NCBI GenBank assembly: GCA_004297775.1 | Contig: SCUE01000007.1 | Location: 248,001 to 312,000 of the forward strand | DNA length: 64,000 nt | Source of the DNA: Chloroflexota bacterium | GTDB taxonomy: Bacteria > Chloroflexota > UBA6077 > FW602-bin22 | Direction: 5' to 3' | Shown: one piece after another, positions 1-64,000 of the stretch | Layout: each line of letters begins with the position of its first letter | Position numbering within the stretch: position 1 is the stretch's first letter | The notes under the pieces: model-generated | What the model saw: the letters and a program-made list of their open reading frames with translations, nothing else | What the model was told of the DNA's origin: nothing | The model's database searches: none | Made by a program: the position numbers and the translations under genes

Positions 1-2
1 AT

Positions 3-1175
3 GCCGAGCGCGGCACGGCTGGCAACCGCCTCTACTACCTGGCAACATCTCCGGAGAGCTACGCCGACATCACGCGCCACCTGACCGACGCTGGCCTGAT
101 CAACCGGAACGATCACGGGCCATGGACTCGGATGGTTGTCGAAAAGCCGTTCGGGCACGACCTCGCCAGCGCGCAGCGACTGAACCGCTTGCTGCTGACC
201 CATTCGCTTCGCGAGCGCCAGGTATTTCGCATCGACCATTACCTTGGCAAGGAAACCGTCCAGAACATCCTGGCGGTACGGTTCGGCAACCTCATCTTCG
301 AACCGATTTGGAATGCTCAGTACGTCGACCACGTTCAGATCACCGTCGCCGAGTCGGTCGGCGTGGAAGGCCGCGCCGGCTACTACGAGGAAGCCGGCGC
401 GATCCGCGACATGGTCCAGAACCACATGATGCAGCTTGTCTCGCTGGTGGCGATGGAGCCGCCAACCGCCTTCGAAGCTGACGCGGTCCGCGATGAGAAG
501 GTCAAGGTACTTCGCTCGATTCGGCTGCCGGACAAAGACGTCGGACAGTGGACGGCTCGTGGACAGTACGCGCCGGGCTCGATTGGCGGGGCGGCTGTGC
601 CGGCGTATCGACAGGAGCGCGGGGTCGATGTCGTGTCCGCCACCGAGACGTATGTCGCCATCAAACTATCGATCGAGAATTGGCGGTGGGCCGGCACGCC
701 GTTCTACCTGCGATCCGGGAAGCGTCTGCCGAAGCGCATCACCGAAATCGCGATTACCTTCAAGCGCGTTCCGCATCTTCTGTTCGATCGATCGGCCGTC
801 ACCGGCCTCGAGCAGAATGTCCTGACGTTGCGCATCCAGCCGGACGAGGGGATTTCACTGCGGTTTGGCGCCAAGGTGCCCGGGCCAACCGTTCGTCTTC
901 GATCGGTCAACATGGACTTTCTGTACGGCATTGCTTTCGGTTCCGAGCCGGCCGACGCGTACGAACGACTGCTGCTCGACGCAATGCTCGGCGACCAGAC
1001 GCTCTTCACCCGACGCGACGAAGTCGAGCAGGCGTGGACGCTCGTGAACCACATCACCGACGGCTGGAAGAAGCTGCCGCCGATCAGCGGCCCGAACTAC
1101 GCCGCCGGAACCTGGGGGCCGGAAGAGGCGGACGATTTGATCGGCCGTGATCAACGACAGTGGCGGCGTCTCTAG
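3..1175 (+). CDS. zwf: Glucose-6-phosphate 1-dehydrogenase, 5' end cut by window
   Basis: Oxidises glucose-6-phosphate to 6-phosphogluconolactone with NAD(P)+, first step of the oxidative pentose phosphate pathway, cytosolic. The frame is open from the first bases (G-N-R-L-Y-Y-L-A is the family's early segment), so the true start and the N-terminal nucleotide-binding glycine motif lie upstream. Visible family marks are E-K-P-F-G (from nt 141) and the active-site motif R-I-D-H-Y-L-G-K-E (from nt 228), whose His is the catalytic base. About 390 of roughly 500 residues are present. opcA follows within a few bases, the usual zwf-opcA pairing. Confidence 0.95.
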   Translation, partial: AERGTAGNRLYYLATSPESYADITRHLTDAGLINRNDHGPWTRMVVEKPFGHDLASAQRLNRLLLTHSLRERQVFRIDHYLGKETVQNILAVRFGNLIFEPIWNAQYVDHVQITVAESVGVEGRAGYYEEAGAIRDMVQNHMMQLVSLVAMEPPTAFEADAVRDEKVKVLRSIRLPDKDVGQWTARGQYAPGSIGGAAVPAYRQERGVDVVSATETYVAIKLSIENWRWAGTPFYLRSGKRLPKRITEIAITFKRVPHLLFDRSAVTGLEQNVLTLRIQPDEGISLRFGAKVPGPTVRLRSVNMDFLYGIAFGSEPADAYERLLLDAMLGDQTLFTRRDEVEQAWTLVNHITDGWKKLPPISGPNYAAGTWGPEEADDLIGRDQRQWRRL

Positions 1176-1179
1176 CGCG

Positions 1180-2337
1180 ATGAGCGCACCACCATCCAGC
1201 GCAGCCCACGAAGTCGATGTCGCGCGGATCGAGCGCGAATTGGTGGCGCTTCTCCACGCGCCGGAGAACCTCTCCCCGAACGGCATCCCGGCGTCGCGGA
1301 CGGCCGTCCTGAATCTCGTCGCCTACGCTGGCGACCGCGGCGCGATGGAGCGCGTCAACCATACGCTGGCGGCGCTGGTCGATCACCATCCGTCGCGCAC
1401 GATCGTGGCGATGGTCGAGAACGCGCTTCCGGTGAACACGATCGAGGCGTGGGTTCAGGCGCACTGCAAGGCGCTGGGTACCACCGGCATGCGCATCTGC
1501 GTGGAGCAGATCGTGCTTGAGGCGCAGCCGGAGGCCTTGCGTCGGCTGCCCAACGCAATCCTGGCGCTCTTGGTCGCCGATTTGCCGGTTGTGCTCTGGT
1601 GGCCGGGTGAACCATCGCCGCGCGACCCGCTTCTCTACGATCTGCTGAAGCCGGCCTTCCGGATGGTCGTCGATACGGCCGACTTCACGCACCTCGAACG
1701 CTCGCTCTCATCGCTGGCAACGCTGGGCCGCCGTCCGGGTCTCGCATTCGACATGGTGGACCTGAGCTGGGAGCGATTGACGCCGTGGCGCGAGATGATC
1801 GCTCAGTTCTGGGATGTCGCCGCGTGGCGGGCCGGGCTCAGAAGCGTGCATGGCGTCGAGATCGACATCATCGAGAACGGCGACGGGCGATCGAGTCGGA
1901 GTCAGGGACTTCTGTTGGCCGGATGGCTGGCCTCGCGTCTCGGCTGGCGTGCGCGTGCGTTCGAGCGCCTGACCGACGGCTATCGGCTGGTCGCGCGGCG
2001 CGGTCGGACCGATGTCGAGATCCGAGTGACCGTGTCGCGCGGATCCACGTTTGGCATGCGAAGGGTCATGTTTGCGACCGGCAATCGGCGCCAATCTGGT
2101 TCTTTTTTGGTCGAGTCGATCGGCCACGAGAGCGCGCGCATCGAGGTCGAGACGACTCGCGACGCCGAGCCGTTTCGGCGCATTTCGAGACTGGAGGAGT
2201 TCTCCGAAGCCGAACTACTGGCCGCCGCGTTGGACACATTGCGCGGTGAAGTCGTGTTCGAGGATGCGCTCGAAGCGGTGGTGGAGTTCCTCACGATTTC
2301 CGACGAGCGCTCAGGACCTCGAAGGCCAGGCGACTGA
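1180..2337 (+). CDS. opcA: OpcA, glucose-6-phosphate dehydrogenase assembly protein
   Basis: Allosteric/assembly partner of glucose-6-phosphate dehydrogenase in actinobacteria, cyanobacteria and Chloroflexota. The central motif D-L-P-V-V-L-W-W-P-G followed by a conserved D-T-A-D-F segment is the OpcA hallmark. The ATG at 1180, 4 nt after the zwf stop, is preferred; a GTG at 1147 would add 11 residues and overlap zwf by 29 nt. Neither has a strong ribosome binding site, so translational coupling to zwf is likely. The 3' end overlaps the convergent beta-lactamase-like gene by 47 bp. Confidence 0.9.
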   Translation: MSAPPSSAAHEVDVARIERELVALLHAPENLSPNGIPASRTAVLNLVAYAGDRGAMERVNHTLAALVDHHPSRTIVAMVENALPVNTIEAWVQAHCKALGTTGMRICVEQIVLEAQPEALRRLPNAILALLVADLPVVLWWPGEPSPRDPLLYDLLKPAFRMVVDTADFTHLERSLSSLATLGRRPGLAFDMVDLSWERLTPWREMIAQFWDVAAWRAGLRSVHGVEIDIIENGDGRSSRSQGLLLAGWLASRLGWRARAFERLTDGYRLVARRGRTDVEIRVTVSRGSTFGMRRVMFATGNRRQSGSFLVESIGHESARIEVETTRDAEPFRRISRLEEFSEAELLAAALDTLRGEVVFEDALEAVVEFLTISDERSGPRRPGD

Positions 2338-3265
2338 CCTCGGCGACGACGTTCTTCCCGTCGGTTGGGTTATCGCCGTACGCGAGCGCGGTGACGATGA
2401 AGGGTCGCCCCGGCAGGTAAACGAGCCCGGCGTCGTGCGTATAGCCGTCGATGTCGGCGGTCTTGTGCGCGATCGGGATTGCGTCCGGCAGATACCGCGG
2501 CAGCCGATCGCCGATCTTTTGATCGAGCATCAGATCCACCATCCGGCGATCCTGGTCCGGACCGACCAGTTCCTCGCGATCCAGCTTGATGAGAAACGTC
2601 GTGATGTCGCGCGCCGAGCCGCGCGCATCGATCTCGAAGTGCCCGGGAGCGGTGCCCGCGGCGATGTCGATCGCGGTATCGTCGAGGCCGATCCGTCGTG
2701 GTGACTCCTCGATCGTCGATGCACCGATGCGCTCAATCAGGGCGAGCGCCGCGGCGTTGCTCGATACGCCGATCATCGCCGCGAGCGCATCGATGAGGGC
2801 CAGCCGGGTGTTCGGCGGAACACCGCCGCGCGGTTCGCCGAAGAGGTACTCGGCGGGAGTGGTGACGATCGTGTCCCAGGAGAGGCGGCCGAGCCGGGTC
2901 ATGCGGCCGGCCTCGTACATCACGAACAGCTTGTAGAGCGACCCCAGCGGAAAACGATCGCGATCGAGATGGGTTGCCTCGTACGACGTTCGCACGTCGT
3001 GGACGACGACGCCGAATGCCCCGGGTTGATAGCCAAGGTAGGCATCGAGCCGGTCTTGAAGCGTTCGAGGGTCGGGTGTCGCGGTGGGTCGAGATTCGGG
3101 TGTTGGCGTCGAGGCGCCGATCGCGCGTGGGGAACCCGATCCGGTCGCGCTCGAGCCGGTCTGACCGCTCTGCGCGCGATCCCCGGTCTCGTTGCCGTTC
3201 GGACGCGCGCACCCGATCGCGAGGGTAGCCAACGAAGCGAGCAACGCTCGACGGCCGAGACGCAC
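2291..3265 (-). CDS. Class A beta-lactamase-like serine hydrolase, lipoprotein
   Basis: Secreted, lipid-anchored penicillin-recognising hydrolase or D,D-peptidase-like protein of 324 aa. GTG at 3265 gives a clean lipoprotein signal (R-L-G-R-R-A-L-L then L-A-I-G-C, Cys19); a TTG at 3301 would add 12 poorer residues. A Ser/Thr/Pro-rich spacer follows. Class A motifs are S-L-Y-K (Ser109, Lys112), S-S-N near 168-170 in place of SDN, and K-T-A near 268 in place of KTG. No clear omega-loop E-x-x-L-N was seen, so true beta-lactam hydrolysis is uncertain; a cell-wall role is possible. It converges on opcA. Confidence 0.75.
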   Translation of the reverse strand: MRLGRRALLASLATLAIGCARPNGNETGDRAQSGQTGSSATGSGSPRAIGASTPTPESRPTATPDPRTLQDRLDAYLGYQPGAFGVVVHDVRTSYEATHLDRDRFPLGSLYKLFVMYEAGRMTRLGRLSWDTIVTTPAEYLFGEPRGGVPPNTRLALIDALAAMIGVSSNAAALALIERIGASTIEESPRRIGLDDTAIDIAAGTAPGHFEIDARGSARDITTFLIKLDREELVGPDQDRRMVDLMLDQKIGDRLPRYLPDAIPIAHKTADIDGYTHDAGLVYLPGRPFIVTALAYGDNPTDGKNVVAEVSRLAFEVLSARRKS

Positions 3266-3348
3266 AAATATGACCGTACTAGCCGCCCACCTTCGGCACA
3301 AGTTTGGGATGCGTTAAGAGCTACCCCGTTTGGCGATAATCGAACCAT

Positions 3349-4176
3349 CTAGAAGTCGAACAGCTTCCGCGGCGTCTCACCGAGCACCTGGTCGAGGTCG
3401 TCGCCGTGCCAGCAAGGCAGGCCGCGAACGTACCCAAGCGCCTTCTCGAGCGGCACGAGCCGAGCCGTGCGGGGGTAGCCAGTGCCCCACATCATCCGCC
3501 CGACCCCGAAACGCTCCTTGAGCAATGCCACCAACGGCCACGTGTCCCGCCAGGGGAACTCCTCCTTCGAGGCGATCTGGTAGTCGCCGATCTTGACCCA
3601 GACGTTCGGAAGATCGGCCAGCTTCAACACTGGCTCGAACGACGGGTACGGCGGCGCCTCGGTCACGTCCGGCTTGCCGATATGGTCGACAACCACGCGC
3701 ACCTTCGGGTGTCGGCTGGCCATCCGGCGCAGGGGATCGGCGTGGTGCGGGTGCATGTGGAACTGCAGGATCGCGCCGGTGTCCGCGGCCGCCTTCCAGA
3801 GCCGGTCCTGCTGCTTCGAGTCGACCCAGACCGGCAGCTCCGGATAGTACAGCGGGTGCAGCCGGAAGCCGGACAGACCGCGGTTCATCCAGTACCAGAT
3901 CTGGTCCGAGTTGTTCGCGTCCAGCGGGTCGACCAGCCCGATCGCCTTGAACCTGCCCGGGTATGCCTCCACGCACTCGACCATATACCGGTTGTCCCAC
4001 CCGAAGGCGGAACTTTGAACCAAGACGCAATGGTCGATGCCGGACTCCGCCATATCCTCCAGGAGCCACTCGACTGGCGCCGCCTCTTTCGGATGGCCCA
4101 CCTTGGCGTCGGTGACCGGGCGGTGGCCGGGCGCGTCGTCCAGCGGCCAGACGTGGACGTGGGTGTCGATCAGCAC
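3349..4176 (-). CDS. Amidohydrolase-2 family TIM-barrel hydrolase
   Basis: Metal-dependent hydrolase/decarboxylase/lactonase family (fuconolactonase-like), cytosolic, 275 aa. It begins with the metal-binding D-T-H-V-H-V-W, has histidines in the central Q-F-H-M-H-P-H-H stretch and the typical D-H-I-G-K-P-D. The segment usually reading W-G-(S/T)-D-(Y/W)-P is W-G-T-G-Y-P, so the conserved Asp is Gly. Starts at GTG 4176. The substrate cannot be told from sequence; the nearby RraA-like gene hints at catabolism of a sugar or aromatic acid. Confidence 0.8.
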   Translation of the reverse strand: MLIDTHVHVWPLDDAPGHRPVTDAKVGHPKEAAPVEWLLEDMAESGIDHCVLVQSSAFGWDNRYMVECVEAYPGRFKAIGLVDPLDANNSDQIWYWMNRGLSGFRLHPLYYPELPVWVDSKQQDRLWKAAADTGAILQFHMHPHHADPLRRMASRHPKVRVVVDHIGKPDVTEAPPYPSFEPVLKLADLPNVWVKIGDYQIASKEEFPWRDTWPLVALLKERFGVGRMMWGTGYPRTARLVPLEKALGYVRGLPCWHGDDLDQVLGETPRKLFDF

Positions 4177-4584
4177 GGCGCCACGCTACGGGAGCCAGGA
4201 ACGTCGCTGTGTATTGCCAATGACCGACTCCATCGCTCTCTCAGGCTATCCGCTGCCTGCCCGCGCCGCAAGTGGAGCCGGCCGGGACGCGGAGACGAAG
4301 GCGTCCCGGCGACCGATCGCCGCGAGCGCGCCGGAAAAGAGAGAGACTCCGCCACGGGTTCAGCGGCAGGGTCGAGGCGCGTGGATTCCTGGCGGAAGTG
4401 ACGGGGATCGAACCCTCGTGTCCCACCTTTCAAACGGGCTCTACGCCTGGCCTGTCTCGCCAGCGCGTGCATCAACTCATCAAAGCCCGGCATCACGCTA
4501 GAGACCGAGGCGGACACGCTCGAGCGCATCGCGCTGTTCAGGAGGGGGCGTGACCTATCCGATGCGCCTCGTCCTGCTTGACCG
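4177..4584. other. 408-bp non-coding stretch with a tRNA 3'-end-like element
   Basis: No convincing protein gene. The only recognisable content is the tRNA-like 3' segment at 4391-4427 and, just 5' of it on the minus strand, a T-T-T-G-A-A-A heptamer that would suit a Ser(UGA) anticodon loop but lacks a pairing stem. No 5' acceptor strand matching the 3' end was found within about 150 nt. Confidence 0.6.
4391..4427 (-). repeat. tRNA-Ser-like 3' end relic, left copy of a 37-bp direct repeat
   Basis: On the minus strand this reads as variable region, T-arm with GGGTTCGATCCC, acceptor 3' strand CACTTCC, G and CC(A), as in a tRNA-Ser. The T stem has mismatches and no matching 5' half is present, so it is a relic or an attachment-site remnant, not a working tRNA. 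It matches 10179-10215 at 29 of 37 positions without gaps, in the same orientation. Shared T-loop conservation explains part but not all of the match. Confidence 0.4.
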
Positions 4585-5274
4585 CTATCGTACCGTGTCG
4601 TCGAGAGGTAGGCCAAGTGCCTCGTAATGGCTTCGGCGGCCCGGCCGATCCTTGTCCTGAATCAGTTTCGCCCGGCGCGCGACTTCCAGGGCCAACTCCT
4701 GAGGAACGACTACGACGCCGTCGTCGTCAGCGATCACCACATCCCCGGGGTTCACGCGCACCCCGCCGCAGACGATAGGCTGATTGTCCGAGACGGCGGC
4801 GATCCGACCCATCGGGTGAGCCGGCGACCGTACGGTGCTGAATGCGGGCACTCTCTGGATGATGCACTCGAACGAGTCGCGGCACGTACCATCGATGACG
4901 TATCCGACCGTACCCTTGACCATGCCGGACAGCACGTTATTTGAGCCGATGATGCCGGCGCGAGTCCGCTTGGCATCGATCACAAGCACTTCATCGGGAG
5001 CGCCCCACGGGCCGGCCGATTGCCAGAGGCCGGTCCCATCTTTGGCGTACTGCCGGCGATCGAATTCCTCGTACGACATCTCGGTCAAGGGCGCGTCGAT
5101 TGGGCCGTATTCCTGCGTGTGCGCCAAACCGGCGAAGTGAATGCCGGGGAACAACGGGCGCATCGCTGGATCCACCTCGTGAATTGTCTGGCGTCCTAGC
5201 GAATCGAGAGCGTCAGTCACGTCGGAGGTACGAACGGAGCGGAAGACAGCGAGCGTTTCGGCGTTGACGAGCAT
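4585..5274 (-). CDS. RraA-like / HMG aldolase-family protein
   Basis: Family includes 4-hydroxy-4-methyl-2-oxoglutarate/4-carboxy-4-hydroxy-2-oxoadipate aldolases and the RNase E inhibitor RraA. 229 aa from the ATG at 5274, preceded by GGAGA 11 nt upstream; the frame is open further upstream but that part is not family-like. Seen: a G-x-N-N segment, V-I-D-G-T-C-R-D with the substrate/metal-binding R-D pair, and near the C-terminus V-N-P-G-D-V-V-I-A-D-D-D-G-V. An aldolase/decarboxylase role is more likely than RNase regulation. First gene of the minus-strand block bounded by tRNA-like repeats. Confidence 0.8.
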   Translation of the reverse strand: MLVNAETLAVFRSVRTSDVTDALDSLGRQTIHEVDPAMRPLFPGIHFAGLAHTQEYGPIDAPLTEMSYEEFDRRQYAKDGTGLWQSAGPWGAPDEVLVIDAKRTRAGIIGSNNVLSGMVKGTVGYVIDGTCRDSFECIIQRVPAFSTVRSPAHPMGRIAAVSDNQPIVCGGVRVNPGDVVIADDDGVVVVPQELALEVARRAKLIQDKDRPGRRSHYEALGLPLDDTVR

Positions 5275-5524
5275 TGGCTTGCGTTCTCCTTGAGCAGGGT
5301 CGAAGCGCGGTGGGCCACGTTCCTCGACACATTTTGCGCGGCCGAGCCACACTTGTATACGCTCCGGCGAGGCGAATTCGCCGCTGGATCCGCTGCGCGG
5401 CACCGGGTCAAGCGGCCGACGAGTGCTGGTCCGCCCTCGTGAACGCGCGGGAGACCTCGGTTACGCGCCCTCCGGCCTGTCCCGCGCCGCAGTCTTGCTC
5501 GCCAGAAAGCCGGCCGGAAACCGG

Positions 5525-6505
5525 TCATTTGGGCTGACCAGCACTGCCAGCGCGGGCTGGAGTCGTAGGGCCGGCTGATGTCGATGGCGGGCGCAGGGCG
5601 CGTAAGCTGTTCCACCGGCTCGGTCGGCCCCCTCCGTCGTCTATCTCGACCGGCATCACGCCGGGGTACCGGGTCTCGAGCGGCCACCGCCAGTCGCCGT
5701 CGCGCTTCGACGCGACTAGCTCGATCGCCTCGGCCACGCGCTCGTCGGGCGTGACGCCGGCGCTACGCAGGTACTCGAGCCCCCGCAGCACGTCGTAGTG
5801 CCACCACGTCGGGAAGGCGAAGCGCGTCCACGCGGCGTCGCCCGTGCGATCTCGCTCGATCACCTCGCCGGTCGACCGCCGCCGGAAGAGCCGGCGCTCG
5901 AGGAGGTACTCCTGCCCGCGGAGACGGGCCGCGGTCACCTCCGGGGTCCCTTCTCCCGCCCGCTCGTGTTCGAGCAGCCCCTCCAGCACACAGATCGTGG
6001 TGTTGAACGACGACCGCGTCGAGCCGTTCGGCGCTTCGCAGTTCGAGCCGCCGTCGGACAGCTGTTCGCCGAGCAACCGGTCGACGATGCCGCGGACATC
6101 CTGACCGAAGCAGGCGCCGGCCGTTGCCACCTGCCCGTTGATGCACGGCTCCACCTCGCCGGCGAAGAGGGGGTTACTGTCGCACTCCCGCGGACCCGAA
6201 CCATGCCACGTCACGTTGTCGCGGACGAGGCCCACGGCGTGCCGTGCCTCAGCGCACGCGGGATCGAGACCCAGGTGGCCCAGCAGCCACAGGGCATGCA
6301 TCGTCGAGTTCCACCCGCGGTTCCACGCCGCGCCGCCCCACCGGCCATCGGCCGCCTGGAGGGCGAGCAGCCCCGCGCCCGCGCCCTCCGTGGCGACCCG
6401 GGCGCGCTCGGCCTCGACGTCGTCCGCGGGCGCATCGGTCAGGTCGCGCATCACCTGCCAGCGGATCGCCGGGTCCGAGTCGAGCAGCCAGTCTACGACG
6501 GTCAC
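5525..6505 (-). CDS. Terpenoid-cyclase/prenyltransferase-fold protein, function unknown
   Basis: Cytosolic protein of about 326 aa with the alpha/alpha barrel signature of squalene-cyclase-like repeats ([10 protein letters not shown] near the start, D-G-D-W-R-W-P near the end), but without the DxDD acid motif of class II cyclases. Similar proteins are annotated only as prenyltransferase or squalene oxidase repeat proteins. GTG at 6505 is chosen because GGAGGA lies 6 nt upstream. The last 25 residues are Pro/Ala/Ser-rich and unlike the rest, so a late frameshift is possible. Base composition is very GC-rich; one 60-base line around 6361 is 85 percent G+C. Confidence 0.65.
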
Positions 6506-6602
6506 GGATCTTCCTCCGGCGGTGGGCCGCACAGGCCTGTGGGCGTTCTGCCACCGTATTGGTCGTAGGTTTGCGGCTCCCAGGTTATCCGAGCGCGCTT
6601 AC

Positions 6603-9080
<2,478 letters not shown>

Positions 9081-9285
9081 CGTGTCTCCATCTCTTAGGC
9101 GGACCTGCCTTCGCGGTCTCCGTCGACGTCGCCTGGCTCGATCTAGCCAACTTCGAGCAGTATGTTCGATCCTCCTTCGCTTCGGCCCGTGGAACCTCTG
9201 ATCCCCGGCCACGCGGCGCCCGGCCGAGGCGTCAAACCAACCAGCGGCCGTCGCGCATCAGCTCGCGGTCAAGCTGACAGCCCCG

Positions 9286-9708
9286 CTAACTCCAAGCCTT
9301 CGGCTGCAGAATGCGGATCTGGTTGCCGAACGGGTCGCGCAGGCCGCAGTCGATCCCGTAGCGGCGGTCGGTCGCCTCCTGGGTAAACTCGACCCCCTTG
9401 GCTCGGAGCCGCTCGTAGGTGCCGAAACAGTCGTCGGTCCTGAGCACCATGACGACGCCAGTGGCGCCCTTGGTCAGGAGATCGCGGACCTGCTCGGCGG
9501 TCTTCTCGTCCATCACCGGCGGTCCGGGGACGTCGAGCGTGATCTCGGGGACCGGCTCGCCGGTCACGCCGACGGTCAGCCAGCGGAAGCCGTCGCTGGT
9601 GTAATCGGCCTTGACCTCCAGACCGAGCTTCCCGACGTAGAAGTCGAGCGCCTCCTGATGGTCGAGTACCCAGACGTGCGCGTGGGTGATCGCGTTGAAG
9701 TTCTTCAT
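9286..9708 (-). CDS. VOC superfamily protein (glyoxalase/bleomycin resistance-like)
   Basis: 140-aa vicinal oxygen chelate fold protein. Paired beta-alpha-beta-beta-beta modules: the first starts I-T-H-A-H-V-W-V-L-D (metal-ligand His), with D-F-Y-V-G-K-L-G-L-E, and the second ends D-P-F-G-N-Q-I-R-I-L-Q-P. Ten bases separate its start from the stop of the AraC-type gene upstream, a common AraC-VOC pair. Likely a small-molecule resistance or lyase function; substrate unknown. Confidence 0.8.
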   Translation of the reverse strand: MKNFNAITHAHVWVLDHQEALDFYVGKLGLEVKADYTSDGFRWLTVGVTGEPVPEITLDVPGPPVMDEKTAEQVRDLLTKGATGVVMVLRTDDCFGTYERLRAKGVEFTQEATDRRYGIDCGLRDPFGNQIRILQPKAWS

Positions 9709-9718
9709 AGAGCCGACT

Positions 9719-10147
9719 TTATTGGGCGCTCGGCCGGCCGGCTTCTCCGAAACTGCTCGGTCGCGCCCAGGCCATCGTGAAGCAGGTGGGGACAGCGCCC
9801 GCCACCGGCGTGATGTTACGACGGTAGGCGACCGGCGACTGGCCGACGATCCCGCGGAACGTGCGGCTGAACGTCCCCAGGCTGGTGTAGCCGACGTCGA
9901 TACAGATGTCGGTGACGGCGCGGTCGGTCTCGCGCAGCAGCCACATCGAGCGCTCGACCCGGCGGCGCTGGAGGTAGCGGTGCGGCGTCTCGCCGAACGT
10001 CGCCCGGAAGGTGCGGATGAAGTGCGCCTCGGAGACGCAGGCGATCCGCGCCAGCGCCGGGATGTCGAGGGGCCGCGGGTATGTGCGGTCCATCGCGTCG
10101 CGGGCCCGCAAGAGGCGGCGGTTCTGCTCCTCGACGGCGCGACTCAA
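9719..10147 (-). CDS. AraC-family transcriptional regulator (DNA-binding domain only)
   Basis: 142 aa consisting almost entirely of the double helix-turn-helix of AraC proteins: first HTH with A-R-I-A-C-V-S-E-A-H-F-I-R-T-F and second with V-G-Y-T-S-L-G-T-F-S-R-T-F, followed by G-x-S-P-V-A-Y-R-R. No ligand-binding domain. The TTG start at 10147 lies 9 nt after a TAGACT box, suggesting a leaderless mRNA. It probably controls the VOC gene directly downstream and perhaps the UvrA-like gene. Confidence 0.85.
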   Translation of the reverse strand: MSRAVEEQNRRLLRARDAMDRTYPRPLDIPALARIACVSEAHFIRTFRATFGETPHRYLQRRRVERSMWLLRETDRAVTDICIDVGYTSLGTFSRTFRGIVGQSPVAYRRNITPVAGAVPTCFTMAWARPSSFGEAGRPSAQ

Positions 10148-10156
10148 TGGGGCGTG

Positions 10157-10162
10157 AGTCTA
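10157..10162 (-). promoter_or_regulatory. Candidate -10 box of the AraC-type gene
   Basis: Reads TAGACT on the minus strand (4 of 6 to TATAAT), ending 9 nt before the TTG start at 10147. No clear -35 or ribosome binding site. Fits a leaderless transcript pattern seen at four other starts in this window. Confidence 0.35.
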
Positions 10163-10178
10163 CCGCGATGGGCGAACA

Positions 10179-10215
10179 GGCGAACGCGACGGGATTCGAA
10201 CCCACGATTCCCACC
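10179..10215 (-). repeat. tRNA 3'-end-like element, right copy of the 37-bp direct repeat
   Basis: Minus strand carries GTGGG-TTCGAAT-CCCGT, a T-arm with wobble pairs, followed by CGCGTTC, G and CC. Further 5' (to about 10268) a near-cloverleaf can be drawn, with a 6/7 acceptor, GGCC/GGCT D-stem and ACCGCC/GGCGGT stem, but linker lengths and an 8-nt anticodon loop without U33 rule out a normal tRNA. It overlaps the start of the BNR gene. 29/37 identical to 4391-4427 in the same orientation. Confidence 0.35.
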
Positions 10216-10218
10216 GCC

Positions 10219-10224
10219 TATCAT
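10219..10224 (+). promoter_or_regulatory. Candidate -10 box of the BNR-protein gene
   Basis: TATCAT (5 of 6 to TATAAT) ending 10 nt before the GTG at 10235; no ribosome binding site is visible between them, consistent with a leaderless mRNA. Confidence 0.35.
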
Positions 10225-10234
10225 CCGGCGGTCC

Positions 10235-11401
10235 GTGAGCCATCGACGTACCTGGCCAGAGCGCGTACGGCAATTCCTCGTCGCCCTGTGCGTCACGCTG
10301 GCGCTGACGATGCCGGCGACCGACGCCGCGGCGCAGGTCACGTCCATTTTCCGGTCCGACGATGACGGCGCCACCTGGAATCCGCTGCCGTCGGCGCCTC
10401 CGGTCGGCTCGATCCTGGCGCTCTACCTCGATCCACTTCAGGATGATTGGATCGTGCTCGGCACCGACGCCGGGATCTGGGTATCGGCCGATGGCGGCGA
10501 GAACTGGATCGCGCCCAACGTGGACATCGAATCGTCGGACGATCCGCTTCACGCCTACGCGATCGTGGCCGACCCCGATGCACCCGAACGACTCTGGGTC
10601 ACGACCGATCGCGGCCTCCTCCTCAGCGAGGATGTGGGGCAATCGTGGCATCTCCTTACATCCGAGGCGCCGACGATGGTCGCGCTCGCTGCGGAACCGG
10701 GTCCGGATGGACCGATCCTGTATGGTGGTGGGTCGGATGGACTCTTCCGCGGTCTCGAAGGCGGGAATGTATGGGAGTCGGTATCCGAATCGGTCGAGGG
10801 TTCCGTCTTGACGCTGGCGGTTGGCCCCGATGGTACGCTGCTGGTCGGCACGACCTCGGGGCTGTACGAGCGCGACCCCGAGAGTGATGGCTATCGCGCG
10901 ATTCGCGGGTTGCCGCGCGGCGCCACGCGGGCAATCGCGACGCTTGCGGACCGACGTGTGTTGGCGGGAATCGGCTCACACGTCTATGTCCGAGCGGACG
11001 GCTGGTCGAAACTCGGCACTCTACCCCTGTCCGGCACCGGCGATCCGCCGATCGTCACGGGCTTCATCTCGGTCGGCGAGGGTCCGATCCTGGTCGCGAC
11101 CGATCGAGGTCTCTTTTCGTCCGAGACCTGGCGACTCGTCCCTGAATTCGCCGACCTCGCCGACGTCGAGATCGGCCCGGCGACGCGCGATCCGCGCGCG
11201 AGCAACCGTCTGTTCCTGGCCGTGTCGGACGTGGCGCACGCGGTCGCGTTCGCTCGCGTCGGCATCGAGTTCGGCGCCGACGTCGAGTCGGTCGCCGACG
11301 ATCGGACCGCGCTCGTCATCGGCGTGCTGTTCATCGTCGGCGCGATCCTCGCGGTCGCCTACCTGACGAAGCCGAGGCCACCGGCCGCCGGCCCATCGTG
11401 A
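10235..11401 (+). CDS. Secreted, membrane-anchored BNR/YCF48-like beta-propeller protein
   Basis: 388 aa. From GTG 10235 there is a signal peptide (S-H-R-R-T-W-P-E-R then a hydrophobic run ending A-T-D-A-A-A-Q). The body has BNR/Asp-box repeats such as S-D-D-D-G-A-T-W, S-A-D-G-G-E-N-W and S-E-D-V-G-Q-S-W, typical of extracytoplasmic propellers. The end has one transmembrane helix (A-L-V-I-G-V-L-F-I-V-G-A) and a short cytoplasmic tail with Lys and Arg, so the propeller faces outside. No enzymatic motif; a binding or scaffolding role is possible. It lies 52 bp before two sugar ABC permease genes, where a binding-protein gene would be expected. Confidence 0.7.
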   Translation: MSHRRTWPERVRQFLVALCVTLALTMPATDAAAQVTSIFRSDDDGATWNPLPSAPPVGSILALYLDPLQDDWIVLGTDAGIWVSADGGENWIAPNVDIESSDDPLHAYAIVADPDAPERLWVTTDRGLLLSEDVGQSWHLLTSEAPTMVALAAEPGPDGPILYGGGSDGLFRGLEGGNVWESVSESVEGSVLTLAVGPDGTLLVGTTSGLYERDPESDGYRAIRGLPRGATRAIATLADRRVLAGIGSHVYVRADGWSKLGTLPLSGTGDPPIVTGFISVGEGPILVATDRGLFSSETWRLVPEFADLADVEIGPATRDPRASNRLFLAVSDVAHAVAFARVGIEFGADVESVADDRTALVIGVLFIVGAILAVAYLTKPRPPAAGPS

Positions 11402-11453
11402 CGGAGCGATTTCGCCCGGACTCAGGTGGTACGATTGCGCGCCAGATGGTGCC

Positions 11454-12413
11454 GTGGTGTCATACGTAGCCAGAACTCGCGCGATCGCCCCGGCTGGCCG
11501 CGGATTGGCCCGACGTCGTGAGGCGGTTGCCGGAATTCTCTGGGCGTCGCCCTGGCTCCTGGGGTTCTTTCTCTTCACGTTCGGTCCGATGATCGCGTCC
11601 TTATTCCTGGCGTTCACCGACTTCACGCTCTCGGACCTGTCGCCAAACTGGGTCGGATTTTCCAATTTCCAGCGCGCGCTGAGCGGCAAGGACGACCTCT
11701 TCTGGTCGTCGCTGCTTCGGACGCTCCGCTACGCGATCATCACAGTCCCGCTCGGCATCGGCGGCGCGCTCTTAGCGGCGATCGCATTGAACCAGGGATT
11801 GCGCCTGACAACTCTGTTCCGGACGCTCTTCTTCCTGCCGTCGCTCACACCGGTCGTCGCGTCGGCCGTCATCTGGGCTTGGCTCTACAACGCCGATTGG
11901 GGCCTGCTCAACTACATGCTGTCACTCGTCGGCATTCAAGGGCCGAAGTGGATCTCCGATTCCGACACCGCGATGATGTCGCTGATCATCGTCGCCCTTT
12001 GGGGCATCATCGGCGGCAACGTGATGATCATCTTCCTGGCTGGCCTTCAGGGTGTGCCACGCGAATTACACGAGGCGGCCGAGATCGATGGCGCCAACAC
12101 GCTGCAGCGCTTTCGCGCCGTCACACTGCCGATGATCTCCCCGACGATCTTCTTCAATCTCGTGATCGGCATCATCGCGGCGCTGAAGGTGTTCGCCGTC
12201 GCGGTCGTGATGACGAATGGCGGACCGAGTTACTCGACGTGGTTCTTCATTCTCCACCTCTACAACAACGCATTCCAGGCCTACGACATGGGGTACGCGT
12301 CGGCGCTGGCCTGGATTTTCATGGCCGTGGTCGTCACGCTCACGGTCGTGAATCTCCGGTTTTCGAATCGGTGGGTCTACTACGAAGGAGACAACCGCAA
12401 GGATGACCGCTAG
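11454..12413 (+). CDS. Sugar ABC transporter permease (MalF/UgpA type)
   Basis: 319-aa inner-membrane permease of a CUT1-type importer with six predicted transmembrane segments. The cytoplasmic EAA loop reads E-A-A-E-I-D-G-A-N-T, contacting the ATPase. Start is GTG 11454 or the next codon, GTG 11457. The stop overlaps the next permease gene by 11 nt. Neither a binding-protein gene nor an ATPase gene is adjacent, so the pair must share components encoded elsewhere. Confidence 0.9.
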   Translation: MVSYVARTRAIAPAGRGLARRREAVAGILWASPWLLGFFLFTFGPMIASLFLAFTDFTLSDLSPNWVGFSNFQRALSGKDDLFWSSLLRTLRYAIITVPLGIGGALLAAIALNQGLRLTTLFRTLFFLPSLTPVVASAVIWAWLYNADWGLLNYMLSLVGIQGPKWISDSDTAMMSLIIVALWGIIGGNVMIIFLAGLQGVPRELHEAAEIDGANTLQRFRAVTLPMISPTIFFNLVIGIIAALKVFAVAVVMTNGGPSYSTWFFILHLYNNAFQAYDMGYASALAWIFMAVVVTLTVVNLRFSNRWVYYEGDNRKDDR

Positions 12414-13287
12414 AACCGGCGGCTTCGTTCGACCACTCGTCCTGTACGGCATTCTGATCGTGGCGTCGATCGCATTCATGATTCCATTCGTCTTCGCGGT
12501 TGGAACATCGCTGAAGCCGTTCCACCTGCTGCACGTATTTCCACCGCTCCTCCTTCCTCCGCTCGACGAGGCTCAATTCAGCAACTACTGGCGCATTTTC
12601 AACGTTCCGTATGTACCGTTCACGTCGTTTTATGTGAATACAGTCATCATCACCCTCGCGTCGATGCTTGGCGCAGTGCTCACCGGTACGGCGTCGGCCT
12701 ACGGGTTCGCGCGATTCCGATGGCCGGGGCGCGACTTCTTTTTCGGCGTCCTCCTGGCGACCCTCGTGCTGCCCGAGGAAGTCGTGATTATTCCGAAGTT
12801 CCTGATGTTTCACCTGATTCCGGATGCCCTCTTCGGCAAGACCTGGATCGACACGTGGTGGCCGCTGATCGTCCCGTCCTGGTTCGGGGGAGGCGCGTTC
12901 GCCGTGTTCCTACTCCGCCAGTTCTTCATGCAGATTCCGCGTGAATTGGACGAGGCCGCCGTCATCGATGGCGCGAACACGTGGGACATCTTCTGGAGCA
13001 TCATCATTCCGCTCTCGAAGCCGGCTCTGGCGACCGTCGCGATCTTCTCCTTCCTGGGCCACTGGAACGACTTCATTCACCCGCTCATTTACCTCAACTC
13101 GACCGAAATGTTCCCGCTTTCGGTCGGCTTGCGCTGGTTCCAGCAGCAGCCGACGGATCCGATCGAGCCACGCGAGAACCTGTTGATGGCTGCCTCGGTC
13201 CTGATGATTACGCCCGCGCTGCTCATCTTCTTCTCGATGCAGCGCTACTTCGTCCGCGGAATCGTCATGACTGGAATCAAGGGCTGA
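12403..13287 (+). CDS. Sugar ABC transporter permease (MalG/UgpE type)
   Basis: 294 aa, second permease of the heterodimer. Membrane helices throughout, the EAA loop D-E-A-A-V-I-D-G-A-N-T and the MalG-type end (Q-R-Y-F-V-R-G-I-V-M-T-G-I-K-G). A GGAG lies about 11 nt upstream of the ATG inside the preceding gene, so the two are translated together. Homologous in layout to 24072-24968. Confidence 0.92.
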   Translation: MTARTGGFVRPLVLYGILIVASIAFMIPFVFAVGTSLKPFHLLHVFPPLLLPPLDEAQFSNYWRIFNVPYVPFTSFYVNTVIITLASMLGAVLTGTASAYGFARFRWPGRDFFFGVLLATLVLPEEVVIIPKFLMFHLIPDALFGKTWIDTWWPLIVPSWFGGGAFAVFLLRQFFMQIPRELDEAAVIDGANTWDIFWSIIIPLSKPALATVAIFSFLGHWNDFIHPLIYLNSTEMFPLSVGLRWFQQQPTDPIEPRENLLMAASVLMITPALLIFFSMQRYFVRGIVMTGIKG

Positions 13288-13304
13288 TCGATCCGCGCGA
13301 TCGA
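13288..13304 (+). terminator. Short hairpin after the permease operon
   Basis: TCGATC - CGCGC - GATCGA, six perfect base pairs directly after the permease stop codon, with no T-run. It could end or pause the permease transcript before the selenoprotein candidate gene. Confidence 0.3.
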
Positions 13305-13348
13305 GTATCCCTGGCGAGCGTTCCATCGAGGGGGCTAAGGTCAGCGCC

Positions 13349-14020
13349 ATGGCAATGATTTCGGAACGCGATCGGGAATACATCCGCCAGCATTTCGCCG
13401 AGAAGTTGACTGACGACGTCACCCTCGAGCTGTACACGCGACCCAAGCCACGCCTGCACGTCCCCGGTCGTGAGGCGTGCCTGTACTGCGCGGAGACGCG
13501 ACAACTCGTCGAGGAGGTCGCGGATCTTTCCGATCGCGTCAACGTGGTCGTTCACGACGTGCTGGAGGAACCGAACGCCCTGGCCGATGCCGGAATCAGC
13601 GAGATTCCAGCCCTGGTGTTCAAGGGCAAGAACAAGGGAACGGTCCGATATTTCGGGATACCGGCCGGCAACGAGTTCCGGAACCTGATCGACAATATCG
13701 TCGGTGTCGCCTCGGGCGAGAGCGGACTATCACTCGAGACCGAGGCCGCGCTGGCGACGCTCGCAAAGGATGTCCATCTACGCGTCTTCGTCACGCCCAC
13801 CTGACCCCACTGTCCAGGGGTGGCCAGTCTGGCCCACCGAATGGCGATCGCCAGCGAACGCGTCACGGCCGATGTCATTGAGGCGAACGAATTCGCCGAT
13901 CTATCGGATCGCTACGCCGTGCAAGGCGTGCCGAAGATTGTGATCAACGATCGGCGCCAGATCGTTGGCTCCCGACCCGAAGCTGCCTTTCTGGCGGAGG
14001 TCCTCGCGGCGGTCGAGTAG
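13349..14020 (+). CDS. Protein disulfide oxidoreductase with in-frame TGA, probable selenoprotein
   Basis: 223 residues if TGA 13802-13804 is read as selenocysteine (Sec152). Two thioredoxin folds, as in the PDO/glutaredoxin-like family: the N-terminal active site is C-L-Y-C (Cys44, Cys47); the second reads T-P-T-U-P-H-C-P, with U where homologues have the first Cys of C-P-Y/H-C. Sequence after the TGA continues the same frame and family (L-A-H-R-M-A-I-A-S, then G-V-P-K-I-V-I-N with the cis-Pro). A hairpin right after the TGA fits the bacterial SECIS pattern. Role: cytosolic thiol-disulfide exchange, perhaps reduced by TrxB (31430). The alternative is a pseudogene made by one Cys-to-TGA change, giving a 151-aa fragment. 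GGGG 13 nt before the ATG is the likely ribosome binding site. Confidence 0.75.
13805..13838 (+). promoter_or_regulatory. Candidate bacterial SECIS element
   Basis: Directly after the TGA codon. Stem GGTGGCCA (13819-13826) pairs with TGGCCCACC (13830-13838), 8 bp with a single bulged C; the apical loop is GTC, starting with G, 22 nt after the TGA. Known bacterial SECIS models ask for an upper stem of at least 4 bp, a G among the first two loop bases and the loop about 16-37 nt after the UGA. A CCCC/GGGG helix (13805-13808 with 13817-13820) competes for one side. Confidence 0.6.
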
Positions 14021-14055
14021 ACTGTCGCGAGCCTTCATTCAGGAGACAAGACGAC

Positions 14056-15276
14056 GTGACAACGACGCGCGCGGTTGATTTCCGGACACTTCTCTCGACC
14101 CGAGCGCAGATCGGCCAGACCGCGCGCGGCACGATCGCCTCGACGACCCGCACCGTCCTCACCCCGCTCTACGAGTTCGGCGGCGGGCGCCCCGACCCCG
14201 GCTCGTTCCCCTATGACGGCTTGGTTGACGCGACGGCCCGCATGATGAAGGAGGAGGGCGCCGACGCCCTCACTTACGGCGACGCCCTCGGCTACGCCGG
14301 CTTGCGCGACCTCGTGTGCCACAAGTACGAGCTCTTCGAGGGTCTCAAGGTCGAGCGCGACAACATCCTGATCTCGAATGGTTCCAGCCACGCGCTCTCA
14401 CTCGCGATCAGCGCGTTCGTCGACACCGGCGATCCGATGATCTGCGAGTCGCCGACTTTCTCGGGCACGCTGTCCACGATTCGACGGCATGGCCCGGAAG
14501 TGATCGGCGTCCCGGTCGACCGCGAGGGCATCGACACAAATGCGCTGCGGGAGAGGCTGGAAGCGTTGTGGCGAGCCGGCCGGCGATGCAAGCTCATCTA
14601 CACGATCGTCAACTTCCAGAATCCTTCCGGTCCGACGATGACGATGCGGCGACGCCACGAGCTGCTGGCGCTGGCCCGCGAGTACGAGACTATGATCCTC
14701 GAGGACGACGCTTACGGCGAACTCCGCTTCGAGGGTGAGCAGCATCCATCGCTCTACGCGCTGGATGACTCCGGCTCCGTCATCCGGTCTGGCACCCTGT
14801 CGAAGATCCTCGGCGCGGGCGTCCGCCTCGGCTGGCTCTGCGCACCGAAGGATCTGGTCCCGGTCATGAACAGCTTCAACTTCGGTGGCGGCGTCAATCC
14901 GTTCATGTCTCGTGTGGCGACCTACTATATGCGCGACCACATGCCGTCGCACGTCGCGCTGCTGGTCGACGTCTATCGCAACAAGCGCGATGCAATGCGC
15001 CGTGGCCTTCTCGAAACGCTCGAAGGCACCGACGCGGACGTGAATAAGCCGGAGGGCGGCTTCTTCCTCTGGATCAAGCTGCCGACCGGGACCGATCGCG
15101 AGAAGCTCGCGACGCTCGCCGCCGAGGCGCGCGTTCAGTACGTTCCCGGCGGGTCGTTCTACCCGAACGGGGGCGGCGAACGGTACATCCGGCTCGCCTA
15201 CAGCTACGAGTCGGTCGAGAAGTGCTATGAGGGCGCGCGCTTGCTCGGCAACGCTATTCGCGGCGCGATGAGCTAG
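14056..15276 (+). CDS. PLP-dependent aminotransferase, class I/II (2-aminoadipate/MocR-like fold)
   Basis: 406 aa, cytosolic fold-type I aminotransferase. N-P-S-G at 189-192, D218-x-A-Y for the PLP pyridine and phosphate, and S-G-T-L-S-K with the Schiff-base Lys250, then the phosphate-binding R of G-V-R-L-G-W. Resembles LysN/2-aminoadipate and valine-pyruvate-like transaminases; the exact substrate is unknown. GTG 14056 with AGGAG 10 nt upstream. It starts 35 nt after the selenoprotein candidate and converges on YjbQ with a 4-bp overlap. Confidence 0.88.
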   Translation: MTTTRAVDFRTLLSTRAQIGQTARGTIASTTRTVLTPLYEFGGGRPDPGSFPYDGLVDATARMMKEEGADALTYGDALGYAGLRDLVCHKYELFEGLKVERDNILISNGSSHALSLAISAFVDTGDPMICESPTFSGTLSTIRRHGPEVIGVPVDREGIDTNALRERLEALWRAGRRCKLIYTIVNFQNPSGPTMTMRRRHELLALAREYETMILEDDAYGELRFEGEQHPSLYALDDSGSVIRSGTLSKILGAGVRLGWLCAPKDLVPVMNSFNFGGGVNPFMSRVATYYMRDHMPSHVALLVDVYRNKRDAMRRGLLETLEGTDADVNKPEGGFFLWIKLPTGTDREKLATLAAEARVQYVPGGSFYPNGGGERYIRLAYSYESVEKCYEGARLLGNAIRGAMS

Positions 15277-15749
15277 ACGCCAAGCACCTGGATCACGATT
15301 TCGCGCGGGCGGGGGCCGTCGAGTTCGACGAAGAACACACGCTGCCACCGCCCGAGTTGCAGGTCGCCGCCGACAATTGGAATGCATTCGCTCGCGCCGA
15401 CCATCAGGCGCTGACAATGAGCGTGTCCGTTGACGCGCTCGTTCGGCTCGACATTGACCGTTCGGACGGTGAGGTCGTCGTGCATGTAGGCGCGGCCACG
15501 CGGCGCAAACTCTTCGAGCCGGCGGCGCAAGTCCTCCAGTAGGAGGGGCTCGGCCTCATTGATCATGACGCCGGCCGTCGTGTGCGACGCGTAGACAATT
15601 GCCATTCCGTCGCGAACGCCGGAATCGCGCGCGAGCGCCTCGACATCGGCGGTCACGTCGATGAAGTCGGTCGGACGAACGGACAGCACCGGGATTCGAC
15701 GCGACCGCGTCTGGAATGCCGCCATCGACCGCGTGCTCGCCTCAGTCAT
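15273..15749 (-). CDS. YjbQ/UPF0047 family protein
   Basis: 158 aa. Small beta-barrel family with weak thiamine-phosphate synthase activity in E. coli YjbQ; the true role is unclear. Conserved marks: Y-A-S-H-T-T-A-G-V-M-I-N-E (His for metal binding), H-A-H-C-Q near the middle, and L-Q-L-G-R-W-Q-R-V-F-F-V-E-L-D-G-P-R. Its ATG at 15749 overlaps the upstream anti-sigma-like gene by 8 nt; an internal ATG at 15725 is an alternative. It is the last gene of the sigma factor operon. Confidence 0.88.
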   Translation of the reverse strand: MTEASTRSMAAFQTRSRRIPVLSVRPTDFIDVTADVEALARDSGVRDGMAIVYASHTTAGVMINEAEPLLLEDLRRRLEEFAPRGRAYMHDDLTVRTVNVEPNERVNGHAHCQRLMVGASECIPIVGGDLQLGRWQRVFFVELDGPRPREIVIQVLGV

Positions 15750-17076
15750 ACACCATCATCTCCAGTGGAACGTGGGAATTGCCGAACTCGCCTTCGATCA
15801 GCGCCACCAGCACTGCGCCCGCGCCGACCGCGCCACACAGGACAATCACGGCGCCGCCGGCGATCGGAATGCCCAGCAATGAACCGACCAACGCGCCGCC
15901 AACCAGCGTTGCCCGCGTCATGGATCCATCCCGCCGGATCGCCCGAAGCGCCCAGCGTCCGATCAGCATGCTGACGGCCGACGACCCCAGCCACCAGGCG
16001 AGCGCTAACGCCAGGGCCAGCAGACCCGCCAGCGGCGCACCGATCAGGCTGAGGCCAAGTGGAACGATCAGAAGCGGTCCGCACGATAGGCCGACCAGAC
16101 CAACCAGCGACGATCCGCCCGGGGCGCCACGCAGCGTCGCCGCCGCCAAAACGACGATCCACGGCACGACTGTGACCGCCGCGATCGCCAGAAGCAGTCC
16201 GGCCGCGGCACCGAGAAGCGTCAGGCGAATCCGGGCCAGGGCGGTGTTGGCGAGATTCGCGTCGGCGCCGAAGGCGTTGCCCGTCCACCGGAGTTCCTGC
16301 CCGGCAACGTTGCCGTGCACGACCGCGCCATCGGCCCGTAGGACCCTTCCGGACAGGGCGACGACGTCGCGTTCGGCGATCGCGGTCGGCCCGAGGTAGA
16401 TATTGCCTCCGACCGTCACGATGTCGTCGGTCGACCGCGCGTGAATCCGCGCATCACCCCACACGACCATCAACGGCGCGCGAGTAGTTCCCTCGATGTC
16501 AGCATCGCCGCCGACGACCAGAAGCGTTCGATCAAGTGACTCACCGTACGGAACGTTGAATCGACCGAGATGGACCGTCCCGCGACCAAGCGCCATCAAC
16601 GGCACGAGGCTTGCCCCGAAGACGACCAGCGCCATCAACGTCACCAGGACGCGGCGACTTTCGAGCGGACCAGAACCGCGCGCTTCGCCGGTCGATGTCA
16701 GACGGTGCGAACGCGCCCGCATCGAGTGGTGCGCGCCAATCACGATCGCCGCCAGGACGATCGCGGCGCTCGCCCCGGGAAGCCAATCAAGGTTCAAGTC
16801 GCCGACGATCTGGCGGCCGATGTTGGACGACACCGACTGCCCGATGACCGCCCACGAAACGGCGCGGACGGCGGCTCGTGCGCTCGTGGCGCCATAGGCG
16901 GGCAACGCGGAAGCGCCGATCGATGCCGCGATGAGAGCCGCCAGAATCGCGAACGCCGGTCGAGACGCTCCGGCCACGAAGCGTCGGCGCTGCCGTGTGG
17001 AATCGGCCGCCGGCAGTCGTTCCAGGACGCTTCGAGTGAATCCGTCAGCGACCCGATCGTCGTTAGGCCGTGTCAT
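15742..17076 (-). CDS. Putative membrane anti-sigma factor with bactofilin-like domain
   Basis: 444 aa. A short hydrophilic N-terminus (residues 1-35), one or two transmembrane helices, a Gly/Val-rich repetitive middle (L-L-V-V-G-G-D-A-D-I, V-V-W-G-D-A-R-I, I-V-T-V-G-G-N-I-Y-L) like a bactofilin or polymer-forming beta-helix, then about six hydrophobic segments. ATG 17076 overlaps the sigma factor gene by 14 nt, so the proteins are coupled. By position it is the likely anti-sigma factor, but the N-terminus has no H-x3-C-x2-C zinc motif, so this is inference. Confidence 0.6.
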   Translation of the reverse strand: MTRPNDDRVADGFTRSVLERLPAADSTRQRRRFVAGASRPAFAILAALIAASIGASALPAYGATSARAAVRAVSWAVIGQSVSSNIGRQIVGDLNLDWLPGASAAIVLAAIVIGAHHSMRARSHRLTSTGEARGSGPLESRRVLVTLMALVVFGASLVPLMALGRGTVHLGRFNVPYGESLDRTLLVVGGDADIEGTTRAPLMVVWGDARIHARSTDDIVTVGGNIYLGPTAIAERDVVALSGRVLRADGAVVHGNVAGQELRWTGNAFGADANLANTALARIRLTLLGAAAGLLLAIAAVTVVPWIVVLAAATLRGAPGGSSLVGLVGLSCGPLLIVPLGLSLIGAPLAGLLALALALAWWLGSSAVSMLIGRWALRAIRRDGSMTRATLVGGALVGSLLGIPIAGGAVIVLCGAVGAGAVLVALIEGEFGNSHVPLEMMVYD

Positions 17077-17650
17077 GGGCGGCCCTCCGTTCGGTGAGCG
17101 CGACGCCAATCATCTGGCGCGCCCGATACAGGCGCACTTTCACCGCCGCGAGCGAAACCTCGGTCGCCCGCGCGATCTCCTCGTAGGAAAGCTCGTGCCA
17201 ATGGCGCAAAATAAGGACTTCGCGGTACTTGCCCGGCAATCCCGCGACGAGTTGGCGAATCGTGTCATCTCGCTCGCGCATCAGCGCGGACACCTCGGGA
17301 CCATCCTCAGTGTTGGCGCGCTCGGCGTGTGCAAACGCCTCATCGAGCGCGCCGACACGCCAATCTCGGCTGCGCAGCGCGCGGAAGCAGACGTTCTGAG
17401 CGATCGTCGCGATCCAGGTGTAGAAGCGAAAGCGCGAATCGTACGAATCGAGCGACACGTAGGCGCGAACAAAGGCATCCTGGGCCGCGTCTTCCGCATC
17501 ACTGGTGTTTCGGAGGATTCGCCCTGTCAGACGCAAAACGGCGTCCTTATACCGATCGACCAGCACGCCATACGCCGCATGCTCGCCGCGGCGGGCGCGC
17601 ACAATCAACTCCTGGTCATCCAGCATTCGCGTCATGTAGTCCACGGACAT
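17063..17650 (-). CDS. ECF-type RNA polymerase sigma factor
   Basis: About 195 aa, sigma-70 regions 2 and 4 only. Region 2: D-A-E-D-A-A-Q-D-A-F-V-R-A-Y followed by F-Y-T-W-I-A-T-I-A-Q-N, the -10 recognition and melting part. Region 4: L-P-G-K-Y-R-E-V-L-I-L-R-H then S-Y-E-E-I-A-R-A-T-E-V-S-L-A-A-V-K-V-R-L-Y-R, the -35 binding HTH. ATG 17650 is preferred (another ATG at 17635); the frame upstream is Arg-rich and not family-like. It overlaps its putative membrane anti-sigma gene. Confidence 0.92.
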   Translation of the reverse strand: MSVDYMTRMLDDQELIVRARRGEHAAYGVLVDRYKDAVLRLTGRILRNTSDAEDAAQDAFVRAYVSLDSYDSRFRFYTWIATIAQNVCFRALRSRDWRVGALDEAFAHAERANTEDGPEVSALMRERDDTIRQLVAGLPGKYREVLILRHWHELSYEEIARATEVSLAAVKVRLYRARQMIGVALTERRAAHDTA

Positions 17651-17673
17651 CGAGGAAGTTACGCGATTCCTCT

Positions 17674-18867
17674 CTACCGGCTGGCGGAGCGCCCAGGCTG
17701 ACGCACGCGGTACAGAGCATCCGCGACGACGTGCGCGTCGGCGTCGCTCAACTCGCGAACGTCGATTCGCGCGGTCCACGGATCGAACCCCGGCATGATC
17801 GCGACCGGCGGATCCCCGGCCAGCAAGCGCGCGCAGAGATCCGCCGCGGTCACGCCCTCATCCCGATCGAGCGTGAGGTGGACAGTCGGAAACGCTCGGC
17901 CCAGATGATCGCGCGCGACGAACTCGACCTCGGCGTCGGGCAACGCGACTAGTTGATCGTGCAGCCAGACCGTGCGCCGTTCGGCCGCGCGCCCGGCGGC
18001 GCGATGATCGCGCGCGACCCAGTGCTCGATCGCCGCGACGAGGCCGATCATCTCTTCCTTGCTCACTTTGCAGACACGGCCGATGCCCTGGGTCGGCGAC
18101 GCTTGCGCGCGCGCCGCCGCGATGAGGTCGGCTCGGCCGGTCAGGAAACCCGATCCCTGGGGACCGCGCAGACCCTTTCCGCCGCTGAACGCGACGAGAT
18201 CGGCGCCCGCGTCGGTGAATCGATGCAGGTTCTCGGGCGGCGGCAGCGTATTCGACGCGTCGATCAGGATCGGCACGCCATGGCGCCGAGCCAGGCCGAT
18301 CACCTCCTCGGGCGACGGCGCATCCGGCGGATCGACGCCCATCCAGTAGATACCGACCGTCTCGGGAGTGATCGCCGCGTCGATGTCGTCGAGCGTCACG
18401 CCACTCGCGGTGCCAACCTCATCGAAGACGCCGCCGGCGCCACGCACCGCGTGCGCGTAGCCGTGATGGGTGAACTCTTCACCATCCGCGACACGCCGCT
18501 CCATCCGGCGAGCGACCCAGCGATGCTTCATCCCACGCGTATCCGGCAGCCGCGCCGATAGCACCGGATGTCCATTTGTCATGACCGCGGCCGCGCCGAC
18601 CATCAACCCGGCGGCGCATCCGGACACGATGTAGCTCGCCTGGCCGTGCGTGTGGTGCGAAATCCGATCCGACGCCGCGTCAAGCAACTGTCCGACATCG
18701 ACGTACGCGTCGACCGCCCGACGCATCGCGTCGGCGACCACCGGAAGGATCGATGCGCCCCCGAACCTGGTCCAGTGACACGTCGCGTTGATGACGCGAC
18801 GCACGCCAAGCGCGGCGTACACATCGATCTCATCCCCGAGCACGGTCGCCGGCGCCAGGAGTTCCAT
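17674..18867 (-). CDS. SelA-like PLP-dependent enzyme, not canonical SelA
   Basis: 397 aa, fold-type I PLP enzyme of the SelA/DgaE-related family (members include D-glucosaminate-6-phosphate ammonia-lyase-like enzymes). Starts with L-G-V-R-R-V-I-N-A-T; D203 in I-D-A-S-N; Lys231 in S-G-G-K-G-L-R-G-P-Q is the likely Schiff-base residue. It lacks the longer SelA N-terminal tRNA-binding domain, and canonical SelA is about 460 aa, so it is probably a metabolic lyase. GGAGGAAG precedes the ATG by 4 nt. The sigma factor gene follows after 23 nt. Confidence 0.75.
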   Translation of the reverse strand: MELLAPATVLGDEIDVYAALGVRRVINATCHWTRFGGASILPVVADAMRRAVDAYVDVGQLLDAASDRISHHTHGQASYIVSGCAAGLMVGAAAVMTNGHPVLSARLPDTRGMKHRWVARRMERRVADGEEFTHHGYAHAVRGAGGVFDEVGTASGVTLDDIDAAITPETVGIYWMGVDPPDAPSPEEVIGLARRHGVPILIDASNTLPPPENLHRFTDAGADLVAFSGGKGLRGPQGSGFLTGRADLIAAARAQASPTQGIGRVCKVSKEEMIGLVAAIEHWVARDHRAAGRAAERRTVWLHDQLVALPDAEVEFVARDHLGRAFPTVHLTLDRDEGVTAADLCARLLAGDPPVAIMPGFDPWTARIDVRELSDADAHVVADALYRVRQPGRSASR

Positions 18868-18921
18868 CGCTCTTCCTCCGAATCGGGCGGCACTGCGCGC
18901 CGCGCGCCGTAGGATAGTGGC

Positions 18922-19773
18922 CTATTCGCTCGGACGATTCCGGCGGAAGAACTCCTCGACGCCGCGAACGACATCCTCGGCTGGCGGCAAGGGCTCGATA
19001 GGCCGTGCACTCGCTTGGTCGTCGGGCGCGGCGCTCGCCTCGCTCGCGGATGACGACTTCTGGTCCGACTTCGCGATCGCCCGCGTCACCTGCTTCTCGA
19101 ACGCGATCGCGGCGTCGTCGAGCTCGGCCAGATCAAGCTCCAGCTCGATCACATCACTGATGACACGGAGAATCGCCGCGCACGCCTTCGGATTCGGCAT
19201 CGCACCCGTGTAGTGCGGAATTGCCGCCCAGACGCTCAGGCACGGAATGTCCTGCCGAGCCATCTCGTCGGCGATCGCCGAGTGGATACTCGTCGGTCCC
19301 TCGTAGCCGCTCAACTGCACGCCGAGAGCTTCCAATCGGGCGCGCAGCTCCGGCGTGGTTGCGAACCCGGTCAGGAAGACCGGGCCAGTATGCGGGACGC
19401 TCGCCAGAAACGCGCCAATGAGAATGACCGGAGCCGCGCCGCCTTTCTCGCGCCACGCCGTGGCCACGCGCTGCGCGAACGACCGCCAGCGCAGCTGTGG
19501 CTCGGGACCAAGGAGGACCAGCGCATCGCGGGCGCCGCCCGAAGCCACCATCAGCGCCAGCGATGGCCACTGGATCCGGCGGTCGCCATCCGAGCCAACG
19601 CGCACCCAGGGCCGCGTCTCGGTGAGAACGAAGAACTCTTCGGGGTCGAATTCGATCTCGCGACGCGTGTCACGCTTCTGAATCAAGAAGGCAGCCGTCG
19701 TCGTAGCGACGCTGCTGGCGTCGCCCCAACCACTGAACGCCGCGACGAGATAGGGATCCGTCCAACGATCCAC
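18922..19773 (-). CDS. PAC2 family protein
   Basis: 283 aa from GTG 19773. PAC2 (proteasome-assembly-chaperone-like) proteins are common in actinobacteria and Chloroflexota; the biochemical role is unknown. Family features: early F-S-G-W-G-D-A, the middle G-A-F-L-A-S-V-P-H-T, then P-T-S-I-H-S and C-L-S-V-W-A-A-I-P-H-Y, and an acidic/Ser-rich C-terminal tail. Same strand as, and 57 bp after, the fused MFS/spermidine synthase gene. Confidence 0.85.
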   Translation of the reverse strand: MDRWTDPYLVAAFSGWGDASSVATTTAAFLIQKRDTRREIEFDPEEFFVLTETRPWVRVGSDGDRRIQWPSLALMVASGGARDALVLLGPEPQLRWRSFAQRVATAWREKGGAAPVILIGAFLASVPHTGPVFLTGFATTPELRARLEALGVQLSGYEGPTSIHSAIADEMARQDIPCLSVWAAIPHYTGAMPNPKACAAILRVISDVIELELDLAELDDAAIAFEKQVTRAIAKSDQKSSSASEASAAPDDQASARPIEPLPPAEDVVRGVEEFFRRNRPSE

Positions 19774-19830
19774 GATACAGACGATACCGCATTTCGACCC
19801 TTCTCGCGAAAGATCGCGGGCGTTGGCCGA

Positions 19831-21351
19831 TTAGTCGCGGAGCACGTACAGCGGCGCAACCAACTGATCGATCGGCGCATAGTCATCGGTCAATCGAACG
19901 GCGTCGGGATCGCCCGCGGCCCGTTCGATCTCCTCAACGCGTGCCGATCCAAACCGGGCTCCGGGTATTTCCGGAATCGTCTCCACGCGATCGAAAGGGC
20001 CGAAATCGATCGGACGCCCGCTCCCGACGATGACGAGAGTCTCGATGCGCGTCGATTCCGGGGGGCCCCACCGTAGAGCGTACGTGTACGGAAACACTGT
20101 GGCGATGGTGGCGACGAACGAGCGCGCGATCGCGCCGTGGCGGCGCGGTTGATCGATCACATTCGACACGTACATCGCATTCGGCGCCATGCGAGCTTTG
20201 AGGACGCGAAGGAACTCGATTGTCGTCAGGTGCCATGGCATGGCCAGGTCATTGAACGCGTCCGCGTACACGATGTCGAATGCGTCAACTCCCGTCCAAT
20301 CCGAGAGGACCGCGCGCGCATCGCCATGCCGCGTGATGATTCGCGTGTCTCGGCGAAGGCCAAAGCGTCGGTGACTGATCTCCGTCAGCACCGGATCGAT
20401 TTCGATGGCATAGACGATCGCGGACGGATAGACGTCCTCGATGTACCGCGGGAAACCGTAAGCGCCCGCGCCGACGACCAGCGCCCGGAAATTCGGGTTA
20501 TCGCGAGCGACGACCGCGGTGAGATCTCCGTATGCGCGCAGGTAGCTGAAGCTAAGGCGCTTCGGGTCGAAGAGCGAGATACGGCTGTGGCTGAGGTGAT
20601 CGAGCCACAGCGTCAACGTCGGGCCCGCGCCAGCATCGACATCCTGCTCGTCGATGCGAACGCAGTAGTACGCGGTTTCATAGTCGCAGGGCGTCCGACG
20701 AATCGCATCGACCGCACTTACACCGCCGACGACGGCGCAAGCCGCGATCGCCGCGACCAGACGCCGCGAGCCGGCCGTGAATGCTCCGGCCACCGCGACC
20801 GCGAGCGCGATCGCGGCGCCGACTGCGACAGTTTCCCGCGCGCCGATTGTCGGTACGAGCCAGAATCCGGACACGAACGTGCCCGCGAGTCCGCCCATCG
20901 TCGAAGCGGCGTAGATCGCGCCAATCGATATGCCGACGCCGTCGGCTGTCCGCACCGTCGCCGCGGCGGCGAGCGGAATGACGGCGCCGAGCACGATCGA
21001 CGCCGGAAGCAATGCCACCGCGTCGACGGTGAAGAGACGCGCCAGGATCGGCGTATCTCGCCACCAACCCATCTCGGTGACGTGATCGGCGACCGCAACC
21101 GAGACGCACATGAGGCACGCGCCCAGAGCGAGAGATCCGGACAGGCCGAAAACAGGCGACATGCCTCGTGGCAGCGTGCCACCGACCCACGCGCCGATTG
21201 CCAGTCCTGAGAGGACGAGCCCAAGCGTCGCGGTCCAGGTGTAGAGCGAGGCGCCGAGCGCTGGCGCCAGAATCCTGGGCGCCGCGACTTCGAGCGACAG
21301 CAGCGCGAAACTGGCGATCGCGGTATGTGCGAGCACGAGAAAACGGCTCAT
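19831..21351 (-). CDS. Fused membrane/spermidine synthase-like protein
   Basis: 506 aa from the ATG at 21351. The N-terminal half has about seven or eight hydrophobic helices (MFS-like, beginning A-H-T-A-I-A-S-F-A-L-L-S-L-E); the C-terminal half is a Rossmann methyltransferase/spermidine synthase fold with L-V-V-G-A-G-A-Y-G-F-P and an acidic end to the next strand (Y-A-I-E-I-D-P), then D-I-V-Y-A-D-A-F-N. Such fusions are widespread but uncharacterised; polyamine synthesis at the membrane is not proven. No strong ribosome binding site was seen. Confidence 0.82.
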   Translation of the reverse strand: MSRFLVLAHTAIASFALLSLEVAAPRILAPALGASLYTWTATLGLVLSGLAIGAWVGGTLPRGMSPVFGLSGSLALGACLMCVSVAVADHVTEMGWWRDTPILARLFTVDAVALLPASIVLGAVIPLAAAATVRTADGVGISIGAIYAASTMGGLAGTFVSGFWLVPTIGARETVAVGAAIALAVAVAGAFTAGSRRLVAAIAACAVVGGVSAVDAIRRTPCDYETAYYCVRIDEQDVDAGAGPTLTLWLDHLSHSRISLFDPKRLSFSYLRAYGDLTAVVARDNPNFRALVVGAGAYGFPRYIEDVYPSAIVYAIEIDPVLTEISHRRFGLRRDTRIITRHGDARAVLSDWTGVDAFDIVYADAFNDLAMPWHLTTIEFLRVLKARMAPNAMYVSNVIDQPRRHGAIARSFVATIATVFPYTYALRWGPPESTRIETLVIVGSGRPIDFGPFDRVETIPEIPGARFGSARVEEIERAAGDPDAVRLTDDYAPIDQLVAPLYVLRD

Positions 21352-21408
21352 TGCGCGGCGCCGCCCGAACCAATCTTGTAGTCGGCGGCAACAATCAGGC
21401 GATTCAAC

Positions 21409-21438
21409 GTGACACGCTCCACGCAAAGCGCGTATGAT
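21409..21438 (+). promoter_or_regulatory. Sigma-70-type promoter of the sugar-binding protein operon
   Basis: GTGACA (-35, 21409-21414), 18-bp spacer, TATGAT (-10, 21433-21438), each 5 of 6 to consensus. The leader to GTG 21474 is about 28 nt and holds AGGAGG. It lies in the divergent gap with the fused spermidine synthase gene. Confidence 0.6.
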
Positions 21439-21473
21439 GCGCAAACCACAAATGCTCAGGAGGAATTGAGCGC

Positions 21474-23018
21474 GTGTTTGACCTTAGCAAGCTCATCAGC
21501 CGTCGAGCCGTGTTGTCCGGCTCCCTAGTGGCGGTCGGCGCTGTCGCGGCCGCGTGTGCCGCACCTGCCCCGACCGCGACGCCGGTGCCGGCAAAACCGG
21601 CCGAGGCGCCAAAACCAGCGGCACCGGCCGCCGCCGCCCCGGCGCCAGCGCCGACCAAGCCAGCCGAGGCCCCGAAGCCAGCGGCGCCGGCCGCCCCGGC
21701 GCCCGCGCCCACCAAGCCAGCCGCGGCACCGGCCGCCGCCGCGCCGGCGGCCGCCAAGCCCGCGATCGAGCTTCGTATTCACGACTGGGAGCAGGATCCG
21801 GAGGACAAGTTCTTTGGTCCCGTGTTCAAGAAGTTCGAAGAAGAGCATCCCGGTGTGAAAGTCAAGCGCGAGTGGTTCCCGCGCGGCGACATGCACACCA
21901 AGCAGCTCGCCCTCGCCGCGACGAACACGCTCGGTGATACCGTCCGCATCAACGTCGCCGTTCTGACCAAGGAACTCGTCAACAAGAACGTCCTGGCGTC
22001 GGTGACCCCCTTCATCAACAAGGACACGAAGTGGAACCAGAACGACCAGAAGCAGTTCTGGCCTGGCAACATCGCCAACTACATGATGAAGGGTGAGCAG
22101 TGGGGCTACCCGGTCGTCGGTCATCCCGGCTGCGTTCAATACTTCGTGAACCTCGATCACGCCGAGAAGCAGGGTGTCAAACTGCCGACGGCTGACGGCA
22201 AGTGGACAATCGACGAGGCGGTCGCCGCCTCCCAGAAACTCCAAGTGTCGTCCGGCGGTCGCGTCACTGTGTACGGCGTTCAGCCGTGCCTCGGCGGCGA
22301 GGGCGCGGTCGGTATGATGCGAATGTTTGGTGGAGACTACTACAACGAGGAAGGCACCAAGGCCCTCGTTAGTACGCCCGAGTCGATCAAGGGCATCGAG
22401 TGGATCGCCGATCTGTTTCAGAAGCACAAGGTTGCGATCCCGCTTGAGGCCAAAGCTGATGCTCAGCAGGTCTTTCCCGGAGGAACCGTCGCGATGACGG
22501 TGTTGACATCGTTCGCGGCTGGCGGCGCATTTCCCCGCACGGTCGGGCCGTCGGCTGGCGGCGGGAAGTTCAAGTGGGCTGTTCTGCCTCCTCCCGTTGG
22601 ACCGTCCGGCAAAAGGGAAACGCAGGTTTCGTCCGATGGCTACGGTCTATCCAAGCAGTCCAAGAACCCGGACGTTGCCTGGGACATGGTTAAGCTCTAC
22701 GTTGGTCGAGAGCTTGGCTTCAATCGGTTCAAGCTCGCCCTCGGAAGCCCGGGTAGCCGGTACGACATCTGGGGCTCCCCGGAATTCAAGAAGGAGTTCC
22801 CGACACTTGGTGGATTGATCTGGGACACGCTCGTCGATCCGGCGAAGAACCCGCCACTTCGACCGTGGAACCATCCGGCGAATGGGCGCTACTTCGAGAC
22901 CGATACCGCGATCAACAACATCCTGCAGAGCGTCTGGATCGGCACCAAGAAGCCGGCTGAGGCGGCGGCCGAGGCTCAGAAGGCCGCGCAGGAAATCATG
23001 GACAAGCCCGGAGCGTAG
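21474..23018 (+). CDS. Sugar ABC transporter substrate-binding lipoprotein
   Basis: 514 aa, family 1 (CUT1) extracellular binding protein. S-R-R-A-V-L followed by a hydrophobic run and lipobox ending A-A-A-C (Cys28): lipid-anchored outside the membrane, with a Tat-like twin Arg. Residues 29-95 form a Pro/Ala/Lys linker of tandem repeats typical of Chloroflexota. The binding domain starts near I-E-L-R-I-H-D-W (98). GTG 21474 has AGGAGG 8 nt upstream. Two permease genes follow; the ATPase is not here. Confidence 0.92.
   Translation: MFDLSKLISRRAVLSGSLVAVGAVAAACAAPAPTATPVPAKPAEAPKPAAPAAAAPAPAPTKPAEAPKPAAPAAPAPAPTKPAAAPAAAAPAAAKPAIELRIHDWEQDPEDKFFGPVFKKFEEEHPGVKVKREWFPRGDMHTKQLALAATNTLGDTVRINVAVLTKELVNKNVLASVTPFINKDTKWNQNDQKQFWPGNIANYMMKGEQWGYPVVGHPGCVQYFVNLDHAEKQGVKLPTADGKWTIDEAVAASQKLQVSSGGRVTVYGVQPCLGGEGAVGMMRMFGGDYYNEEGTKALVSTPESIKGIEWIADLFQKHKVAIPLEAKADAQQVFPGGTVAMTVLTSFAAGGAFPRTVGPSAGGGKFKWAVLPPPVGPSGKRETQVSSDGYGLSKQSKNPDVAWDMVKLYVGRELGFNRFKLALGSPGSRYDIWGSPEFKKEFPTLGGLIWDTLVDPAKNPPLRPWNHPANGRYFETDTAINNILQSVWIGTKKPAEAAAEAQKAAQEIMDKPGA
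21594..21755 (+). repeat. Tandem repeat coding the Pro/Ala linker of the binding protein
   Basis: Three units of 14-21 codons, starting K-P-A-E-A-P-K-P-A-A-P-A-A (residues 41-61 and 62-80) and K-P-A-A-A-P-A (81-94). DNA identity between the first two units is high. It makes a flexible spacer between membrane anchor and binding domain, and copy number could vary between strains. Confidence 0.8.
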
Positions 23019-23042
23019 CTAAGCGCGGGCCTGTCGAGCGCA

Positions 23043-23079
23043 GATCGAACGCCGGAGCCACAAGTCCCGGCGTTCGATC
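23043..23079 (+). promoter_or_regulatory. Strong intercistronic stem-loop between binding protein and permeases
   Basis: GATCGAACGCCGG (23043-23055) pairs perfectly with CCGGCGTTCGATC (23067-23079), 13 bp with an 11-nt loop. No T-run follows. Such hairpins after a binding-protein gene usually protect the upstream mRNA from 3' decay or partly terminate, giving much more binding protein than permease. Confidence 0.7.
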
Positions 23080-23104
23080 CATTATCAGGGTTTGAGGTTT
23101 GTCG

Positions 23105-24070
23105 ATGGGTGGGACCTCCGGTATTGTCACCATGGCATCAAGTCGAGCGAAGGGCTCCAGCCTCGCCCGGCAGGACGCGATCGTGGCGTACGTGTTCCTG
23201 GCGCCGTGGATCATCGGGTTCGCCGTTTTCGTCGCCGGACCAATGATCGCGGCGATCTACCTCAGCCTGAACTCTTACAGCATCACCAAACCGCCGGTGT
23301 TCATCGGCATCGACAATTTCACGCGCATGTTCACCGTCGACCCATTGTTCTGGCCGTCACTCGGTCGCACGGCGATTTGGGCGGGTTCGTATGTCCCGCT
23401 GGCGATCATCGGCTCACTCATGACGGCCGTCCTGCTCAATCAAGGAATGAAGGGGACGACCATCTACCGGACGATCTTCTTCCTGCCGCACCTGACCCCG
23501 ATCGTCGCCAGTATCTTCATCTGGACGTGGCTGCTGCACCCGAGGTTCGGATTCGTCAACGAGATGATCTGGCAGGTCACGTACAACCTGACCGGCACGG
23601 GAGTCGAGGGGCCGGGTTGGTTCGGTAGCACCGACTGGGCTATCCCCTCGCTGATCCTGGTGGCGTTGTGGGGCGCGATCGGCGGCAATGGAATGCTCAT
23701 CTTCCTGGCCGGCCTCCAGGGCGTTTCCAAGGAACTCTATGAAGTCGCCGAGATTGATGGCGCCAACATTATCCAAAGATTCTGGAATATCACCTTGCCG
23801 ATGATTTCGCCGACGCTATTGTTCAACTTGGTGCTCGGTCTCATCGGCGCCTTGCAGTCGTTCGCAAACGCCTTCATCGCGACCGAAGGCGGTCCGGCCT
23901 ACGCGACGTGGTTCTTCGCGCTCCACATCTACGCCAACGCATTCTCATACGGCGAGTACGGCTACGCCAGCGCACTGGCGCTGTTCTTCTTCTTGATTGT
24001 TGTCGGCCTCACCTATGCGAATTTCCGGTTCTCGACCCGCTGGGTTCATTACGGCGGGGAGGTCAACTGA
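23105..24070 (+). CDS. Sugar ABC transporter permease (MalF/UgpA type)
   Basis: 321 aa, inner-membrane permease. Six main hydrophobic segments starting A-Y-V-F-L-A-P-W-I-I-G; EAA loop E-V-A-E-I-D-G-A-N-I. ATG 23105 is chosen (GAGG 7 nt upstream); ATG 23132 is another option. Works with 24072-24968 and the lipoprotein at 21474. Close in sequence to the orphan permease at 11454. Confidence 0.92.
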   Translation: MGGTSGIVTMASSRAKGSSLARQDAIVAYVFLAPWIIGFAVFVAGPMIAAIYLSLNSYSITKPPVFIGIDNFTRMFTVDPLFWPSLGRTAIWAGSYVPLAIIGSLMTAVLLNQGMKGTTIYRTIFFLPHLTPIVASIFIWTWLLHPRFGFVNEMIWQVTYNLTGTGVEGPGWFGSTDWAIPSLILVALWGAIGGNGMLIFLAGLQGVSKELYEVAEIDGANIIQRFWNITLPMISPTLLFNLVLGLIGALQSFANAFIATEGGPAYATWFFALHIYANAFSYGEYGYASALALFFFLIVVGLTYANFRFSTRWVHYGGEVN

Positions 24071-24071
24071 C

Positions 24072-24968
24072 GTGAGCGCCTCCTTCGCGGAGAACCGCCT
24101 CGGGACGATTCGGAATCGCCACGCCTGGTACAATTGGTTCGCGTCGCGGGCCGGGCTCCACACGATCGCCATCTTGCTGTCAATAACTCTCATGATCCCC
24201 TTCGGCTGGACCTTGATCAGTTCGCTCAAGCCGGTTGAGGAAATTCGGCTGCTGCCACCCCAGTTATGGCCTTCCGAACTGAAGTGGAGCAACTACCCGG
24301 CCGTCTTCAACGTCAAGTTGTTCCCATTCTGGGTGCGCAACACGACGATCGTCGCCGTGCTGGCGACGATCGGAACCGTGTTCACGGCGATGTTCGCCGG
24401 CTATGCGTTCGCGCGCTTCCGGTTCCCGGGCCGCGCACCAATGTTCGCCCTGACCCTGAGCACGATGATGCTCCCCGACGCGGTGACTCTGATTCCTCGC
24501 TACCTTCTGTACTACCAGTTGGGGTGGCTCGATACCTTCTACCCATTGATCGTGCCGTTCTTCTTCGGCGGCGGTGCCTTCTACATCTTCCTCTTCCGGC
24601 AATTCTTCATGACAATTCCGCTCGACATGGATGAAGCGGCGAAGATCGACGGCGCGAACCAGTTGCAGATTCTCCTGTTCGTCGTGTTGCCGCTCGCATT
24701 GCCCGTCCTGGCGACGGTCGGCATCATCGCGTTCATCGCTCACTACGACTCCTTCATTTTCCCGTTGATCATCCTGAATACGCGCGAATTGTTCACGCTC
24801 GCCATCGGCATTCGGTTCTTCTCAATTCTGCCCACTCAGGACGCCGCGCCACAGGATCACATTCTTCTCGCAATGTCGGTGATGATGACCACGCCGATGA
24901 TCGTCCTCTTCTTCCTCGGCCAGCGTTACTTCGTCCGAGGCGTCGTCATGTCGGGAATCAAGGGGTAA
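24072..24968 (+). CDS. Sugar ABC transporter permease (MalG/UgpE type)
   Basis: 298 aa from GTG 24072, one base after the previous stop. Multi-helix membrane protein with EAA loop D-E-A-A-K-I-D-G-A-N and C-terminal Q-R-Y-F-V-R-G-V-V-M-S-G-I-K-G, nearly the same ending as the orphan permease at 12403, so the two cassettes are paralogous. An open frame upstream is inside the preceding gene and was not used. Confidence 0.92.
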   Translation: MSASFAENRLGTIRNRHAWYNWFASRAGLHTIAILLSITLMIPFGWTLISSLKPVEEIRLLPPQLWPSELKWSNYPAVFNVKLFPFWVRNTTIVAVLATIGTVFTAMFAGYAFARFRFPGRAPMFALTLSTMMLPDAVTLIPRYLLYYQLGWLDTFYPLIVPFFFGGGAFYIFLFRQFFMTIPLDMDEAAKIDGANQLQILLFVVLPLALPVLATVGIIAFIAHYDSFIFPLIILNTRELFTLAIGIRFFSILPTQDAAPQDHILLAMSVMMTTPMIVLFFLGQRYFVRGVVMSGIKG

Positions 24969-24974
24969 TAACGA

Positions 24975-25886
24975 ATGAAGCTCGCGATTGGCACCGGCGT
25001 CGCGTTTCGCGATCACATGGCGGACCTGTATACGAATCCGGCCGCCGCGGTTTCACGCCTGAAGTGGTGGCAATCGAAGGGCGTCGAGGGCGTCGTCTTC
25101 TACGATGCGTTGCCGGACTTCTATCGAACGCCGGTCGCCCAATTCCGGAACGTCAAGAAGGTTCTGGACGACCTCGGCATCCCGGTCGCCGCGTTCAACA
25201 CACTCCGCAAGAGCGTGTTTATGCCCGAGCTCGCGGCACAGGAAGAGAAGCGGCTCTACCACTGCCTCGAAGTCTGCGACATCCTTCGTCCGGCGATCGT
25301 CGACGTAAACGTGAACGTGCCAATCCCCGACGGAATGGATCCGATGGCCTTCGCCGCCCGCCCGATCTATCGCGGCGCGTTCGCCAGCGCGGAATCGATC
25401 GCGCGCGCGGCCGCGATCCTGAAGCCGTTCACGCAGGCATGCGGCAAGATCGGCGCTGAACTGAGCATCGAGCTCCACGACGACGGTATCCACGACACGG
25501 CCGACGGTTGCCTACGGTTGATTGCCGCGATCGACGAGCCGAATGTCGGCGCGAACCCCGACGTCGGCAACTGGTATCGCGTGCCCTATCAGCACCCCGA
25601 CTCGTGGCGCGACCAGATCGTGAAACTCGCGCCGAAGACGAACTACTGGGAAGTCAAGAACTACAAGCGCTTCCTGGCCCCGAGCGACAACCGCGCCTAT
25701 AGCTGGAACGTCGGTCTCGACGAGGGCGACATCGATTTTCGCGATGCCGCCGTCATCATCTGGCGGGCCGGTTTCCGCGGCTGGGTGTGCTCCGAGGGTG
25801 GGAACGGCGACATCATCTGGTCGAACGTTCGCTACCTCGAGTACATGCGCTGGATCCTGAAGGAGTGGATTCCGGCCTTCGGGTAA
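24975..25886 (+). CDS. Sugar phosphate isomerase/epimerase-like TIM barrel
   Basis: 303 aa, xylose-isomerase-like/AP-endonuclease-2 superfamily. Metal-site residues appear in S-I-E-L-H-D-D (Glu, His), G-A-N-P-D-V-G-N-W, and near the end C-S-E-G-G-N-G-D. It starts 6 bp after the permease stop with AAGGGG upstream, so it belongs to the transport operon and probably isomerises or epimerises the imported sugar or cyclitol. Substrate unknown. Confidence 0.82.
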   Translation: MKLAIGTGVAFRDHMADLYTNPAAAVSRLKWWQSKGVEGVVFYDALPDFYRTPVAQFRNVKKVLDDLGIPVAAFNTLRKSVFMPELAAQEEKRLYHCLEVCDILRPAIVDVNVNVPIPDGMDPMAFAARPIYRGAFASAESIARAAAILKPFTQACGKIGAELSIELHDDGIHDTADGCLRLIAAIDEPNVGANPDVGNWYRVPYQHPDSWRDQIVKLAPKTNYWEVKNYKRFLAPSDNRAYSWNVGLDEGDIDFRDAAVIIWRAGFRGWVCSEGGNGDIIWSNVRYLEYMRWILKEWIPAFG

Positions 25887-25905
25887 GCCTTGGCGAAACA
25901 ATTCG

Positions 25906-26373
25906 CTACGCCGAGACAGCTCCGGCCATCGCGACCCTGAACTCATCCGGTAGACGTATCGGCCGTCCGCGCACGACATCGACGAACGCGATCGTTTGGA
26001 TGGAGTGCGCATAGACCCGTCCGCCATCGCCGACGAACTCCGACTCGATCAAGGCCGATGCGCGCGCCCTGGACGTAGCCCAGACCTTCCCCTCGACCAC
26101 GTCGCCAAATCGAAGCGGCACGCGGTAGTCGATCTCGATGCGAACGAGCACCGGCGATATCCCACGGGCGATGCAATCCTCGAAGGACAGCCAGCGCGCC
26201 ATCCAGAGCGTCCGCAAATCTTCCAACCACCGGATGTACACCGCGTTATTGACGATGCCCGCCACGTCGATGTCATATCCGGCCACGCGAAACCGGGTCA
26301 CGAGCGCGGCGTGATCGGCGCCATCCCGGCCGCGACGGCTCTCCCAGCGCGTGCCGGCCCAGTCGATCGGCAT
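25906..26373 (-). CDS. Acyl-CoA thioesterase, 4HBT/hot-dog fold (YbgC/FadM-like)
   Basis: 155 aa. Hot-dog fold with V-A-G-Y-D-I-D-V-A-G-I-V-N-N-A-V-Y-I-R-W; the YbgC-type D-x-x-G-x-V-N-x-x-x-Y motif carries the active-site Asp. Likely hydrolyses small acyl-CoA or hydroxybenzoyl-CoA thioesters. The ATG shares one base with the stop of the hisC-like gene (TAATG), so it is translationally coupled, and it converges on the isomerase gene with a 19-bp gap. Confidence 0.82.
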   Translation of the reverse strand: MPIDWAGTRWESRRGRDGADHAALVTRFRVAGYDIDVAGIVNNAVYIRWLEDLRTLWMARWLSFEDCIARGISPVLVRIEIDYRVPLRFGDVVEGKVWATSRARASALIESEFVGDGGRVYAHSIQTIAFVDVVRGRPIRLPDEFRVAMAGAVSA

Positions 26374-27473
26374 TACGCGATCGTGGCGAGCGCGGCGACG
26401 AACCGATCGTTCTCTTCGGGCAGACGCGTCGTCACCCGGAGGCATCCTGCCAGACCCGGCTTCGAACTCACATCGCGCGGCACGAGGCCGTGGCGGAGCA
26501 GCGCTGCGACGGCCGCCCCTGGGTCGCGGAAGCGAGCAAGCAGGAAGTTGGTGGCACTCGGATAGACCCGTTCCGTGCGAACTCGAAGCAGATCGGCGAA
26601 CCGGACCTTCTCCGCCAGGATCGCGGCCACGCGCGCTCGCATCGTCGCCTGGTCGCGCAGCGCGGCCGCCGCCAGAGTCACCGACATGGTCCCGACGCTG
26701 TTCGGCGGCCGAACGCGATTCAGAACGCCGGCCATCTCGCTCGACACCAATGCGTAGCCAACGCGCAAACCCGCCATCGAGAACGCCTTCGACAATGTTC
26801 GGACGGCGACGACGTGCGGAAAGCGGGCGATCTCGGTTGCGACCGTCGAACCACAGAACTCGAAGTACGCCTCGTCGACGATGACAGGACAGGACACGCT
26901 CTTGGCGATCCGAACGAGATCCTCCGCCGCAATCAGATTGCCGGTCGGATTGTTCGGATTGCAGAGGAGGACCAGGTCGGCGTTTCCAGCCGCGCGAATG
27001 ATCCCATCGATATCCCGTGAGAGATCCGGACCGTCGTCGATCGCGACGAGCGTGCCGCCGTACATTTCGGTCAGCACGCCGTACATGGTGTAGCTGGGTC
27101 GCGATGTGACGACCCTTCGTCCGGCCTCGACAAACGACTTGACGATCATGTCGATGATTTCGTCGGCCCCGCAGCCGACGATGATCTGCCCGGCGGGGAA
27201 TCCCGTGTAGCCGACGAGTTCGTCGACCACGGCCTGGTACGACGTGTCCGGATATTCGTTGAGCGGCATGTGCTCGGCGAAGCCGACCAGACTGGCGGCT
27301 ACGTTCGTCGGCGCGAAGGGAGACGTATTGGTATCGAAGCGCACGATGCGATCGAGCGGGACGCCGTAGGTACTCGCTACCTGCGCCGACGACATCTCCC
27401 AGGCGTATGGCTCGAGGTTGGCGACCGCGCCGCGCACGTGACGCAGCCAGGATCGCGCGTCGGTCGCTGGCAC
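26373..27473 (-). CDS. hisC: Histidinol-phosphate aminotransferase-like enzyme
   Basis: 366 aa, fold-type I aminotransferase. N-P-N-N-P-T-G at 172-178, D200-x-A-Y, Lys229 in T-L-S-K-A-F-S, and the arginine of M-A-G-L-R-V-G-Y. The layout is that of HisC, which converts imidazole-acetol phosphate and glutamate to histidinol phosphate; related enzymes act on aromatic amino acids or threonine phosphate (CobD). No other his genes are here, so the substrate is uncertain. GTG start; 8 bp after the Fe-ADH-like gene. Confidence 0.8.
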   Translation of the reverse strand: MPATDARSWLRHVRGAVANLEPYAWEMSSAQVASTYGVPLDRIVRFDTNTSPFAPTNVAASLVGFAEHMPLNEYPDTSYQAVVDELVGYTGFPAGQIIVGCGADEIIDMIVKSFVEAGRRVVTSRPSYTMYGVLTEMYGGTLVAIDDGPDLSRDIDGIIRAAGNADLVLLCNPNNPTGNLIAAEDLVRIAKSVSCPVIVDEAYFEFCGSTVATEIARFPHVVAVRTLSKAFSMAGLRVGYALVSSEMAGVLNRVRPPNSVGTMSVTLAAAALRDQATMRARVAAILAEKVRFADLLRVRTERVYPSATNFLLARFRDPGAAVAALLRHGLVPRDVSSKPGLAGCLRVTTRLPEENDRFVAALATIA

Positions 27474-27481
27474 GGCGCCTG

Positions 27482-28609
27482 TTATAGCGCTTGTCGCGCG
27501 AGCGCCAACAGCCTCTCGCCGTCGACTGCCTGAACGCCGTCGCTGGCGAGCATCGCCAAAGCGTCGCTGACCGCGCTTGAACGCTCGGACTCGCGCGCCG
27601 AAGGCGGGCGTTGTTCGCCCACCGGCACCAAGAGAGCGAGCGTCGCCGTGATTATGTCAAATACGTCGCCGGCAAGTGAACTCCGGTGACGCTCGCGCCG
27701 ATCGTCGGCAATCGCCGCCGCGAGGTCGGAGATCGCGCCGGGATCGCCAGCTCGCCAGCGCGGGATCTGGTATCGCGCGATCTTGGCTCGCATCGCACCG
27801 GGGTGTACCTTCGACCGCGGCGCGACGACCGCCGCAAGCGCACCCGGGGGACTGAGGCGACTGCCGGACAATCCAGCCACGGCAAGCAGGTTCGCGGTCA
27901 TCAGTGCCGCGCGAGCCTCCCCGTTGGAGCGATCGTCAACCACATTCTGGGCGTGGCGCGTAACCAGACCGATCGCCGCGCGCAGAAGGGGGCGCGCGTA
28001 GGGCGGTGTCCCGGGATGAAACAACCCGTCGAGCGCCTCGCAGAGAAGCCACGCCGCCGCTGGCCCGACCGCGTGGGTTCCGCCGATCGCGAGGACATCC
28101 GGATCGAATACCAGAAGATCCGGCCGGCGGCCGCGCCGAATCGTCAGATGGCGCGCCGCGGAAGACTCCTTCACCCACACCCGGTCGGTCGCCTCGACGC
28201 CGGTTCCAGCCGTGGTCGGGGCGGCGATGAAAAGGCCGGCTGCGCCATCATCGTCTCGTGAAACCCCGGCCGCCAGTCGGCCACGATCCGTGACCGCGCC
28301 GCCGCCGATGGCGAGAATCGTGTCGTAGTCTCCGTCACGCCGCATGCGACGGAGGTCGTCAAGGTCGTTCGGCGTCGCGAGTCCCGGGTGGCACGTTTCG
28401 ATGTGCGCAATTAGGCCGGCGGCCGACAGCGTGTCGCGCATTGGCGCCGAAAGCGCGGCACTGACACCACCATCGAGCAGGACGAGAACCCGCCACCCAC
28501 CCCGTTCAGCGATGGCTGTGCCGAGCCGACCAACGGCGCCCGGTGCGAAGAGAAAGCCTTCGCTCGGCAGGCGAAGCTCGAAAGCAGTGCTCGCGTCGAA
28601 GGGAGTCAT
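27482..28609 (-). CDS. Iron-alcohol-dehydrogenase-family protein with altered metal site
   Basis: 375 aa, dehydroquinate synthase/Fe-ADH fold. Nucleotide-binding L-A-I-G-G-G-A-V-T-D and A-A-P-T-T-A-G-T-G are clear. Usual Fe-ADH metal ligands (D-A-L-x-H and later H-x-H-G-type His) are not obvious: the aligned stretch reads L-C-E-A-L-D-G-L-F-H. The protein may use another ligand set, be a glycerol-1-phosphate-DH relative, or be inactive. Between moaA and the hisC-like gene on the same strand. Confidence 0.7.
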   Translation of the reverse strand: MTPFDASTAFELRLPSEGFLFAPGAVGRLGTAIAERGGWRVLVLLDGGVSAALSAPMRDTLSAAGLIAHIETCHPGLATPNDLDDLRRMRRDGDYDTILAIGGGAVTDRGRLAAGVSRDDDGAAGLFIAAPTTAGTGVEATDRVWVKESSAARHLTIRRGRRPDLLVFDPDVLAIGGTHAVGPAAAWLLCEALDGLFHPGTPPYARPLLRAAIGLVTRHAQNVVDDRSNGEARAALMTANLLAVAGLSGSRLSPPGALAAVVAPRSKVHPGAMRAKIARYQIPRWRAGDPGAISDLAAAIADDRRERHRSSLAGDVFDIITATLALLVPVGEQRPPSARESERSSAVSDALAMLASDGVQAVDGERLLALARQAL

Positions 28610-28651
28610 CAGAGATATCGGTCGATCATCGTCGATCGATCCGTCGCCCGA

Positions 28652-29692
28652 CTAGCCGCCGATCTGGGACATCGACCTCGATGCGCGATGAAACGCGGGT
28701 CCCTCGTTGATGTGGTGCTTTAGTTCCTTGTGGCCGACCGCGCGTTGAATGATCTCCGCCAGTTGCCAATCCTCGGCGCCGTCGCGCATCGGCCCGCGAA
28801 GATCCCACTCATCAATGGAGAATAAACAGGTGCGAATCTGGCCATCGGCCGTGATGCGCAATCGATCGCACGTCGAGCAGAATGGCTCGCTGACCGGATT
28901 GATGAATCCGATCTCCCCGATTCCATCGGCGAATCGATAGACGCGCGAGGTCGAACTCGGGTCGACCGAGACCGGCGCCAGCGGCTTCCAGGCGTGAATC
29001 ATCTCGTAGATCTCGCGCCCGGCCAGGACTTGATCCCTCTGCCAGTTGCCGTCGGCGTCGAGCGGCATGAACTCGATGAATCGCACGACGTACTGCTTGC
29101 GTCGCGCCAGTTCCGCGAACGGAATCACCTCGTCCTCGGTGAATCCACGCATCGCGACGGCGTTCACCTTGATCGGCCGAATCGTCGGGTGTCGCTCCAG
29201 TTCTTCGAGTCCTTCCAGAACCTGATGAAGGCAATCCCGGCGCGTTATCCGATGGAACTTGTCGCGCACCAGTGAATCGAGCGACACGTTGATTCGCGTC
29301 AGGCCCGCGTCCGCCAGCGGGCCGGCCAGTTCCTTCAGGCGAAAACCGTTCGTCGTCAGGCTGAGGCTCTGCAAGCCTTCATCGAGGAGCGGGTTCAATC
29401 GTCGAATGAGATCTGGCAGACCGGCGCGCACGGTCGGCTCGCCGCCGGTCAATCGAATGCCGCGGATTCCCATCTTCACGAACAGTCCGGCCACGCGCAC
29501 GATCTCGTCGACCGTGAGGACCTTGTCGTTCTTCAACCAGCGAAGGCCCTCTTCCGGCATGCAATACACACATCGGAAATTGCAGCGATCTGTAATCGAG
29601 ATACGCAGGTCGCCCATCTGGCGCCCGTATGAATCAACCAGATGCGCCGGTATCACCGGCGTCGCGAGCGCCATGGGCGGGTAGTCTACCAT
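28652..29692 (-). CDS. moaA: GTP 3',8-cyclase MoaA (molybdenum cofactor)
   Basis: 346 aa radical-SAM enzyme; with MoaC makes cyclic pyranopterin monophosphate from GTP. N-terminal [4Fe-4S] motif C37-N-F-R-C41-V-Y-C44; C-terminal cluster cysteines C272, C275 and C289; L-T-G-G-E-P for SAM; the essential C-terminal Gly-Gly is present. ATG 29692 has GAGG nearby; an ATG at 29674 is possible. A TAAAAT box about 20 nt upstream may be its -10. Other moa genes are not in the window. Confidence 0.95.
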   Translation of the reverse strand: MVDYPPMALATPVIPAHLVDSYGRQMGDLRISITDRCNFRCVYCMPEEGLRWLKNDKVLTVDEIVRVAGLFVKMGIRGIRLTGGEPTVRAGLPDLIRRLNPLLDEGLQSLSLTTNGFRLKELAGPLADAGLTRINVSLDSLVRDKFHRITRRDCLHQVLEGLEELERHPTIRPIKVNAVAMRGFTEDEVIPFAELARRKQYVVRFIEFMPLDADGNWQRDQVLAGREIYEMIHAWKPLAPVSVDPSSTSRVYRFADGIGEIGFINPVSEPFCSTCDRLRITADGQIRTCLFSIDEWDLRGPMRDGAEDWQLAEIIQRAVGHKELKHHINEGPAFHRASRSMSQIGG

Positions 29693-29727
29693 GAGGCCTC
29701 GTTCCTAACCCCATTTTAGAAAGAAAC

Positions 29728-29741
29728 GGCTTTCGAAAGCC
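29728..29741. promoter_or_regulatory. Perfect 14-bp palindrome upstream of the PIG-L gene
   Basis: GGCTTTCGAAAGCC, in the 65-bp divergent gap between moaA and the deacetylase gene, 16 nt before ATG 29758. It could be an operator for a dimeric regulator or a small mRNA hairpin. Confidence 0.35.
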
Positions 29742-29757
29742 ACGGAGCACAGGACAC

Positions 29758-30450
29758 ATGAGCAAGCGCGCAATGGCGATCGTCGCGCACTGCGACGACA
29801 TCGAATTCGGCTGCGCCGGCACGATCGCGACGTGGGTTCGCGATGGCTACGAGGTGATGTACGTCATCTGCACCGACAGTTCGAAGGGCAGCGAGGACCC
29901 GAACATCGGCCGGGATCAACTGGTGGAGCTGCGTGAGGCCGAGCAGCGGGCGTCGGCGAAGATCGTCGGCGTTTCGGAGATCGTGTTTCTGCCGTACGCT
30001 GATGGCGACCTGCGCGATGACGACTCGCTGCGCAGGGATCTCTGCCGCTTGATCCGATCCTGGAAACCGGAGCGGGTCATCACCTTCGATCCGTCGATGC
30101 GCTGGTCCCCCGGCGGCTACGTCAACCATCCGGATCACATCGCGGTCGGAAATGCCGCGCTCACAGCCGTCTATCCATTTGCGAGGAACCGTCCGACCTA
30201 TCCCGAGCTGCTTGCGGAGGGGCTCGAGCCGTTCACAGTCAGCGAGCTCTGGATGTACTCGTTCGGCGATCCCAATCGCTGGGTCGACATCTCGTCGACG
30301 ATCGACCTCAAGATCGCGGCCCTCCGCGCCCACGCGAGCCAGATGAAGACATGGGACCCGGAACCGATGGTGCGCGCCTGGGCGAAGCGCGGCGGGGCGG
30401 GACAACTGATCGACGCCGCCGAGACTTTTCGGGTGCTGAAACTCGACTGA
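29758..30450 (+). CDS. PIG-L/LmbE family N-deacetylase
   Basis: 230 aa, zinc-dependent deacetylase family (MshB, BshB, PIG-L). The metal motif is A-H-C-D-D (residues 10-14; usual A-H-P-D-D) with E and G-C after it; the second His motif is N-H-P-D-H-I-A. It would remove acetyl from an N-acetyl sugar or glycoside such as a thiol cofactor precursor, but no bacillithiol/mycothiol genes are nearby. Followed after 10 bp by the UDG gene. Confidence 0.88.
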   Translation: MSKRAMAIVAHCDDIEFGCAGTIATWVRDGYEVMYVICTDSSKGSEDPNIGRDQLVELREAEQRASAKIVGVSEIVFLPYADGDLRDDDSLRRDLCRLIRSWKPERVITFDPSMRWSPGGYVNHPDHIAVGNAALTAVYPFARNRPTYPELLAEGLEPFTVSELWMYSFGDPNRWVDISSTIDLKIAALRAHASQMKTWDPEPMVRAWAKRGGAGQLIDAAETFRVLKLD

Positions 30451-30460
30451 TCGGCCACGC

Positions 30461-31060
30461 GTGGATGAGAGGGGGCGAGCCTTCGGTTGCCTCGTCGAAC
30501 ACACCCAGCGATGCCGCCTCTGCGCAACGATGGACGGGCGGCGACGGGTCCTCTCCCGACTCAACGGACCGATCGACGCGGCGGCGATCTTCGTGGCCGA
30601 GGCGCCGGGACGGCTCGGAGCGGACCGGACTGGTGTGCCGCTATCCGGCGATCAGACGGCCCGCAACTTCGACTGGCTGTTATCTCGAGCCGGCCTCACC
30701 CGCGACGACGTCTTCATCACGAACGCGGTGCTCTGTAATCCGCGCGACGCAGCCGGGAACAATCGGCCGCCGACTCGGTCCGAAATCGCGCGCTGCCGCG
30801 AACATCTCGCCGCGACTCTCGCGATCGTAAGAGCTCCCCTCGTCGTCGCACTCGGATCGGCCGCGCTGACCGCGCTCGACGCGATCGAAGGCCACGATCT
30901 GCGCCTCGCGCGCGACGTGGGCCGCCCGGTCGCGTGGCAGGAGCGCCGGCTGGTCGCGCTCTACCATCCCGGACCGCGCGCGCGCGTCCATCGCCCGGTG
31001 AGCGATCAGGAAGCCGACTTCGAAGCTCTCGGAACTACAATTCGCGAAAGCGGTTGGTGA
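30461..31060 (+). CDS. Uracil-DNA glycosylase, Fe-S family 4/5
   Basis: 199 aa. Removes uracil (and perhaps other deaminated bases) from DNA. Motif 1 A-E-A-P-G-R-L-G-A-D-R-T-G with P-L-S-G, motif 2 Y-H-P-G-P-R. Four cysteines (C18, C21, C92, C112) have spacing suited to the [4Fe-4S] cluster of families 4 and 5. Motif 1 has Ala-Asp where many family-4 enzymes have Glu. GTG 30461. Overlaps the downstream VOC gene by 4 nt. Confidence 0.85.
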   Translation: MDERGRAFGCLVEHTQRCRLCATMDGRRRVLSRLNGPIDAAAIFVAEAPGRLGADRTGVPLSGDQTARNFDWLLSRAGLTRDDVFITNAVLCNPRDAAGNNRPPTRSEIARCREHLAATLAIVRAPLVVALGSAALTALDAIEGHDLRLARDVGRPVAWQERRLVALYHPGPRARVHRPVSDQEADFEALGTTIRESGW

Positions 31061-31437
31061 TCAAGGGGATACCGTACCTACAGTTGGCGGTTGAACACTG
31101 GTCAATCGCGCTCGAGTTCTATCGCGATCTGCTCGGGTTGCCGATCGAACAGGTACTCGAATCGGAGCAGTGGGTTGCGTTTGATCTGGCTGGGGCGAAG
31201 CTCGTGATTTACGGCGGCGGTATCGGATCGGATCGCCCGAAGGGATGGGATCGAAACGCCTTCATCCCGAACGTCGAATGCGATGAGATCGAGGCGACCG
31301 TCGCCGAACTGGTGCGCCGGGGCGTGCCCTTTGTCGCGCCGCTGGCGATTCGTCCCGACGGATACAAGGTAGCCACCTGCGTCGATCCGGAAGGCAATCG
31401 AATTCAACTCTTCGAGTGGACAAGGACTAATGAGTAA
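31057..31437 (+). CDS. VOC superfamily (glyoxalase-like) protein
   Basis: 126 aa. Single VOC unit pair: G-I-P-Y-L-Q-L-A-V-E-H, E-F-Y-R-D-L-L-G-L-P, and the second half ending C-V-D-P-E-G-N-R-I-Q-L-F-E-W with the metal-binding Glu. GTG 31057 overlaps the UDG stop (GTGA); a TTG one codon earlier is possible. The gene's end overlaps trxB by 8 nt, so UDG-VOC-trxB form one transcript. Confidence 0.8.
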   Translation: MIKGIPYLQLAVEHWSIALEFYRDLLGLPIEQVLESEQWVAFDLAGAKLVIYGGGIGSDRPKGWDRNAFIPNVECDEIEATVAELVRRGVPFVAPLAIRPDGYKVATCVDPEGNRIQLFEWTRTNE

Positions 31438-32365
31438 CGACAGCCGCAACATCATCATTCTTGGCTCGGGGCCGGCTGGCCTGACGGCCGCGATCTACGC
31501 GTCGCGGGCGGCATTGGAGCCGCTTGTCATCGCGGGCGCACAGTCCGGCGGCCAACTCATGCTGACCTCCGAGGTCGAGAACTACCCGGGCTTCCCGGAA
31601 GGCGTCGAAGGGCCGGAGCTGATGCGTCGGTTTCGCGAGCAGGCGGAGAAGTTCGGCGCCGAGTTCATCGACGACGACGCCGTTTCGGTCGATTTCCAGA
31701 AACGCCCGTTCGAAGTCACGACATCGGGCGGCACGCGCCGCGGCCAGGCGGTCATCATCGCGACCGGGGCATCGGCAATCTGGCTCGGTCTCGAATCGGA
31801 AACGCGTCTGCGCGGTCGAGGTGTTTCGAGTTGCGCCACCTGCGATGGATTCTTCTTCCGGGGCAAGGAACTGGTCGTCGTCGGAGGCGGCGACACCGCG
31901 ATGGAAGAGGCGACCTTCCTGACGCGCTTCGCGACCAAAGTCACGATCGTGCATCGCCGCGACGCGCTTCGCGCGTCGAAGATCATGCAGGATCGCGCGA
32001 TGAAGGATCCCAAGATCTCCTTCATCTGGGACAGCGAGATCGTCGAAGTCCTCGGCAAGGACAGCGTCGAGGGAGTGAAACTTCGTAATGTTCGCACCGG
32101 CGCACGGCGCGACTTCGACACTGGCGGTGTCTTCCTGGCGATCGGCTACCGGCCGAACACCGATTTCCTCACGGGCCAAATCGCCCTCAACGAGAAGGGG
32201 TACATCGTGCCACTTGCCGACACGGAGACGCAGACGAACATCCCCGGAGTCTTCGTGGCCGGTGACGTCGAGGACTTCCATTATCGTCAGGCCGTAACCG
32301 CGGCCGGCGCCGGTTGCAAAGCCGCGCTCGACGCCGAGCGGTATCTGGCGTCACTCGAAGACTAA
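31430..32365 (+). CDS. trxB: Thioredoxin reductase
   Basis: 311 aa, low-molecular-weight FAD/NADPH thioredoxin reductase. FAD site G-S-G-P-A-G (12-17), redox disulfide C135-A-T-C138, NADPH site V-V-G-G-G-D-T-A, and FAD-contacting V-F-V-A-G-D-V. It reduces thioredoxins and possibly the two-domain disulfide oxidoreductase/selenoprotein at 13349, since PDO-type proteins often pair with TrxB. AAGGA precedes the ATG. Confidence 0.95.
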   Translation: MSNDSRNIIILGSGPAGLTAAIYASRAALEPLVIAGAQSGGQLMLTSEVENYPGFPEGVEGPELMRRFREQAEKFGAEFIDDDAVSVDFQKRPFEVTTSGGTRRGQAVIIATGASAIWLGLESETRLRGRGVSSCATCDGFFFRGKELVVVGGGDTAMEEATFLTRFATKVTIVHRRDALRASKIMQDRAMKDPKISFIWDSEIVEVLGKDSVEGVKLRNVRTGARRDFDTGGVFLAIGYRPNTDFLTGQIALNEKGYIVPLADTETQTNIPGVFVAGDVEDFHYRQAVTAAGAGCKAALDAERYLASLED

Positions 32366-32383
32366 CTCGACATTCCTGGGGGC

Positions 32384-32400
32384 GCGGGCATCTTGCCCGC
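32384..32400. terminator. Hairpin between convergent trxB and ridA
   Basis: GCGGGC - ATCTT - GCCCGC, six G:C-rich pairs in the 44-bp gap after trxB, followed by TATAT. Could end both trxB and, in reverse, ridA transcripts. Confidence 0.5.
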
Positions 32401-32409
32401 TATATCGAC

Positions 32410-32796
32410 TCATTCGGGCACGTAGGCGATCGCGTCGAACGACACCGGTGATCGCGCCGCCGGAACGGTAACGAGCGAACGTGCCGGTCGCGGCTCGTTT
32501 GCGAAATATTGCGTGTACACCTCGTTGATCGTCGCGAAATCGGCCATGTCGCGAATGTAGAGCGTCACCTTCAGCACCTGATCGAGTGACGACCCGCCAG
32601 CCTCGACGATCGCCTTGATGTTTTCGAGCGCGTTGCGCGTCGCGGCGCGGACGTCGCCTTCTGGCGCCGCGCCATGGGCAGGATTCGACGTCGGCACGGA
32701 CGCGGTGAAAATGAGTCGATCCCACCGGACGCCCTGGCTGTACGGTCCGATCGGCGCGGCCGCGCGATTGGTCGAGATGGCAACTTTCTGGCTCAT
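32410..32796 (-). CDS. ridA: Rid family (RidA/YjgF) enamine/imine deaminase-like protein
   Basis: 128 aa trimeric small protein. Start of family A-A-P-I-G-P-Y-S-Q-G, middle N-A-L-E-N-I-K-A-I-V, and P-A-R-S with the conserved Arg that binds the carboxylate of 2-aminoacrylate-type imines. RidA hydrolyses reactive enamines from PLP enzymes. ATG 32796 with GGGGG just upstream, 2 bases after the Zn-ADH stop codon, so same operon. The longer open frame upstream runs against the ADH gene and was not used. Confidence 0.88.
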   Translation of the reverse strand: MSQKVAISTNRAAAPIGPYSQGVRWDRLIFTASVPTSNPAHGAAPEGDVRAATRNALENIKAIVEAGGSSLDQVLKVTLYIRDMADFATINEVYTQYFANEPRPARSLVTVPAARSPVSFDAIAYVPE

Positions 32797-32798
32797 GA

Positions 32799-33866
32799 TT
32801 ACCCCCGTAAATTCACGACGATCTTGAGCGTTTCGGCCTTGGCGGTTTCGAGCCTCAGGAATCCATCTTCGACGACTCGATCGAGCCCAATGCGATGCGA
32901 AATGATCGCCTCGGCCCGGACGCGGCCGTCGCCGAGGAGGCGCACGGCGGCGCGGAAATCCTCGTCGTAGACGTGCGCCAGCGACCCAATCACCTCGATC
33001 TCGGGCGCAACGATCGCCTGGGTTACGTTGATCGGCGTGGGCGTCGAATTCAGGCCGATCACGACCACGCGACCACCACGGCGGACCAGCGACGTCGCGT
33101 AGACCCAGGTGCCGGGACCGCCGGCGCATTCGATGACGACATCGGGTCCAACTCCGCCGGTCACACGTCGTAATTCATCGGCCACGTCATCAAGCGTCGG
33201 GTCGAGGACCGCCGACGCGCCCAACTGGCGAGCCAGTTCCTTCCGCGCCGGTGAGCGCTCGACGACGAACACCTCGCCGGCGCCACCGGCGCGAGCCGCC
33301 TGCATCGCCAGGAGGCCCACCGCGCCAGCCCCAACGATGGCAACGCTCTCGCCCAGCGCCATGCGCGACCGGCGGACCGCTCGCACCGCCACCGCCAGCG
33401 GCTCGGCCAACGCCGCGCCGGCATCACTGACGCCCTCCGGCGCGCGTTCGCACATCGCGGCCGGAACCGCGCAGTACTCGGCCAACCCGCCGTCGCCGGC
33501 CAGGCCGAGCGCGGCCATGTGCTCGCAAAGATGCACCTGATGGCGACGGCACCAGTAGCAGGCGCCACAGTACAGCACGACATCCGGCGCGACTCGATCG
33601 CCAATCGCGAAGCTCCGCACGTTGCGGCCCACGGCGACGACCTCGCCGGCGAATTCGTGACCCATGATCACGGGGGCCTTCTTGCCGGTCAGAGGGTTTG
33701 GTTCCGCGACCGGCACCCAGATCGGACCCTCGCGATACTCCTCCAGATCGGTGCCGCAGATGCCGCAGTAAGCGACGCGAATGACCACATCGTCAGGGCC
33801 AGGTGTCGGGTCCGGGACCGTCTCGACACGGATGTCGTCGCGCGCGTGCCATCGAGCCGCTTTCAC
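32799..33866 (-). CDS. Zinc-dependent alcohol dehydrogenase (sorbitol/butanediol DH type)
   Basis: 355 aa MDR enzyme. Catalytic zinc: C37 (C-G-I-C-G-T-D) and H70-E71 (M-G-H-E-F-A-G). Structural zinc cysteines C99, C102, C105 and C113. NAD(P) fold with V-G-A-G-A-V-G-L-L-A and acidic E after the next strand, suggesting NAD+ use. Substrate likely a polyol or vicinal diol. Starts with GGAGGA upstream at GTG 33866; first gene of a two-gene operon with ridA. Confidence 0.88.
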   Translation of the reverse strand: MKAARWHARDDIRVETVPDPTPGPDDVVIRVAYCGICGTDLEEYREGPIWVPVAEPNPLTGKKAPVIMGHEFAGEVVAVGRNVRSFAIGDRVAPDVVLYCGACYWCRRHQVHLCEHMAALGLAGDGGLAEYCAVPAAMCERAPEGVSDAGAALAEPLAVAVRAVRRSRMALGESVAIVGAGAVGLLAMQAARAGGAGEVFVVERSPARKELARQLGASAVLDPTLDDVADELRRVTGGVGPDVVIECAGGPGTWVYATSLVRRGGRVVVIGLNSTPTPINVTQAIVAPEIEVIGSLAHVYDEDFRAAVRLLGDGRVRAEAIISHRIGLDRVVEDGFLRLETAKAETLKIVVNLRG

Positions 33867-33945
33867 CGAGTCCTCCGGCCCGACAGGATATCAGTCCTCA
33901 GCTTGATTTCGGCGACCGTCGAGGCGGGTCTGCCGTGCCTGTTCG

Positions 33946-33962
33946 TGCCACGGCCCGTGGCA
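33946..33962 (-). terminator. Hairpin downstream of the HTH/coiled-coil gene
   Basis: TGCCACG - GCC - CGTGGCA, seven perfect pairs, 45 bp after the stop of the gene at 34008 and 80 bp before the Zn-ADH start. No T-run. Confidence 0.4.
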
Positions 33963-34007
33963 GTTCTCTGGCCGGTGGTCAGAGTTCTGGCGCGGCGCGA
34001 CAGGGAA

Positions 34008-34826
34008 TCAGTCTCGGCGGAAGATCCTTGTCAACCAGGACCAGGTCGACGCGGACTCGGGCGGCGCGGCGAGCGCGCGCAATTGGTCGGTCGTCGACTT
34101 CAACTGTGCCTGTGAGTATCCGAGTTGCATCGCGAGCTTCATGCGTTCGTCCTGAAGCCGCTCGATCTCGGAGATCGCCTGCTCCAATCGAGCGCTCAGG
34201 GCGCCGATCGCAGTCGTGGCCACTTCGACGGTCGCCTTCGAATGCGCGATCTCGATTGCGAGATCGTCCTGGACAGCCAGCGGTCCCGGCAATGCGTCAG
34301 CCGAATCGGCGCCATCGTCGTCGCCAGCGGCCAGAATTGCGCCCAGTACCGAAGTCAGCTGGTTGACTTCAGCTTCGGTCGCTTCTGACTCCGGCCGAGC
34401 AGCCTCGACCGTGCGGCGCGCCGCGACCTCCGGGTTCACAGTTACCGCATCCAACTCCGGCGCGCCCTCACGGGGCACAATCGGCGATTCCGACGCTTCT
34501 CCCGCCCGGGAATTCCCCGCGAGCGCCTGCTCGCCTCGGCCAGACGCCACGACAGAGGCCTGCACCGCGCCGGCGATCGGGCCGAGCCGACCACCGAACT
34601 CATCGGCCGGAATGTCGATCGGTGACTTGATTTCCTTGTGACCGTGGCCGTTCCCGTTGCCGTGGGCATCCTCGGCCGCCGCGACATTCAACAGCGAACT
34701 CAGGTCGATCAGCCAGTCGTCGCCGGCCCGTTCGGCGTCGACACGCCCGGCCAGAATCCATTTTTCGATCGTCTCCGGACTACGCCCGGTCGCGAGGACG
34801 GCATCCTCGACGATCAGTCTTGCCAT
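34008..34826 (-). CDS. Unknown protein: HTH-like N-terminus, low-complexity middle, coiled coil
   Basis: 272 aa from ATG 34826. Residues 1-50 resemble an excisionase/MerR-type winged HTH (A-T-G-R-S-P-E-T-I-E-K-W-I-L-A-G-R-V). Residues 60-200 are Gly/Asp/Ala/Glu-rich and probably disordered; 200-255 are heptad-like (S-A-R-L-E-Q-A-I-S-E-I-E-R-L-Q-D-E-R); the end is W-S-W-L-T-R-I-F-R-R. A DNA-binding organiser or regulator is possible, but the function is unknown. A TATCAT box 9 nt before the ATG suggests a leaderless mRNA. Divergent from the response regulator gene. Confidence 0.6.
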   Translation of the reverse strand: MARLIVEDAVLATGRSPETIEKWILAGRVDAERAGDDWLIDLSSLLNVAAAEDAHGNGNGHGHKEIKSPIDIPADEFGGRLGPIAGAVQASVVASGRGEQALAGNSRAGEASESPIVPREGAPELDAVTVNPEVAARRTVEAARPESEATEAEVNQLTSVLGAILAAGDDDGADSADALPGPLAVQDDLAIEIAHSKATVEVATTAIGALSARLEQAISEIERLQDERMKLAMQLGYSQAQLKSTTDQLRALAAPPESASTWSWLTRIFRRD

Positions 34827-34835
34827 AACGTCGGA

Positions 34836-34841
34836 ATGATA
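34836..34841 (-). promoter_or_regulatory. Candidate -10 box of the HTH/coiled-coil gene
   Basis: TATCAT on the minus strand, 9 nt before ATG 34826, with no ribosome binding site in between. Confidence 0.4.
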
Positions 34842-34879
34842 GGGGACGGCCGGCTTAAATCCTTGTAAGAAGGCCCCCG

Positions 34880-34885
34880 TATAAT
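34880..34885 (+). promoter_or_regulatory. Consensus -10 box of the response regulator gene
   Basis: TATAAT, perfect consensus, 9 nt before ATG 34895. TTAAAT 19 bp upstream is a poor -35. Transcription would start at or a few bases before the ATG, so a leaderless message. Confidence 0.55.
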
Positions 34886-34894
34886 CGGATCGGG

Positions 34895-35629
34895 ATGTCC
34901 GTAGGCGCGGCCGAGCGCCGGATTCTGATCGTGGATGACGAGCCAAACCTCGTCGACGCGGTCCGGATCTGGCTCGAGATGGAAGGCTTTCTCGTCGTCT
35001 CGGCAATCACCGGCCGCGAGGCGTTGGAGAAGGTCCGCGACCTGCTACCCGATCTGATCATCCTCGACGTGATGATGCCGGGTATGGACGGGTTCGAGAC
35101 CCTGCGCGAACTGCGCAAGATCTCATCCGTTCCGGTCATTATGTTGACCGCCCGCGCGGAAGAGGATGACCGGGTCCGCGGACTCAAGCTGGGCGCCGAT
35201 GATTACGTCGCAAAGCCTTTCTCGCAGCGTGAGCTCGCGTCGCGCGTTCAGGCGGTCCTCCGGCGGGCCGAGGCGCCGCCGCTGATCGCGAAGACCGACG
35301 TGCGCGTCGATGACGATCTCACGATCGATTTCAGTCGCGCCGAGGTACATCTACGCGGCGAGCGAGTGCAGCTCACGCCGACCGAGTACCGCCTCCTCTA
35401 CCACCTGGCCAGCAATCCCGGACGCGTGCTGCCCAACGAGTCGATCCTGGCCAAGGTCTGGGGAATGGAGTACCGCGAAGAGGAACACTACGTCCGCCTT
35501 TACGTGAACTACCTCCGCCAGAAGATCGAGCCGGACCCATCTCATCCGAAGTATGTTCTGACCGAGCGAGGTCTCGGCTATCGGTTCGTCGATTTTCGTC
35601 AGCCGGGCCGCGCGGCGGGTCGCCGGTGA
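34895..35629 (+). CDS. OmpR/PhoB-family response regulator
   Basis: 244 aa. Receiver domain with acidic pocket D14-D15, phospho-acceptor Asp58 (I-I-L-D-V-M-M-P), T85 and K107 (A-K-P-F). C-terminal winged helix: L-T-P-T-E-Y-R-L-L then [12 protein letters not shown] and the wing G-L-G-Y-R-F. Overlaps the kinase gene by 4 nt (GTGA), so it is a cognate pair. Confidence 0.94.
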
Positions 35630-37362
35630 GCGCCGACCTCGAAATCCCCGCCTATCTCGAGCACGCGCTGGCTGGCCTGCGAGACGCGTCCGAGGTCGGC
35701 CCGACACTGAACGGACTGCTCTCGGCCGTGCGCGGCTTGCTCTCGGCCGAGAGTGCCTACATCCTGCGCCGGCAGGGCAATGCACTGGCGCTCATGGCGG
35801 CCGACCCCCCGTCTGACACCACGGTGGCGCCGGCCGCGATCGCGGATGGCGGTTCGGAGGCGCGCGCGGTCACGACCGGGTTGACGGTGATCGATCGCGC
35901 GGCCCGATCACCCTTCGTGCCGCGTCCCGAGCTGGCTCTGGTTGCCACGCCGATCATCGTTCGTGGCGAAACGCTCGGCGTCCTGGCCGCCACCCGGCCG
36001 AGCCTGTTCGTGCCGAGCGAGGTGCGCTGGCTGCGCATCCTGGCGCAGGTGGGCGGAATCGCCCTGGAGAACGCGCGTCTGCTCGAGGCGGAGCGCCGGC
36101 GCGCGCGCTACGGCGAGACCGTCGGCGCCCTGGCCACGATCGAGCGAGTCGACGTCGGCCCATTCTGTCAGCGCATGGCCGCCGTCATCAATGACGTGAT
36201 GAACGCCGACCTGACCGACGTGATGCTCAGCCGGTCGTCCGTCCCGGCCGCGACTGGCCGCGGCGCGACCCCGGCCGGCGACCGAAGTGAACTTATTCGG
36301 CTCGGCGAGGCGCGGCGTGAGGACGTGTCGATCGCAACGGGCCTTGAAAGTATCGATGTGATGCGGGGCGGCGCGTTCGCGGCCTCGTACCTGACCAGCG
36401 CGCCCTACCGATGCGCCGATGCACGGGAGAACCCGAAGGCGCCGGCGGCGCTTCGCAACGTCGGCATTCGCTCGATTCTGGCCGTTCCGATCCCGGGCGA
36501 CGATCTGGCCCAGGGTCTGCTGATCGTCGCGAGTCGGCAGCCGTCGGCCTTCGACGCGGACGACGCGGCCTTCCTTCGGCTGATCGCCGAACGGGTCGGC
36601 CTGCTCTTGCGCCACGCCGAGGTCGAGCGCGAACGCGCCCGCACGTCCGCGCGCCAGGAGTTTCTGACGGTCGTTTCCCACGAGTTGAAGACACCGGTCG
36701 CGGTCATCAAGGCCTATACCGAAGTGCTGGAGAGACGCGGCGAGGTTGCCCGGTGGGCCGATCGCGATCGCCAGATCGTCGATCGCATCCAGGATCAGGC
36801 CGATCGCATGCTGGCCATGATCGAGCAGTTACTCGATCTCCAGCGGCTGGAGGCTGGACGCCTCACGCTCGACCTATCGCGTTTCGAACTCGGAGATCTC
36901 GTGCGCCGTTCGATCGAAGCCATCCAGGCCACGACCACTCGGCACACGTTCGTCACGCACGTGGACGAAGGCGTCTCGGTACGAGCCGATCGGCGGCGCA
37001 TGGAGGAGGTCTTGACGAACCTGCTTGATAACGCCGTGAAGTACGCGCCCGGTGGCGGCTCGATCGCGGTGGAACTACGCCGTGAGAACTCGGACTCGAT
37101 CTTGCTCAGCGTCGCCGACCAGGGCATCGGTATCGCGTCGGAGGACATCGAGCGAGTCTTCGATCGTTTCTATCAGGTCGGCGCGGGAACGTTCAGCCGC
37201 GGTCACGTTGGCCTCGGCCTGGGCCTCTACATCGTCCACGAAATCATCGAGCGGCACGGTGGCCGCGTGTGGGTCGAGTCGTCGCCCGGGCACGGATCGA
37301 CGTTCTTCGCCCGACTACCGGTCGAGGCCGGGGTGATCGACGAGGTCACCGACGCGGCCTGA
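35626..37362 (+). CDS. Cytoplasmic GAF-domain sensor histidine kinase
   Basis: 578 aa, no transmembrane segment. Two GAF-like sensor regions (about 20-165 and 190-330), a short coiled linker, HisKA with S-H352-E-L-K-T-P, and an HATPase_c domain with N-L-L-D-N-A-V-K-Y (N box), D-Q-G-I-G-I (G1), F-D-R-F-Y (F box) and L-G-L-G-L-Y-I-V (G2). It senses a cytosolic signal, unknown here, and phosphorylates the regulator encoded just upstream. GTG start. Confidence 0.92.
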
Positions 37363-37370
37363 CTGGATCG

Positions 37371-37411
37371 GGCCGCCGGCGGGTGAAGACTCCGACACCC
37401 TCCCGGCGGCC
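37371..37411. terminator. Strong hairpin between convergent kinase and hsp20 genes
   Basis: GGCCGCCGG then C and GGGT, 12-nt loop, ACCC then TC and CCGGCGGCC: 13 pairs with a small internal loop, in the 64-bp gap between two stop codons. Fits a bidirectional terminator without a T-run. Confidence 0.6.
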
Positions 37412-37426
37412 AACCAAGATCGGGAA

Positions 37427-37867
37427 CTACGCCGCGCTTGAGAGTACCTTGATCATGCGCGGGCGTGCCTCCGGCGATTTCGGAAGGACGATCGTCAGAA
37501 CGCCGTTCTCGTACGTGACGCGCGCGTCGTCGGTATTGAAGGCCAGCGGTAGCGCCACGTCGCGGCGGAACTTCATGTGCCCGAACTCGGACCAGATGGC
37601 CTTCGCATCCTCGGGGACGGCCACCTTCACGTCACCGGAGATGGTCAGGTAACCACCTGGCTGGGCCGTCACCTGAATGTGTTCGGCGGTCGAGCCTGGA
37701 ATCAATGCCTGCACGCGGTAGGCTTCGCCGTCCTCGAACACGTTGATGGGCCACGACACCGAGTCGCGACTCCACTGGGCGTCGATCGGCGCACTAAACG
37801 ACGTTTCGAACAGACGATCGAAGGCATCACGAAGGGTTCCGTAGGGTCGGGGCTGCAAACTCAGCAC
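37427..37867 (-). CDS. Hsp20/alpha-crystallin small heat shock protein
   Basis: 146 aa ATP-independent holdase chaperone. Alpha-crystallin domain from about W-P-I-N-V-F-E-D (residue 40) to the end: the family's G-x-L strand is V-T-Y-E-N-G-V-L-T-I-V-L-P-K. GTG 37867 is chosen because AGGAGG lies 9 nt upstream; the longer frame upstream crosses its promoter. Regulated by the promoter/operator at 37900-37929. Confidence 0.92.
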   Translation of the reverse strand: MLSLQPRPYGTLRDAFDRLFETSFSAPIDAQWSRDSVSWPINVFEDGEAYRVQALIPGSTAEHIQVTAQPGGYLTISGDVKVAVPEDAKAIWSEFGHMKFRRDVALPLAFNTDDARVTYENGVLTIVLPKSPEARPRMIKVLSSAA

Positions 37868-37899
37868 GGCACATACCTCCTCATTGCGATGATGTATGT

Positions 37900-37929
37900 A
37901 ATCTACCACGCTTCGTGGCACATAGTCAA
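37900..37929 (-). promoter_or_regulatory. hsp20 promoter with inverted-repeat operator
   Basis: Minus strand: TTGACT (-35, 37924-37929), 18-bp spacer, TAGATT (-10, 37900-37905). The spacer holds CCACG-AAG-CGTGG (37906-37918), a perfect inverted repeat placed so that a bound repressor would block RNA polymerase. It is not a CIRCE element, which has longer arms and a 9-bp gap. Confidence 0.65.
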
Positions 37930-37950
37930 CCGTGGAATGTAAGAGTTTTG

Positions 37951-38571
37951 TTAGTCCGGAACGAGCTCGGGGCCGCGATCCTTGTGCGCCGAGACGAACG
38001 CGCGGATGCGCACGGCGTCGAAATCGTCGAATCCGTCCAGCCATCCCCAGGCCGTCAACGTGATGCGATTCGCGACGCCAGCGTTGACGCGCGGCGCCAG
38101 GAGAACCTTCGAGCGATAGCTACCGACCAGGTCCTTCAATTGGCCAACGACCTCGGGGCAACCCGAGGGACAGTTGTACTGAATGACTACCCCGCCATGC
38201 TCCAGGTTGTGAACGAGCTGCTCGTCCGGGAGTTCCTGCTCGTGAATGCCCCAGCGGGCCCAATCGCCGAAATGTGGACCACTCGTCGGCGGATTCGAGT
38301 TGTACGGCGCATGCGAGTCGCCACGGTTGATGTGATCTCGCCCCTGGTCGGCGTAGCTCGTCCCCTGGGCGCCGGCCGACCCGCCGGCGATCAAAGCGCT
38401 CAACGGACCGGCGGCTAGAGCGACCAACACGACGGCGATCGCCGCGACAACCCCCCAGGTGACGAGGCGGCGCGTCGCGGTTCTGCGCGCCTCCTCCTGT
38501 TGCCTTGTCCGATCCTCAGTACGCCGCTGTTCGCGTCGCTCCTTCTTGGACGGTCGAGCCTCGCCACTCAT
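37951..38571 (-). CDS. DUF3105 membrane-anchored protein
   Basis: 206 aa. Charged N-terminus (about 35 residues of K/R/E/Q), one transmembrane helix (V-V-A-A-I-A-V-V-L-V-A-L-A-A), then an outside domain with the DUF3105 signature: P-P-T-S-G-P-H and V-H-N-L-E-H-G-G-V. The His residues and Y-N-C-P-S-G-C could bind a metal. The function is unknown; similar domains occur in actinobacteria and Chloroflexota. Its ATG overlaps the upstream gene by 4 nt. Confidence 0.85.
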   Translation of the reverse strand: MSGEARPSKKERREQRRTEDRTRQQEEARRTATRRLVTWGVVAAIAVVLVALAAGPLSALIAGGSAGAQGTSYADQGRDHINRGDSHAPYNSNPPTSGPHFGDWARWGIHEQELPDEQLVHNLEHGGVVIQYNCPSGCPEVVGQLKDLVGSYRSKVLLAPRVNAGVANRITLTAWGWLDGFDDFDAVRIRAFVSAHKDRGPELVPD

Positions 38572-39002
38572 TTCACAGTCTCCCAATCGTGTTCGCCATC
38601 GTGGCTTCCGACCATGCACAGGCAGACGTTGCCACGGGCATCGCGCGCGGTGACGAGCTTCGCACCGACCGCGCCGGCGGTTCCAGGCCGCGGCGGCGAC
38701 GGACGAACTCGCGTCGAGTGCCGACACCAGATGGTACGCGGCCATACGCGTGGCACGATCTGGAAGCCGCGCGGCACCGCGATCTCGTCGACGAGGTCGC
38801 GAGCCAGACCGAGGACGCGAAGAATCTCATTCCCGTCGGTCTTCACCACGAGGGTGCCATCCTCGGACTGCACCGGCGCGTCGGTGATGGTGTCGATTTC
38901 GAGCGGCACGTTGGGGAGGCGCTGAGCCAGCGCGGCCACGATATCGCGACACAGCGCCGCGGTCTGTTGTCGCCGATGAATACGTTCGGCCGGGTCTGTC
39001 AC
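38568..39002 (-). CDS. Hypothetical protein, overlapping the DUF3105 gene
   Basis: 144 aa from GTG 39002. The N-terminal half looks folded (R-D-I-V-A-A-L-A-Q-R-L-P-N-V and an amphipathic L-G-L-A-R-D-L-V-D-E-I); the C-terminal half is short strands with two cysteines (N-V-C-L-C-M-V-G) and ends D-G-E-H-D-W-E-T-V-K. No family recognised. The 4-nt ATGA overlap with the DUF3105 gene implies co-translation and a joint function. Confidence 0.6.
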   Translation of the reverse strand: MTDPAERIHRRQQTAALCRDIVAALAQRLPNVPLEIDTITDAPVQSEDGTLVVKTDGNEILRVLGLARDLVDEIAVPRGFQIVPRVWPRTIWCRHSTRVRPSPPRPGTAGAVGAKLVTARDARGNVCLCMVGSHDGEHDWETVK

Positions 39003-39275
39003 GATCTCATCCCGATCCGCGCGAATGCCGAAGCGACCGAGGTCATCCCGCGGCCGGCATCGGTGCCTCTACCGTCCTGTCCGCGGCCTGTGGCCCGGTT
39101 AGCCACCTCGCGGACTCTGAAGCCCTTACACGCGCGTCGTAGCGGTGGTCGCCAAACCATCTGACCCGATCCGCCGAGGGCGCCGATTCGGTAGAAAATT
39201 CGGTCAGGACCTACCCCGACCTCGCGTCGCCGATTATACCATCGGTCGGAGCACGATCCCGGCAGCGGAGTTCCG

Positions 39276-40019
39276 CTAATCGCGGCGCCAGCTCATGTCG
39301 CCGACGACGATGAATGTTCTCGTCGATTCGACCGCGTCGATGGCGTGAATCTCGCGCATGACCAAGCGATCGAGCGCGGCCTGATCGGGCACAACGAGGC
39401 GACAGATCACGTCGGTTTCGCCGTAGACGGTGCTGGCCTCGGCCACGCCGTCGATTCCACGAAGCGCTTCGAGCACGATCTCCACTTGCTTCGCCGAAGC
39501 CTTGATCAGGACATAAGCCTGCACGGCGCCCCCTTTGCCGACTCCCACTTGTCGAACGAACGACCTTTCACCGACGCGAAGTATCGTTGGCTGGCCGGCG
39601 ATCGCGGCGGCGCGCAGCGCATCGCCAAGCACGCCGTAGATATCCCCATCATCGGGCGCGAACAACTTCAGGATCACGTCTTCCGATTCGCCGTAGACGA
39701 CGCTCGCTTCGAGGACGTTGTCGTGCCGGCGCGCCAGTTCGATCACATCCTGCCAACGGCGCGCCGGAACGGCCAGGAATACGTACGCGAGGGCACGCTC
39801 GCGTCGCTCGACCATCTCGACCGCGTTCTGGACCGAGAATCCGCGACGGTGATACATCCAGATCGCTTTGATCCGGCCGGCGTCGTCGTCGGAGTAATCG
39901 CGCCGCGAGATCCGGCGCTTTTCGATCAGACGGGGATGAATGTGTCCCTGGGCCTCGAGGTAGTGGACGAATCGCTTGCTGAGTCCTTCGACACTACCAA
40001 GGACGTCGGCTAATCGCAG
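39276..40019 (-). CDS. MerR-type HTH regulator with two Lrp/AsnC ligand-binding (RAM) domains
   Basis: 247 aa if started at CTG 40019; a plain ATG start (39857) would remove the HTH. Residues 1-75 read like MerR HTH: L-A-D-V-L-G-S-V-E-G-L-S, V-H-Y-L-E-A-Q-G-H-I, R-R-D-Y-S-D-D-D and R-I-K-A-I-W-M-Y-H-R-R-G-F-S-V-Q. Two RAM domains follow (A-Y-V-F-L-A-V then V-V-Y-G-E-S-E-D-V; A-Y-V-L-I-K-A then V-Y-G-E-T-D-V-I). RAM domains bind amino acids or similar effectors. No ATG/GTG/TTG lies in frame between the upstream TGA (about 40047) and 39857, so CTG or a sequencing error is needed. The start overlaps the tautomerase stop by 10 nt. Confidence 0.72.
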   Translation of the reverse strand: MRLADVLGSVEGLSKRFVHYLEAQGHIHPRLIEKRRISRRDYSDDDAGRIKAIWMYHRRGFSVQNAVEMVERRERALAYVFLAVPARRWQDVIELARRHDNVLEASVVYGESEDVILKLFAPDDGDIYGVLGDALRAAAIAGQPTILRVGERSFVRQVGVGKGGAVQAYVLIKASAKQVEIVLEALRGIDGVAEASTVYGETDVICRLVVPDQAALDRLVMREIHAIDAVESTRTFIVVGDMSWRRD

Positions 40020-40192
40020 GCGAGCTTGCCCGCGTGGGCATGATTCTCACGCTTCATCTCGTGGAAGATGATGTGCGTGGAATCGGGCGAGGCCTTCAGA
40101 TGGGCAACAATCGCGTCCGTGATCGCCTGCGCGCAGGCTCGCTTCTGATCGATCGATCGGCCCTCGAACATTTCGACGATGACGTACGGCAA
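40010..40192 (-). CDS. 4-oxalocrotonate tautomerase family protein
   Basis: 60-aa tautomerase subunit; after Met removal the N-terminal Pro1 (M-P-Y-V-I-V-E-M) is the catalytic base. R-S-I-D-Q-K-R-A helix and the E-M-K-R-E-N segment fit the family. TTG start at 40192 with AGGAGG 7 nt upstream. Its stop overlaps the HTH-RAM regulator gene, so the two are probably one operon. Likely acts on 2-hydroxymuconate-like dienols or a related substrate. Confidence 0.85.
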   Translation of the reverse strand: MPYVIVEMFEGRSIDQKRACAQAITDAIVAHLKASPDSTHIIFHEMKRENHAHAGKLACD

Positions 40193-40220
40193 TTTCCCCT
40201 CCTATTTGGCGGTTCGAGTG

Positions 40221-40226
40221 TATAAA
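40221..40226 (+). promoter_or_regulatory. Candidate -10 box, leaderless start of the gene at 40237
   Basis: TATAAA, 10 nt before ATG 40237, in the 44-bp divergent gap with the tautomerase gene. No ribosome binding site for the plus-strand gene. Confidence 0.45.
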
Positions 40227-40236
40227 TTCTCACGAT

Positions 40237-40737
40237 ATGACAGACGTAACGCTCACTGACAACGAACCAGTCGACGTGGCTCCCGCCGAACCAGCCCGCT
40301 TCTTCATCGACACCAACTGGTACGAGGGGCAGGGTCGTTCGTTCCGAGCTATGGCGCAGGGACGATTCTGCCCGGCCTGCACCGCGAAAGTTGGTTCCAC
40401 CGTGGAGGATCGTGTGCCGGTCGTGGAGAAGAAATCGAACCGAGTCGTGTTCGAGACACGCGACGTGGCGTATGGCGACCAGCCGATGGCGGTCATCCGC
40501 GGCTGCTGCTCCAAGCAGCGCAATTACATCACACCAGATACGCCCTTGCTCGAGGCGGTATTTCGCGTGTTCCTGGCGACGGGCAACCAACCGGCGACTA
40601 TCGAGCGCATTCGGGAGCAGCTTGGCGATTGGATTTCGCCGCGCGACCGGCCGCACAACTACGCGGAAGAACTCATCGCCACGCTGCTCATGCATGATCG
40701 TGGCTACGGGCTGCGGGAATTCGCACTCGTCACGTGA
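40237..40737 (+). CDS. Hypothetical cytosolic protein with cysteine pairs
   Basis: 166 aa. No family recognised. R-F-C-P-A-C near residue 45 and R-G-C-C-S-K-Q near 90 could form a four-Cys zinc site. The C-terminal part is helical (L-E-A-V-F-R-V-F-L, I-R-E-Q-L-G-D-W, and the end H-D-R-G-Y-G-L-R-E-F). Single gene with its own -10 box and probably a leaderless mRNA. Confidence 0.65.
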   Translation: MTDVTLTDNEPVDVAPAEPARFFIDTNWYEGQGRSFRAMAQGRFCPACTAKVGSTVEDRVPVVEKKSNRVVFETRDVAYGDQPMAVIRGCCSKQRNYITPDTPLLEAVFRVFLATGNQPATIERIREQLGDWISPRDRPHNYAEELIATLLMHDRGYGLREFALVT

Positions 40738-40843
40738 CCCCGTGAACAGTACTTGCGGGTGATGCAGACCTAGCATACAGGGCTATTTTCCGGGTCTCGA
40801 TGCACGGGTACCGTTCCTGGTATCTGGGGCGTGGAGCAAGTTG

Positions 40844-41131
40844 ATGACCGAGAGTACCAGTGCGTTGCCGCACCATCATGGAGGCCGGCCGCGCCACCAA
40901 CGGAACCTGATCGTGCTCGCCTCGCCGGATCGTGGCGCGTCGATCGCGCAGCGCCTCGCCGACGAAGGCTGGGACTGCCCCGATGATCCGGTCGTCATCG
41001 AGCCGCGACGGACGATTCCGGCGCGTGTCCCGATCGGGTCGATGCCGAGCCGGCCGACGTCTGACGCCGCGGCCAGTCGCGACGGGCGTGATGGGCCATG
41101 GGCGGCGGTGACGCGGTTCTTCGGGCGGTGA
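40844..41131 (+). CDS. Small hypothetical protein upstream of the GlmL-like gene
   Basis: 95 aa from ATG 40844 with GGAG 7 nt upstream. Begins with a His/Arg-rich stretch, then a strand-helix (N-L-I-V-L-A-S-P-D-R-G-A-S-I-A-Q-R-L-A), a Pro-rich middle and W-A-A-V-T-R-F-F-G-R at the end. The stop overlaps the next gene's GTG by 4 nt, which supports it as a real gene and partner of the GlmL-like protein. Family unknown. Confidence 0.5.
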   Translation: MTESTSALPHHHGGRPRHQRNLIVLASPDRGASIAQRLADEGWDCPDDPVVIEPRRTIPARVPIGSMPSRPTSDAAASRDGRDGPWAAVTRFFGR

Positions 41132-43662
41132 CCGATTCGACGATTCTCCTGGGCACCGCGATTGAGGCCGGCCACGCGACCGCGGTCGCGATCGAGTGTC
41201 GCCGCGGAGCCTGGCGCGTCTCCGCGTCCGCGCGCGCCATCGCCTCGGATCGGCGCGGCCATCCATCGGTAAGCGACGGCATCCGCCATGCGGTTGGACT
41301 GGTCGAAGAGACTCTGCAATCCGACCTGATCGCTCGCGCGCCGCGACAAGACGTCCAGTTTCCTGGCGGGCCGCGGATATCGCTCACGACCGATTTCGGG
41401 CCTCGGATTTGGCTCCTGGCGTTTGATCGCCGGCGCGACATCGTCGCGGCGCACGACCGTTTCGCCGAAATCGATTGCACCATCGCGTTGGCGGAGCTGG
41501 TACCGTCGCGTCGTGCCCGCGCGGTCGCGGACGAAATCGTCGACCGCGTGGCCCGCGAACCGTCGCTCGCGCCTGATGTGATTGTCGTCGTCGGATGCCG
41601 GTCGGATCGCGCGCTCACGGCGTTCTTCGATTCCCTGCGGCCGCTCTGGTCCGAAGATCGACGACCGCGACTCGTGTTCATGGGGCGCTTACCGCGCTTG
41701 GCGTTGTCTGGCTGGACGTCCACGGCCATCAGCGACGGCGTGAAAGACATCGCGTCCGACACGTCCGCGCGATCGCGCGGATTGCCGATCGAGCGCTGGC
41801 TCGGAACCACCGCGGTATCGGCCGCCGCTTCGCGTCTACGTGCCGCGACGCTACTGGCGGCCGAACGTCGCGAGACAGTCATCGTGATTGATGCGGATCG
41901 AGCCGGCTGGCTCGGATGCGTATCGGTCGATCGACAAGGCAGGGCGCGCCCCCCGATCGCCCGTCGTGGCCGCGGCGCTTGGCTGTCTTCACTCCCGGAA
42001 TCGATCCCCGTCGGTGATCGCGAATGCGACGACGCCGCGGCGCGCGCTCGCGTCACGTTACGCAACCTATGGGGCGCCCTTCCGCGCAAACTCGCGTCAA
42101 CGGGTCGATCGACGATCGTGGTCGTCGGAAACGTGTTGCCGGCGCTCCCGGCGGCGACGTTGACTGGCGTCGTGAACGCGGCGATCGAGCATCGCGGTTT
42201 GGTCACGATCTTCGCCGATGACGCCCACGCATTCGGCGCGATCGGCGCAGTTGCGGCCGAAGACGAAGGGATTGCCCGCGCCGCCCTTTGTGATGACGTT
42301 CTCCGACCGATCGCCTCCGTCGCGCGCCGGCCGTCGAGGCGTAGCGCCGACGCCGACTGCGTCCTCACCATGCGTCCAACCAGCGTCAGCCGATCCGGGT
42401 CCGCAACCGCCGAAGTCCGCGTCCGCGTTTCGCCAGGCCAGATCCGATCGTTTCCGATCGCCCAGGATCGCGACATCTCGATACGGCGCCGACCGTGGCA
42501 CGACCCATTTGGCTGGCGCGCCGCGATCGTGACTCGAGTGCCCAGAAGTGAACTCGGTCTGATCATCGATACCCGACCCCGTGACGCGATCAGAGATCTC
42601 GGCTTCGTTCAGAAGCGCGATTCCTGGGTAGCTCCACACCAATCACACGGCCCCCGACCGATGCGCCATCTCGGCGGCGACACGATCGCGCTTCGGCGCC
42701 GATCCTCGATTCCCTCCTCGTTTCGCCCCACGGCCCATTCGGGGATGACAGTGGACATCGGCGACCGCCTTGCATCCCCGCCGGACGATGGATTCCCGGT
42801 CGACGTCTCGCCACTGGGCGACTCCGAGGTGGCCGATGCGCATCTCGTCGCGCGCGGCGGGGAACGTGTCGTTCGCGGTCAGACGATCGCGCGCAAGAGC
42901 TCGTTCTTCGGGCTGCGCAAGACGGTCGTGCGTTCGCCGGCGACTGGCCGCCTCGAAATTGCGCCTGACCGCGCTGGAGTCCGCATCGTGCCGGACTGGC
43001 AGTGTTCGGATGCCACGGCGCATGTGTCAGGCGTCGTGGTTGGCACCGATGATGACGGGCCTGTGCTCGCTTCGGAGGCGGTGTTGTTCGATGGCGCGAT
43101 CGCGCGGGGGCCGAGTTGTCACGGCCGCTTCGTCGCGGACCATACCGGCACGGCGCACCGATCGACCCTCGAAGGCGCGATCGTCGCGGTCCGGCACCTC
43201 GACGCGCTGGTGCTCGGTAACGTAGCGCGGCGCGGAGCGGTCGGAGTCGTTGCCCGAAGCGTCGATGCTGACCTTGCCGCGCCGTTGGCCGGAAGAGACG
43301 GCACGCGCGCGATCCTCGCGCTCATCGCCAACCCGAATGACACGCTGCCCGACAGCGTGTGGGAGGCGATTCTGGCGCACGACGGCGCCATGGCAGCCAT
43401 CTTGATCGATGGGCACGATGGCGCCGGTATGCTGGCAATCGAACAGCGCGGAGCCGGCCGGGCGATGCCGGGTCCGAGTTCACTCGATGTTGGCCACCGC
43501 GTCGTCGCGCACGCGGATGGGCGCACCTCGTACGGCTCAGTCGCCGCCACCTCGGTGGCTCCGCGGTCGTTCGATCAGTCGCTTGCCCCGGCCGTCGAAA
43601 TCCGCGCCGATGACGGCGACACGTTCTGGGTTCCCGAAGGCTTGGTCGAACGGGTCGCCTGA
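41128..43662 (+). CDS. GlmL/MutL-like (glutamate mutase L-related) protein
   Basis: 844 aa, large cytosolic protein resembling the 'glutamate mutase L' proteins of Chloroflexota rather than DNA-repair MutL. N-terminal actin/Hsp70-like ATPase segment (S-T-I-L-L-G-T-A-I-E-A-G), later V-I-V-I-D-A-D-R and T-I-V-V-V-G-N-V-L-P, then a beta-rich C-terminal half with lipoyl/hybrid-like strands (V-R-G-Q-T-I-A-R-K). The usual D-x-G-S/T phosphate loop is degenerate. No glutamate mutase or B12 genes are nearby. GTG 41128 is chosen over ATG 41098 for its GTGA overlap. Its last 88 bp overlap the convergent glycosylase gene. Confidence 0.5.
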   Translation: MTDSTILLGTAIEAGHATAVAIECRRGAWRVSASARAIASDRRGHPSVSDGIRHAVGLVEETLQSDLIARAPRQDVQFPGGPRISLTTDFGPRIWLLAFDRRRDIVAAHDRFAEIDCTIALAELVPSRRARAVADEIVDRVAREPSLAPDVIVVVGCRSDRALTAFFDSLRPLWSEDRRPRLVFMGRLPRLALSGWTSTAISDGVKDIASDTSARSRGLPIERWLGTTAVSAAASRLRAATLLAAERRETVIVIDADRAGWLGCVSVDRQGRARPPIARRGRGAWLSSLPESIPVGDRECDDAAARARVTLRNLWGALPRKLASTGRSTIVVVGNVLPALPAATLTGVVNAAIEHRGLVTIFADDAHAFGAIGAVAAEDEGIARAALCDDVLRPIASVARRPSRRSADADCVLTMRPTSVSRSGSATAEVRVRVSPGQIRSFPIAQDRDISIRRRPWHDPFGWRAAIVTRVPRSELGLIIDTRPRDAIRDLGFVQKRDSWVAPHQSHGPRPMRHLGGDTIALRRRSSIPSSFRPTAHSGMTVDIGDRLASPPDDGFPVDVSPLGDSEVADAHLVARGGERVVRGQTIARKSSFFGLRKTVVRSPATGRLEIAPDRAGVRIVPDWQCSDATAHVSGVVVGTDDDGPVLASEAVLFDGAIARGPSCHGRFVADHTGTAHRSTLEGAIVAVRHLDALVLGNVARRGAVGVVARSVDADLAAPLAGRDGTRAILALIANPNDTLPDSVWEAILAHDGAMAAILIDGHDGAGMLAIEQRGAGRAMPGPSSLDVGHRVVAHADGRTSYGSVAATSVAPRSFDQSLAPAVEIRADDGDTFWVPEGLVERVA

Positions 43663-44570
43663 CCGGCGCCGATGTCGCCGCGTTGCAGGGCGAACCAGAG
43701 ATAGAAGGCGACCAAACCGCGCCACGGCATCCAAGCTTTGGCACGTAACCGCATCTCCCGCTCGTCAGGATCACTGGACAGTCCGTAGAGACGCCGCAGC
43801 GCCGCCCGCTGTCCGGCATCGCCGGCCGGAAACACATCCTGGCGGCCAAGTCCCCGCAAGAGGACGTATTCGGCCGTCCATTGACCGACGCCGCGAATCG
43901 TCGTCAACGCCGCGATCGCCGCGTTGTCACCCAGATCCCTCAGTGACGCAAAATTGAACTGCCCGTCGACGACCGCGCGAGCGATCGCCGCGACGTAGGA
44001 GGCCTTCTGTCGGCTGATCTGCAACTGGCGGGCCTCGTCGATCGTGAGCGTCGCCAATTGGCCCGGCTCGGGGAAGAGCGTATGCGGGCGTCCGAACGCG
44101 TGAACTCGGCGGCCACGCGCATCGACGAGTGCGCGCTTCATGCGCGCGGCGAATGCGATGTTGACCTGCTGGCCGAGGATCGCCCAGATCGTCGCCTCGA
44201 ATGGGTCGGGGATCGTCAGCGGACGCAATCCGCGGTATTGATGAAGCAAGCGGCCGATGGCTGGATCGCGCTCGGCAATGCGGGCGACTTCGCCATCAGT
44301 CGGCACCGGCGCATCGAGGCCAAACGCGCGCGACACGATAGCGCTCGCGATGTCGAGAGCCGCCGCGTCCGCGCCCGGGCCATCAATGCTGATATCGAGA
44401 CGATCCTCAAGCGGCGCGGCACGCACGACCGCGACGCCACCCGGCGCCTGAAATGCCCGGAAGTACACGCCGTCGATCACGGTCTCGACGATCGCGGAGG
44501 GCGAGGTGGCCAGATAACTGGCGACGAAATCGAACCGAAATGGTGGCGCGACCTGGATTTCGAGCCTCAT
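43575..44570 (-). CDS. alkA: AlkA-type DNA-3-methyladenine glycosylase II
   Basis: 331 aa, HhH-GPD superfamily, excises alkylated bases. HhH at 222-233 ([12 protein letters not shown]) followed by the G-P/A-x-D: F-P-A-G-D251, the catalytic Asp. The N-terminal domain of the AlkA type is present. The C-terminal 24 residues ([10 protein letters not shown]...) are encoded antisense to the end of the GlmL-like gene and look non-conserved. The ATG (44570-44568) lies in a CATG shared with nuoA's ATG on the other strand. Confidence 0.88.
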
Positions 44571-44942
44571 GGATTGGTTTATACTCGCGCCCGTCGTGCC
44601 AAGCGCCTACTACCCGATCTTCATTCTGGTGGCACTCAGCGCCTTCGTCATGGTCGTTGTGATGAATCTGCCGGGGATGATTGCGCCACGTCGATCCTTC
44701 CCAGGCAAGCTCACGCCGTACGAAAGTGGCATTCGACCGATCGGCCCGACCCGGCGTCGGTTCCATGTCAGCTTCCACATGATCGCAATGCTCTTCATCC
44801 TGTTCGACATCGAAGTGGTGTTCTTCTACCCATGGGCGGTCACGTTCCGGCAACTGGGTACGTTCGGCTTCGTCGAGATGCTTGTGTTTGTCGCGCTGTT
44901 GATGGTCGGGTACGTCTACGTAGTAAAGAGGGGCGCGTTCAA

Positions 44943-44952
<10 letters not shown>
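44569..44952 (+). CDS. nuoA: NADH-quinone oxidoreductase subunit A
   Basis: 127 aa, three transmembrane helices. Complex I membrane-arm/junction subunit with the typical K-L-T-P-Y-E-S-G-I loop and [11 protein letters not shown]. First of 14 nuo genes. Its ATG overlaps the divergent alkA start, so the operon's promoter must lie within alkA or transcription starts at the ATG. No ribosome binding site seen. Confidence 0.95.
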
Positions 44953-45457
<505 letters not shown>

Positions 45458-45461
<4 letters not shown>

Positions 45462-46045
45462 GCGACGCTCAGACTAGCGCCCCGGACGCTCCGCCTCCGC
45501 ATCCGGTGCTCGCTCGGTTGCGCGAGGCACTTGGCACAAACGCGGTGCGCGAAGAGACCGTTGGCGGTCAACTCGGCGTCCGCATCGCGGCGAACCACGC
45601 CCCGAGCGCGATGCGGGTTCTTCGGGACGATTCGACGCTTCGGTTCAGCCATCTGTCCGATGTCACGGCGGTCGATTACCTGGAGTACGACCCGGACGGT
45701 AAGCCGGGCGAAGGCCGAACTCCGCGTTTCGATGTCGTGTACCACCTGTACTCGATTCCGCTGAACCAGCGCGTGCGCGTGAAGGTCGCTGTGGACGAGG
45801 ACGGCGATCGGATCGCAAGCGTAACCGACCTCTGGCCGTCGGCGAACTGGGCCGAGCGTGAGACGTTCGACCTGTTCGGGATCGTCTTCGAAGGGCATCC
45901 CAATCTGACGCGCATCCTGACGCCCGAAGATTGGCAGGGGCACCCGCTCCGCAAGGATTACCCGCTGATCGAAGAGGACATCGAATTCACGACCACGTTG
46001 GAGCGGCTGAACGAGGGTCCACGTTCGCGCGGCGCGGGAGGCTGA
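45458..46045 (+). CDS. nuoC: NADH-quinone oxidoreductase subunit C
   Basis: 195 aa, peripheral-arm 30-kDa subunit. Hallmark run is [12 protein letters not shown] and [13 protein letters not shown] 45458 overlaps the nuoB stop (GTGA). An N-terminal Pro/Ala extension of about 15 residues precedes the domain. Separate from nuoD, not fused. Confidence 0.95.
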
Positions 46046-46046
46046 C

Positions 46047-47255
46047 ATGACTGACGCCACCCAATTGCGCGGCGCCACACTGGTTGAGGAGGACGGCCGG
46101 CTCCTTCTCAATATGGGCCCACAACATCCGGCGACTCACGGTGTTCTACGACTGGTCCTCGAGCTTGACGGCGAGATGGTGCTTTCGTGCCGACCGGTGA
46201 TCGGCTACGTCCACACCGGGATCGAGAAGACCTACGAGCACAAGACGTACCTCCAGGGCGTCACGATGACGGACCGGATGGACTATCTGGCGCCGCTGTC
46301 AAACAACCTCGCCTTCGCGCTCTGCGTCGAGAAGCTGATCGGCGTCGTGCCGCCGCCCCGAGCCACGGTCGCGCGCGTGATCCTGGCCGAATTGACTCGG
46401 CTCAATTCCCACCTTGTCTGGCTCGCCACTCAGGCGCTCGATCTTGGCGCGATGAGTGTCTTCTTCTATGCGATGCGTGAGCGCGAAATGATCCTCGACA
46501 TCTTCGAGGCGTGCTCTGGCCAGCGGCTTATGACGTCGTACATCCGGCCGGGCGGGCTGTACTACGACTTGCCCGATGAATTCGCCGAGAAGGTGAACGA
46601 GATCCTGCGCGTCTTCCCGCCGAAGATCGACGAATACGAGGATCTCCTGACCGGCAACGAGCTGTGGCGCGATCGAACCGTCGGCATCGGCAAGATCGGC
46701 GCCGATGACGCGATCGCGTGGGGCTTGAGCGGCGCGTGCCTGCGCGCTTCCGGCGTGAACTGGGACATTCGCAAGGCCGAGCCGTACTGCGGCTACGACC
46801 AGTACGAGTTCGCGGTTCCGCTTGGAACGAACGGCGATATCTTCGACCGCTACCTCTGCCGAATGCGCGAGATGCGCGAGAGTCTGAAGATCATTCGGCA
46901 GGCGCTCGCTCGGTTGCCGGACGGCGACTTCACGGCGCACGACCACAAGATTTCGTTTCCGCCGCGCTCGGAGCTCGCGACGAGCATGGAAGCGCTCATC
47001 CACCACTTCAAGTTGGCAACTGAGGGGTATCGCGTCCCGGCCGGGGAGGCATTCGTTCCGATCGAGTCACCGCGAGGAGAGATCGGCTTCTACATCGTGG
47101 CGGACGGCAGCGGGAAACCGTACCGTGCCCACGTGCGAACGCCGAGTTTCTACAACCTCGCGGCGATCTCGAAGATGGCTGAGGGAGGCCTAGTGGCCGA
47201 CCTCGTAGCCCTGATCGGAAGCCTCGACCCCGTGCTGGGAGACGTGGACCGCTAG
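46047..47255 (+). CDS. nuoD: NADH-quinone oxidoreductase subunit D
   Basis: 402 aa, 49-kDa subunit forming the quinone pocket with NuoB. N-terminal G-P-Q-H-P-A-T-H-G-V-L-R (His loop), R-P-G-G in the middle, D-P-V-L-G-D-V-D-R at the end, all conserved. GGGAGG lies 5 nt before the ATG. Confidence 0.97.
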   Translation: MTDATQLRGATLVEEDGRLLLNMGPQHPATHGVLRLVLELDGEMVLSCRPVIGYVHTGIEKTYEHKTYLQGVTMTDRMDYLAPLSNNLAFALCVEKLIGVVPPPRATVARVILAELTRLNSHLVWLATQALDLGAMSVFFYAMREREMILDIFEACSGQRLMTSYIRPGGLYYDLPDEFAEKVNEILRVFPPKIDEYEDLLTGNELWRDRTVGIGKIGADDAIAWGLSGACLRASGVNWDIRKAEPYCGYDQYEFAVPLGTNGDIFDRYLCRMREMRESLKIIRQALARLPDGDFTAHDHKISFPPRSELATSMEALIHHFKLATEGYRVPAGEAFVPIESPRGEIGFYIVADGSGKPYRAHVRTPSFYNLAAISKMAEGGLVADLVALIGSLDPVLGDVDR

Positions 47256-47288
47256 GCTACACTACGCGCCCCTGGAGATTGACCGACC

Positions 47289-47834
47289 GTGCCATTGAGC
47301 GAAAAAGCGCGCGCTGAGATACAGGCCGCGATTGAAGCCTACCCGCGGCGCCGAACGGCGATCCTGCCCGCGCTTCGAGCGGCGCAGCGCGATGTTGGTT
47401 ACCTGGGTCAGGCCGAGGTCGAGGAAGTCGCGGCTCTCATGGAGCTCGACCCCAACGCGGTCTACATGCTGGTCACCTTCTACGACATGCTGTATCGAGA
47501 GAAGAGGGGTCGGTACGTTCTCGGCGTCTGCAAGAACATCTCGTGCTTTCTGCGCGGCGCGGACGACATCCTCGAACATCTGCAGAAGAAGCTCGGAGTC
47601 GGGCTGAATGAAACGACTCCCGACGAGATGTTCACGATTCGACCTTTCGAATGTCTCGCGTCGTGCGGCAGCGCCCCGGTTCTCCTTTTGAACAACGAGG
47701 AATACTGCGAGCGACTGTCGATCGAGAAGGTCGACGCGTTGATCGAAGAGTTGCGTGCGCGGCCACCCGAGGCCGCGGGCGAGCACGGCATTCCGTGGCC
47801 GGTCTTCCAGGCGGAGTTGGCCCAGAATGGCTGA
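47289..47834 (+). CDS. nuoE: NADH-quinone oxidoreductase subunit E
   Basis: 181 aa, thioredoxin-like 24-kDa subunit with [2Fe-2S] cluster N1a. Four ligands: C81 and C86 (C-K-N-I-S-C), C122 and C126 (C-L-A-S-C). GTG start with GGAG about 11 nt upstream. 33 bp separate it from nuoD, the largest gap in the operon apart from none elsewhere over 20 bp. The end overlaps nuoF by 8 bp. Confidence 0.96.
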   Translation: MPLSEKARAEIQAAIEAYPRRRTAILPALRAAQRDVGYLGQAEVEEVAALMELDPNAVYMLVTFYDMLYREKRGRYVLGVCKNISCFLRGADDILEHLQKKLGVGLNETTPDEMFTIRPFECLASCGSAPVLLLNNEEYCERLSIEKVDALIEELRARPPEAAGEHGIPWPVFQAELAQNG

Positions 47835-49140
47835 GTACGAGAAGGTTCTGACCCGGAACGTGGGCGTGCCGCGCGCCTACGACATCGACGTCTACGAGTC
47901 GCGCGGCGGCTACGCCGGTCTGAAGAAGGCCCTCACTGAGTTCCAGCCGGACCAGGTGACCGATCTGGTGAAGAACACCGGACTGCGCGGCCGCGGCGGT
48001 GCGGGATTCGCGACCGGTTTGAAGTGGTCGTTCGTGCCGAAGGGGCCAATGCAGAAGTATCTCGTCGTCAATGGCGATGAGTCGGAGCCAGGAACATTCC
48101 ACGACCGTGAGTTGCTGGAGAACGATCCGCACCAGTTGGTCGAAGGCGCGATCATCACCTGCTACGCGGTTGGCATCACGAAGGCGTTCTTCTACATCCG
48201 CGGCGAATTTGCCCTCGGATACCACCGCCTCCAGAACGCGGTGAAGCAAGCGTACGAGAAGGGATATCTCGGCAAGAATATCCTCGGCGGTGGCTTCTCC
48301 TGTGACGCGTACACCATCCAGGGCGCCGGGGCGTACATCTGCGGCGAAGAGTCGGCGTTACTCGAGTCGCTCGAGGGGAATCGGCCAATGCCCCGTTCGC
48401 GGCCGCCATTCCCGGCGGTCGTGGGCCTCTATGCCGGTCCGACGGTTGTCAACAGCGTCGAGACGATCAGTAATATCCCGCATATCCTCGTCCGCGGCCT
48501 GGAGTGGTATACGAGCCTGGGTACCGCGCCCCGGAACACCGGGCCGTTCATCTACAGCTTGAGTGGCCATGTCAACAATCCCGGCAACCACGAAGGGCCG
48601 CTCGGCCTCACGATTGGCGAACTAGTCAATGACATCGGTGGCGGTGTCCTCGGTGGACGCACGATGAAGGCGTTCATTCCGGGCGGTGCGTCCTCGGCCT
48701 GGTTGAAGGGCGACTGCTGGGATGTCAAGCTCGACTTCGACACGTTGGGCGGAATGAAGACGATGCTCGGGTCCGGCGCGCAGATCGTGCTCGACGATCA
48801 GTGCTGCGTGCCGCACGCGGCGGTTCGTCTGGCCGAGTTCTACAACCACGAGTCCTGCGGGAAATGCACTCCATGCCGCGAAGGGACGCGCTGGATGGTC
48901 AAGCTCGGTCGGCGAATCATCGAAGGCTCGGCTGATTCGAAGGACATCGACACCCTGTTCCGCATCGCCGATCGGATCGGATTCGGTCCGCCGAACAAGA
49001 TGACGCTCTGCGCTCTCGGCGACGCCTCGACGAGCTGTATCACGAGCACGGTTCGTCAGTGGCGCGACGAGTGGGAGTACCACGCGAAGCACGGTCGGTG
49101 CCCGACTCCAACGGGCAAGCCCGTAAACCTGGCGGTGTAG
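47827..49140 (+). CDS. nuoF: NADH-quinone oxidoreductase subunit F
   Basis: 437 aa, 51-kDa subunit: NADH and FMN site plus [4Fe-4S] N3. FMN/NADH loop G-L-R-G-R-G-G-A-G-F, N-G-D-E-S-E-P-G, and I-C-G-E-E-S-A-L; cluster ligands S-C-G-K-C-T-P-C and a later Cys (M-T-L-C-A-L-G-D). ATG 47827 with GGAG upstream inside nuoE. Confidence 0.97.
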   Translation: MAEYEKVLTRNVGVPRAYDIDVYESRGGYAGLKKALTEFQPDQVTDLVKNTGLRGRGGAGFATGLKWSFVPKGPMQKYLVVNGDESEPGTFHDRELLENDPHQLVEGAIITCYAVGITKAFFYIRGEFALGYHRLQNAVKQAYEKGYLGKNILGGGFSCDAYTIQGAGAYICGEESALLESLEGNRPMPRSRPPFPAVVGLYAGPTVVNSVETISNIPHILVRGLEWYTSLGTAPRNTGPFIYSLSGHVNNPGNHEGPLGLTIGELVNDIGGGVLGGRTMKAFIPGGASSAWLKGDCWDVKLDFDTLGGMKTMLGSGAQIVLDDQCCVPHAAVRLAEFYNHESCGKCTPCREGTRWMVKLGRRIIEGSADSKDIDTLFRIADRIGFGPPNKMTLCALGDASTSCITSTVRQWRDEWEYHAKHGRCPTPTGKPVNLAV

Positions 49141-49141
49141 G

Positions 49142-51478
49142 GTGGACAATCTCGTAACGCTGACAATCGACGGCAAGACCGCGCGCGTTCCGCGCGGAAC
49201 TCTCCTGGTTGAAGCCGCCAAGACGGTTGGCATTCACATTCCGGTCTTCTGCTACCACGAGAAAATGAAGCCGTACGGCGCCTGCCGTATGTGCATGGTC
49301 GAGATCGCGCCGGGTCCGCCGATGCCGGGCACCGCTTGCACGACGCCCGTCGCCGAGGGAATGGTCGTGAAGACGACATCCCCAATGGCCGTCAGCGCGC
49401 AGAAATCGACTCTCGAGTTCCTCCTTCTTAACCATCCCTTGGACTGCCCGGTCTGCGACCGCGGTGGCGAGTGTCCGCTCCAGGACAACACGTTCGGCTT
49501 CGGTGGCGCCGAGAGTCGCTACCTCGAAGAGAAGCGGCACTACGAGAAACCACTCAAGCTGTCCGACGAAGTGTTACTCGACCGCGAGCGTTGCATCCTC
49601 TGCTATCGATGCGTTCGATTCACCCGCGAGATCGCCGGTGACGAGTCTCTGACAGTCATCGAACGCGGAACGGATAGTCAGATCGGACTCGCCCCGGGGC
49701 GCACATTCGACTCGCCATTCTCCGGCAACACGATCGAGATCTGCCCGGTCGGGGCGCTGACGAGCTCACGCTACCGCTTCGCGGCGCGGCCGTGGGACAT
49801 TCGCTCGATCGCGACGGTTTGTCCGCACTGCTCCGTCGGCTGCAACGTTCGGGCCGACGTGCGGAATGGTGAGATCAAGCGATTCCTCACTCGCGACAAC
49901 CCTGGGGTCGACGACGGATGGCTGTGCGACCGCGGCCGGTTCGGGTTCGGCTTTCCGTTCGACGGCGAACGACTGACGCGGCCGCTCGCGCGCAAGAACG
50001 GCCAGTTGGTGCCTGTTTCGTGGTCGGAAGCACTCGAAGCCATCCAGGCTGGAATCAGCGGCATCATCGAACAGTCGGGATCCGCCGCGGTGGCTGGACT
50101 GGCGGGATGCCAATTGACGAACGAGGACCTGTTCGCGTTTCGCCGGCTGATCCGCGAGACGCTTGGGAGTCCGAATCTCGACCACACCATTGAACCGCAT
50201 CCGGCCACGCCGCTCGGCGCGGATGCTCCGACCGGTTCAATGCAGGCGATCGAACGATCGAATGTCATCGTGCTAATCGGCGCAGACACGTTGTCCGACT
50301 GGCCGGTGCTGAATCTCCGCGTCAAGAAGGCCATCGATCGCGGCGCCAAAGTGGTCGTGCTGGGATCACAACCGCTCGACGTAAACGCGGCGCCCTACCG
50401 CGAGGTATTCGTCAACACCGGTGGCGACGATTCGGCGGTGCTGAGCGCGATCTCGCGTTTGCTCCCGGCCGAGATCGACGCGGCGCGCGAGCGACGCCGA
50501 CAGGCCGCGGAAGCGGCCGCCGACCGCGCTTTTGCCGACGCCGTCAAACGCGCACACGACGCGGCCGTGGCCAAGGCGAAGGAAGCGAACCAGGATGAGC
50601 CGGCAGCATATGCCTCGGTTGATGAAGGAGCCACCCGTTACGGTGTGAATCGGCCGGCGCCGCTGCCGGCGCCGCCCTTGCGAACGCGTGGACGCGATGC
50701 GTTGGTCGCATCATTGACCGACGCCGCCGCGCCAGGCGTTTCAGTTGACACCCTGGCATCGATGGCGCGTCTCGTCGGTGGCGGCGAGCGCGTGTCGATC
50801 CTGTATCCGCGCGAATACGGCGCTGATGCGAAGTTCCTGACCGCGGTCACGAACTTCGGACTCCTCTGTGAAGCGTTTGGCCGCGAAGGCGCTGGAATCT
50901 TCCCGCTGGTCCGAGAGACGAACCAGCAGGGCGCGATCGACATCGGAGTAATGGCGGGCCAAGGTGGCATCGCCGGCGCCGGCCTGGTGGAAGCGATCGA
51001 GTCCGGGAAGGTCCAGGGGTTGTTTCTTGCCGGGCGCGATCTGGCCGGGGCGAACCTCGACGCGCTCGCGAAGTTGCGGTTCCTGGTCGTGCAGGACTTC
51101 CGACTCACACAAGCGGCGGCCCGCGCGCACGTTGTGCTGCCGGGACTCACGTTTGCCGAGAAAGATGGCACCTACACGAATCTCGATCGCCGCATTCAGC
51201 GCCTGCGCGTGTGCGCGGACGCGCCCGGCGAGGCGCGTCCGGATTGGCGCATCTTCCGCGACATCGGGAACGCATTCGGGGGCGACGCCTACGAACAGAG
51301 CGCCGAGGAGATGCTGGCGTCGATCGCCGCGTCCACACCCGACTACGCAGCCGTGACGCTCGGCAAACTCGGGTACAAGGGTGTCCAGTGGCCGTACGCG
51401 AATCCTGACGGCGCGGGTTCGAGGACCCTGCACGACGGGCGAGAGTTCGATCTTCTCCCCATAAACGGCCTACGATGA
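49142..51478 (+). CDS. nuoG: NADH-quinone oxidoreductase subunit G
   Basis: 778 aa, electron-wire subunit. [2Fe-2S] N1b ligands C37, C48, C51, C66; [4Fe-4S] N5 ligands H98, C102, C105, C111; N4 ligands C151, C154, C157, C201; also C227-x2-C230-x3-C234 and C262, the extra N7 cluster set. The rest is a molybdopterin-oxidoreductase-like fold. An Ala/Arg/Glu-rich helical and Pro-rich stretch at about 440-520 looks like an insertion. GTG start 1 bp after nuoF; 4-bp overlap with nuoH. Confidence 0.95.
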   Translation: MDNLVTLTIDGKTARVPRGTLLVEAAKTVGIHIPVFCYHEKMKPYGACRMCMVEIAPGPPMPGTACTTPVAEGMVVKTTSPMAVSAQKSTLEFLLLNHPLDCPVCDRGGECPLQDNTFGFGGAESRYLEEKRHYEKPLKLSDEVLLDRERCILCYRCVRFTREIAGDESLTVIERGTDSQIGLAPGRTFDSPFSGNTIEICPVGALTSSRYRFAARPWDIRSIATVCPHCSVGCNVRADVRNGEIKRFLTRDNPGVDDGWLCDRGRFGFGFPFDGERLTRPLARKNGQLVPVSWSEALEAIQAGISGIIEQSGSAAVAGLAGCQLTNEDLFAFRRLIRETLGSPNLDHTIEPHPATPLGADAPTGSMQAIERSNVIVLIGADTLSDWPVLNLRVKKAIDRGAKVVVLGSQPLDVNAAPYREVFVNTGGDDSAVLSAISRLLPAEIDAARERRRQAAEAAADRAFADAVKRAHDAAVAKAKEANQDEPAAYASVDEGATRYGVNRPAPLPAPPLRTRGRDALVASLTDAAAPGVSVDTLASMARLVGGGERVSILYPREYGADAKFLTAVTNFGLLCEAFGREGAGIFPLVRETNQQGAIDIGVMAGQGGIAGAGLVEAIESGKVQGLFLAGRDLAGANLDALAKLRFLVVQDFRLTQAAARAHVVLPGLTFAEKDGTYTNLDRRIQRLRVCADAPGEARPDWRIFRDIGNAFGGDAYEQSAEEMLASIAASTPDYAAVTLGKLGYKGVQWPYANPDGAGSRTLHDGREFDLLPINGLR

Positions 51479-52467
51479 ACGAGTTCCTGTTTCAGGTCGC
51501 CATCTCGACGGTGAAGAGTCTCATCATCATCGTCGCGCTCTTGACAGGGTTCGCCTACATGACGCTCTTCGAGCGGAAAGTGGCCGCCCGCATCCAGATC
51601 CGGTTTGGCCCGAATCGCGTCGGTCCCTTCGGACTGTTCCAGCCGCTGGCCGATGGGATCAAGCTCTTCTTCAAGGAAGACGTGATGCCGCGCGGCGCGG
51701 ATCGATGGGTCTACCTCGCCGCGCCCTGCATTTCAGCCATGGTTGCGCTGGCGGCGTTCGCGGTCATCCCGATCGGGCCACCGATTTCGATTGCCGGGCG
51801 GCAGGTCGGGATGTATCTGTCGGACGCGGGCATCGGCATCCTGTACGTCCTGGCGGTTGGCTCGCTCGGCGTCTATGGAATCACGCTCGCGGGTTGGGCC
51901 TCGAACAACAAGTACTCGTTGCTGGGCGGCATTCGCGCGTCGGCCCAGATGATCTCGTATGAACTGAGTCTCGGCCTTTCGATCATGGGCGTCGTGATGA
52001 TCGTTGGGTCGACAAACATGACCGAGATCGTTGAGTACCAGTCGACCTGGCCGATGTTCCTGCTTCAGCCGCTCGGATTCCTGCTCTATCTGACGTCGGG
52101 CATCGCCGAAACGAATCGCGCGCCATTTGACCTGCCTGAGGCCGAATCGGAACTAGTGGCTGGGTACCACACCGAGTACAGCGGTATGAAGTTCGCGCTG
52201 TTCTACATGGCCGAATACATCAACATGATCACCGTCTCCTCCATTGCCACCACGCTTTATCTTGGTGGCTACAAGGGCCCGATCGCGGATGGACCATGGT
52301 GGTTCCTCCTGAAGGTCGTGACGTTGCTGTTCTTCTACGTGTGGGTGCGCGCGACTTTGCCGCGATTGCGGTACGACCGTCTGATGAACTTCGGATGGCG
52401 GATCCTGCTGCCGTTGGCGCTTGTCAATGTGATGCTGACGGCGGCTGGCATTCTGGTCCTGGGTTAG
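51475..52467 (+). CDS. nuoH: NADH-quinone oxidoreductase subunit H
   Basis: 330 aa, eight-helix membrane subunit next to the quinone cavity. [18 protein letters not shown] near the start and [14 protein letters not shown] in the middle are signatures. The ATG overlaps the nuoG stop. Confidence 0.96.
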
Positions 52468-52482
52468 GAAGGGAGTCACGCG

Positions 52483-52956
52483 ATGGCGGGCCTAGTCGGC
52501 GATATCGGAGCCGTGGTCAAAGGCCTCGGCACCACCTTCAAGCACATCTTCCGCACACCGGTTACGTACGAGTACCCGGAGAAGCGGCGCCCGGTGCATC
52601 CGCGATTCCGCGGACGCCACAAGCTCATGCGATATGAGAACGGGCTTGAACGCTGTATCGGCTGCTCGCTCTGCGCGGCCGTCTGCCCGGCCAAGGCGAT
52701 TTACGTCGAGGCCGCCGAGAACACCGACGAGGAGCGGGTCTCCCCTGGCGAACGGTACGCGGTCAAGTACGAGATCAACATGATTCGATGCATCTTCTGC
52801 GGCTACTGCCAGGAAGTGTGTCCGACCGAGGCGGTCGTGCTCGGGAACGACTACGAGCTCGCCGACTACGATCGGGCGTCTTTCATCTACACGAAAGACA
52901 TGCTGCTCGTGCCGGATCCGCGCGCCATCGAAACGAAGGTCACGGCGGTCCGCTAG
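52483..52956 (+). CDS. nuoI: NADH-quinone oxidoreductase subunit I
   Basis: 157 aa, 8Fe ferredoxin-type subunit with clusters N6a and N6b: C58-I-G-C61-S-L-C64-x3-C68-P and C103-I-F-C106-G-Y-C109-x3-C113-P. GGAAGGGAG precedes the ATG by about 7 nt. Stop shares one base with nuoJ's GTG (TAGTG). Confidence 0.97.
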
Positions 52957-53468
52957 TGGTCGATCTCGGAATCGTCTTCTTTCTGGTCGTGGCCCTAGCC
53001 GCCATCTTCTCGGCGGCCATGGTCGTGACGCTTCGGAACCCGGTCCACTGTGCGCTCTTTCTCGTGTTGACGCTCTTCTGCGTCGCGATCATGTTCCTCA
53101 GTCTGAGCGCGGAGTTTCTGGCCGCGGTTCAGGTCCTGGTGTACGCCGGTGCGATCATGGTCCTCTTCCTGTTCGTCATCACCCTCTTGAATCCGCTGCA
53201 GCCGGAGTCGCCGGATCGGCTGCGAAATCAGACTCTTTTCACCGGCGGCCTTGCGCTGATATTGCTCATCGAGTTCTGGTTGATCGTGCAGTCCGGGGCA
53301 CTGGCGGTCCTTCCCGGCACGGCGCCAAAGCTGTCGGATGTTCCGAATATCGAGGCCCTCGGCTTGGCCCTCTTCTCCACCTACGTCGTGCCGTTCGAGG
53401 TCACCTCGATCGTGCTGCTCGTCGCAATGGTGGGGGCCGTCGTGCTCGCGCGAGGGAGGGTCCGGTGA
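52956..53468 (+). CDS. nuoJ: NADH-quinone oxidoreductase subunit J
   Basis: 170 aa, five transmembrane helices. Conserved R-N-P-V-H-C-A-L-F and [17 protein letters not shown] with the pi-bulge helix. GTG 52956 is set by the one-base overlap with nuoI; the longer frame upstream lies inside nuoI. Confidence 0.95.
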
Positions 53469-53776
53469 TTTCCCTGGCGCCGATTTCGTACTACCTGATC
53501 CTGAGCGCGGTGCTGTTTACGATCGGCGTCGTAGGCTTCTGCGTGCGAAAGAATCCACTGGTCATGTTTATGTCGGTCGAGATCATGCTGAACGCGGCGA
53601 ACCTGACGTTCGTCGCGTTTTCGCGGTATCTGAACATCATCGACGGCCAGGTGATCGTGTTCTTCATCATGGCCGTCGCGGCCGCCGAGGTCGTTGTTGG
53701 ATTGGCAATCATCGTCGCGATCTTCCGCCTGCGCGCGTCGATCGACGTCGACGAAGTAAACGCGCTTCGTGGGTAG
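53465..53776 (+). CDS. nuoK: NADH-quinone oxidoreductase subunit K
   Basis: 103 aa, three helices with the two functionally important membrane glutamates ([10 protein letters not shown] and [10 protein letters not shown]). GTG start overlapping nuoJ by 4 bp. Confidence 0.96.
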
Positions 53777-53779
53777 GAA

Positions 53780-55690
53780 ATGACAACGACTGTCACGCTC
53801 ACACTTGCCTTTCCGCTGATTGGGCTCCTGTATTGCGCCGTCCTCGGCTGGCGAGTTGGTCGCCAGTATTCCGGCATCGTGGCTACGGCCGCGATCGGCG
53901 CGTCGTTCGCGAGCGCGCTTCTGGTCCTGGCTGGAGTCCTCGGAGTACCGGAGAAAGAGCGCTTCATCGACATCGTCATTGCGCCGTGGATCAACGCGGG
54001 AAGGTTCCAGGCATCGCTGGGGTTCATCGTCGACCCGCTGTCGACTCTGATGCTCTGCGTGGTCACGGGCGTGGGGTTCCTCATTCACGTGTACGCGACC
54101 GCGTACATGCGCGATCACCACGGGCATCTCGATCCGGGCTACAACCGATTCTTCGCCTTCATGAATCTGTTCATCCTGGCGATGCTCGTTCTCGTCCTGG
54201 CCGACAACTTCGTCCTCTTGATGGTCGGCTGGGGCGGCGTCGGCGTTTGTTCCTACTTCCTGATCGCCTTCTGGTTCGAGAAGCCGGAGAACGCGAGCGC
54301 TGGAACGAAAGCGTTCGTGGTGAACGCGATCGGTGACGTCGGCCTGTTCCTGGCCGCGTTCCTGATCTACTGGACATACGGGCGTGTCGACTACGACGGC
54401 GTGTTCAAGGCCGTGGCCGCCGGACAAGGTAGCGACGCCGTTCCGGTGATCGCGCTTCTGCTCTTGGTCGCCGCGGCCGCGAAGTCGGCGCAGTTGCCGC
54501 TCCACGTTTGGCTTCCGGATGCGATGGCCGGACCGACGCCCGTCTCGGCACTCATCCACGCGGCGACGATGGTCACCGCCGGCGTATACATCATCGCGCG
54601 CGCCCATCCGATCTACGAGCACGCTCCGGCGGTCATGGCGCTGGTTGCCGCGCTTGGCACGATTACCGCGCTGTTCGCCGCGACGATCGCGATCACCCAG
54701 TCGAACCTGAAGCGCGTGGTGGCGTACTCGACGATCTCCCAGCTTGGCTACATGTTCGCTGGCGTTGGCGTCGGTGCATTTGGCGCGAGCATGTTCCATC
54801 TCACCACGCACGCGTTCTTCAAGGCCGTACTGTTCCTGGCCGCTGGGATCGTGATTCACGAGCTATCCGGCGAAGAAGAGATGAAGTCGATGGGTGGGCT
54901 GCGCAAGCGATTGCCATTGGTCTACTGGTGCTTCGTCATCGCCGCCGCCGCGAACGCTGGTTTTCCGCTCCTATCCGGCTTCTTCTCCAAGGATGAGATC
55001 ATCGGCGCCGCGTTTTCGTCACCGACCGGGAATCCTCTGCTCGGGATGATTCTCGTAGCGACGAGTGGGCTAACCGGTTTCTACATGTTCCGCGCCGTCG
55101 TCCTGACGTTCCACGGTCAGCCGTCGGCCGATCAAGCCAAGTTGACCGATCCAGCGAGCCACGGTCCCTCATTCACGATGGTGTGGCCAGTCGTGCTCCT
55201 GACTCTGCTCGCGATCGTGGCCGGGCTCCCCTACGCGCAGTTTGGCGAGTTCCTTCACCCGGCGCTGACGCGGTGGGGCGGACACCCATTCGAATCGAGT
55301 GATCCGTTGTCGCCGATCGCTCTCGGCACAGCCGCGATCAGCATCCTCGGGATCGGATTCGCGCTCGCGATGTATAGCGGCGATCGGGCAATTCCACGGC
55401 AACTCGGTCGGACGTTCTCCGGCGCGCAGGCGCTCGTCAAGAACGGCTACTACATCGACGCCTTCTACGGCGCCGTGCTCGTCGCGCCCGGCCGGGTGCT
55501 CGCGCTGGTTCTCTCCGGACCGATCGATAACTGGATCATCGATGGCACCGTGAGCTTCATCACGGCGTTCGTCCGCTGGATGGGAATCGAGCTTGGCCGC
55601 ATCCAGACTGGATTTGTACGGAACTACGCCCTGGCCATCCTAGCCGGCGTCGTCATCATTCTCGGCTTCATGATGGGCGGGAGGAGTTGA
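53780..55690 (+). CDS. nuoL: NADH-quinone oxidoreductase subunit L
   Basis: 636 aa antiporter-like proton pump subunit, about 16 helices, with the long lateral helix at the C-terminus. Key residues: the TM5 Glu region and K in A-A-A-K-S-A-Q-L-P-L-H-V-W-L-P-D-A-M; H-L-T-T-H-A-F-F-K further on. AGGAA sits directly before the ATG. Confidence 0.96.
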   Translation: MTTTVTLTLAFPLIGLLYCAVLGWRVGRQYSGIVATAAIGASFASALLVLAGVLGVPEKERFIDIVIAPWINAGRFQASLGFIVDPLSTLMLCVVTGVGFLIHVYATAYMRDHHGHLDPGYNRFFAFMNLFILAMLVLVLADNFVLLMVGWGGVGVCSYFLIAFWFEKPENASAGTKAFVVNAIGDVGLFLAAFLIYWTYGRVDYDGVFKAVAAGQGSDAVPVIALLLLVAAAAKSAQLPLHVWLPDAMAGPTPVSALIHAATMVTAGVYIIARAHPIYEHAPAVMALVAALGTITALFAATIAITQSNLKRVVAYSTISQLGYMFAGVGVGAFGASMFHLTTHAFFKAVLFLAAGIVIHELSGEEEMKSMGGLRKRLPLVYWCFVIAAAANAGFPLLSGFFSKDEIIGAAFSSPTGNPLLGMILVATSGLTGFYMFRAVVLTFHGQPSADQAKLTDPASHGPSFTMVWPVVLLTLLAIVAGLPYAQFGEFLHPALTRWGGHPFESSDPLSPIALGTAAISILGIGFALAMYSGDRAIPRQLGRTFSGAQALVKNGYYIDAFYGAVLVAPGRVLALVLSGPIDNWIIDGTVSFITAFVRWMGIELGRIQTGFVRNYALAILAGVVIILGFMMGGRS

Positions 55691-55694
55691 TTCG

Positions 55695-57200
55695 GTGATC
55701 ACAACTCTGATCGCGCTCCCGGTCATCGGCGCGCTAGCGATCCTAGTTTTTCGGTCTTCGGCATCCGCCACGCGCTGGTTGAGTCTGGCCTTCGCGCTGG
55801 CGGAGGCCGCATTGGCCGCGCTGCTGGTCCTGGGATTCGATCCGGGATCGAGTGGAGTGCAGTTCGCGGAAGCGGTCGCCTGGGTGCCAGCTCTCGGGAT
55901 TCAGTACGCGGTCGGCGTCGATGGCATATCGCTCTGGATGATCGCGTTGACGGCATTTCTAGCGCCGATCGCGATCGGCGCCAGTTGGCCGCTGATGGAG
56001 GAACACGCGCGCGACTTCGGCGCGCTCCTGCTTCTGCTGACGTCCGGGCTCATCGGGGCGTTCGCCGCCACGGATATGGTGCTGTTCTTCGTCTTCTGGG
56101 AAGTGATGCTCATTCCCATGTATCTCCTGATCGGGATGCGTGGCGGCGATCGGCGCATCGGAGCGGCAATCAAGTTCTTCATATACACGGCGGTTGGCTC
56201 GCTCTTGATGCTGGCGGGGATCATTGCCCTCCACGTTCACGCGAGTTCGAAGGGAATCAACTCGTTCGCGATCGCCGATCTCGTTCGGGCGGCCCAGGGC
56301 GGCGTACCGTTCTGGATCTTCCTCGTATTCGTCTTGGCATTCGCGATCAAGGTACCGCTGTTCCCCCTTCATACCTGGTTACCCGACGCCTACACGCAGG
56401 CCCCGCTGCCCACGCTCGTGCTCGGGACGATGCTCGTGAAGGTTGGGGCATACGGGTTCATCCGGTTTATCTACCCGCTGTTCCCGAATGAGCTAGCCCT
56501 GAACGCGAACTGGCTGACGATCCTGGCTGTCATCGGCATCATCTACGGGGCGCTGTGCGCGATCGCTCAGCGCGACCTCGTTCGCTTGCTCGCCTATTCG
56601 TCGATTTCGCACCTGGGATTCGTCCTGCTCGGCATCCTGGCCCTGAATAGCCAGGGCGTGATGGGCGGATTGATTCAGATGGTGAACCACAGCATCTCAG
56701 CCGGCGCCTTGTTCATCGTCGCGGCGATGATCGCGCGCCGAGTCGGCTCGACCGACATCGTCAATCTTGGCGGATTGGCGGCGCGATACCCGTTGATCGC
56801 GGCGTTCTTCCTGCTGTCGATGTTCTCATCGGCCGGGGTTCCCGGATTGAACGGTTTCGTCGGGGAGTTCTTGACGATGCTCGGCGCGTTCCAGCCGCGG
56901 CAGCGCCTCGTCGTAGTCGCCGCCGGCGGGGTCGTGCTCGGCGCGATCTATCTGGTTTGGATGTTCCAGAGATTAATGCACGGTCGCCAGAAGACACAGA
57001 CCGTGATCGATGGCCGAGACCTGACCATGCGCGAAGCGCTCGTCCTGATTCCCCTTGCGGTTGCGATGGTGTGGATCGGCGTTCGGCCGAACACGCTGCT
57101 TGGCCGCATGGAGTCTTCGGTCGCGGTCACGGTCGAACAGGCGCGGACGGCCGCGGCGCCGATACTGGCGGCGTCGTCCAACCCAACAGGGAGGCCGTAG
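55695..57200 (+). CDS. nuoM: NADH-quinone oxidoreductase subunit M
   Basis: 501 aa antiporter-like proton pump subunit. F-W-E-V-M-L-I-P-M-Y-L with the conserved Glu, F-A-I-K-V-P-L-F-P-L-H-T-W-L-P-D-A-Y with the pump Lys, and M-V-N-H-S-I-S-A-G. GTG 55695 with GGGAGGAG upstream. Adjacent to nuoN with no gap. Confidence 0.96.
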   Translation: MITTLIALPVIGALAILVFRSSASATRWLSLAFALAEAALAALLVLGFDPGSSGVQFAEAVAWVPALGIQYAVGVDGISLWMIALTAFLAPIAIGASWPLMEEHARDFGALLLLLTSGLIGAFAATDMVLFFVFWEVMLIPMYLLIGMRGGDRRIGAAIKFFIYTAVGSLLMLAGIIALHVHASSKGINSFAIADLVRAAQGGVPFWIFLVFVLAFAIKVPLFPLHTWLPDAYTQAPLPTLVLGTMLVKVGAYGFIRFIYPLFPNELALNANWLTILAVIGIIYGALCAIAQRDLVRLLAYSSISHLGFVLLGILALNSQGVMGGLIQMVNHSISAGALFIVAAMIARRVGSTDIVNLGGLAARYPLIAAFFLLSMFSSAGVPGLNGFVGEFLTMLGAFQPRQRLVVVAAGGVVLGAIYLVWMFQRLMHGRQKTQTVIDGRDLTMREALVLIPLAVAMVWIGVRPNTLLGRMESSVAVTVEQARTAAAPILAASSNPTGRP

Positions 57201-58670
57201 ATGGCCGCATCTGGATTCTCGCCACCAGCGATTGACTTCGGAGCGATGTCGCCTTCGATCGTTGTGATCGTGGCGGCGCTCGTGGTGTTGCTGGCTGGAT
57301 TGTTCCTCCCGGAGCGGGCGAAAGGCACACTGGCGACCCTGTCAATCGTCGGATTGATCGGCGGCCTCGTGGCGACTCTGGTAGCCGGTCAAGCGGGCGT
57401 AACCGGCGCAAACGGGATGCTCGTCCTTGACGGATTCGCCGTGTTCATCGGCGTCATCATTCTTGGCGCGGGCATCGTGACGGTACTCCTGTCCGATGGC
57501 TACGTTGGGCGACAGGCAATCAGCACCGGCGAGTACTACGCGCTGCTCCTGTTCGCCTGCGCGGGTATGCTGCTGGTCGTCAGCGCGGCGGATCTCATCA
57601 TGATCCTGCTCGGCATCGAGATTCTTTCGATTGCGCTCTACGTCCTGGCCGGGTTTTCGCGGGGACGTGATACGAGCGAGGAGTCGGCACTCAAGTATTT
57701 CTTGCTTGGCGCGTTCTCTCTCTCATTCATGATTTATGGATCGGCCCTCCTGTTCGGCGTCGCGAAGTCGACTCGTCTGGCGACGATCGCAACCGTGCTG
57801 GCTCAGGGCGCCCGGCCAAGCCTGATCGACAGCTCGCTCGTCCTAGCGGGCGTGGCTCTGATTCTGGTCGGCTTCGCCTTCAAACTCTCGTTCGCGCCGT
57901 TCCATATGTGGACGCCCGACGCGTATGAGGGCGCGCCGACGCCGATTACGGCATTCATGTCGGTCGCGACCAAGGCCGCCGTGTTCGCGGCGCTTCTACG
58001 CTTCCTGACCTTCGCGATTCCGACGCTTCAGCCCGAGTGGACGATGGTTCTGGCGGCGCTGGCCGTCCTGACGATGGTGATCGGCAACATTGCGGCGGTC
58101 GTGCAATCGCGGGTCAAGCGGTTGCTCGCCTATTCGTCGATTGCGCAGGCCGGCTACATCCTGATCGGCGTGCTGGCAGGAAACGCGATCGGCGGTGCCA
58201 GCGTCCTCTTCTACCTGCTGGGCTACGCCATCACCAACATCGGCGCGTTCGCGGTTCTGATGGCGATCGGCGACGCTGGGGATTCCGACCCCGAGGTCGC
58301 GGACTTCGATGGCCTCGGGCGGCGCTCACCGTTGCTCGCGTTCGCGATGACCGTGTTCATGCTGGGTCTGGCCGGGATTCCACTGACGGCCGGCTTCATG
58401 TCGAAGCTGTACGTCTTCACCGCCGGCGTGCAAGCCGGTTTGATCGACCTCGTCATCGTCGGCGTGATCACCAGCGCGATCGCGACGTTCTACTACCTGC
58501 GGATCGTCGTCGCGATGTATTTCCGCGGACCGGCCCCGGCGCCGATCGCGCTGCGGACGACGGGCGCGCTGACCGGGCTGATCGTCGTCCTCGCCATCGG
58601 CACAATCGCCCTCGGTGTCCTCCCGGCCGGCCCGCTCGGGTTCGCCGCGTCGGCCGTGGCGCAGCGGTAG
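57201..58670 (+). CDS. nuoN: NADH-quinone oxidoreductase subunit N
   Basis: 489 aa, third antiporter-like subunit. G-I-E-I-L-S-I-A-L-Y-V-L (Glu), F-A-F-K-L-S-F-A-P-F-H-M-W-T-P-D-A-Y (Lys) and S-S-I-A-Q-A-G-Y. GGGAGG ends 6 nt before the ATG. Last gene of the operon; a strong hairpin follows. Confidence 0.96.
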   Translation: MAASGFSPPAIDFGAMSPSIVVIVAALVVLLAGLFLPERAKGTLATLSIVGLIGGLVATLVAGQAGVTGANGMLVLDGFAVFIGVIILGAGIVTVLLSDGYVGRQAISTGEYYALLLFACAGMLLVVSAADLIMILLGIEILSIALYVLAGFSRGRDTSEESALKYFLLGAFSLSFMIYGSALLFGVAKSTRLATIATVLAQGARPSLIDSSLVLAGVALILVGFAFKLSFAPFHMWTPDAYEGAPTPITAFMSVATKAAVFAALLRFLTFAIPTLQPEWTMVLAALAVLTMVIGNIAAVVQSRVKRLLAYSSIAQAGYILIGVLAGNAIGGASVLFYLLGYAITNIGAFAVLMAIGDAGDSDPEVADFDGLGRRSPLLAFAMTVFMLGLAGIPLTAGFMSKLYVFTAGVQAGLIDLVIVGVITSAIATFYYLRIVVAMYFRGPAPAPIALRTTGALTGLIVVLAIGTIALGVLPAGPLGFAASAVAQR

Positions 58671-58686
58671 GTAGCCACCGCGCTTG

Positions 58687-58714
58687 TCGAGCGCGCGACG
58701 AATCGCGTGCTCGA
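58687..58714. terminator. Bidirectional hairpin terminator after the nuo operon
   Basis: TCGAGCGCGCGA - CGAA - TCGCGTGCTCGA: 12 pairs with one G:T and a four-base loop, in the 51-bp gap between the nuoN stop and the stop of the convergent lipoprotein gene. Confidence 0.7.
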
Positions 58715-58721
58715 TCCCGGT

Positions 58722-59591
58722 CTACCCGGACCCGTTGTGAGTCTCCACCTCGTAGAAGCCAATATTCTCCGGCGCTTCGAGGATCGTGATCGCGACTCCC
58801 TCGGCGGCGATCGGTCCCGATGGCACGCGTCCGCCGGCCCAGCCGCCATCGGCCGTGCTTGCCGCGATCTCGAAATGCACGATCGTCATAGTCGGATCGC
58901 GTGACAATTCCTCGAGCAGCGAGACTGTCTGCGCCGAGCCGGCTGGCGCCAGCCCAGGGGGAATGATCGGCGCCCGGCGCAGGAGGGCCACGCGCAGCCG
59001 AATCGGTCCGCACGTCGCGCAGACGATCGACGCGCGCACCGCCGCGATCGTCTGCGTCTGGCGGAACGCCGCCGCAATCGTGACCTGTGCGCGGGGAGGC
59101 GTCAGCGAACGCCACAGCGTCGATGCCACGCTGTCGAATGCCCGCGATGGCGGGCCAATCGGATCTGCCTCGTCCGCGATCGCGAACGCAATATCTGGCG
59201 CCAACCAGGAGCGAGCAACAGTTCCTCCGCGCGGAACCTCCGAAATAGTCGTTGCACCAGTTTGGTCTTCGACGATCATCACGTCACGATCGCGCAATTG
59301 CGATGCCGATCCGAAGTATCGCGCGATGATGGCGCCGTTGACGTCGAGTGCCCAAGCCTCGATTGGACTGTTCCCGTCAGACGACAGGTCGAGTCGAACC
59401 TCCTCACCAGCCGTCAGCGCGACAGTCCGAACGCGGGGTTCAGCGCCATCGACGATCGTGACTGCCGCGGAGCGAAACGATTCGTTCCGAATCGCGATCA
59501 CGTTTTCAGCCGTCTGAGAGCGACAAGCCGCCGCAACCAGGAGGAGCAGCGCAACAACCGGGATTCGGCCCGGGCAATAGACCTTAACCAC
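58722..59591 (-). CDS. Hypothetical lipoprotein
   Basis: 289 aa from GTG 59591. N-terminal signal (R-I-P-V-V-A-L-L-L-L-V-A-A-A-C) with lipobox Cys about residue 23, so anchored outside. The body is beta-rich with no recognised domain; a C-A-T-C motif sits in the middle. Overlaps the upstream DUF2142 gene by 8 nt, so it is probably a partner in the same surface-polysaccharide operon. Confidence 0.65.
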   Translation of the reverse strand: MVKVYCPGRIPVVALLLLVAAACRSQTAENVIAIRNESFRSAAVTIVDGAEPRVRTVALTAGEEVRLDLSSDGNSPIEAWALDVNGAIIARYFGSASQLRDRDVMIVEDQTGATTISEVPRGGTVARSWLAPDIAFAIADEADPIGPPSRAFDSVASTLWRSLTPPRAQVTIAAAFRQTQTIAAVRASIVCATCGPIRLRVALLRRAPIIPPGLAPAGSAQTVSLLEELSRDPTMTIVHFEIAASTADGGWAGGRVPSGPIAAEGVAITILEAPENIGFYEVETHNGSG

Positions 59592-61407
59592 GATAGTGCG
59601 GCACGATCGTTCCGAAGATCGCGCTCGCCTGCAATGCTATCCCGATGGCGACGACGACGATTGGTCCGGCAGTCGCGCGGCGACGCGGAATCCAGGCCGA
59701 CAGACCCAGAGAAATCAGCATGGCAATCGGCAAGAGCGCGGGATAGAGATATCGGCCCTGCGGCCACTCATCTCCCCATAGGCCGATGATGAAAGGGCCA
59801 ATCGCGACGACCGCGGTCATCCCCGCGATGGTCCCGGCAACCAGTATCCAACGTCGCGACGCCGGATCGGTGACGAGGCGCCAGAGAACTCCAGCCGCCG
59901 CGATGGCGCCCAGGATGACACAGCCTTGGTAGACCTCGTCCGACAACAACAACACCAGCCAGCCGAAGCGGCCGATGAAACTCTGGAACGCGAACCAGAC
60001 CAGGAATTGCGTTCGCGGACTATCGATGCTAGGCCAGCCGGAGAGGGACAACGCAGCGTCGAGCGCATCGACCGGCACCCCCAACGCCACGACGAGGCGC
60101 GTCAATTCGGGATGAAGCCCGTATCGGGGCACTTCGGCCGAAGCGTTGGCGAGCAGGTTCGCAAACGCCCGACCGTCCCACGTTCCCGCGTGGACCGACG
60201 GCTCACTCGCGAGCGGGAGACCACGGCGGTCGTCGGCCGCGACGACGATGCCGTCCGCCAGCAGTGTACCGCGCTCTGCCACGATGGCCACCCGGACAGC
60301 ATCCGGTCCACGCGGCACGAAATGGATGCGTATCGGGCGCCAGCGATCATCCAAGATCGCGGTCGATCGCGTGGCAATTCCGCCCTGTGTAAGCTCGATA
60401 CCGCCAACAGTCGACTCACCGGGCACTGATGCCCGCATCCACGCGAACGCCGTCAATCCGCGATCGCCCCCACGGACGACATCATCGCCCGCCAGGACCT
60501 GCGTCAATCGGCCGATCGATGTCGTGGCCCGGACGAGGAAAGCCCTTTCGCCAAGCAGTCCGTCGTCCGCGCGGGTCGCCGTCCCGGTCGGAGCCACCCG
60601 CCAACTGATCGGACGGCTGTCGTCCTCGGTGACCGCGACCGTGTGCACGAGAACGGCGGCGACAAACAAACACAGTACGGCGAAGGCAAGCCGGCGGCGC
60701 GAACCGTGCATGCCTACATCGGCCAGGAACGCCATGAGAACACCCGGCACGAGCGTCAGTGCGGTCCGCTTCGCGGCCACGCCGACGACCAACGCTCCGA
60801 CGACAAGTAAGAGCCACGGTCGCCACGCGCGTGTACCGATCGCGATACAGATTCCGGCGAACGCGATCGCCGCGGCGGCGTTGGCGAGATTGTCATTGTT
60901 GATCGTGCCTGTGATGAACGTGAAACCCGGCACCGTCGCGACGACATACGGCAGCACAACACCGGCAATGTGGTCGACGCGCGCGAGGAATCGTCCCGCG
61001 ACGATTGCCGCCAGGACGACGATCAGTCCCAGCGCGACCGACCAGAGTCGCATGATCCGAACCTGCGTGTCGATCGAATCCGCGACAAGTTGAGACAGAC
61101 GGGCCGGCACGAAGTAGAAGGTCGCCGGTTGCCGACCGAGTTCCATATTGAACGCCGGAATCGGATCACCGGTCGGTCCCGGCACGCGGAGCCCGTGACC
61201 GCGGTCGAGCATCAAGCGAGCGACGCTCTCCACCAGCGCTGGATCGCGATCGCCTGGCTGTGGAGCGCGGCCGAGCCTGGCGAGGAGTATCGCGTACTCG
61301 TAATGCGAGTTTTCGTCGGGCGCCTCGAACGACGGGACAAGCAGGAGAAACGCGACTGAGACAGCGAGGTACAGAGCGATCGGACCGAGTGCGAGTCGCC
61401 TAGACAA
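59584..61407 (-). CDS. DUF2142 multi-pass membrane protein (GT-C glycosyltransferase-like)
   Basis: 607 aa, about 10-12 transmembrane helices. P-S-F-E-A-P-D-E-N-S-H-Y-E-Y after the first helix is the acidic loop expected of GT-C transferases and of DUF2142 proteins; the end has E-W-P-Q-G-R-Y-L-Y-P-A-L. Probably transfers a sugar from a lipid carrier on the outer face of the membrane. Overlaps the dehydratase gene by 8 nt. Confidence 0.8.
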   Translation of the reverse strand: MSRRLALGPIALYLAVSVAFLLLVPSFEAPDENSHYEYAILLARLGRAPQPGDRDPALVESVARLMLDRGHGLRVPGPTGDPIPAFNMELGRQPATFYFVPARLSQLVADSIDTQVRIMRLWSVALGLIVVLAAIVAGRFLARVDHIAGVVLPYVVATVPGFTFITGTINNDNLANAAAAIAFAGICIAIGTRAWRPWLLLVVGALVVGVAAKRTALTLVPGVLMAFLADVGMHGSRRRLAFAVLCLFVAAVLVHTVAVTEDDSRPISWRVAPTGTATRADDGLLGERAFLVRATTSIGRLTQVLAGDDVVRGGDRGLTAFAWMRASVPGESTVGGIELTQGGIATRSTAILDDRWRPIRIHFVPRGPDAVRVAIVAERGTLLADGIVVAADDRRGLPLASEPSVHAGTWDGRAFANLLANASAEVPRYGLHPELTRLVVALGVPVDALDAALSLSGWPSIDSPRTQFLVWFAFQSFIGRFGWLVLLLSDEVYQGCVILGAIAAAGVLWRLVTDPASRRWILVAGTIAGMTAVVAIGPFIIGLWGDEWPQGRYLYPALLPIAMLISLGLSAWIPRRRATAGPIVVVAIGIALQASAIFGTIVPHYRG

Positions 61408-63319
61408 CGCGGTCGGTTGGCACGTCCGAATGCGACGCGGATTCGATTGAAATGAGCGTCGCGCCGGGAACGACGGATTGAAGAATTAGCCTCAGGTCGC
61501 GCTCGTCCGTCTGGGCGGAAAGCGCGGCGGAAAGCGCGGCCAGGCCTCGATGTATTCCAAGTTCATCGACCGGCCCCCGACGGACGCGAATGAGCTTGGG
61601 GACTTCCGACGCCGAAGTCGTCTCATCCGCTGAGACGAGTTCCTCGTGCAGCTTCTCCCCGGGTCGCAAGCCCGTGACCTCAATGTCAATATCGCGGCCA
61701 AGCTTGAGACCGCTCAACTCGACCAGATCGCGTACAAGATCGCCTAGAACAACCGGTTCGCCCATGTCGAGTACGAACAAGTCACTGGATTCGGCGATCG
61801 CCGTGGCCTGGAGGACCAACTGGACTGCCTCGGGAATGGTCATAAAGAATCGCGTCGCGGACGGATCGGTGACAGTGAGTGGTTCACCACGGGCCATCTG
61901 GTCCTGAAGGATCGGCACGACGCTGCCCCGGCTTCCGAGGACATTGCCAAATCGCACCGTCGCGAATACGACCTCCGGGTGGCGAACCGCTTCAACCTGG
62001 ATTGCCATCTCGGCCAGACGCTTTGTTGCGCCATACACGTTCGGCGGACGCACGGCCTTGTCGGTTGAGATCAGGACCACGCGTCGGCCACCGTTCCGCG
62101 CGGCGGCCTGTGCGATCTGAAGCGTGCCGAATACGTTGACCGCGACCGCTTCATGTGGGTTCGCTTCCATCAGGACGACGTGTTTGTGAGCCGCGGTATG
62201 GAACACGATCTCAGGCCGAAATCGTGCGAAGGCGCGATCGACTGCCGGTTCGTCCTTCACGTCCAACACCACGAGAGCCGTCGCGACCGCCGGCCAATGA
62301 CGGCGAAGCTCGGTCTGGATCGACAGCAGGCTGAACTCGCCGTGACCGATGAGGACGAGTAGGCCAGGGGTGAACGTTGCGATCTGGCGACACAGTTCGC
62401 CGCCGATCGAACCGCCAGCGCCAGTAACGGCGATAGTCTTTCCGTGAATCAGGCTGCGCGGGCGGTCGAACGGCAATTCGATCTGGTCGCGCCGCAAGAG
62501 ATCGCTGATTGTTACGTCACGGAACTGCTTGAGCGACGCATTCGCGGCAATGAGTTCGTACACACCAGGCACGGTCTTCGAGGAGATGCCCGCGGCACGG
62601 CAGATGTCCCGTATCCGACGGATCGCGATGCCGCCCGCGGCCGGCATCGCGATGATGACTTCACCGACCACGTGGTCTCGCACGAGTTCGGCCAACGCAT
62701 CCGTGCCGCCGAGCACGGGCACGCCGCGAATGAGCAGGCCGTGTTTGCGAACGTCATCATCGATGAACCCAATCAGCCTGAGCCGGAGAGCGGGATTCGT
62801 CTGAAGTTCGCGGGCGACCAATGCGCCGGCATCGCCGGCTCCGACGACGAGCGCACGGACGCTCTCATCGCCACCGCGCCCGTCGCTCTCTTTTCTTCGG
62901 ATCGTCTCGGCTTCGCCAAGCACCCGTAGCGAGAATCGCCCACCGCCGATTAGCCCGATCGTGACGAACCAATCGATCGCGATGATCGCGCGGGGAAATC
63001 CTCGCGCGACATCACCAATCACCGATGCCAGCGATGGAACGATTGCGAGCGCGGTTGCGACTGATCCGAGCGTGACCGCGGCGACCAGACCGACCATCTC
63101 CGGCGTGGACGCGTAGCGCCAGACTCGGCGATACAGGCCGAATCTTTCGAGAGCGAAGATTGTGACCATCAGCATCGGCACCACGAACAGTCCGTACTGC
63201 CTCAACTGGTCCCAGAAATAGTCCGTGTCGAATCTCATGAGGAATGCGAGCAGATAGGCGATCAGAATCGACGCGACGTCGAACACAACGAGGTGGCGCG
63301 ATCGCAGGCGACTCATCAC
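61400..63319 (-). CDS. CapD/FlaA1-like membrane nucleotide-sugar 4,6-dehydratase/epimerase
   Basis: 639 aa. Four N-terminal transmembrane helices, a CoA-binding-like Rossmann domain (V-V-G-A-G-D-A-G near 158), then an SDR domain with V-T-G-A-G-G-S-I-G-G-E-L (near 300), I-S-T-D-K-A-V-R-P-P-N and Y-G-A-T-K-R. It likely makes a UDP-4-keto-6-deoxy sugar for surface polysaccharide or glycoprotein. ATG 63319 or the next ATG. Confidence 0.92.
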   Translation of the reverse strand: MMSRLRSRHLVVFDVASILIAYLLAFLMRFDTDYFWDQLRQYGLFVVPMLMVTIFALERFGLYRRVWRYASTPEMVGLVAAVTLGSVATALAIVPSLASVIGDVARGFPRAIIAIDWFVTIGLIGGGRFSLRVLGEAETIRRKESDGRGGDESVRALVVGAGDAGALVARELQTNPALRLRLIGFIDDDVRKHGLLIRGVPVLGGTDALAELVRDHVVGEVIIAMPAAGGIAIRRIRDICRAAGISSKTVPGVYELIAANASLKQFRDVTISDLLRRDQIELPFDRPRSLIHGKTIAVTGAGGSIGGELCRQIATFTPGLLVLIGHGEFSLLSIQTELRRHWPAVATALVVLDVKDEPAVDRAFARFRPEIVFHTAAHKHVVLMEANPHEAVAVNVFGTLQIAQAAARNGGRRVVLISTDKAVRPPNVYGATKRLAEMAIQVEAVRHPEVVFATVRFGNVLGSRGSVVPILQDQMARGEPLTVTDPSATRFFMTIPEAVQLVLQATAIAESSDLFVLDMGEPVVLGDLVRDLVELSGLKLGRDIDIEVTGLRPGEKLHEELVSADETTSASEVPKLIRVRRGPVDELGIHRGLAALSAALSAQTDERDLRLILQSVVPGATLISIESASHSDVPTDRVV

Positions 63320-63435
63320 TGGCTCGAAGCGCCGCTCGGCCGTGCCGGCTGTTCGGACGCAGTCACGACAAACCTAGAGACAGCCGCCGCGCTGGCGATA
63401 TGCGTTAAATCGCGACGTACGCGAATCTCGTTCCC

Positions 63436-64000
63436 TCACAGGTTTCCGCTCAGGCGCGGGCTCACGGGTATGAACGTTCGCAGCGTCGTTTGTCCAGTCA
63501 CGACGTACATCGGCGTCGGGCCGACGGTGATCGTCACGGCGTCCCCCGAGACCTGGTAGTTCGCGGCGCCGCTGCCCTCGAAGTCGAACGCCCGAATCGA
63601 GCCACCAACCAGATCGAAGGTCGTCGTCGCCGAGGCGCCGCCGCCGCCGACCGCCCAGAGGACGGCCATCCGACCGCCACTCGTGGTCGAGAACAGATAC
63701 CCCTCGACTGCGCCATCCGCATTTCCCCGAGTTGACAGTGTCGACAGGTACGTCGTCGAACGCAGCCGCGACGTTGCCTGCTGAAGCGCGGTGTACAGGC
63801 GCTTTGCCTGGCCACTCTGATCGTACATCCCGCGCTGGACATCGCCAGACGCGTCACGCAGACCGTACCAGAGAACGGTCGAAATGTTGGCCGAAAGGGC
63901 GCGCGCCAGCAGTTTCCCGGCGTAACCGGCTTGCCACACTTGATCGGGGATAACCGACGCCGTCGAGCCATCCGCGTTTCGGACCGGCACCGCCACGCTC
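63436..64000 (-). CDS. C-terminal part of a glycosidase-like protein, cut by window end
   Basis: About 188 visible residues; the frame runs past the window edge. The start resembles the last barrel strand of a clan-A glycoside hydrolase (I-S-T-V-L-W-Y-G-L-R-D), followed by a linker helix (A-K-R-L-Y-T-A-L-Q-Q-A) and a beta-sandwich of G-G-R-M-A-V-L-W-A-V type found after GH39/GH5-like domains. The catalytic residues would lie outside. A role in polysaccharide processing fits the neighbours. Confidence 0.6.
   Translation of the reverse strand, partial: SVAVPVRNADGSTASVIPDQVWQAGYAGKLLARALSANISTVLWYGLRDASGDVQRGMYDQSGQAKRLYTALQQATSRLRSTTYLSTLSTRGNADGAVEGYLFSTTSGGRMAVLWAVGGGGASATTTFDLVGGSIRAFDFEGSGAANYQVSGDAVTITVGPTPMYVVTGQTTLRTFIPVSPRLSGNL

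Follow-up and report, generated by a model that had tools for sequence, protein, structure and literature searches.

A gene for a protein disulfide oxidoreductase (PDO) in the Chloroflexota DNA analyzed here (64,000 nt, hereafter the window) contains a single in-frame TGA at a position where an active-site cysteine is expected. The question raised by this locus is whether the codon ends the protein, marks a broken gene, or is translated as selenocysteine (Sec). With a probability of about 0.95, the gene is read here as a Sec-containing PDO of the TIGR02187 family: SelB and Sec-tRNA(Sec) would read the UGA at 13802-13804, aided by a hairpin, and yield a disulfide reductase of 223 aa. Sec insertion itself is what we infer from the comparisons described below.

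Gene structure and family membership

The reading frame extends from the ATG at 13349 to the TAG at 14018-14020 and encodes 223 aa if TGA is translated as U. The sole TGA inside the frame is located at 13802-13804 and corresponds to residue 152. The features of the gene are:

13349-14020, + strand: selenoprotein PDO gene with two predicted thioredoxin-fold domains (translation, TIGR02187, end-to-end match to 1j08/1a8l)
13478-13489, + strand: N-terminal redox motif C-L-Y-C, residues 44-47 (translation; intact in the window copy)
13802-13804, + strand: in-frame TGA, the Sec codon, residue 152 (same codon TGA in 31 distinct homologues)
13802-13813, + strand: C-terminal redox motif U-P-H-C, residues 152-155 (alignment to CPYC of the Pyrococcus-type PDO)

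The sequence around the TGA reads TPT-U-PHCP. A sequence-only reading of the window had placed the TGA at the first Cys of the second C-x-x-C motif and both sides of it in one two-thioredoxin-fold protein. Both statements are borne out by the 223-aa translation, which aligns end to end with PDO and in which residue 152 matches the first Cys of CPYC in the solved structures 1j08 and 1a8l. C155 is invariant across the homologue alignment. Translation with table 11 splits the frame into products of 151 aa (13349-13804) and 66 aa (GTG 13820-14020), the kind of split by standard gene callers that had been predicted.

The product matches the NCBIfam model TIGR02187, which carries the name PDO_seleno_TRX, with 238.8 bits (cut-off 185, residues 6-220). 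The full-length alignment with the structures and the presence of both PDO redox motifs, CLYC and UPHC, point to two thioredoxin folds. In this the protein resembles the Pyrococcus PDO (1a8l, 1j08) and the Sulfolobus SsPDO, whose two redox sites are found in matching places; these are, however, enzymes of archaeal thermophiles that carry Cys where the window PDO has Sec152. The N-terminal domain of AhpF (TIGR03140, TIGR03143) is a further tandem thioredoxin-fold relative, and here the window PDO reaches 60-86 bits. It is not an AhpF: with 60.3 bits against a cut-off of 502.9 in the AhpF comparison, it lies far below the AhpF cut-offs in general, has no flavin reductase part and keeps both motifs.

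A Sec PDO, which the earlier reading expected to be an unusual enzyme, has in fact been described before. TIGR02187 proteins with a UxxC motif are a listed predicted selenoprotein family, with ABB15282.1 of Carboxydothermus hydrogenoformans as an example (PMC1794560, PMC9312934, PMC13188914). The Carboxydothermus-type Sec PDO shares the NCBIfam family, the UxxC motif class and the bacterial Sec machinery with the window PDO. The difference seen is one of lineage, with a Chloroflexota-type host here and Carboxydothermus, Symbiobacterium and Asgard as the published named cases.

Conservation of the TGA codon and the Sec machinery

Among 80 related loci from named genomes, the Sec codon is TGA in 23, TGC or TGT in 56 and AGA in one. 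Together with the window, a relative from the same family and loci from the host's class, this gives a set of distinct copies with 31 TGA, 59 Cys and one Arg (AGA) codon. Cys at column 152 of homologues that lack Sec and TGA in related genomes, both named in advance as support for Sec, are thus represented by 59 and 31 copies, respectively. The TGA homologues reach down to about 41% identity and are found in Chloroflexota, Rokubacteria, Armatimonadetes and other groups. Decay in relatives was looked for as well, and none of the 31 TGA copies contains another internal stop. With TGA at this one codon in 31 distinct homologues, chance is excluded.

Purifying selection acts past the TGA. Compared with a 73%-identical relative from the same family, identity is 72% before and 77% after the TGA, third-position changes dominate on both sides, and the dN/dS ratios are 0.18 upstream and 0.10 downstream of the codon, both rough values as dS (1.2-1.4) is near saturation.

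Within the host's class, 14 genomes hold the gene in full length, and 13 have the TGA form; two of these 13 also hold a separate Cys copy (L113, L114), and tRNA-Sec is found in 12 of them. The only full-length copy of the remaining genome G064 (L108) has TGC, and tRNA-Sec was not detected there, a combination expected if Sec reverted to Cys and the machinery was lost. Among the genomes screened for both forms, tRNA-Sec is present in 21/24 with the TGA form versus 2/15 with the Cys form, and SelB exceeds its cut-off in 19/24 versus 1/15 (Fisher p about 1e-5 each, relatedness uncorrected). tRNA-Sec was not detected in three of the 24 TGA genomes (G009, G020, G022), nor in G046; these are probably incomplete MAGs, but they could be exceptions. 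The single AGA copy (L086, 148-783) belongs to a Rokubacterium in whose genome neither tRNA-Sec nor SelB over the cut-off was detected. It is possibly an inactivated copy or an error.

The host genome is a draft of 4.03 Mb in 38 contigs (96% complete, 7% contaminated). The search for selA, selB, selC and selD that the earlier reading had called for returned all four: a tRNA-Sec with UCA anticodon (74.4 bits), SelB (327.6 bits for its two pieces together, cut-off 242), SelA (553 bits) and SelD (394.1 bits). The contamination of the draft is a reservation here, although SelB and the PDO share one contig (C19). None of the conditions that the earlier reading had named as refuting Sec was encountered. 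The selD gene (C24:170823-171749, L015) has an in-frame TGA of its own in the motif GAGUACKLG and is itself a selenoprotein candidate. Inside the window, a SelA-like PLP-dependent protein (17674-18867, - strand) was rejected as SelA with 30.5 bits against a cut-off of 267.9; the true SelA is encoded elsewhere.

A former Cys PDO that a nonsense mutation has turned into a pseudogene, or that is cut short through an error in sequencing, would fit the splitting of the gene by standard ORF calling and the origin of the contigs from a draft assembly. This explanation was rejected as highly improbable on the conservation of the TGA in distant homologues free of other stops, and the low dN/dS past the codon and the complete Sec machinery argue against it as well. 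Equally improbable is the reading of UGA as another amino acid, whether by recoding of the whole genome or by a suppressor tRNA; besides the open frame, nothing speaks for it. TGA is an ordinary stop that ends 19 of the 42 ORFs of at least 300 aa in the window, and the gene upstream of the PDO gene also stops at TGA (13285-13287). The genome moreover has a dedicated tRNA-Sec, and TGA specifically replaces the catalytic Cys in the PDO, Prx, Prx-like and SelD genes; a recoded genome was rejected on the ordinary use of TGA and the dedicated tRNA.

Decoding of UGA as Sec is generally inefficient and selenium-dependent. This leaves slightly more room, still very little, for programmed termination, in which the 151-aa N-terminal domain with CLYC is the functional product and read-through with Sec is a minor, selenium-dependent event. 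The upstream ORF does hold a complete thioredoxin-fold domain with this motif. However, conservation is no lower downstream of the TGA than upstream of it, and the N-terminal CxxC is gone in 16 of the 31 Sec homologues, where a truncated product would be left with no redox pair. Translation of the whole frame with Sec at residue 152 is the preferred reading in what follows.

Candidate SECIS element

A potential bacterial SECIS element is located directly downstream of the UGA:

13819-13838, + strand: candidate bacterial SECIS hairpin (-11.6 kcal/mol fold; fixed-place stem in homologues)

The hairpin (GGCCA-GUC-UGGCC) has an inner stem formed by 13822-13826 and 13830-13834, an apical loop GUC at 13827-13829 and an outer extension GGU/ACC with one bulged C. 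The distance between UGA and loop is 22 nt. Stretches of 45-55 nt around or after the TGA showed no excess stability over shuffled sequences (z -0.41, +0.11), a competing fold being preferred, and no Rfam match at the gathering score was obtained in the window. The case for a SECIS therefore rests on comparative position. Shuffling of synonymous codons gave a mild signal (mean z -0.85 for Sec versus -0.06 for Cys copies), and a fixed-position stem test was used for this reason. A stem with apical G at the fixed place is present in 28 of the 31 TGA copies versus 9 of the 59 Cys copies, in a register picked after viewing the sequences. With a shift of one base the counts are 21/31 for Sec and 11/59 for Cys, and most other offsets give 0-3, with one at 14. 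In the putative revertant L108, four of the five inner pairs remain. The hairpin is a probable but not proven SECIS; codon constraint and shared ancestry are partial confounders of the positional evidence.

Proposed redox partners and evolution of the Sec form

The product is expected to be a cytoplasmic protein of 223 aa with two thioredoxin folds and Sec152-Pro-His-Cys155 in the C-terminal one, made by SelB-dependent decoding of the UGA with the hairpin just 3' of it as a probable aid. Sec152 would serve as attacking selenolate and Cys155 as resolving thiol in the reduction of substrate disulfides. Thioredoxin reductase, supplied with NADPH, would then probably reduce the resulting Se-S bond, either directly or via the N-terminal CLYC. 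In SsPDO, the C-terminal site has a fundamental role in thiol-transferase activity; thioredoxin reductase reduces PDO, and PDO regenerates Bcp peroxiredoxins (PMC7465337). Bcp/PrxQ-type peroxiredoxins may likewise be among the substrates of the window PDO. A gene for the likely electron donor lies in the window, not adjacent to the PDO gene:

31448-32347, + strand: thioredoxin reductase gene with CATC motif (C19:279448-280347; TIGR01292, 396 bits)

Sec at the attacking position of an SsPDO-type C-terminal site, together with thioredoxin reductase and Bcp peroxiredoxins in the same genome, points to a selenolate disulfide reductase in this chain. A comparison of neighboring genes revealed none that is conserved beside Sec PDOs across distant lineages.

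Two further selenoprotein candidates were observed in the host genome. A Bcp/PrxQ-type peroxiredoxin (C30:13240-13629, L119) carries an in-frame TGA where its peroxidatic Cys is expected (PKADTGGUTREA), and a Prx-like protein (C7:177193-177600, L122) has one in the UxxC motif ALWUPYCK. The host appears to pair a Sec PDO with Sec peroxiredoxins, so that successive reactions of a single peroxide-reducing chain may make use of selenium.

The Sec copies cluster in the phylogenetic tree. A tree constrained to keep all of them in one clade with the four embedded Cys or Arg rows fitted better than the one from a quick unconstrained search (AU p 0.805); a single origin of Sec with few reversions is accordingly not rejected, which is not proof of it. 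The members belong to Chloroflexota, Rokubacteria, Armatimonadetes, ANGP1 and Elusimicrobia, a spread that calls for either an ancient origin or horizontal transfer.

About half of the Sec copies (16 of 31, see above) lack the N-terminal CxxC, compared with only one of the 59 Cys copies, L084. The Sec copies concerned are L026, L028, L035, L037, L041, L043, L046, L050, L052, L053, L055, L057, L058, L074, L081 and L096; all keep UxxC, and their N-terminal motif has none or one Cys left. On the best tree, five changes of the motif are found, most of them on Sec branches. An independent-pair test of Sec against loss of the motif gave no significance, with too few events. A tentative scenario, which we consider somewhat less probable than its negation, is that Rokubacteria, Armatimonadetes and others lost the N-terminal CxxC after the gain of Sec. 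A two-site isomerase/oxidoreductase would thereby have become a one-site selenol reductase with the first fold as scaffold only, and the window copy would still show the two-site state that came before.

Catalogues of selenoproteins have included the Sec PDO family since the mid-2000s; the window locus adds a well-supported member to it, not a new kind of protein. Its identification puts right a gene that would be split or labeled as a pseudogene in standard annotation. The Sec PDO is the usual form in the host's class and recurs in Rokubacteria and Armatimonadetes. The many Sec copies that lack the N-terminal CxxC allow one-site and two-site PDOs to be compared in natural variants.
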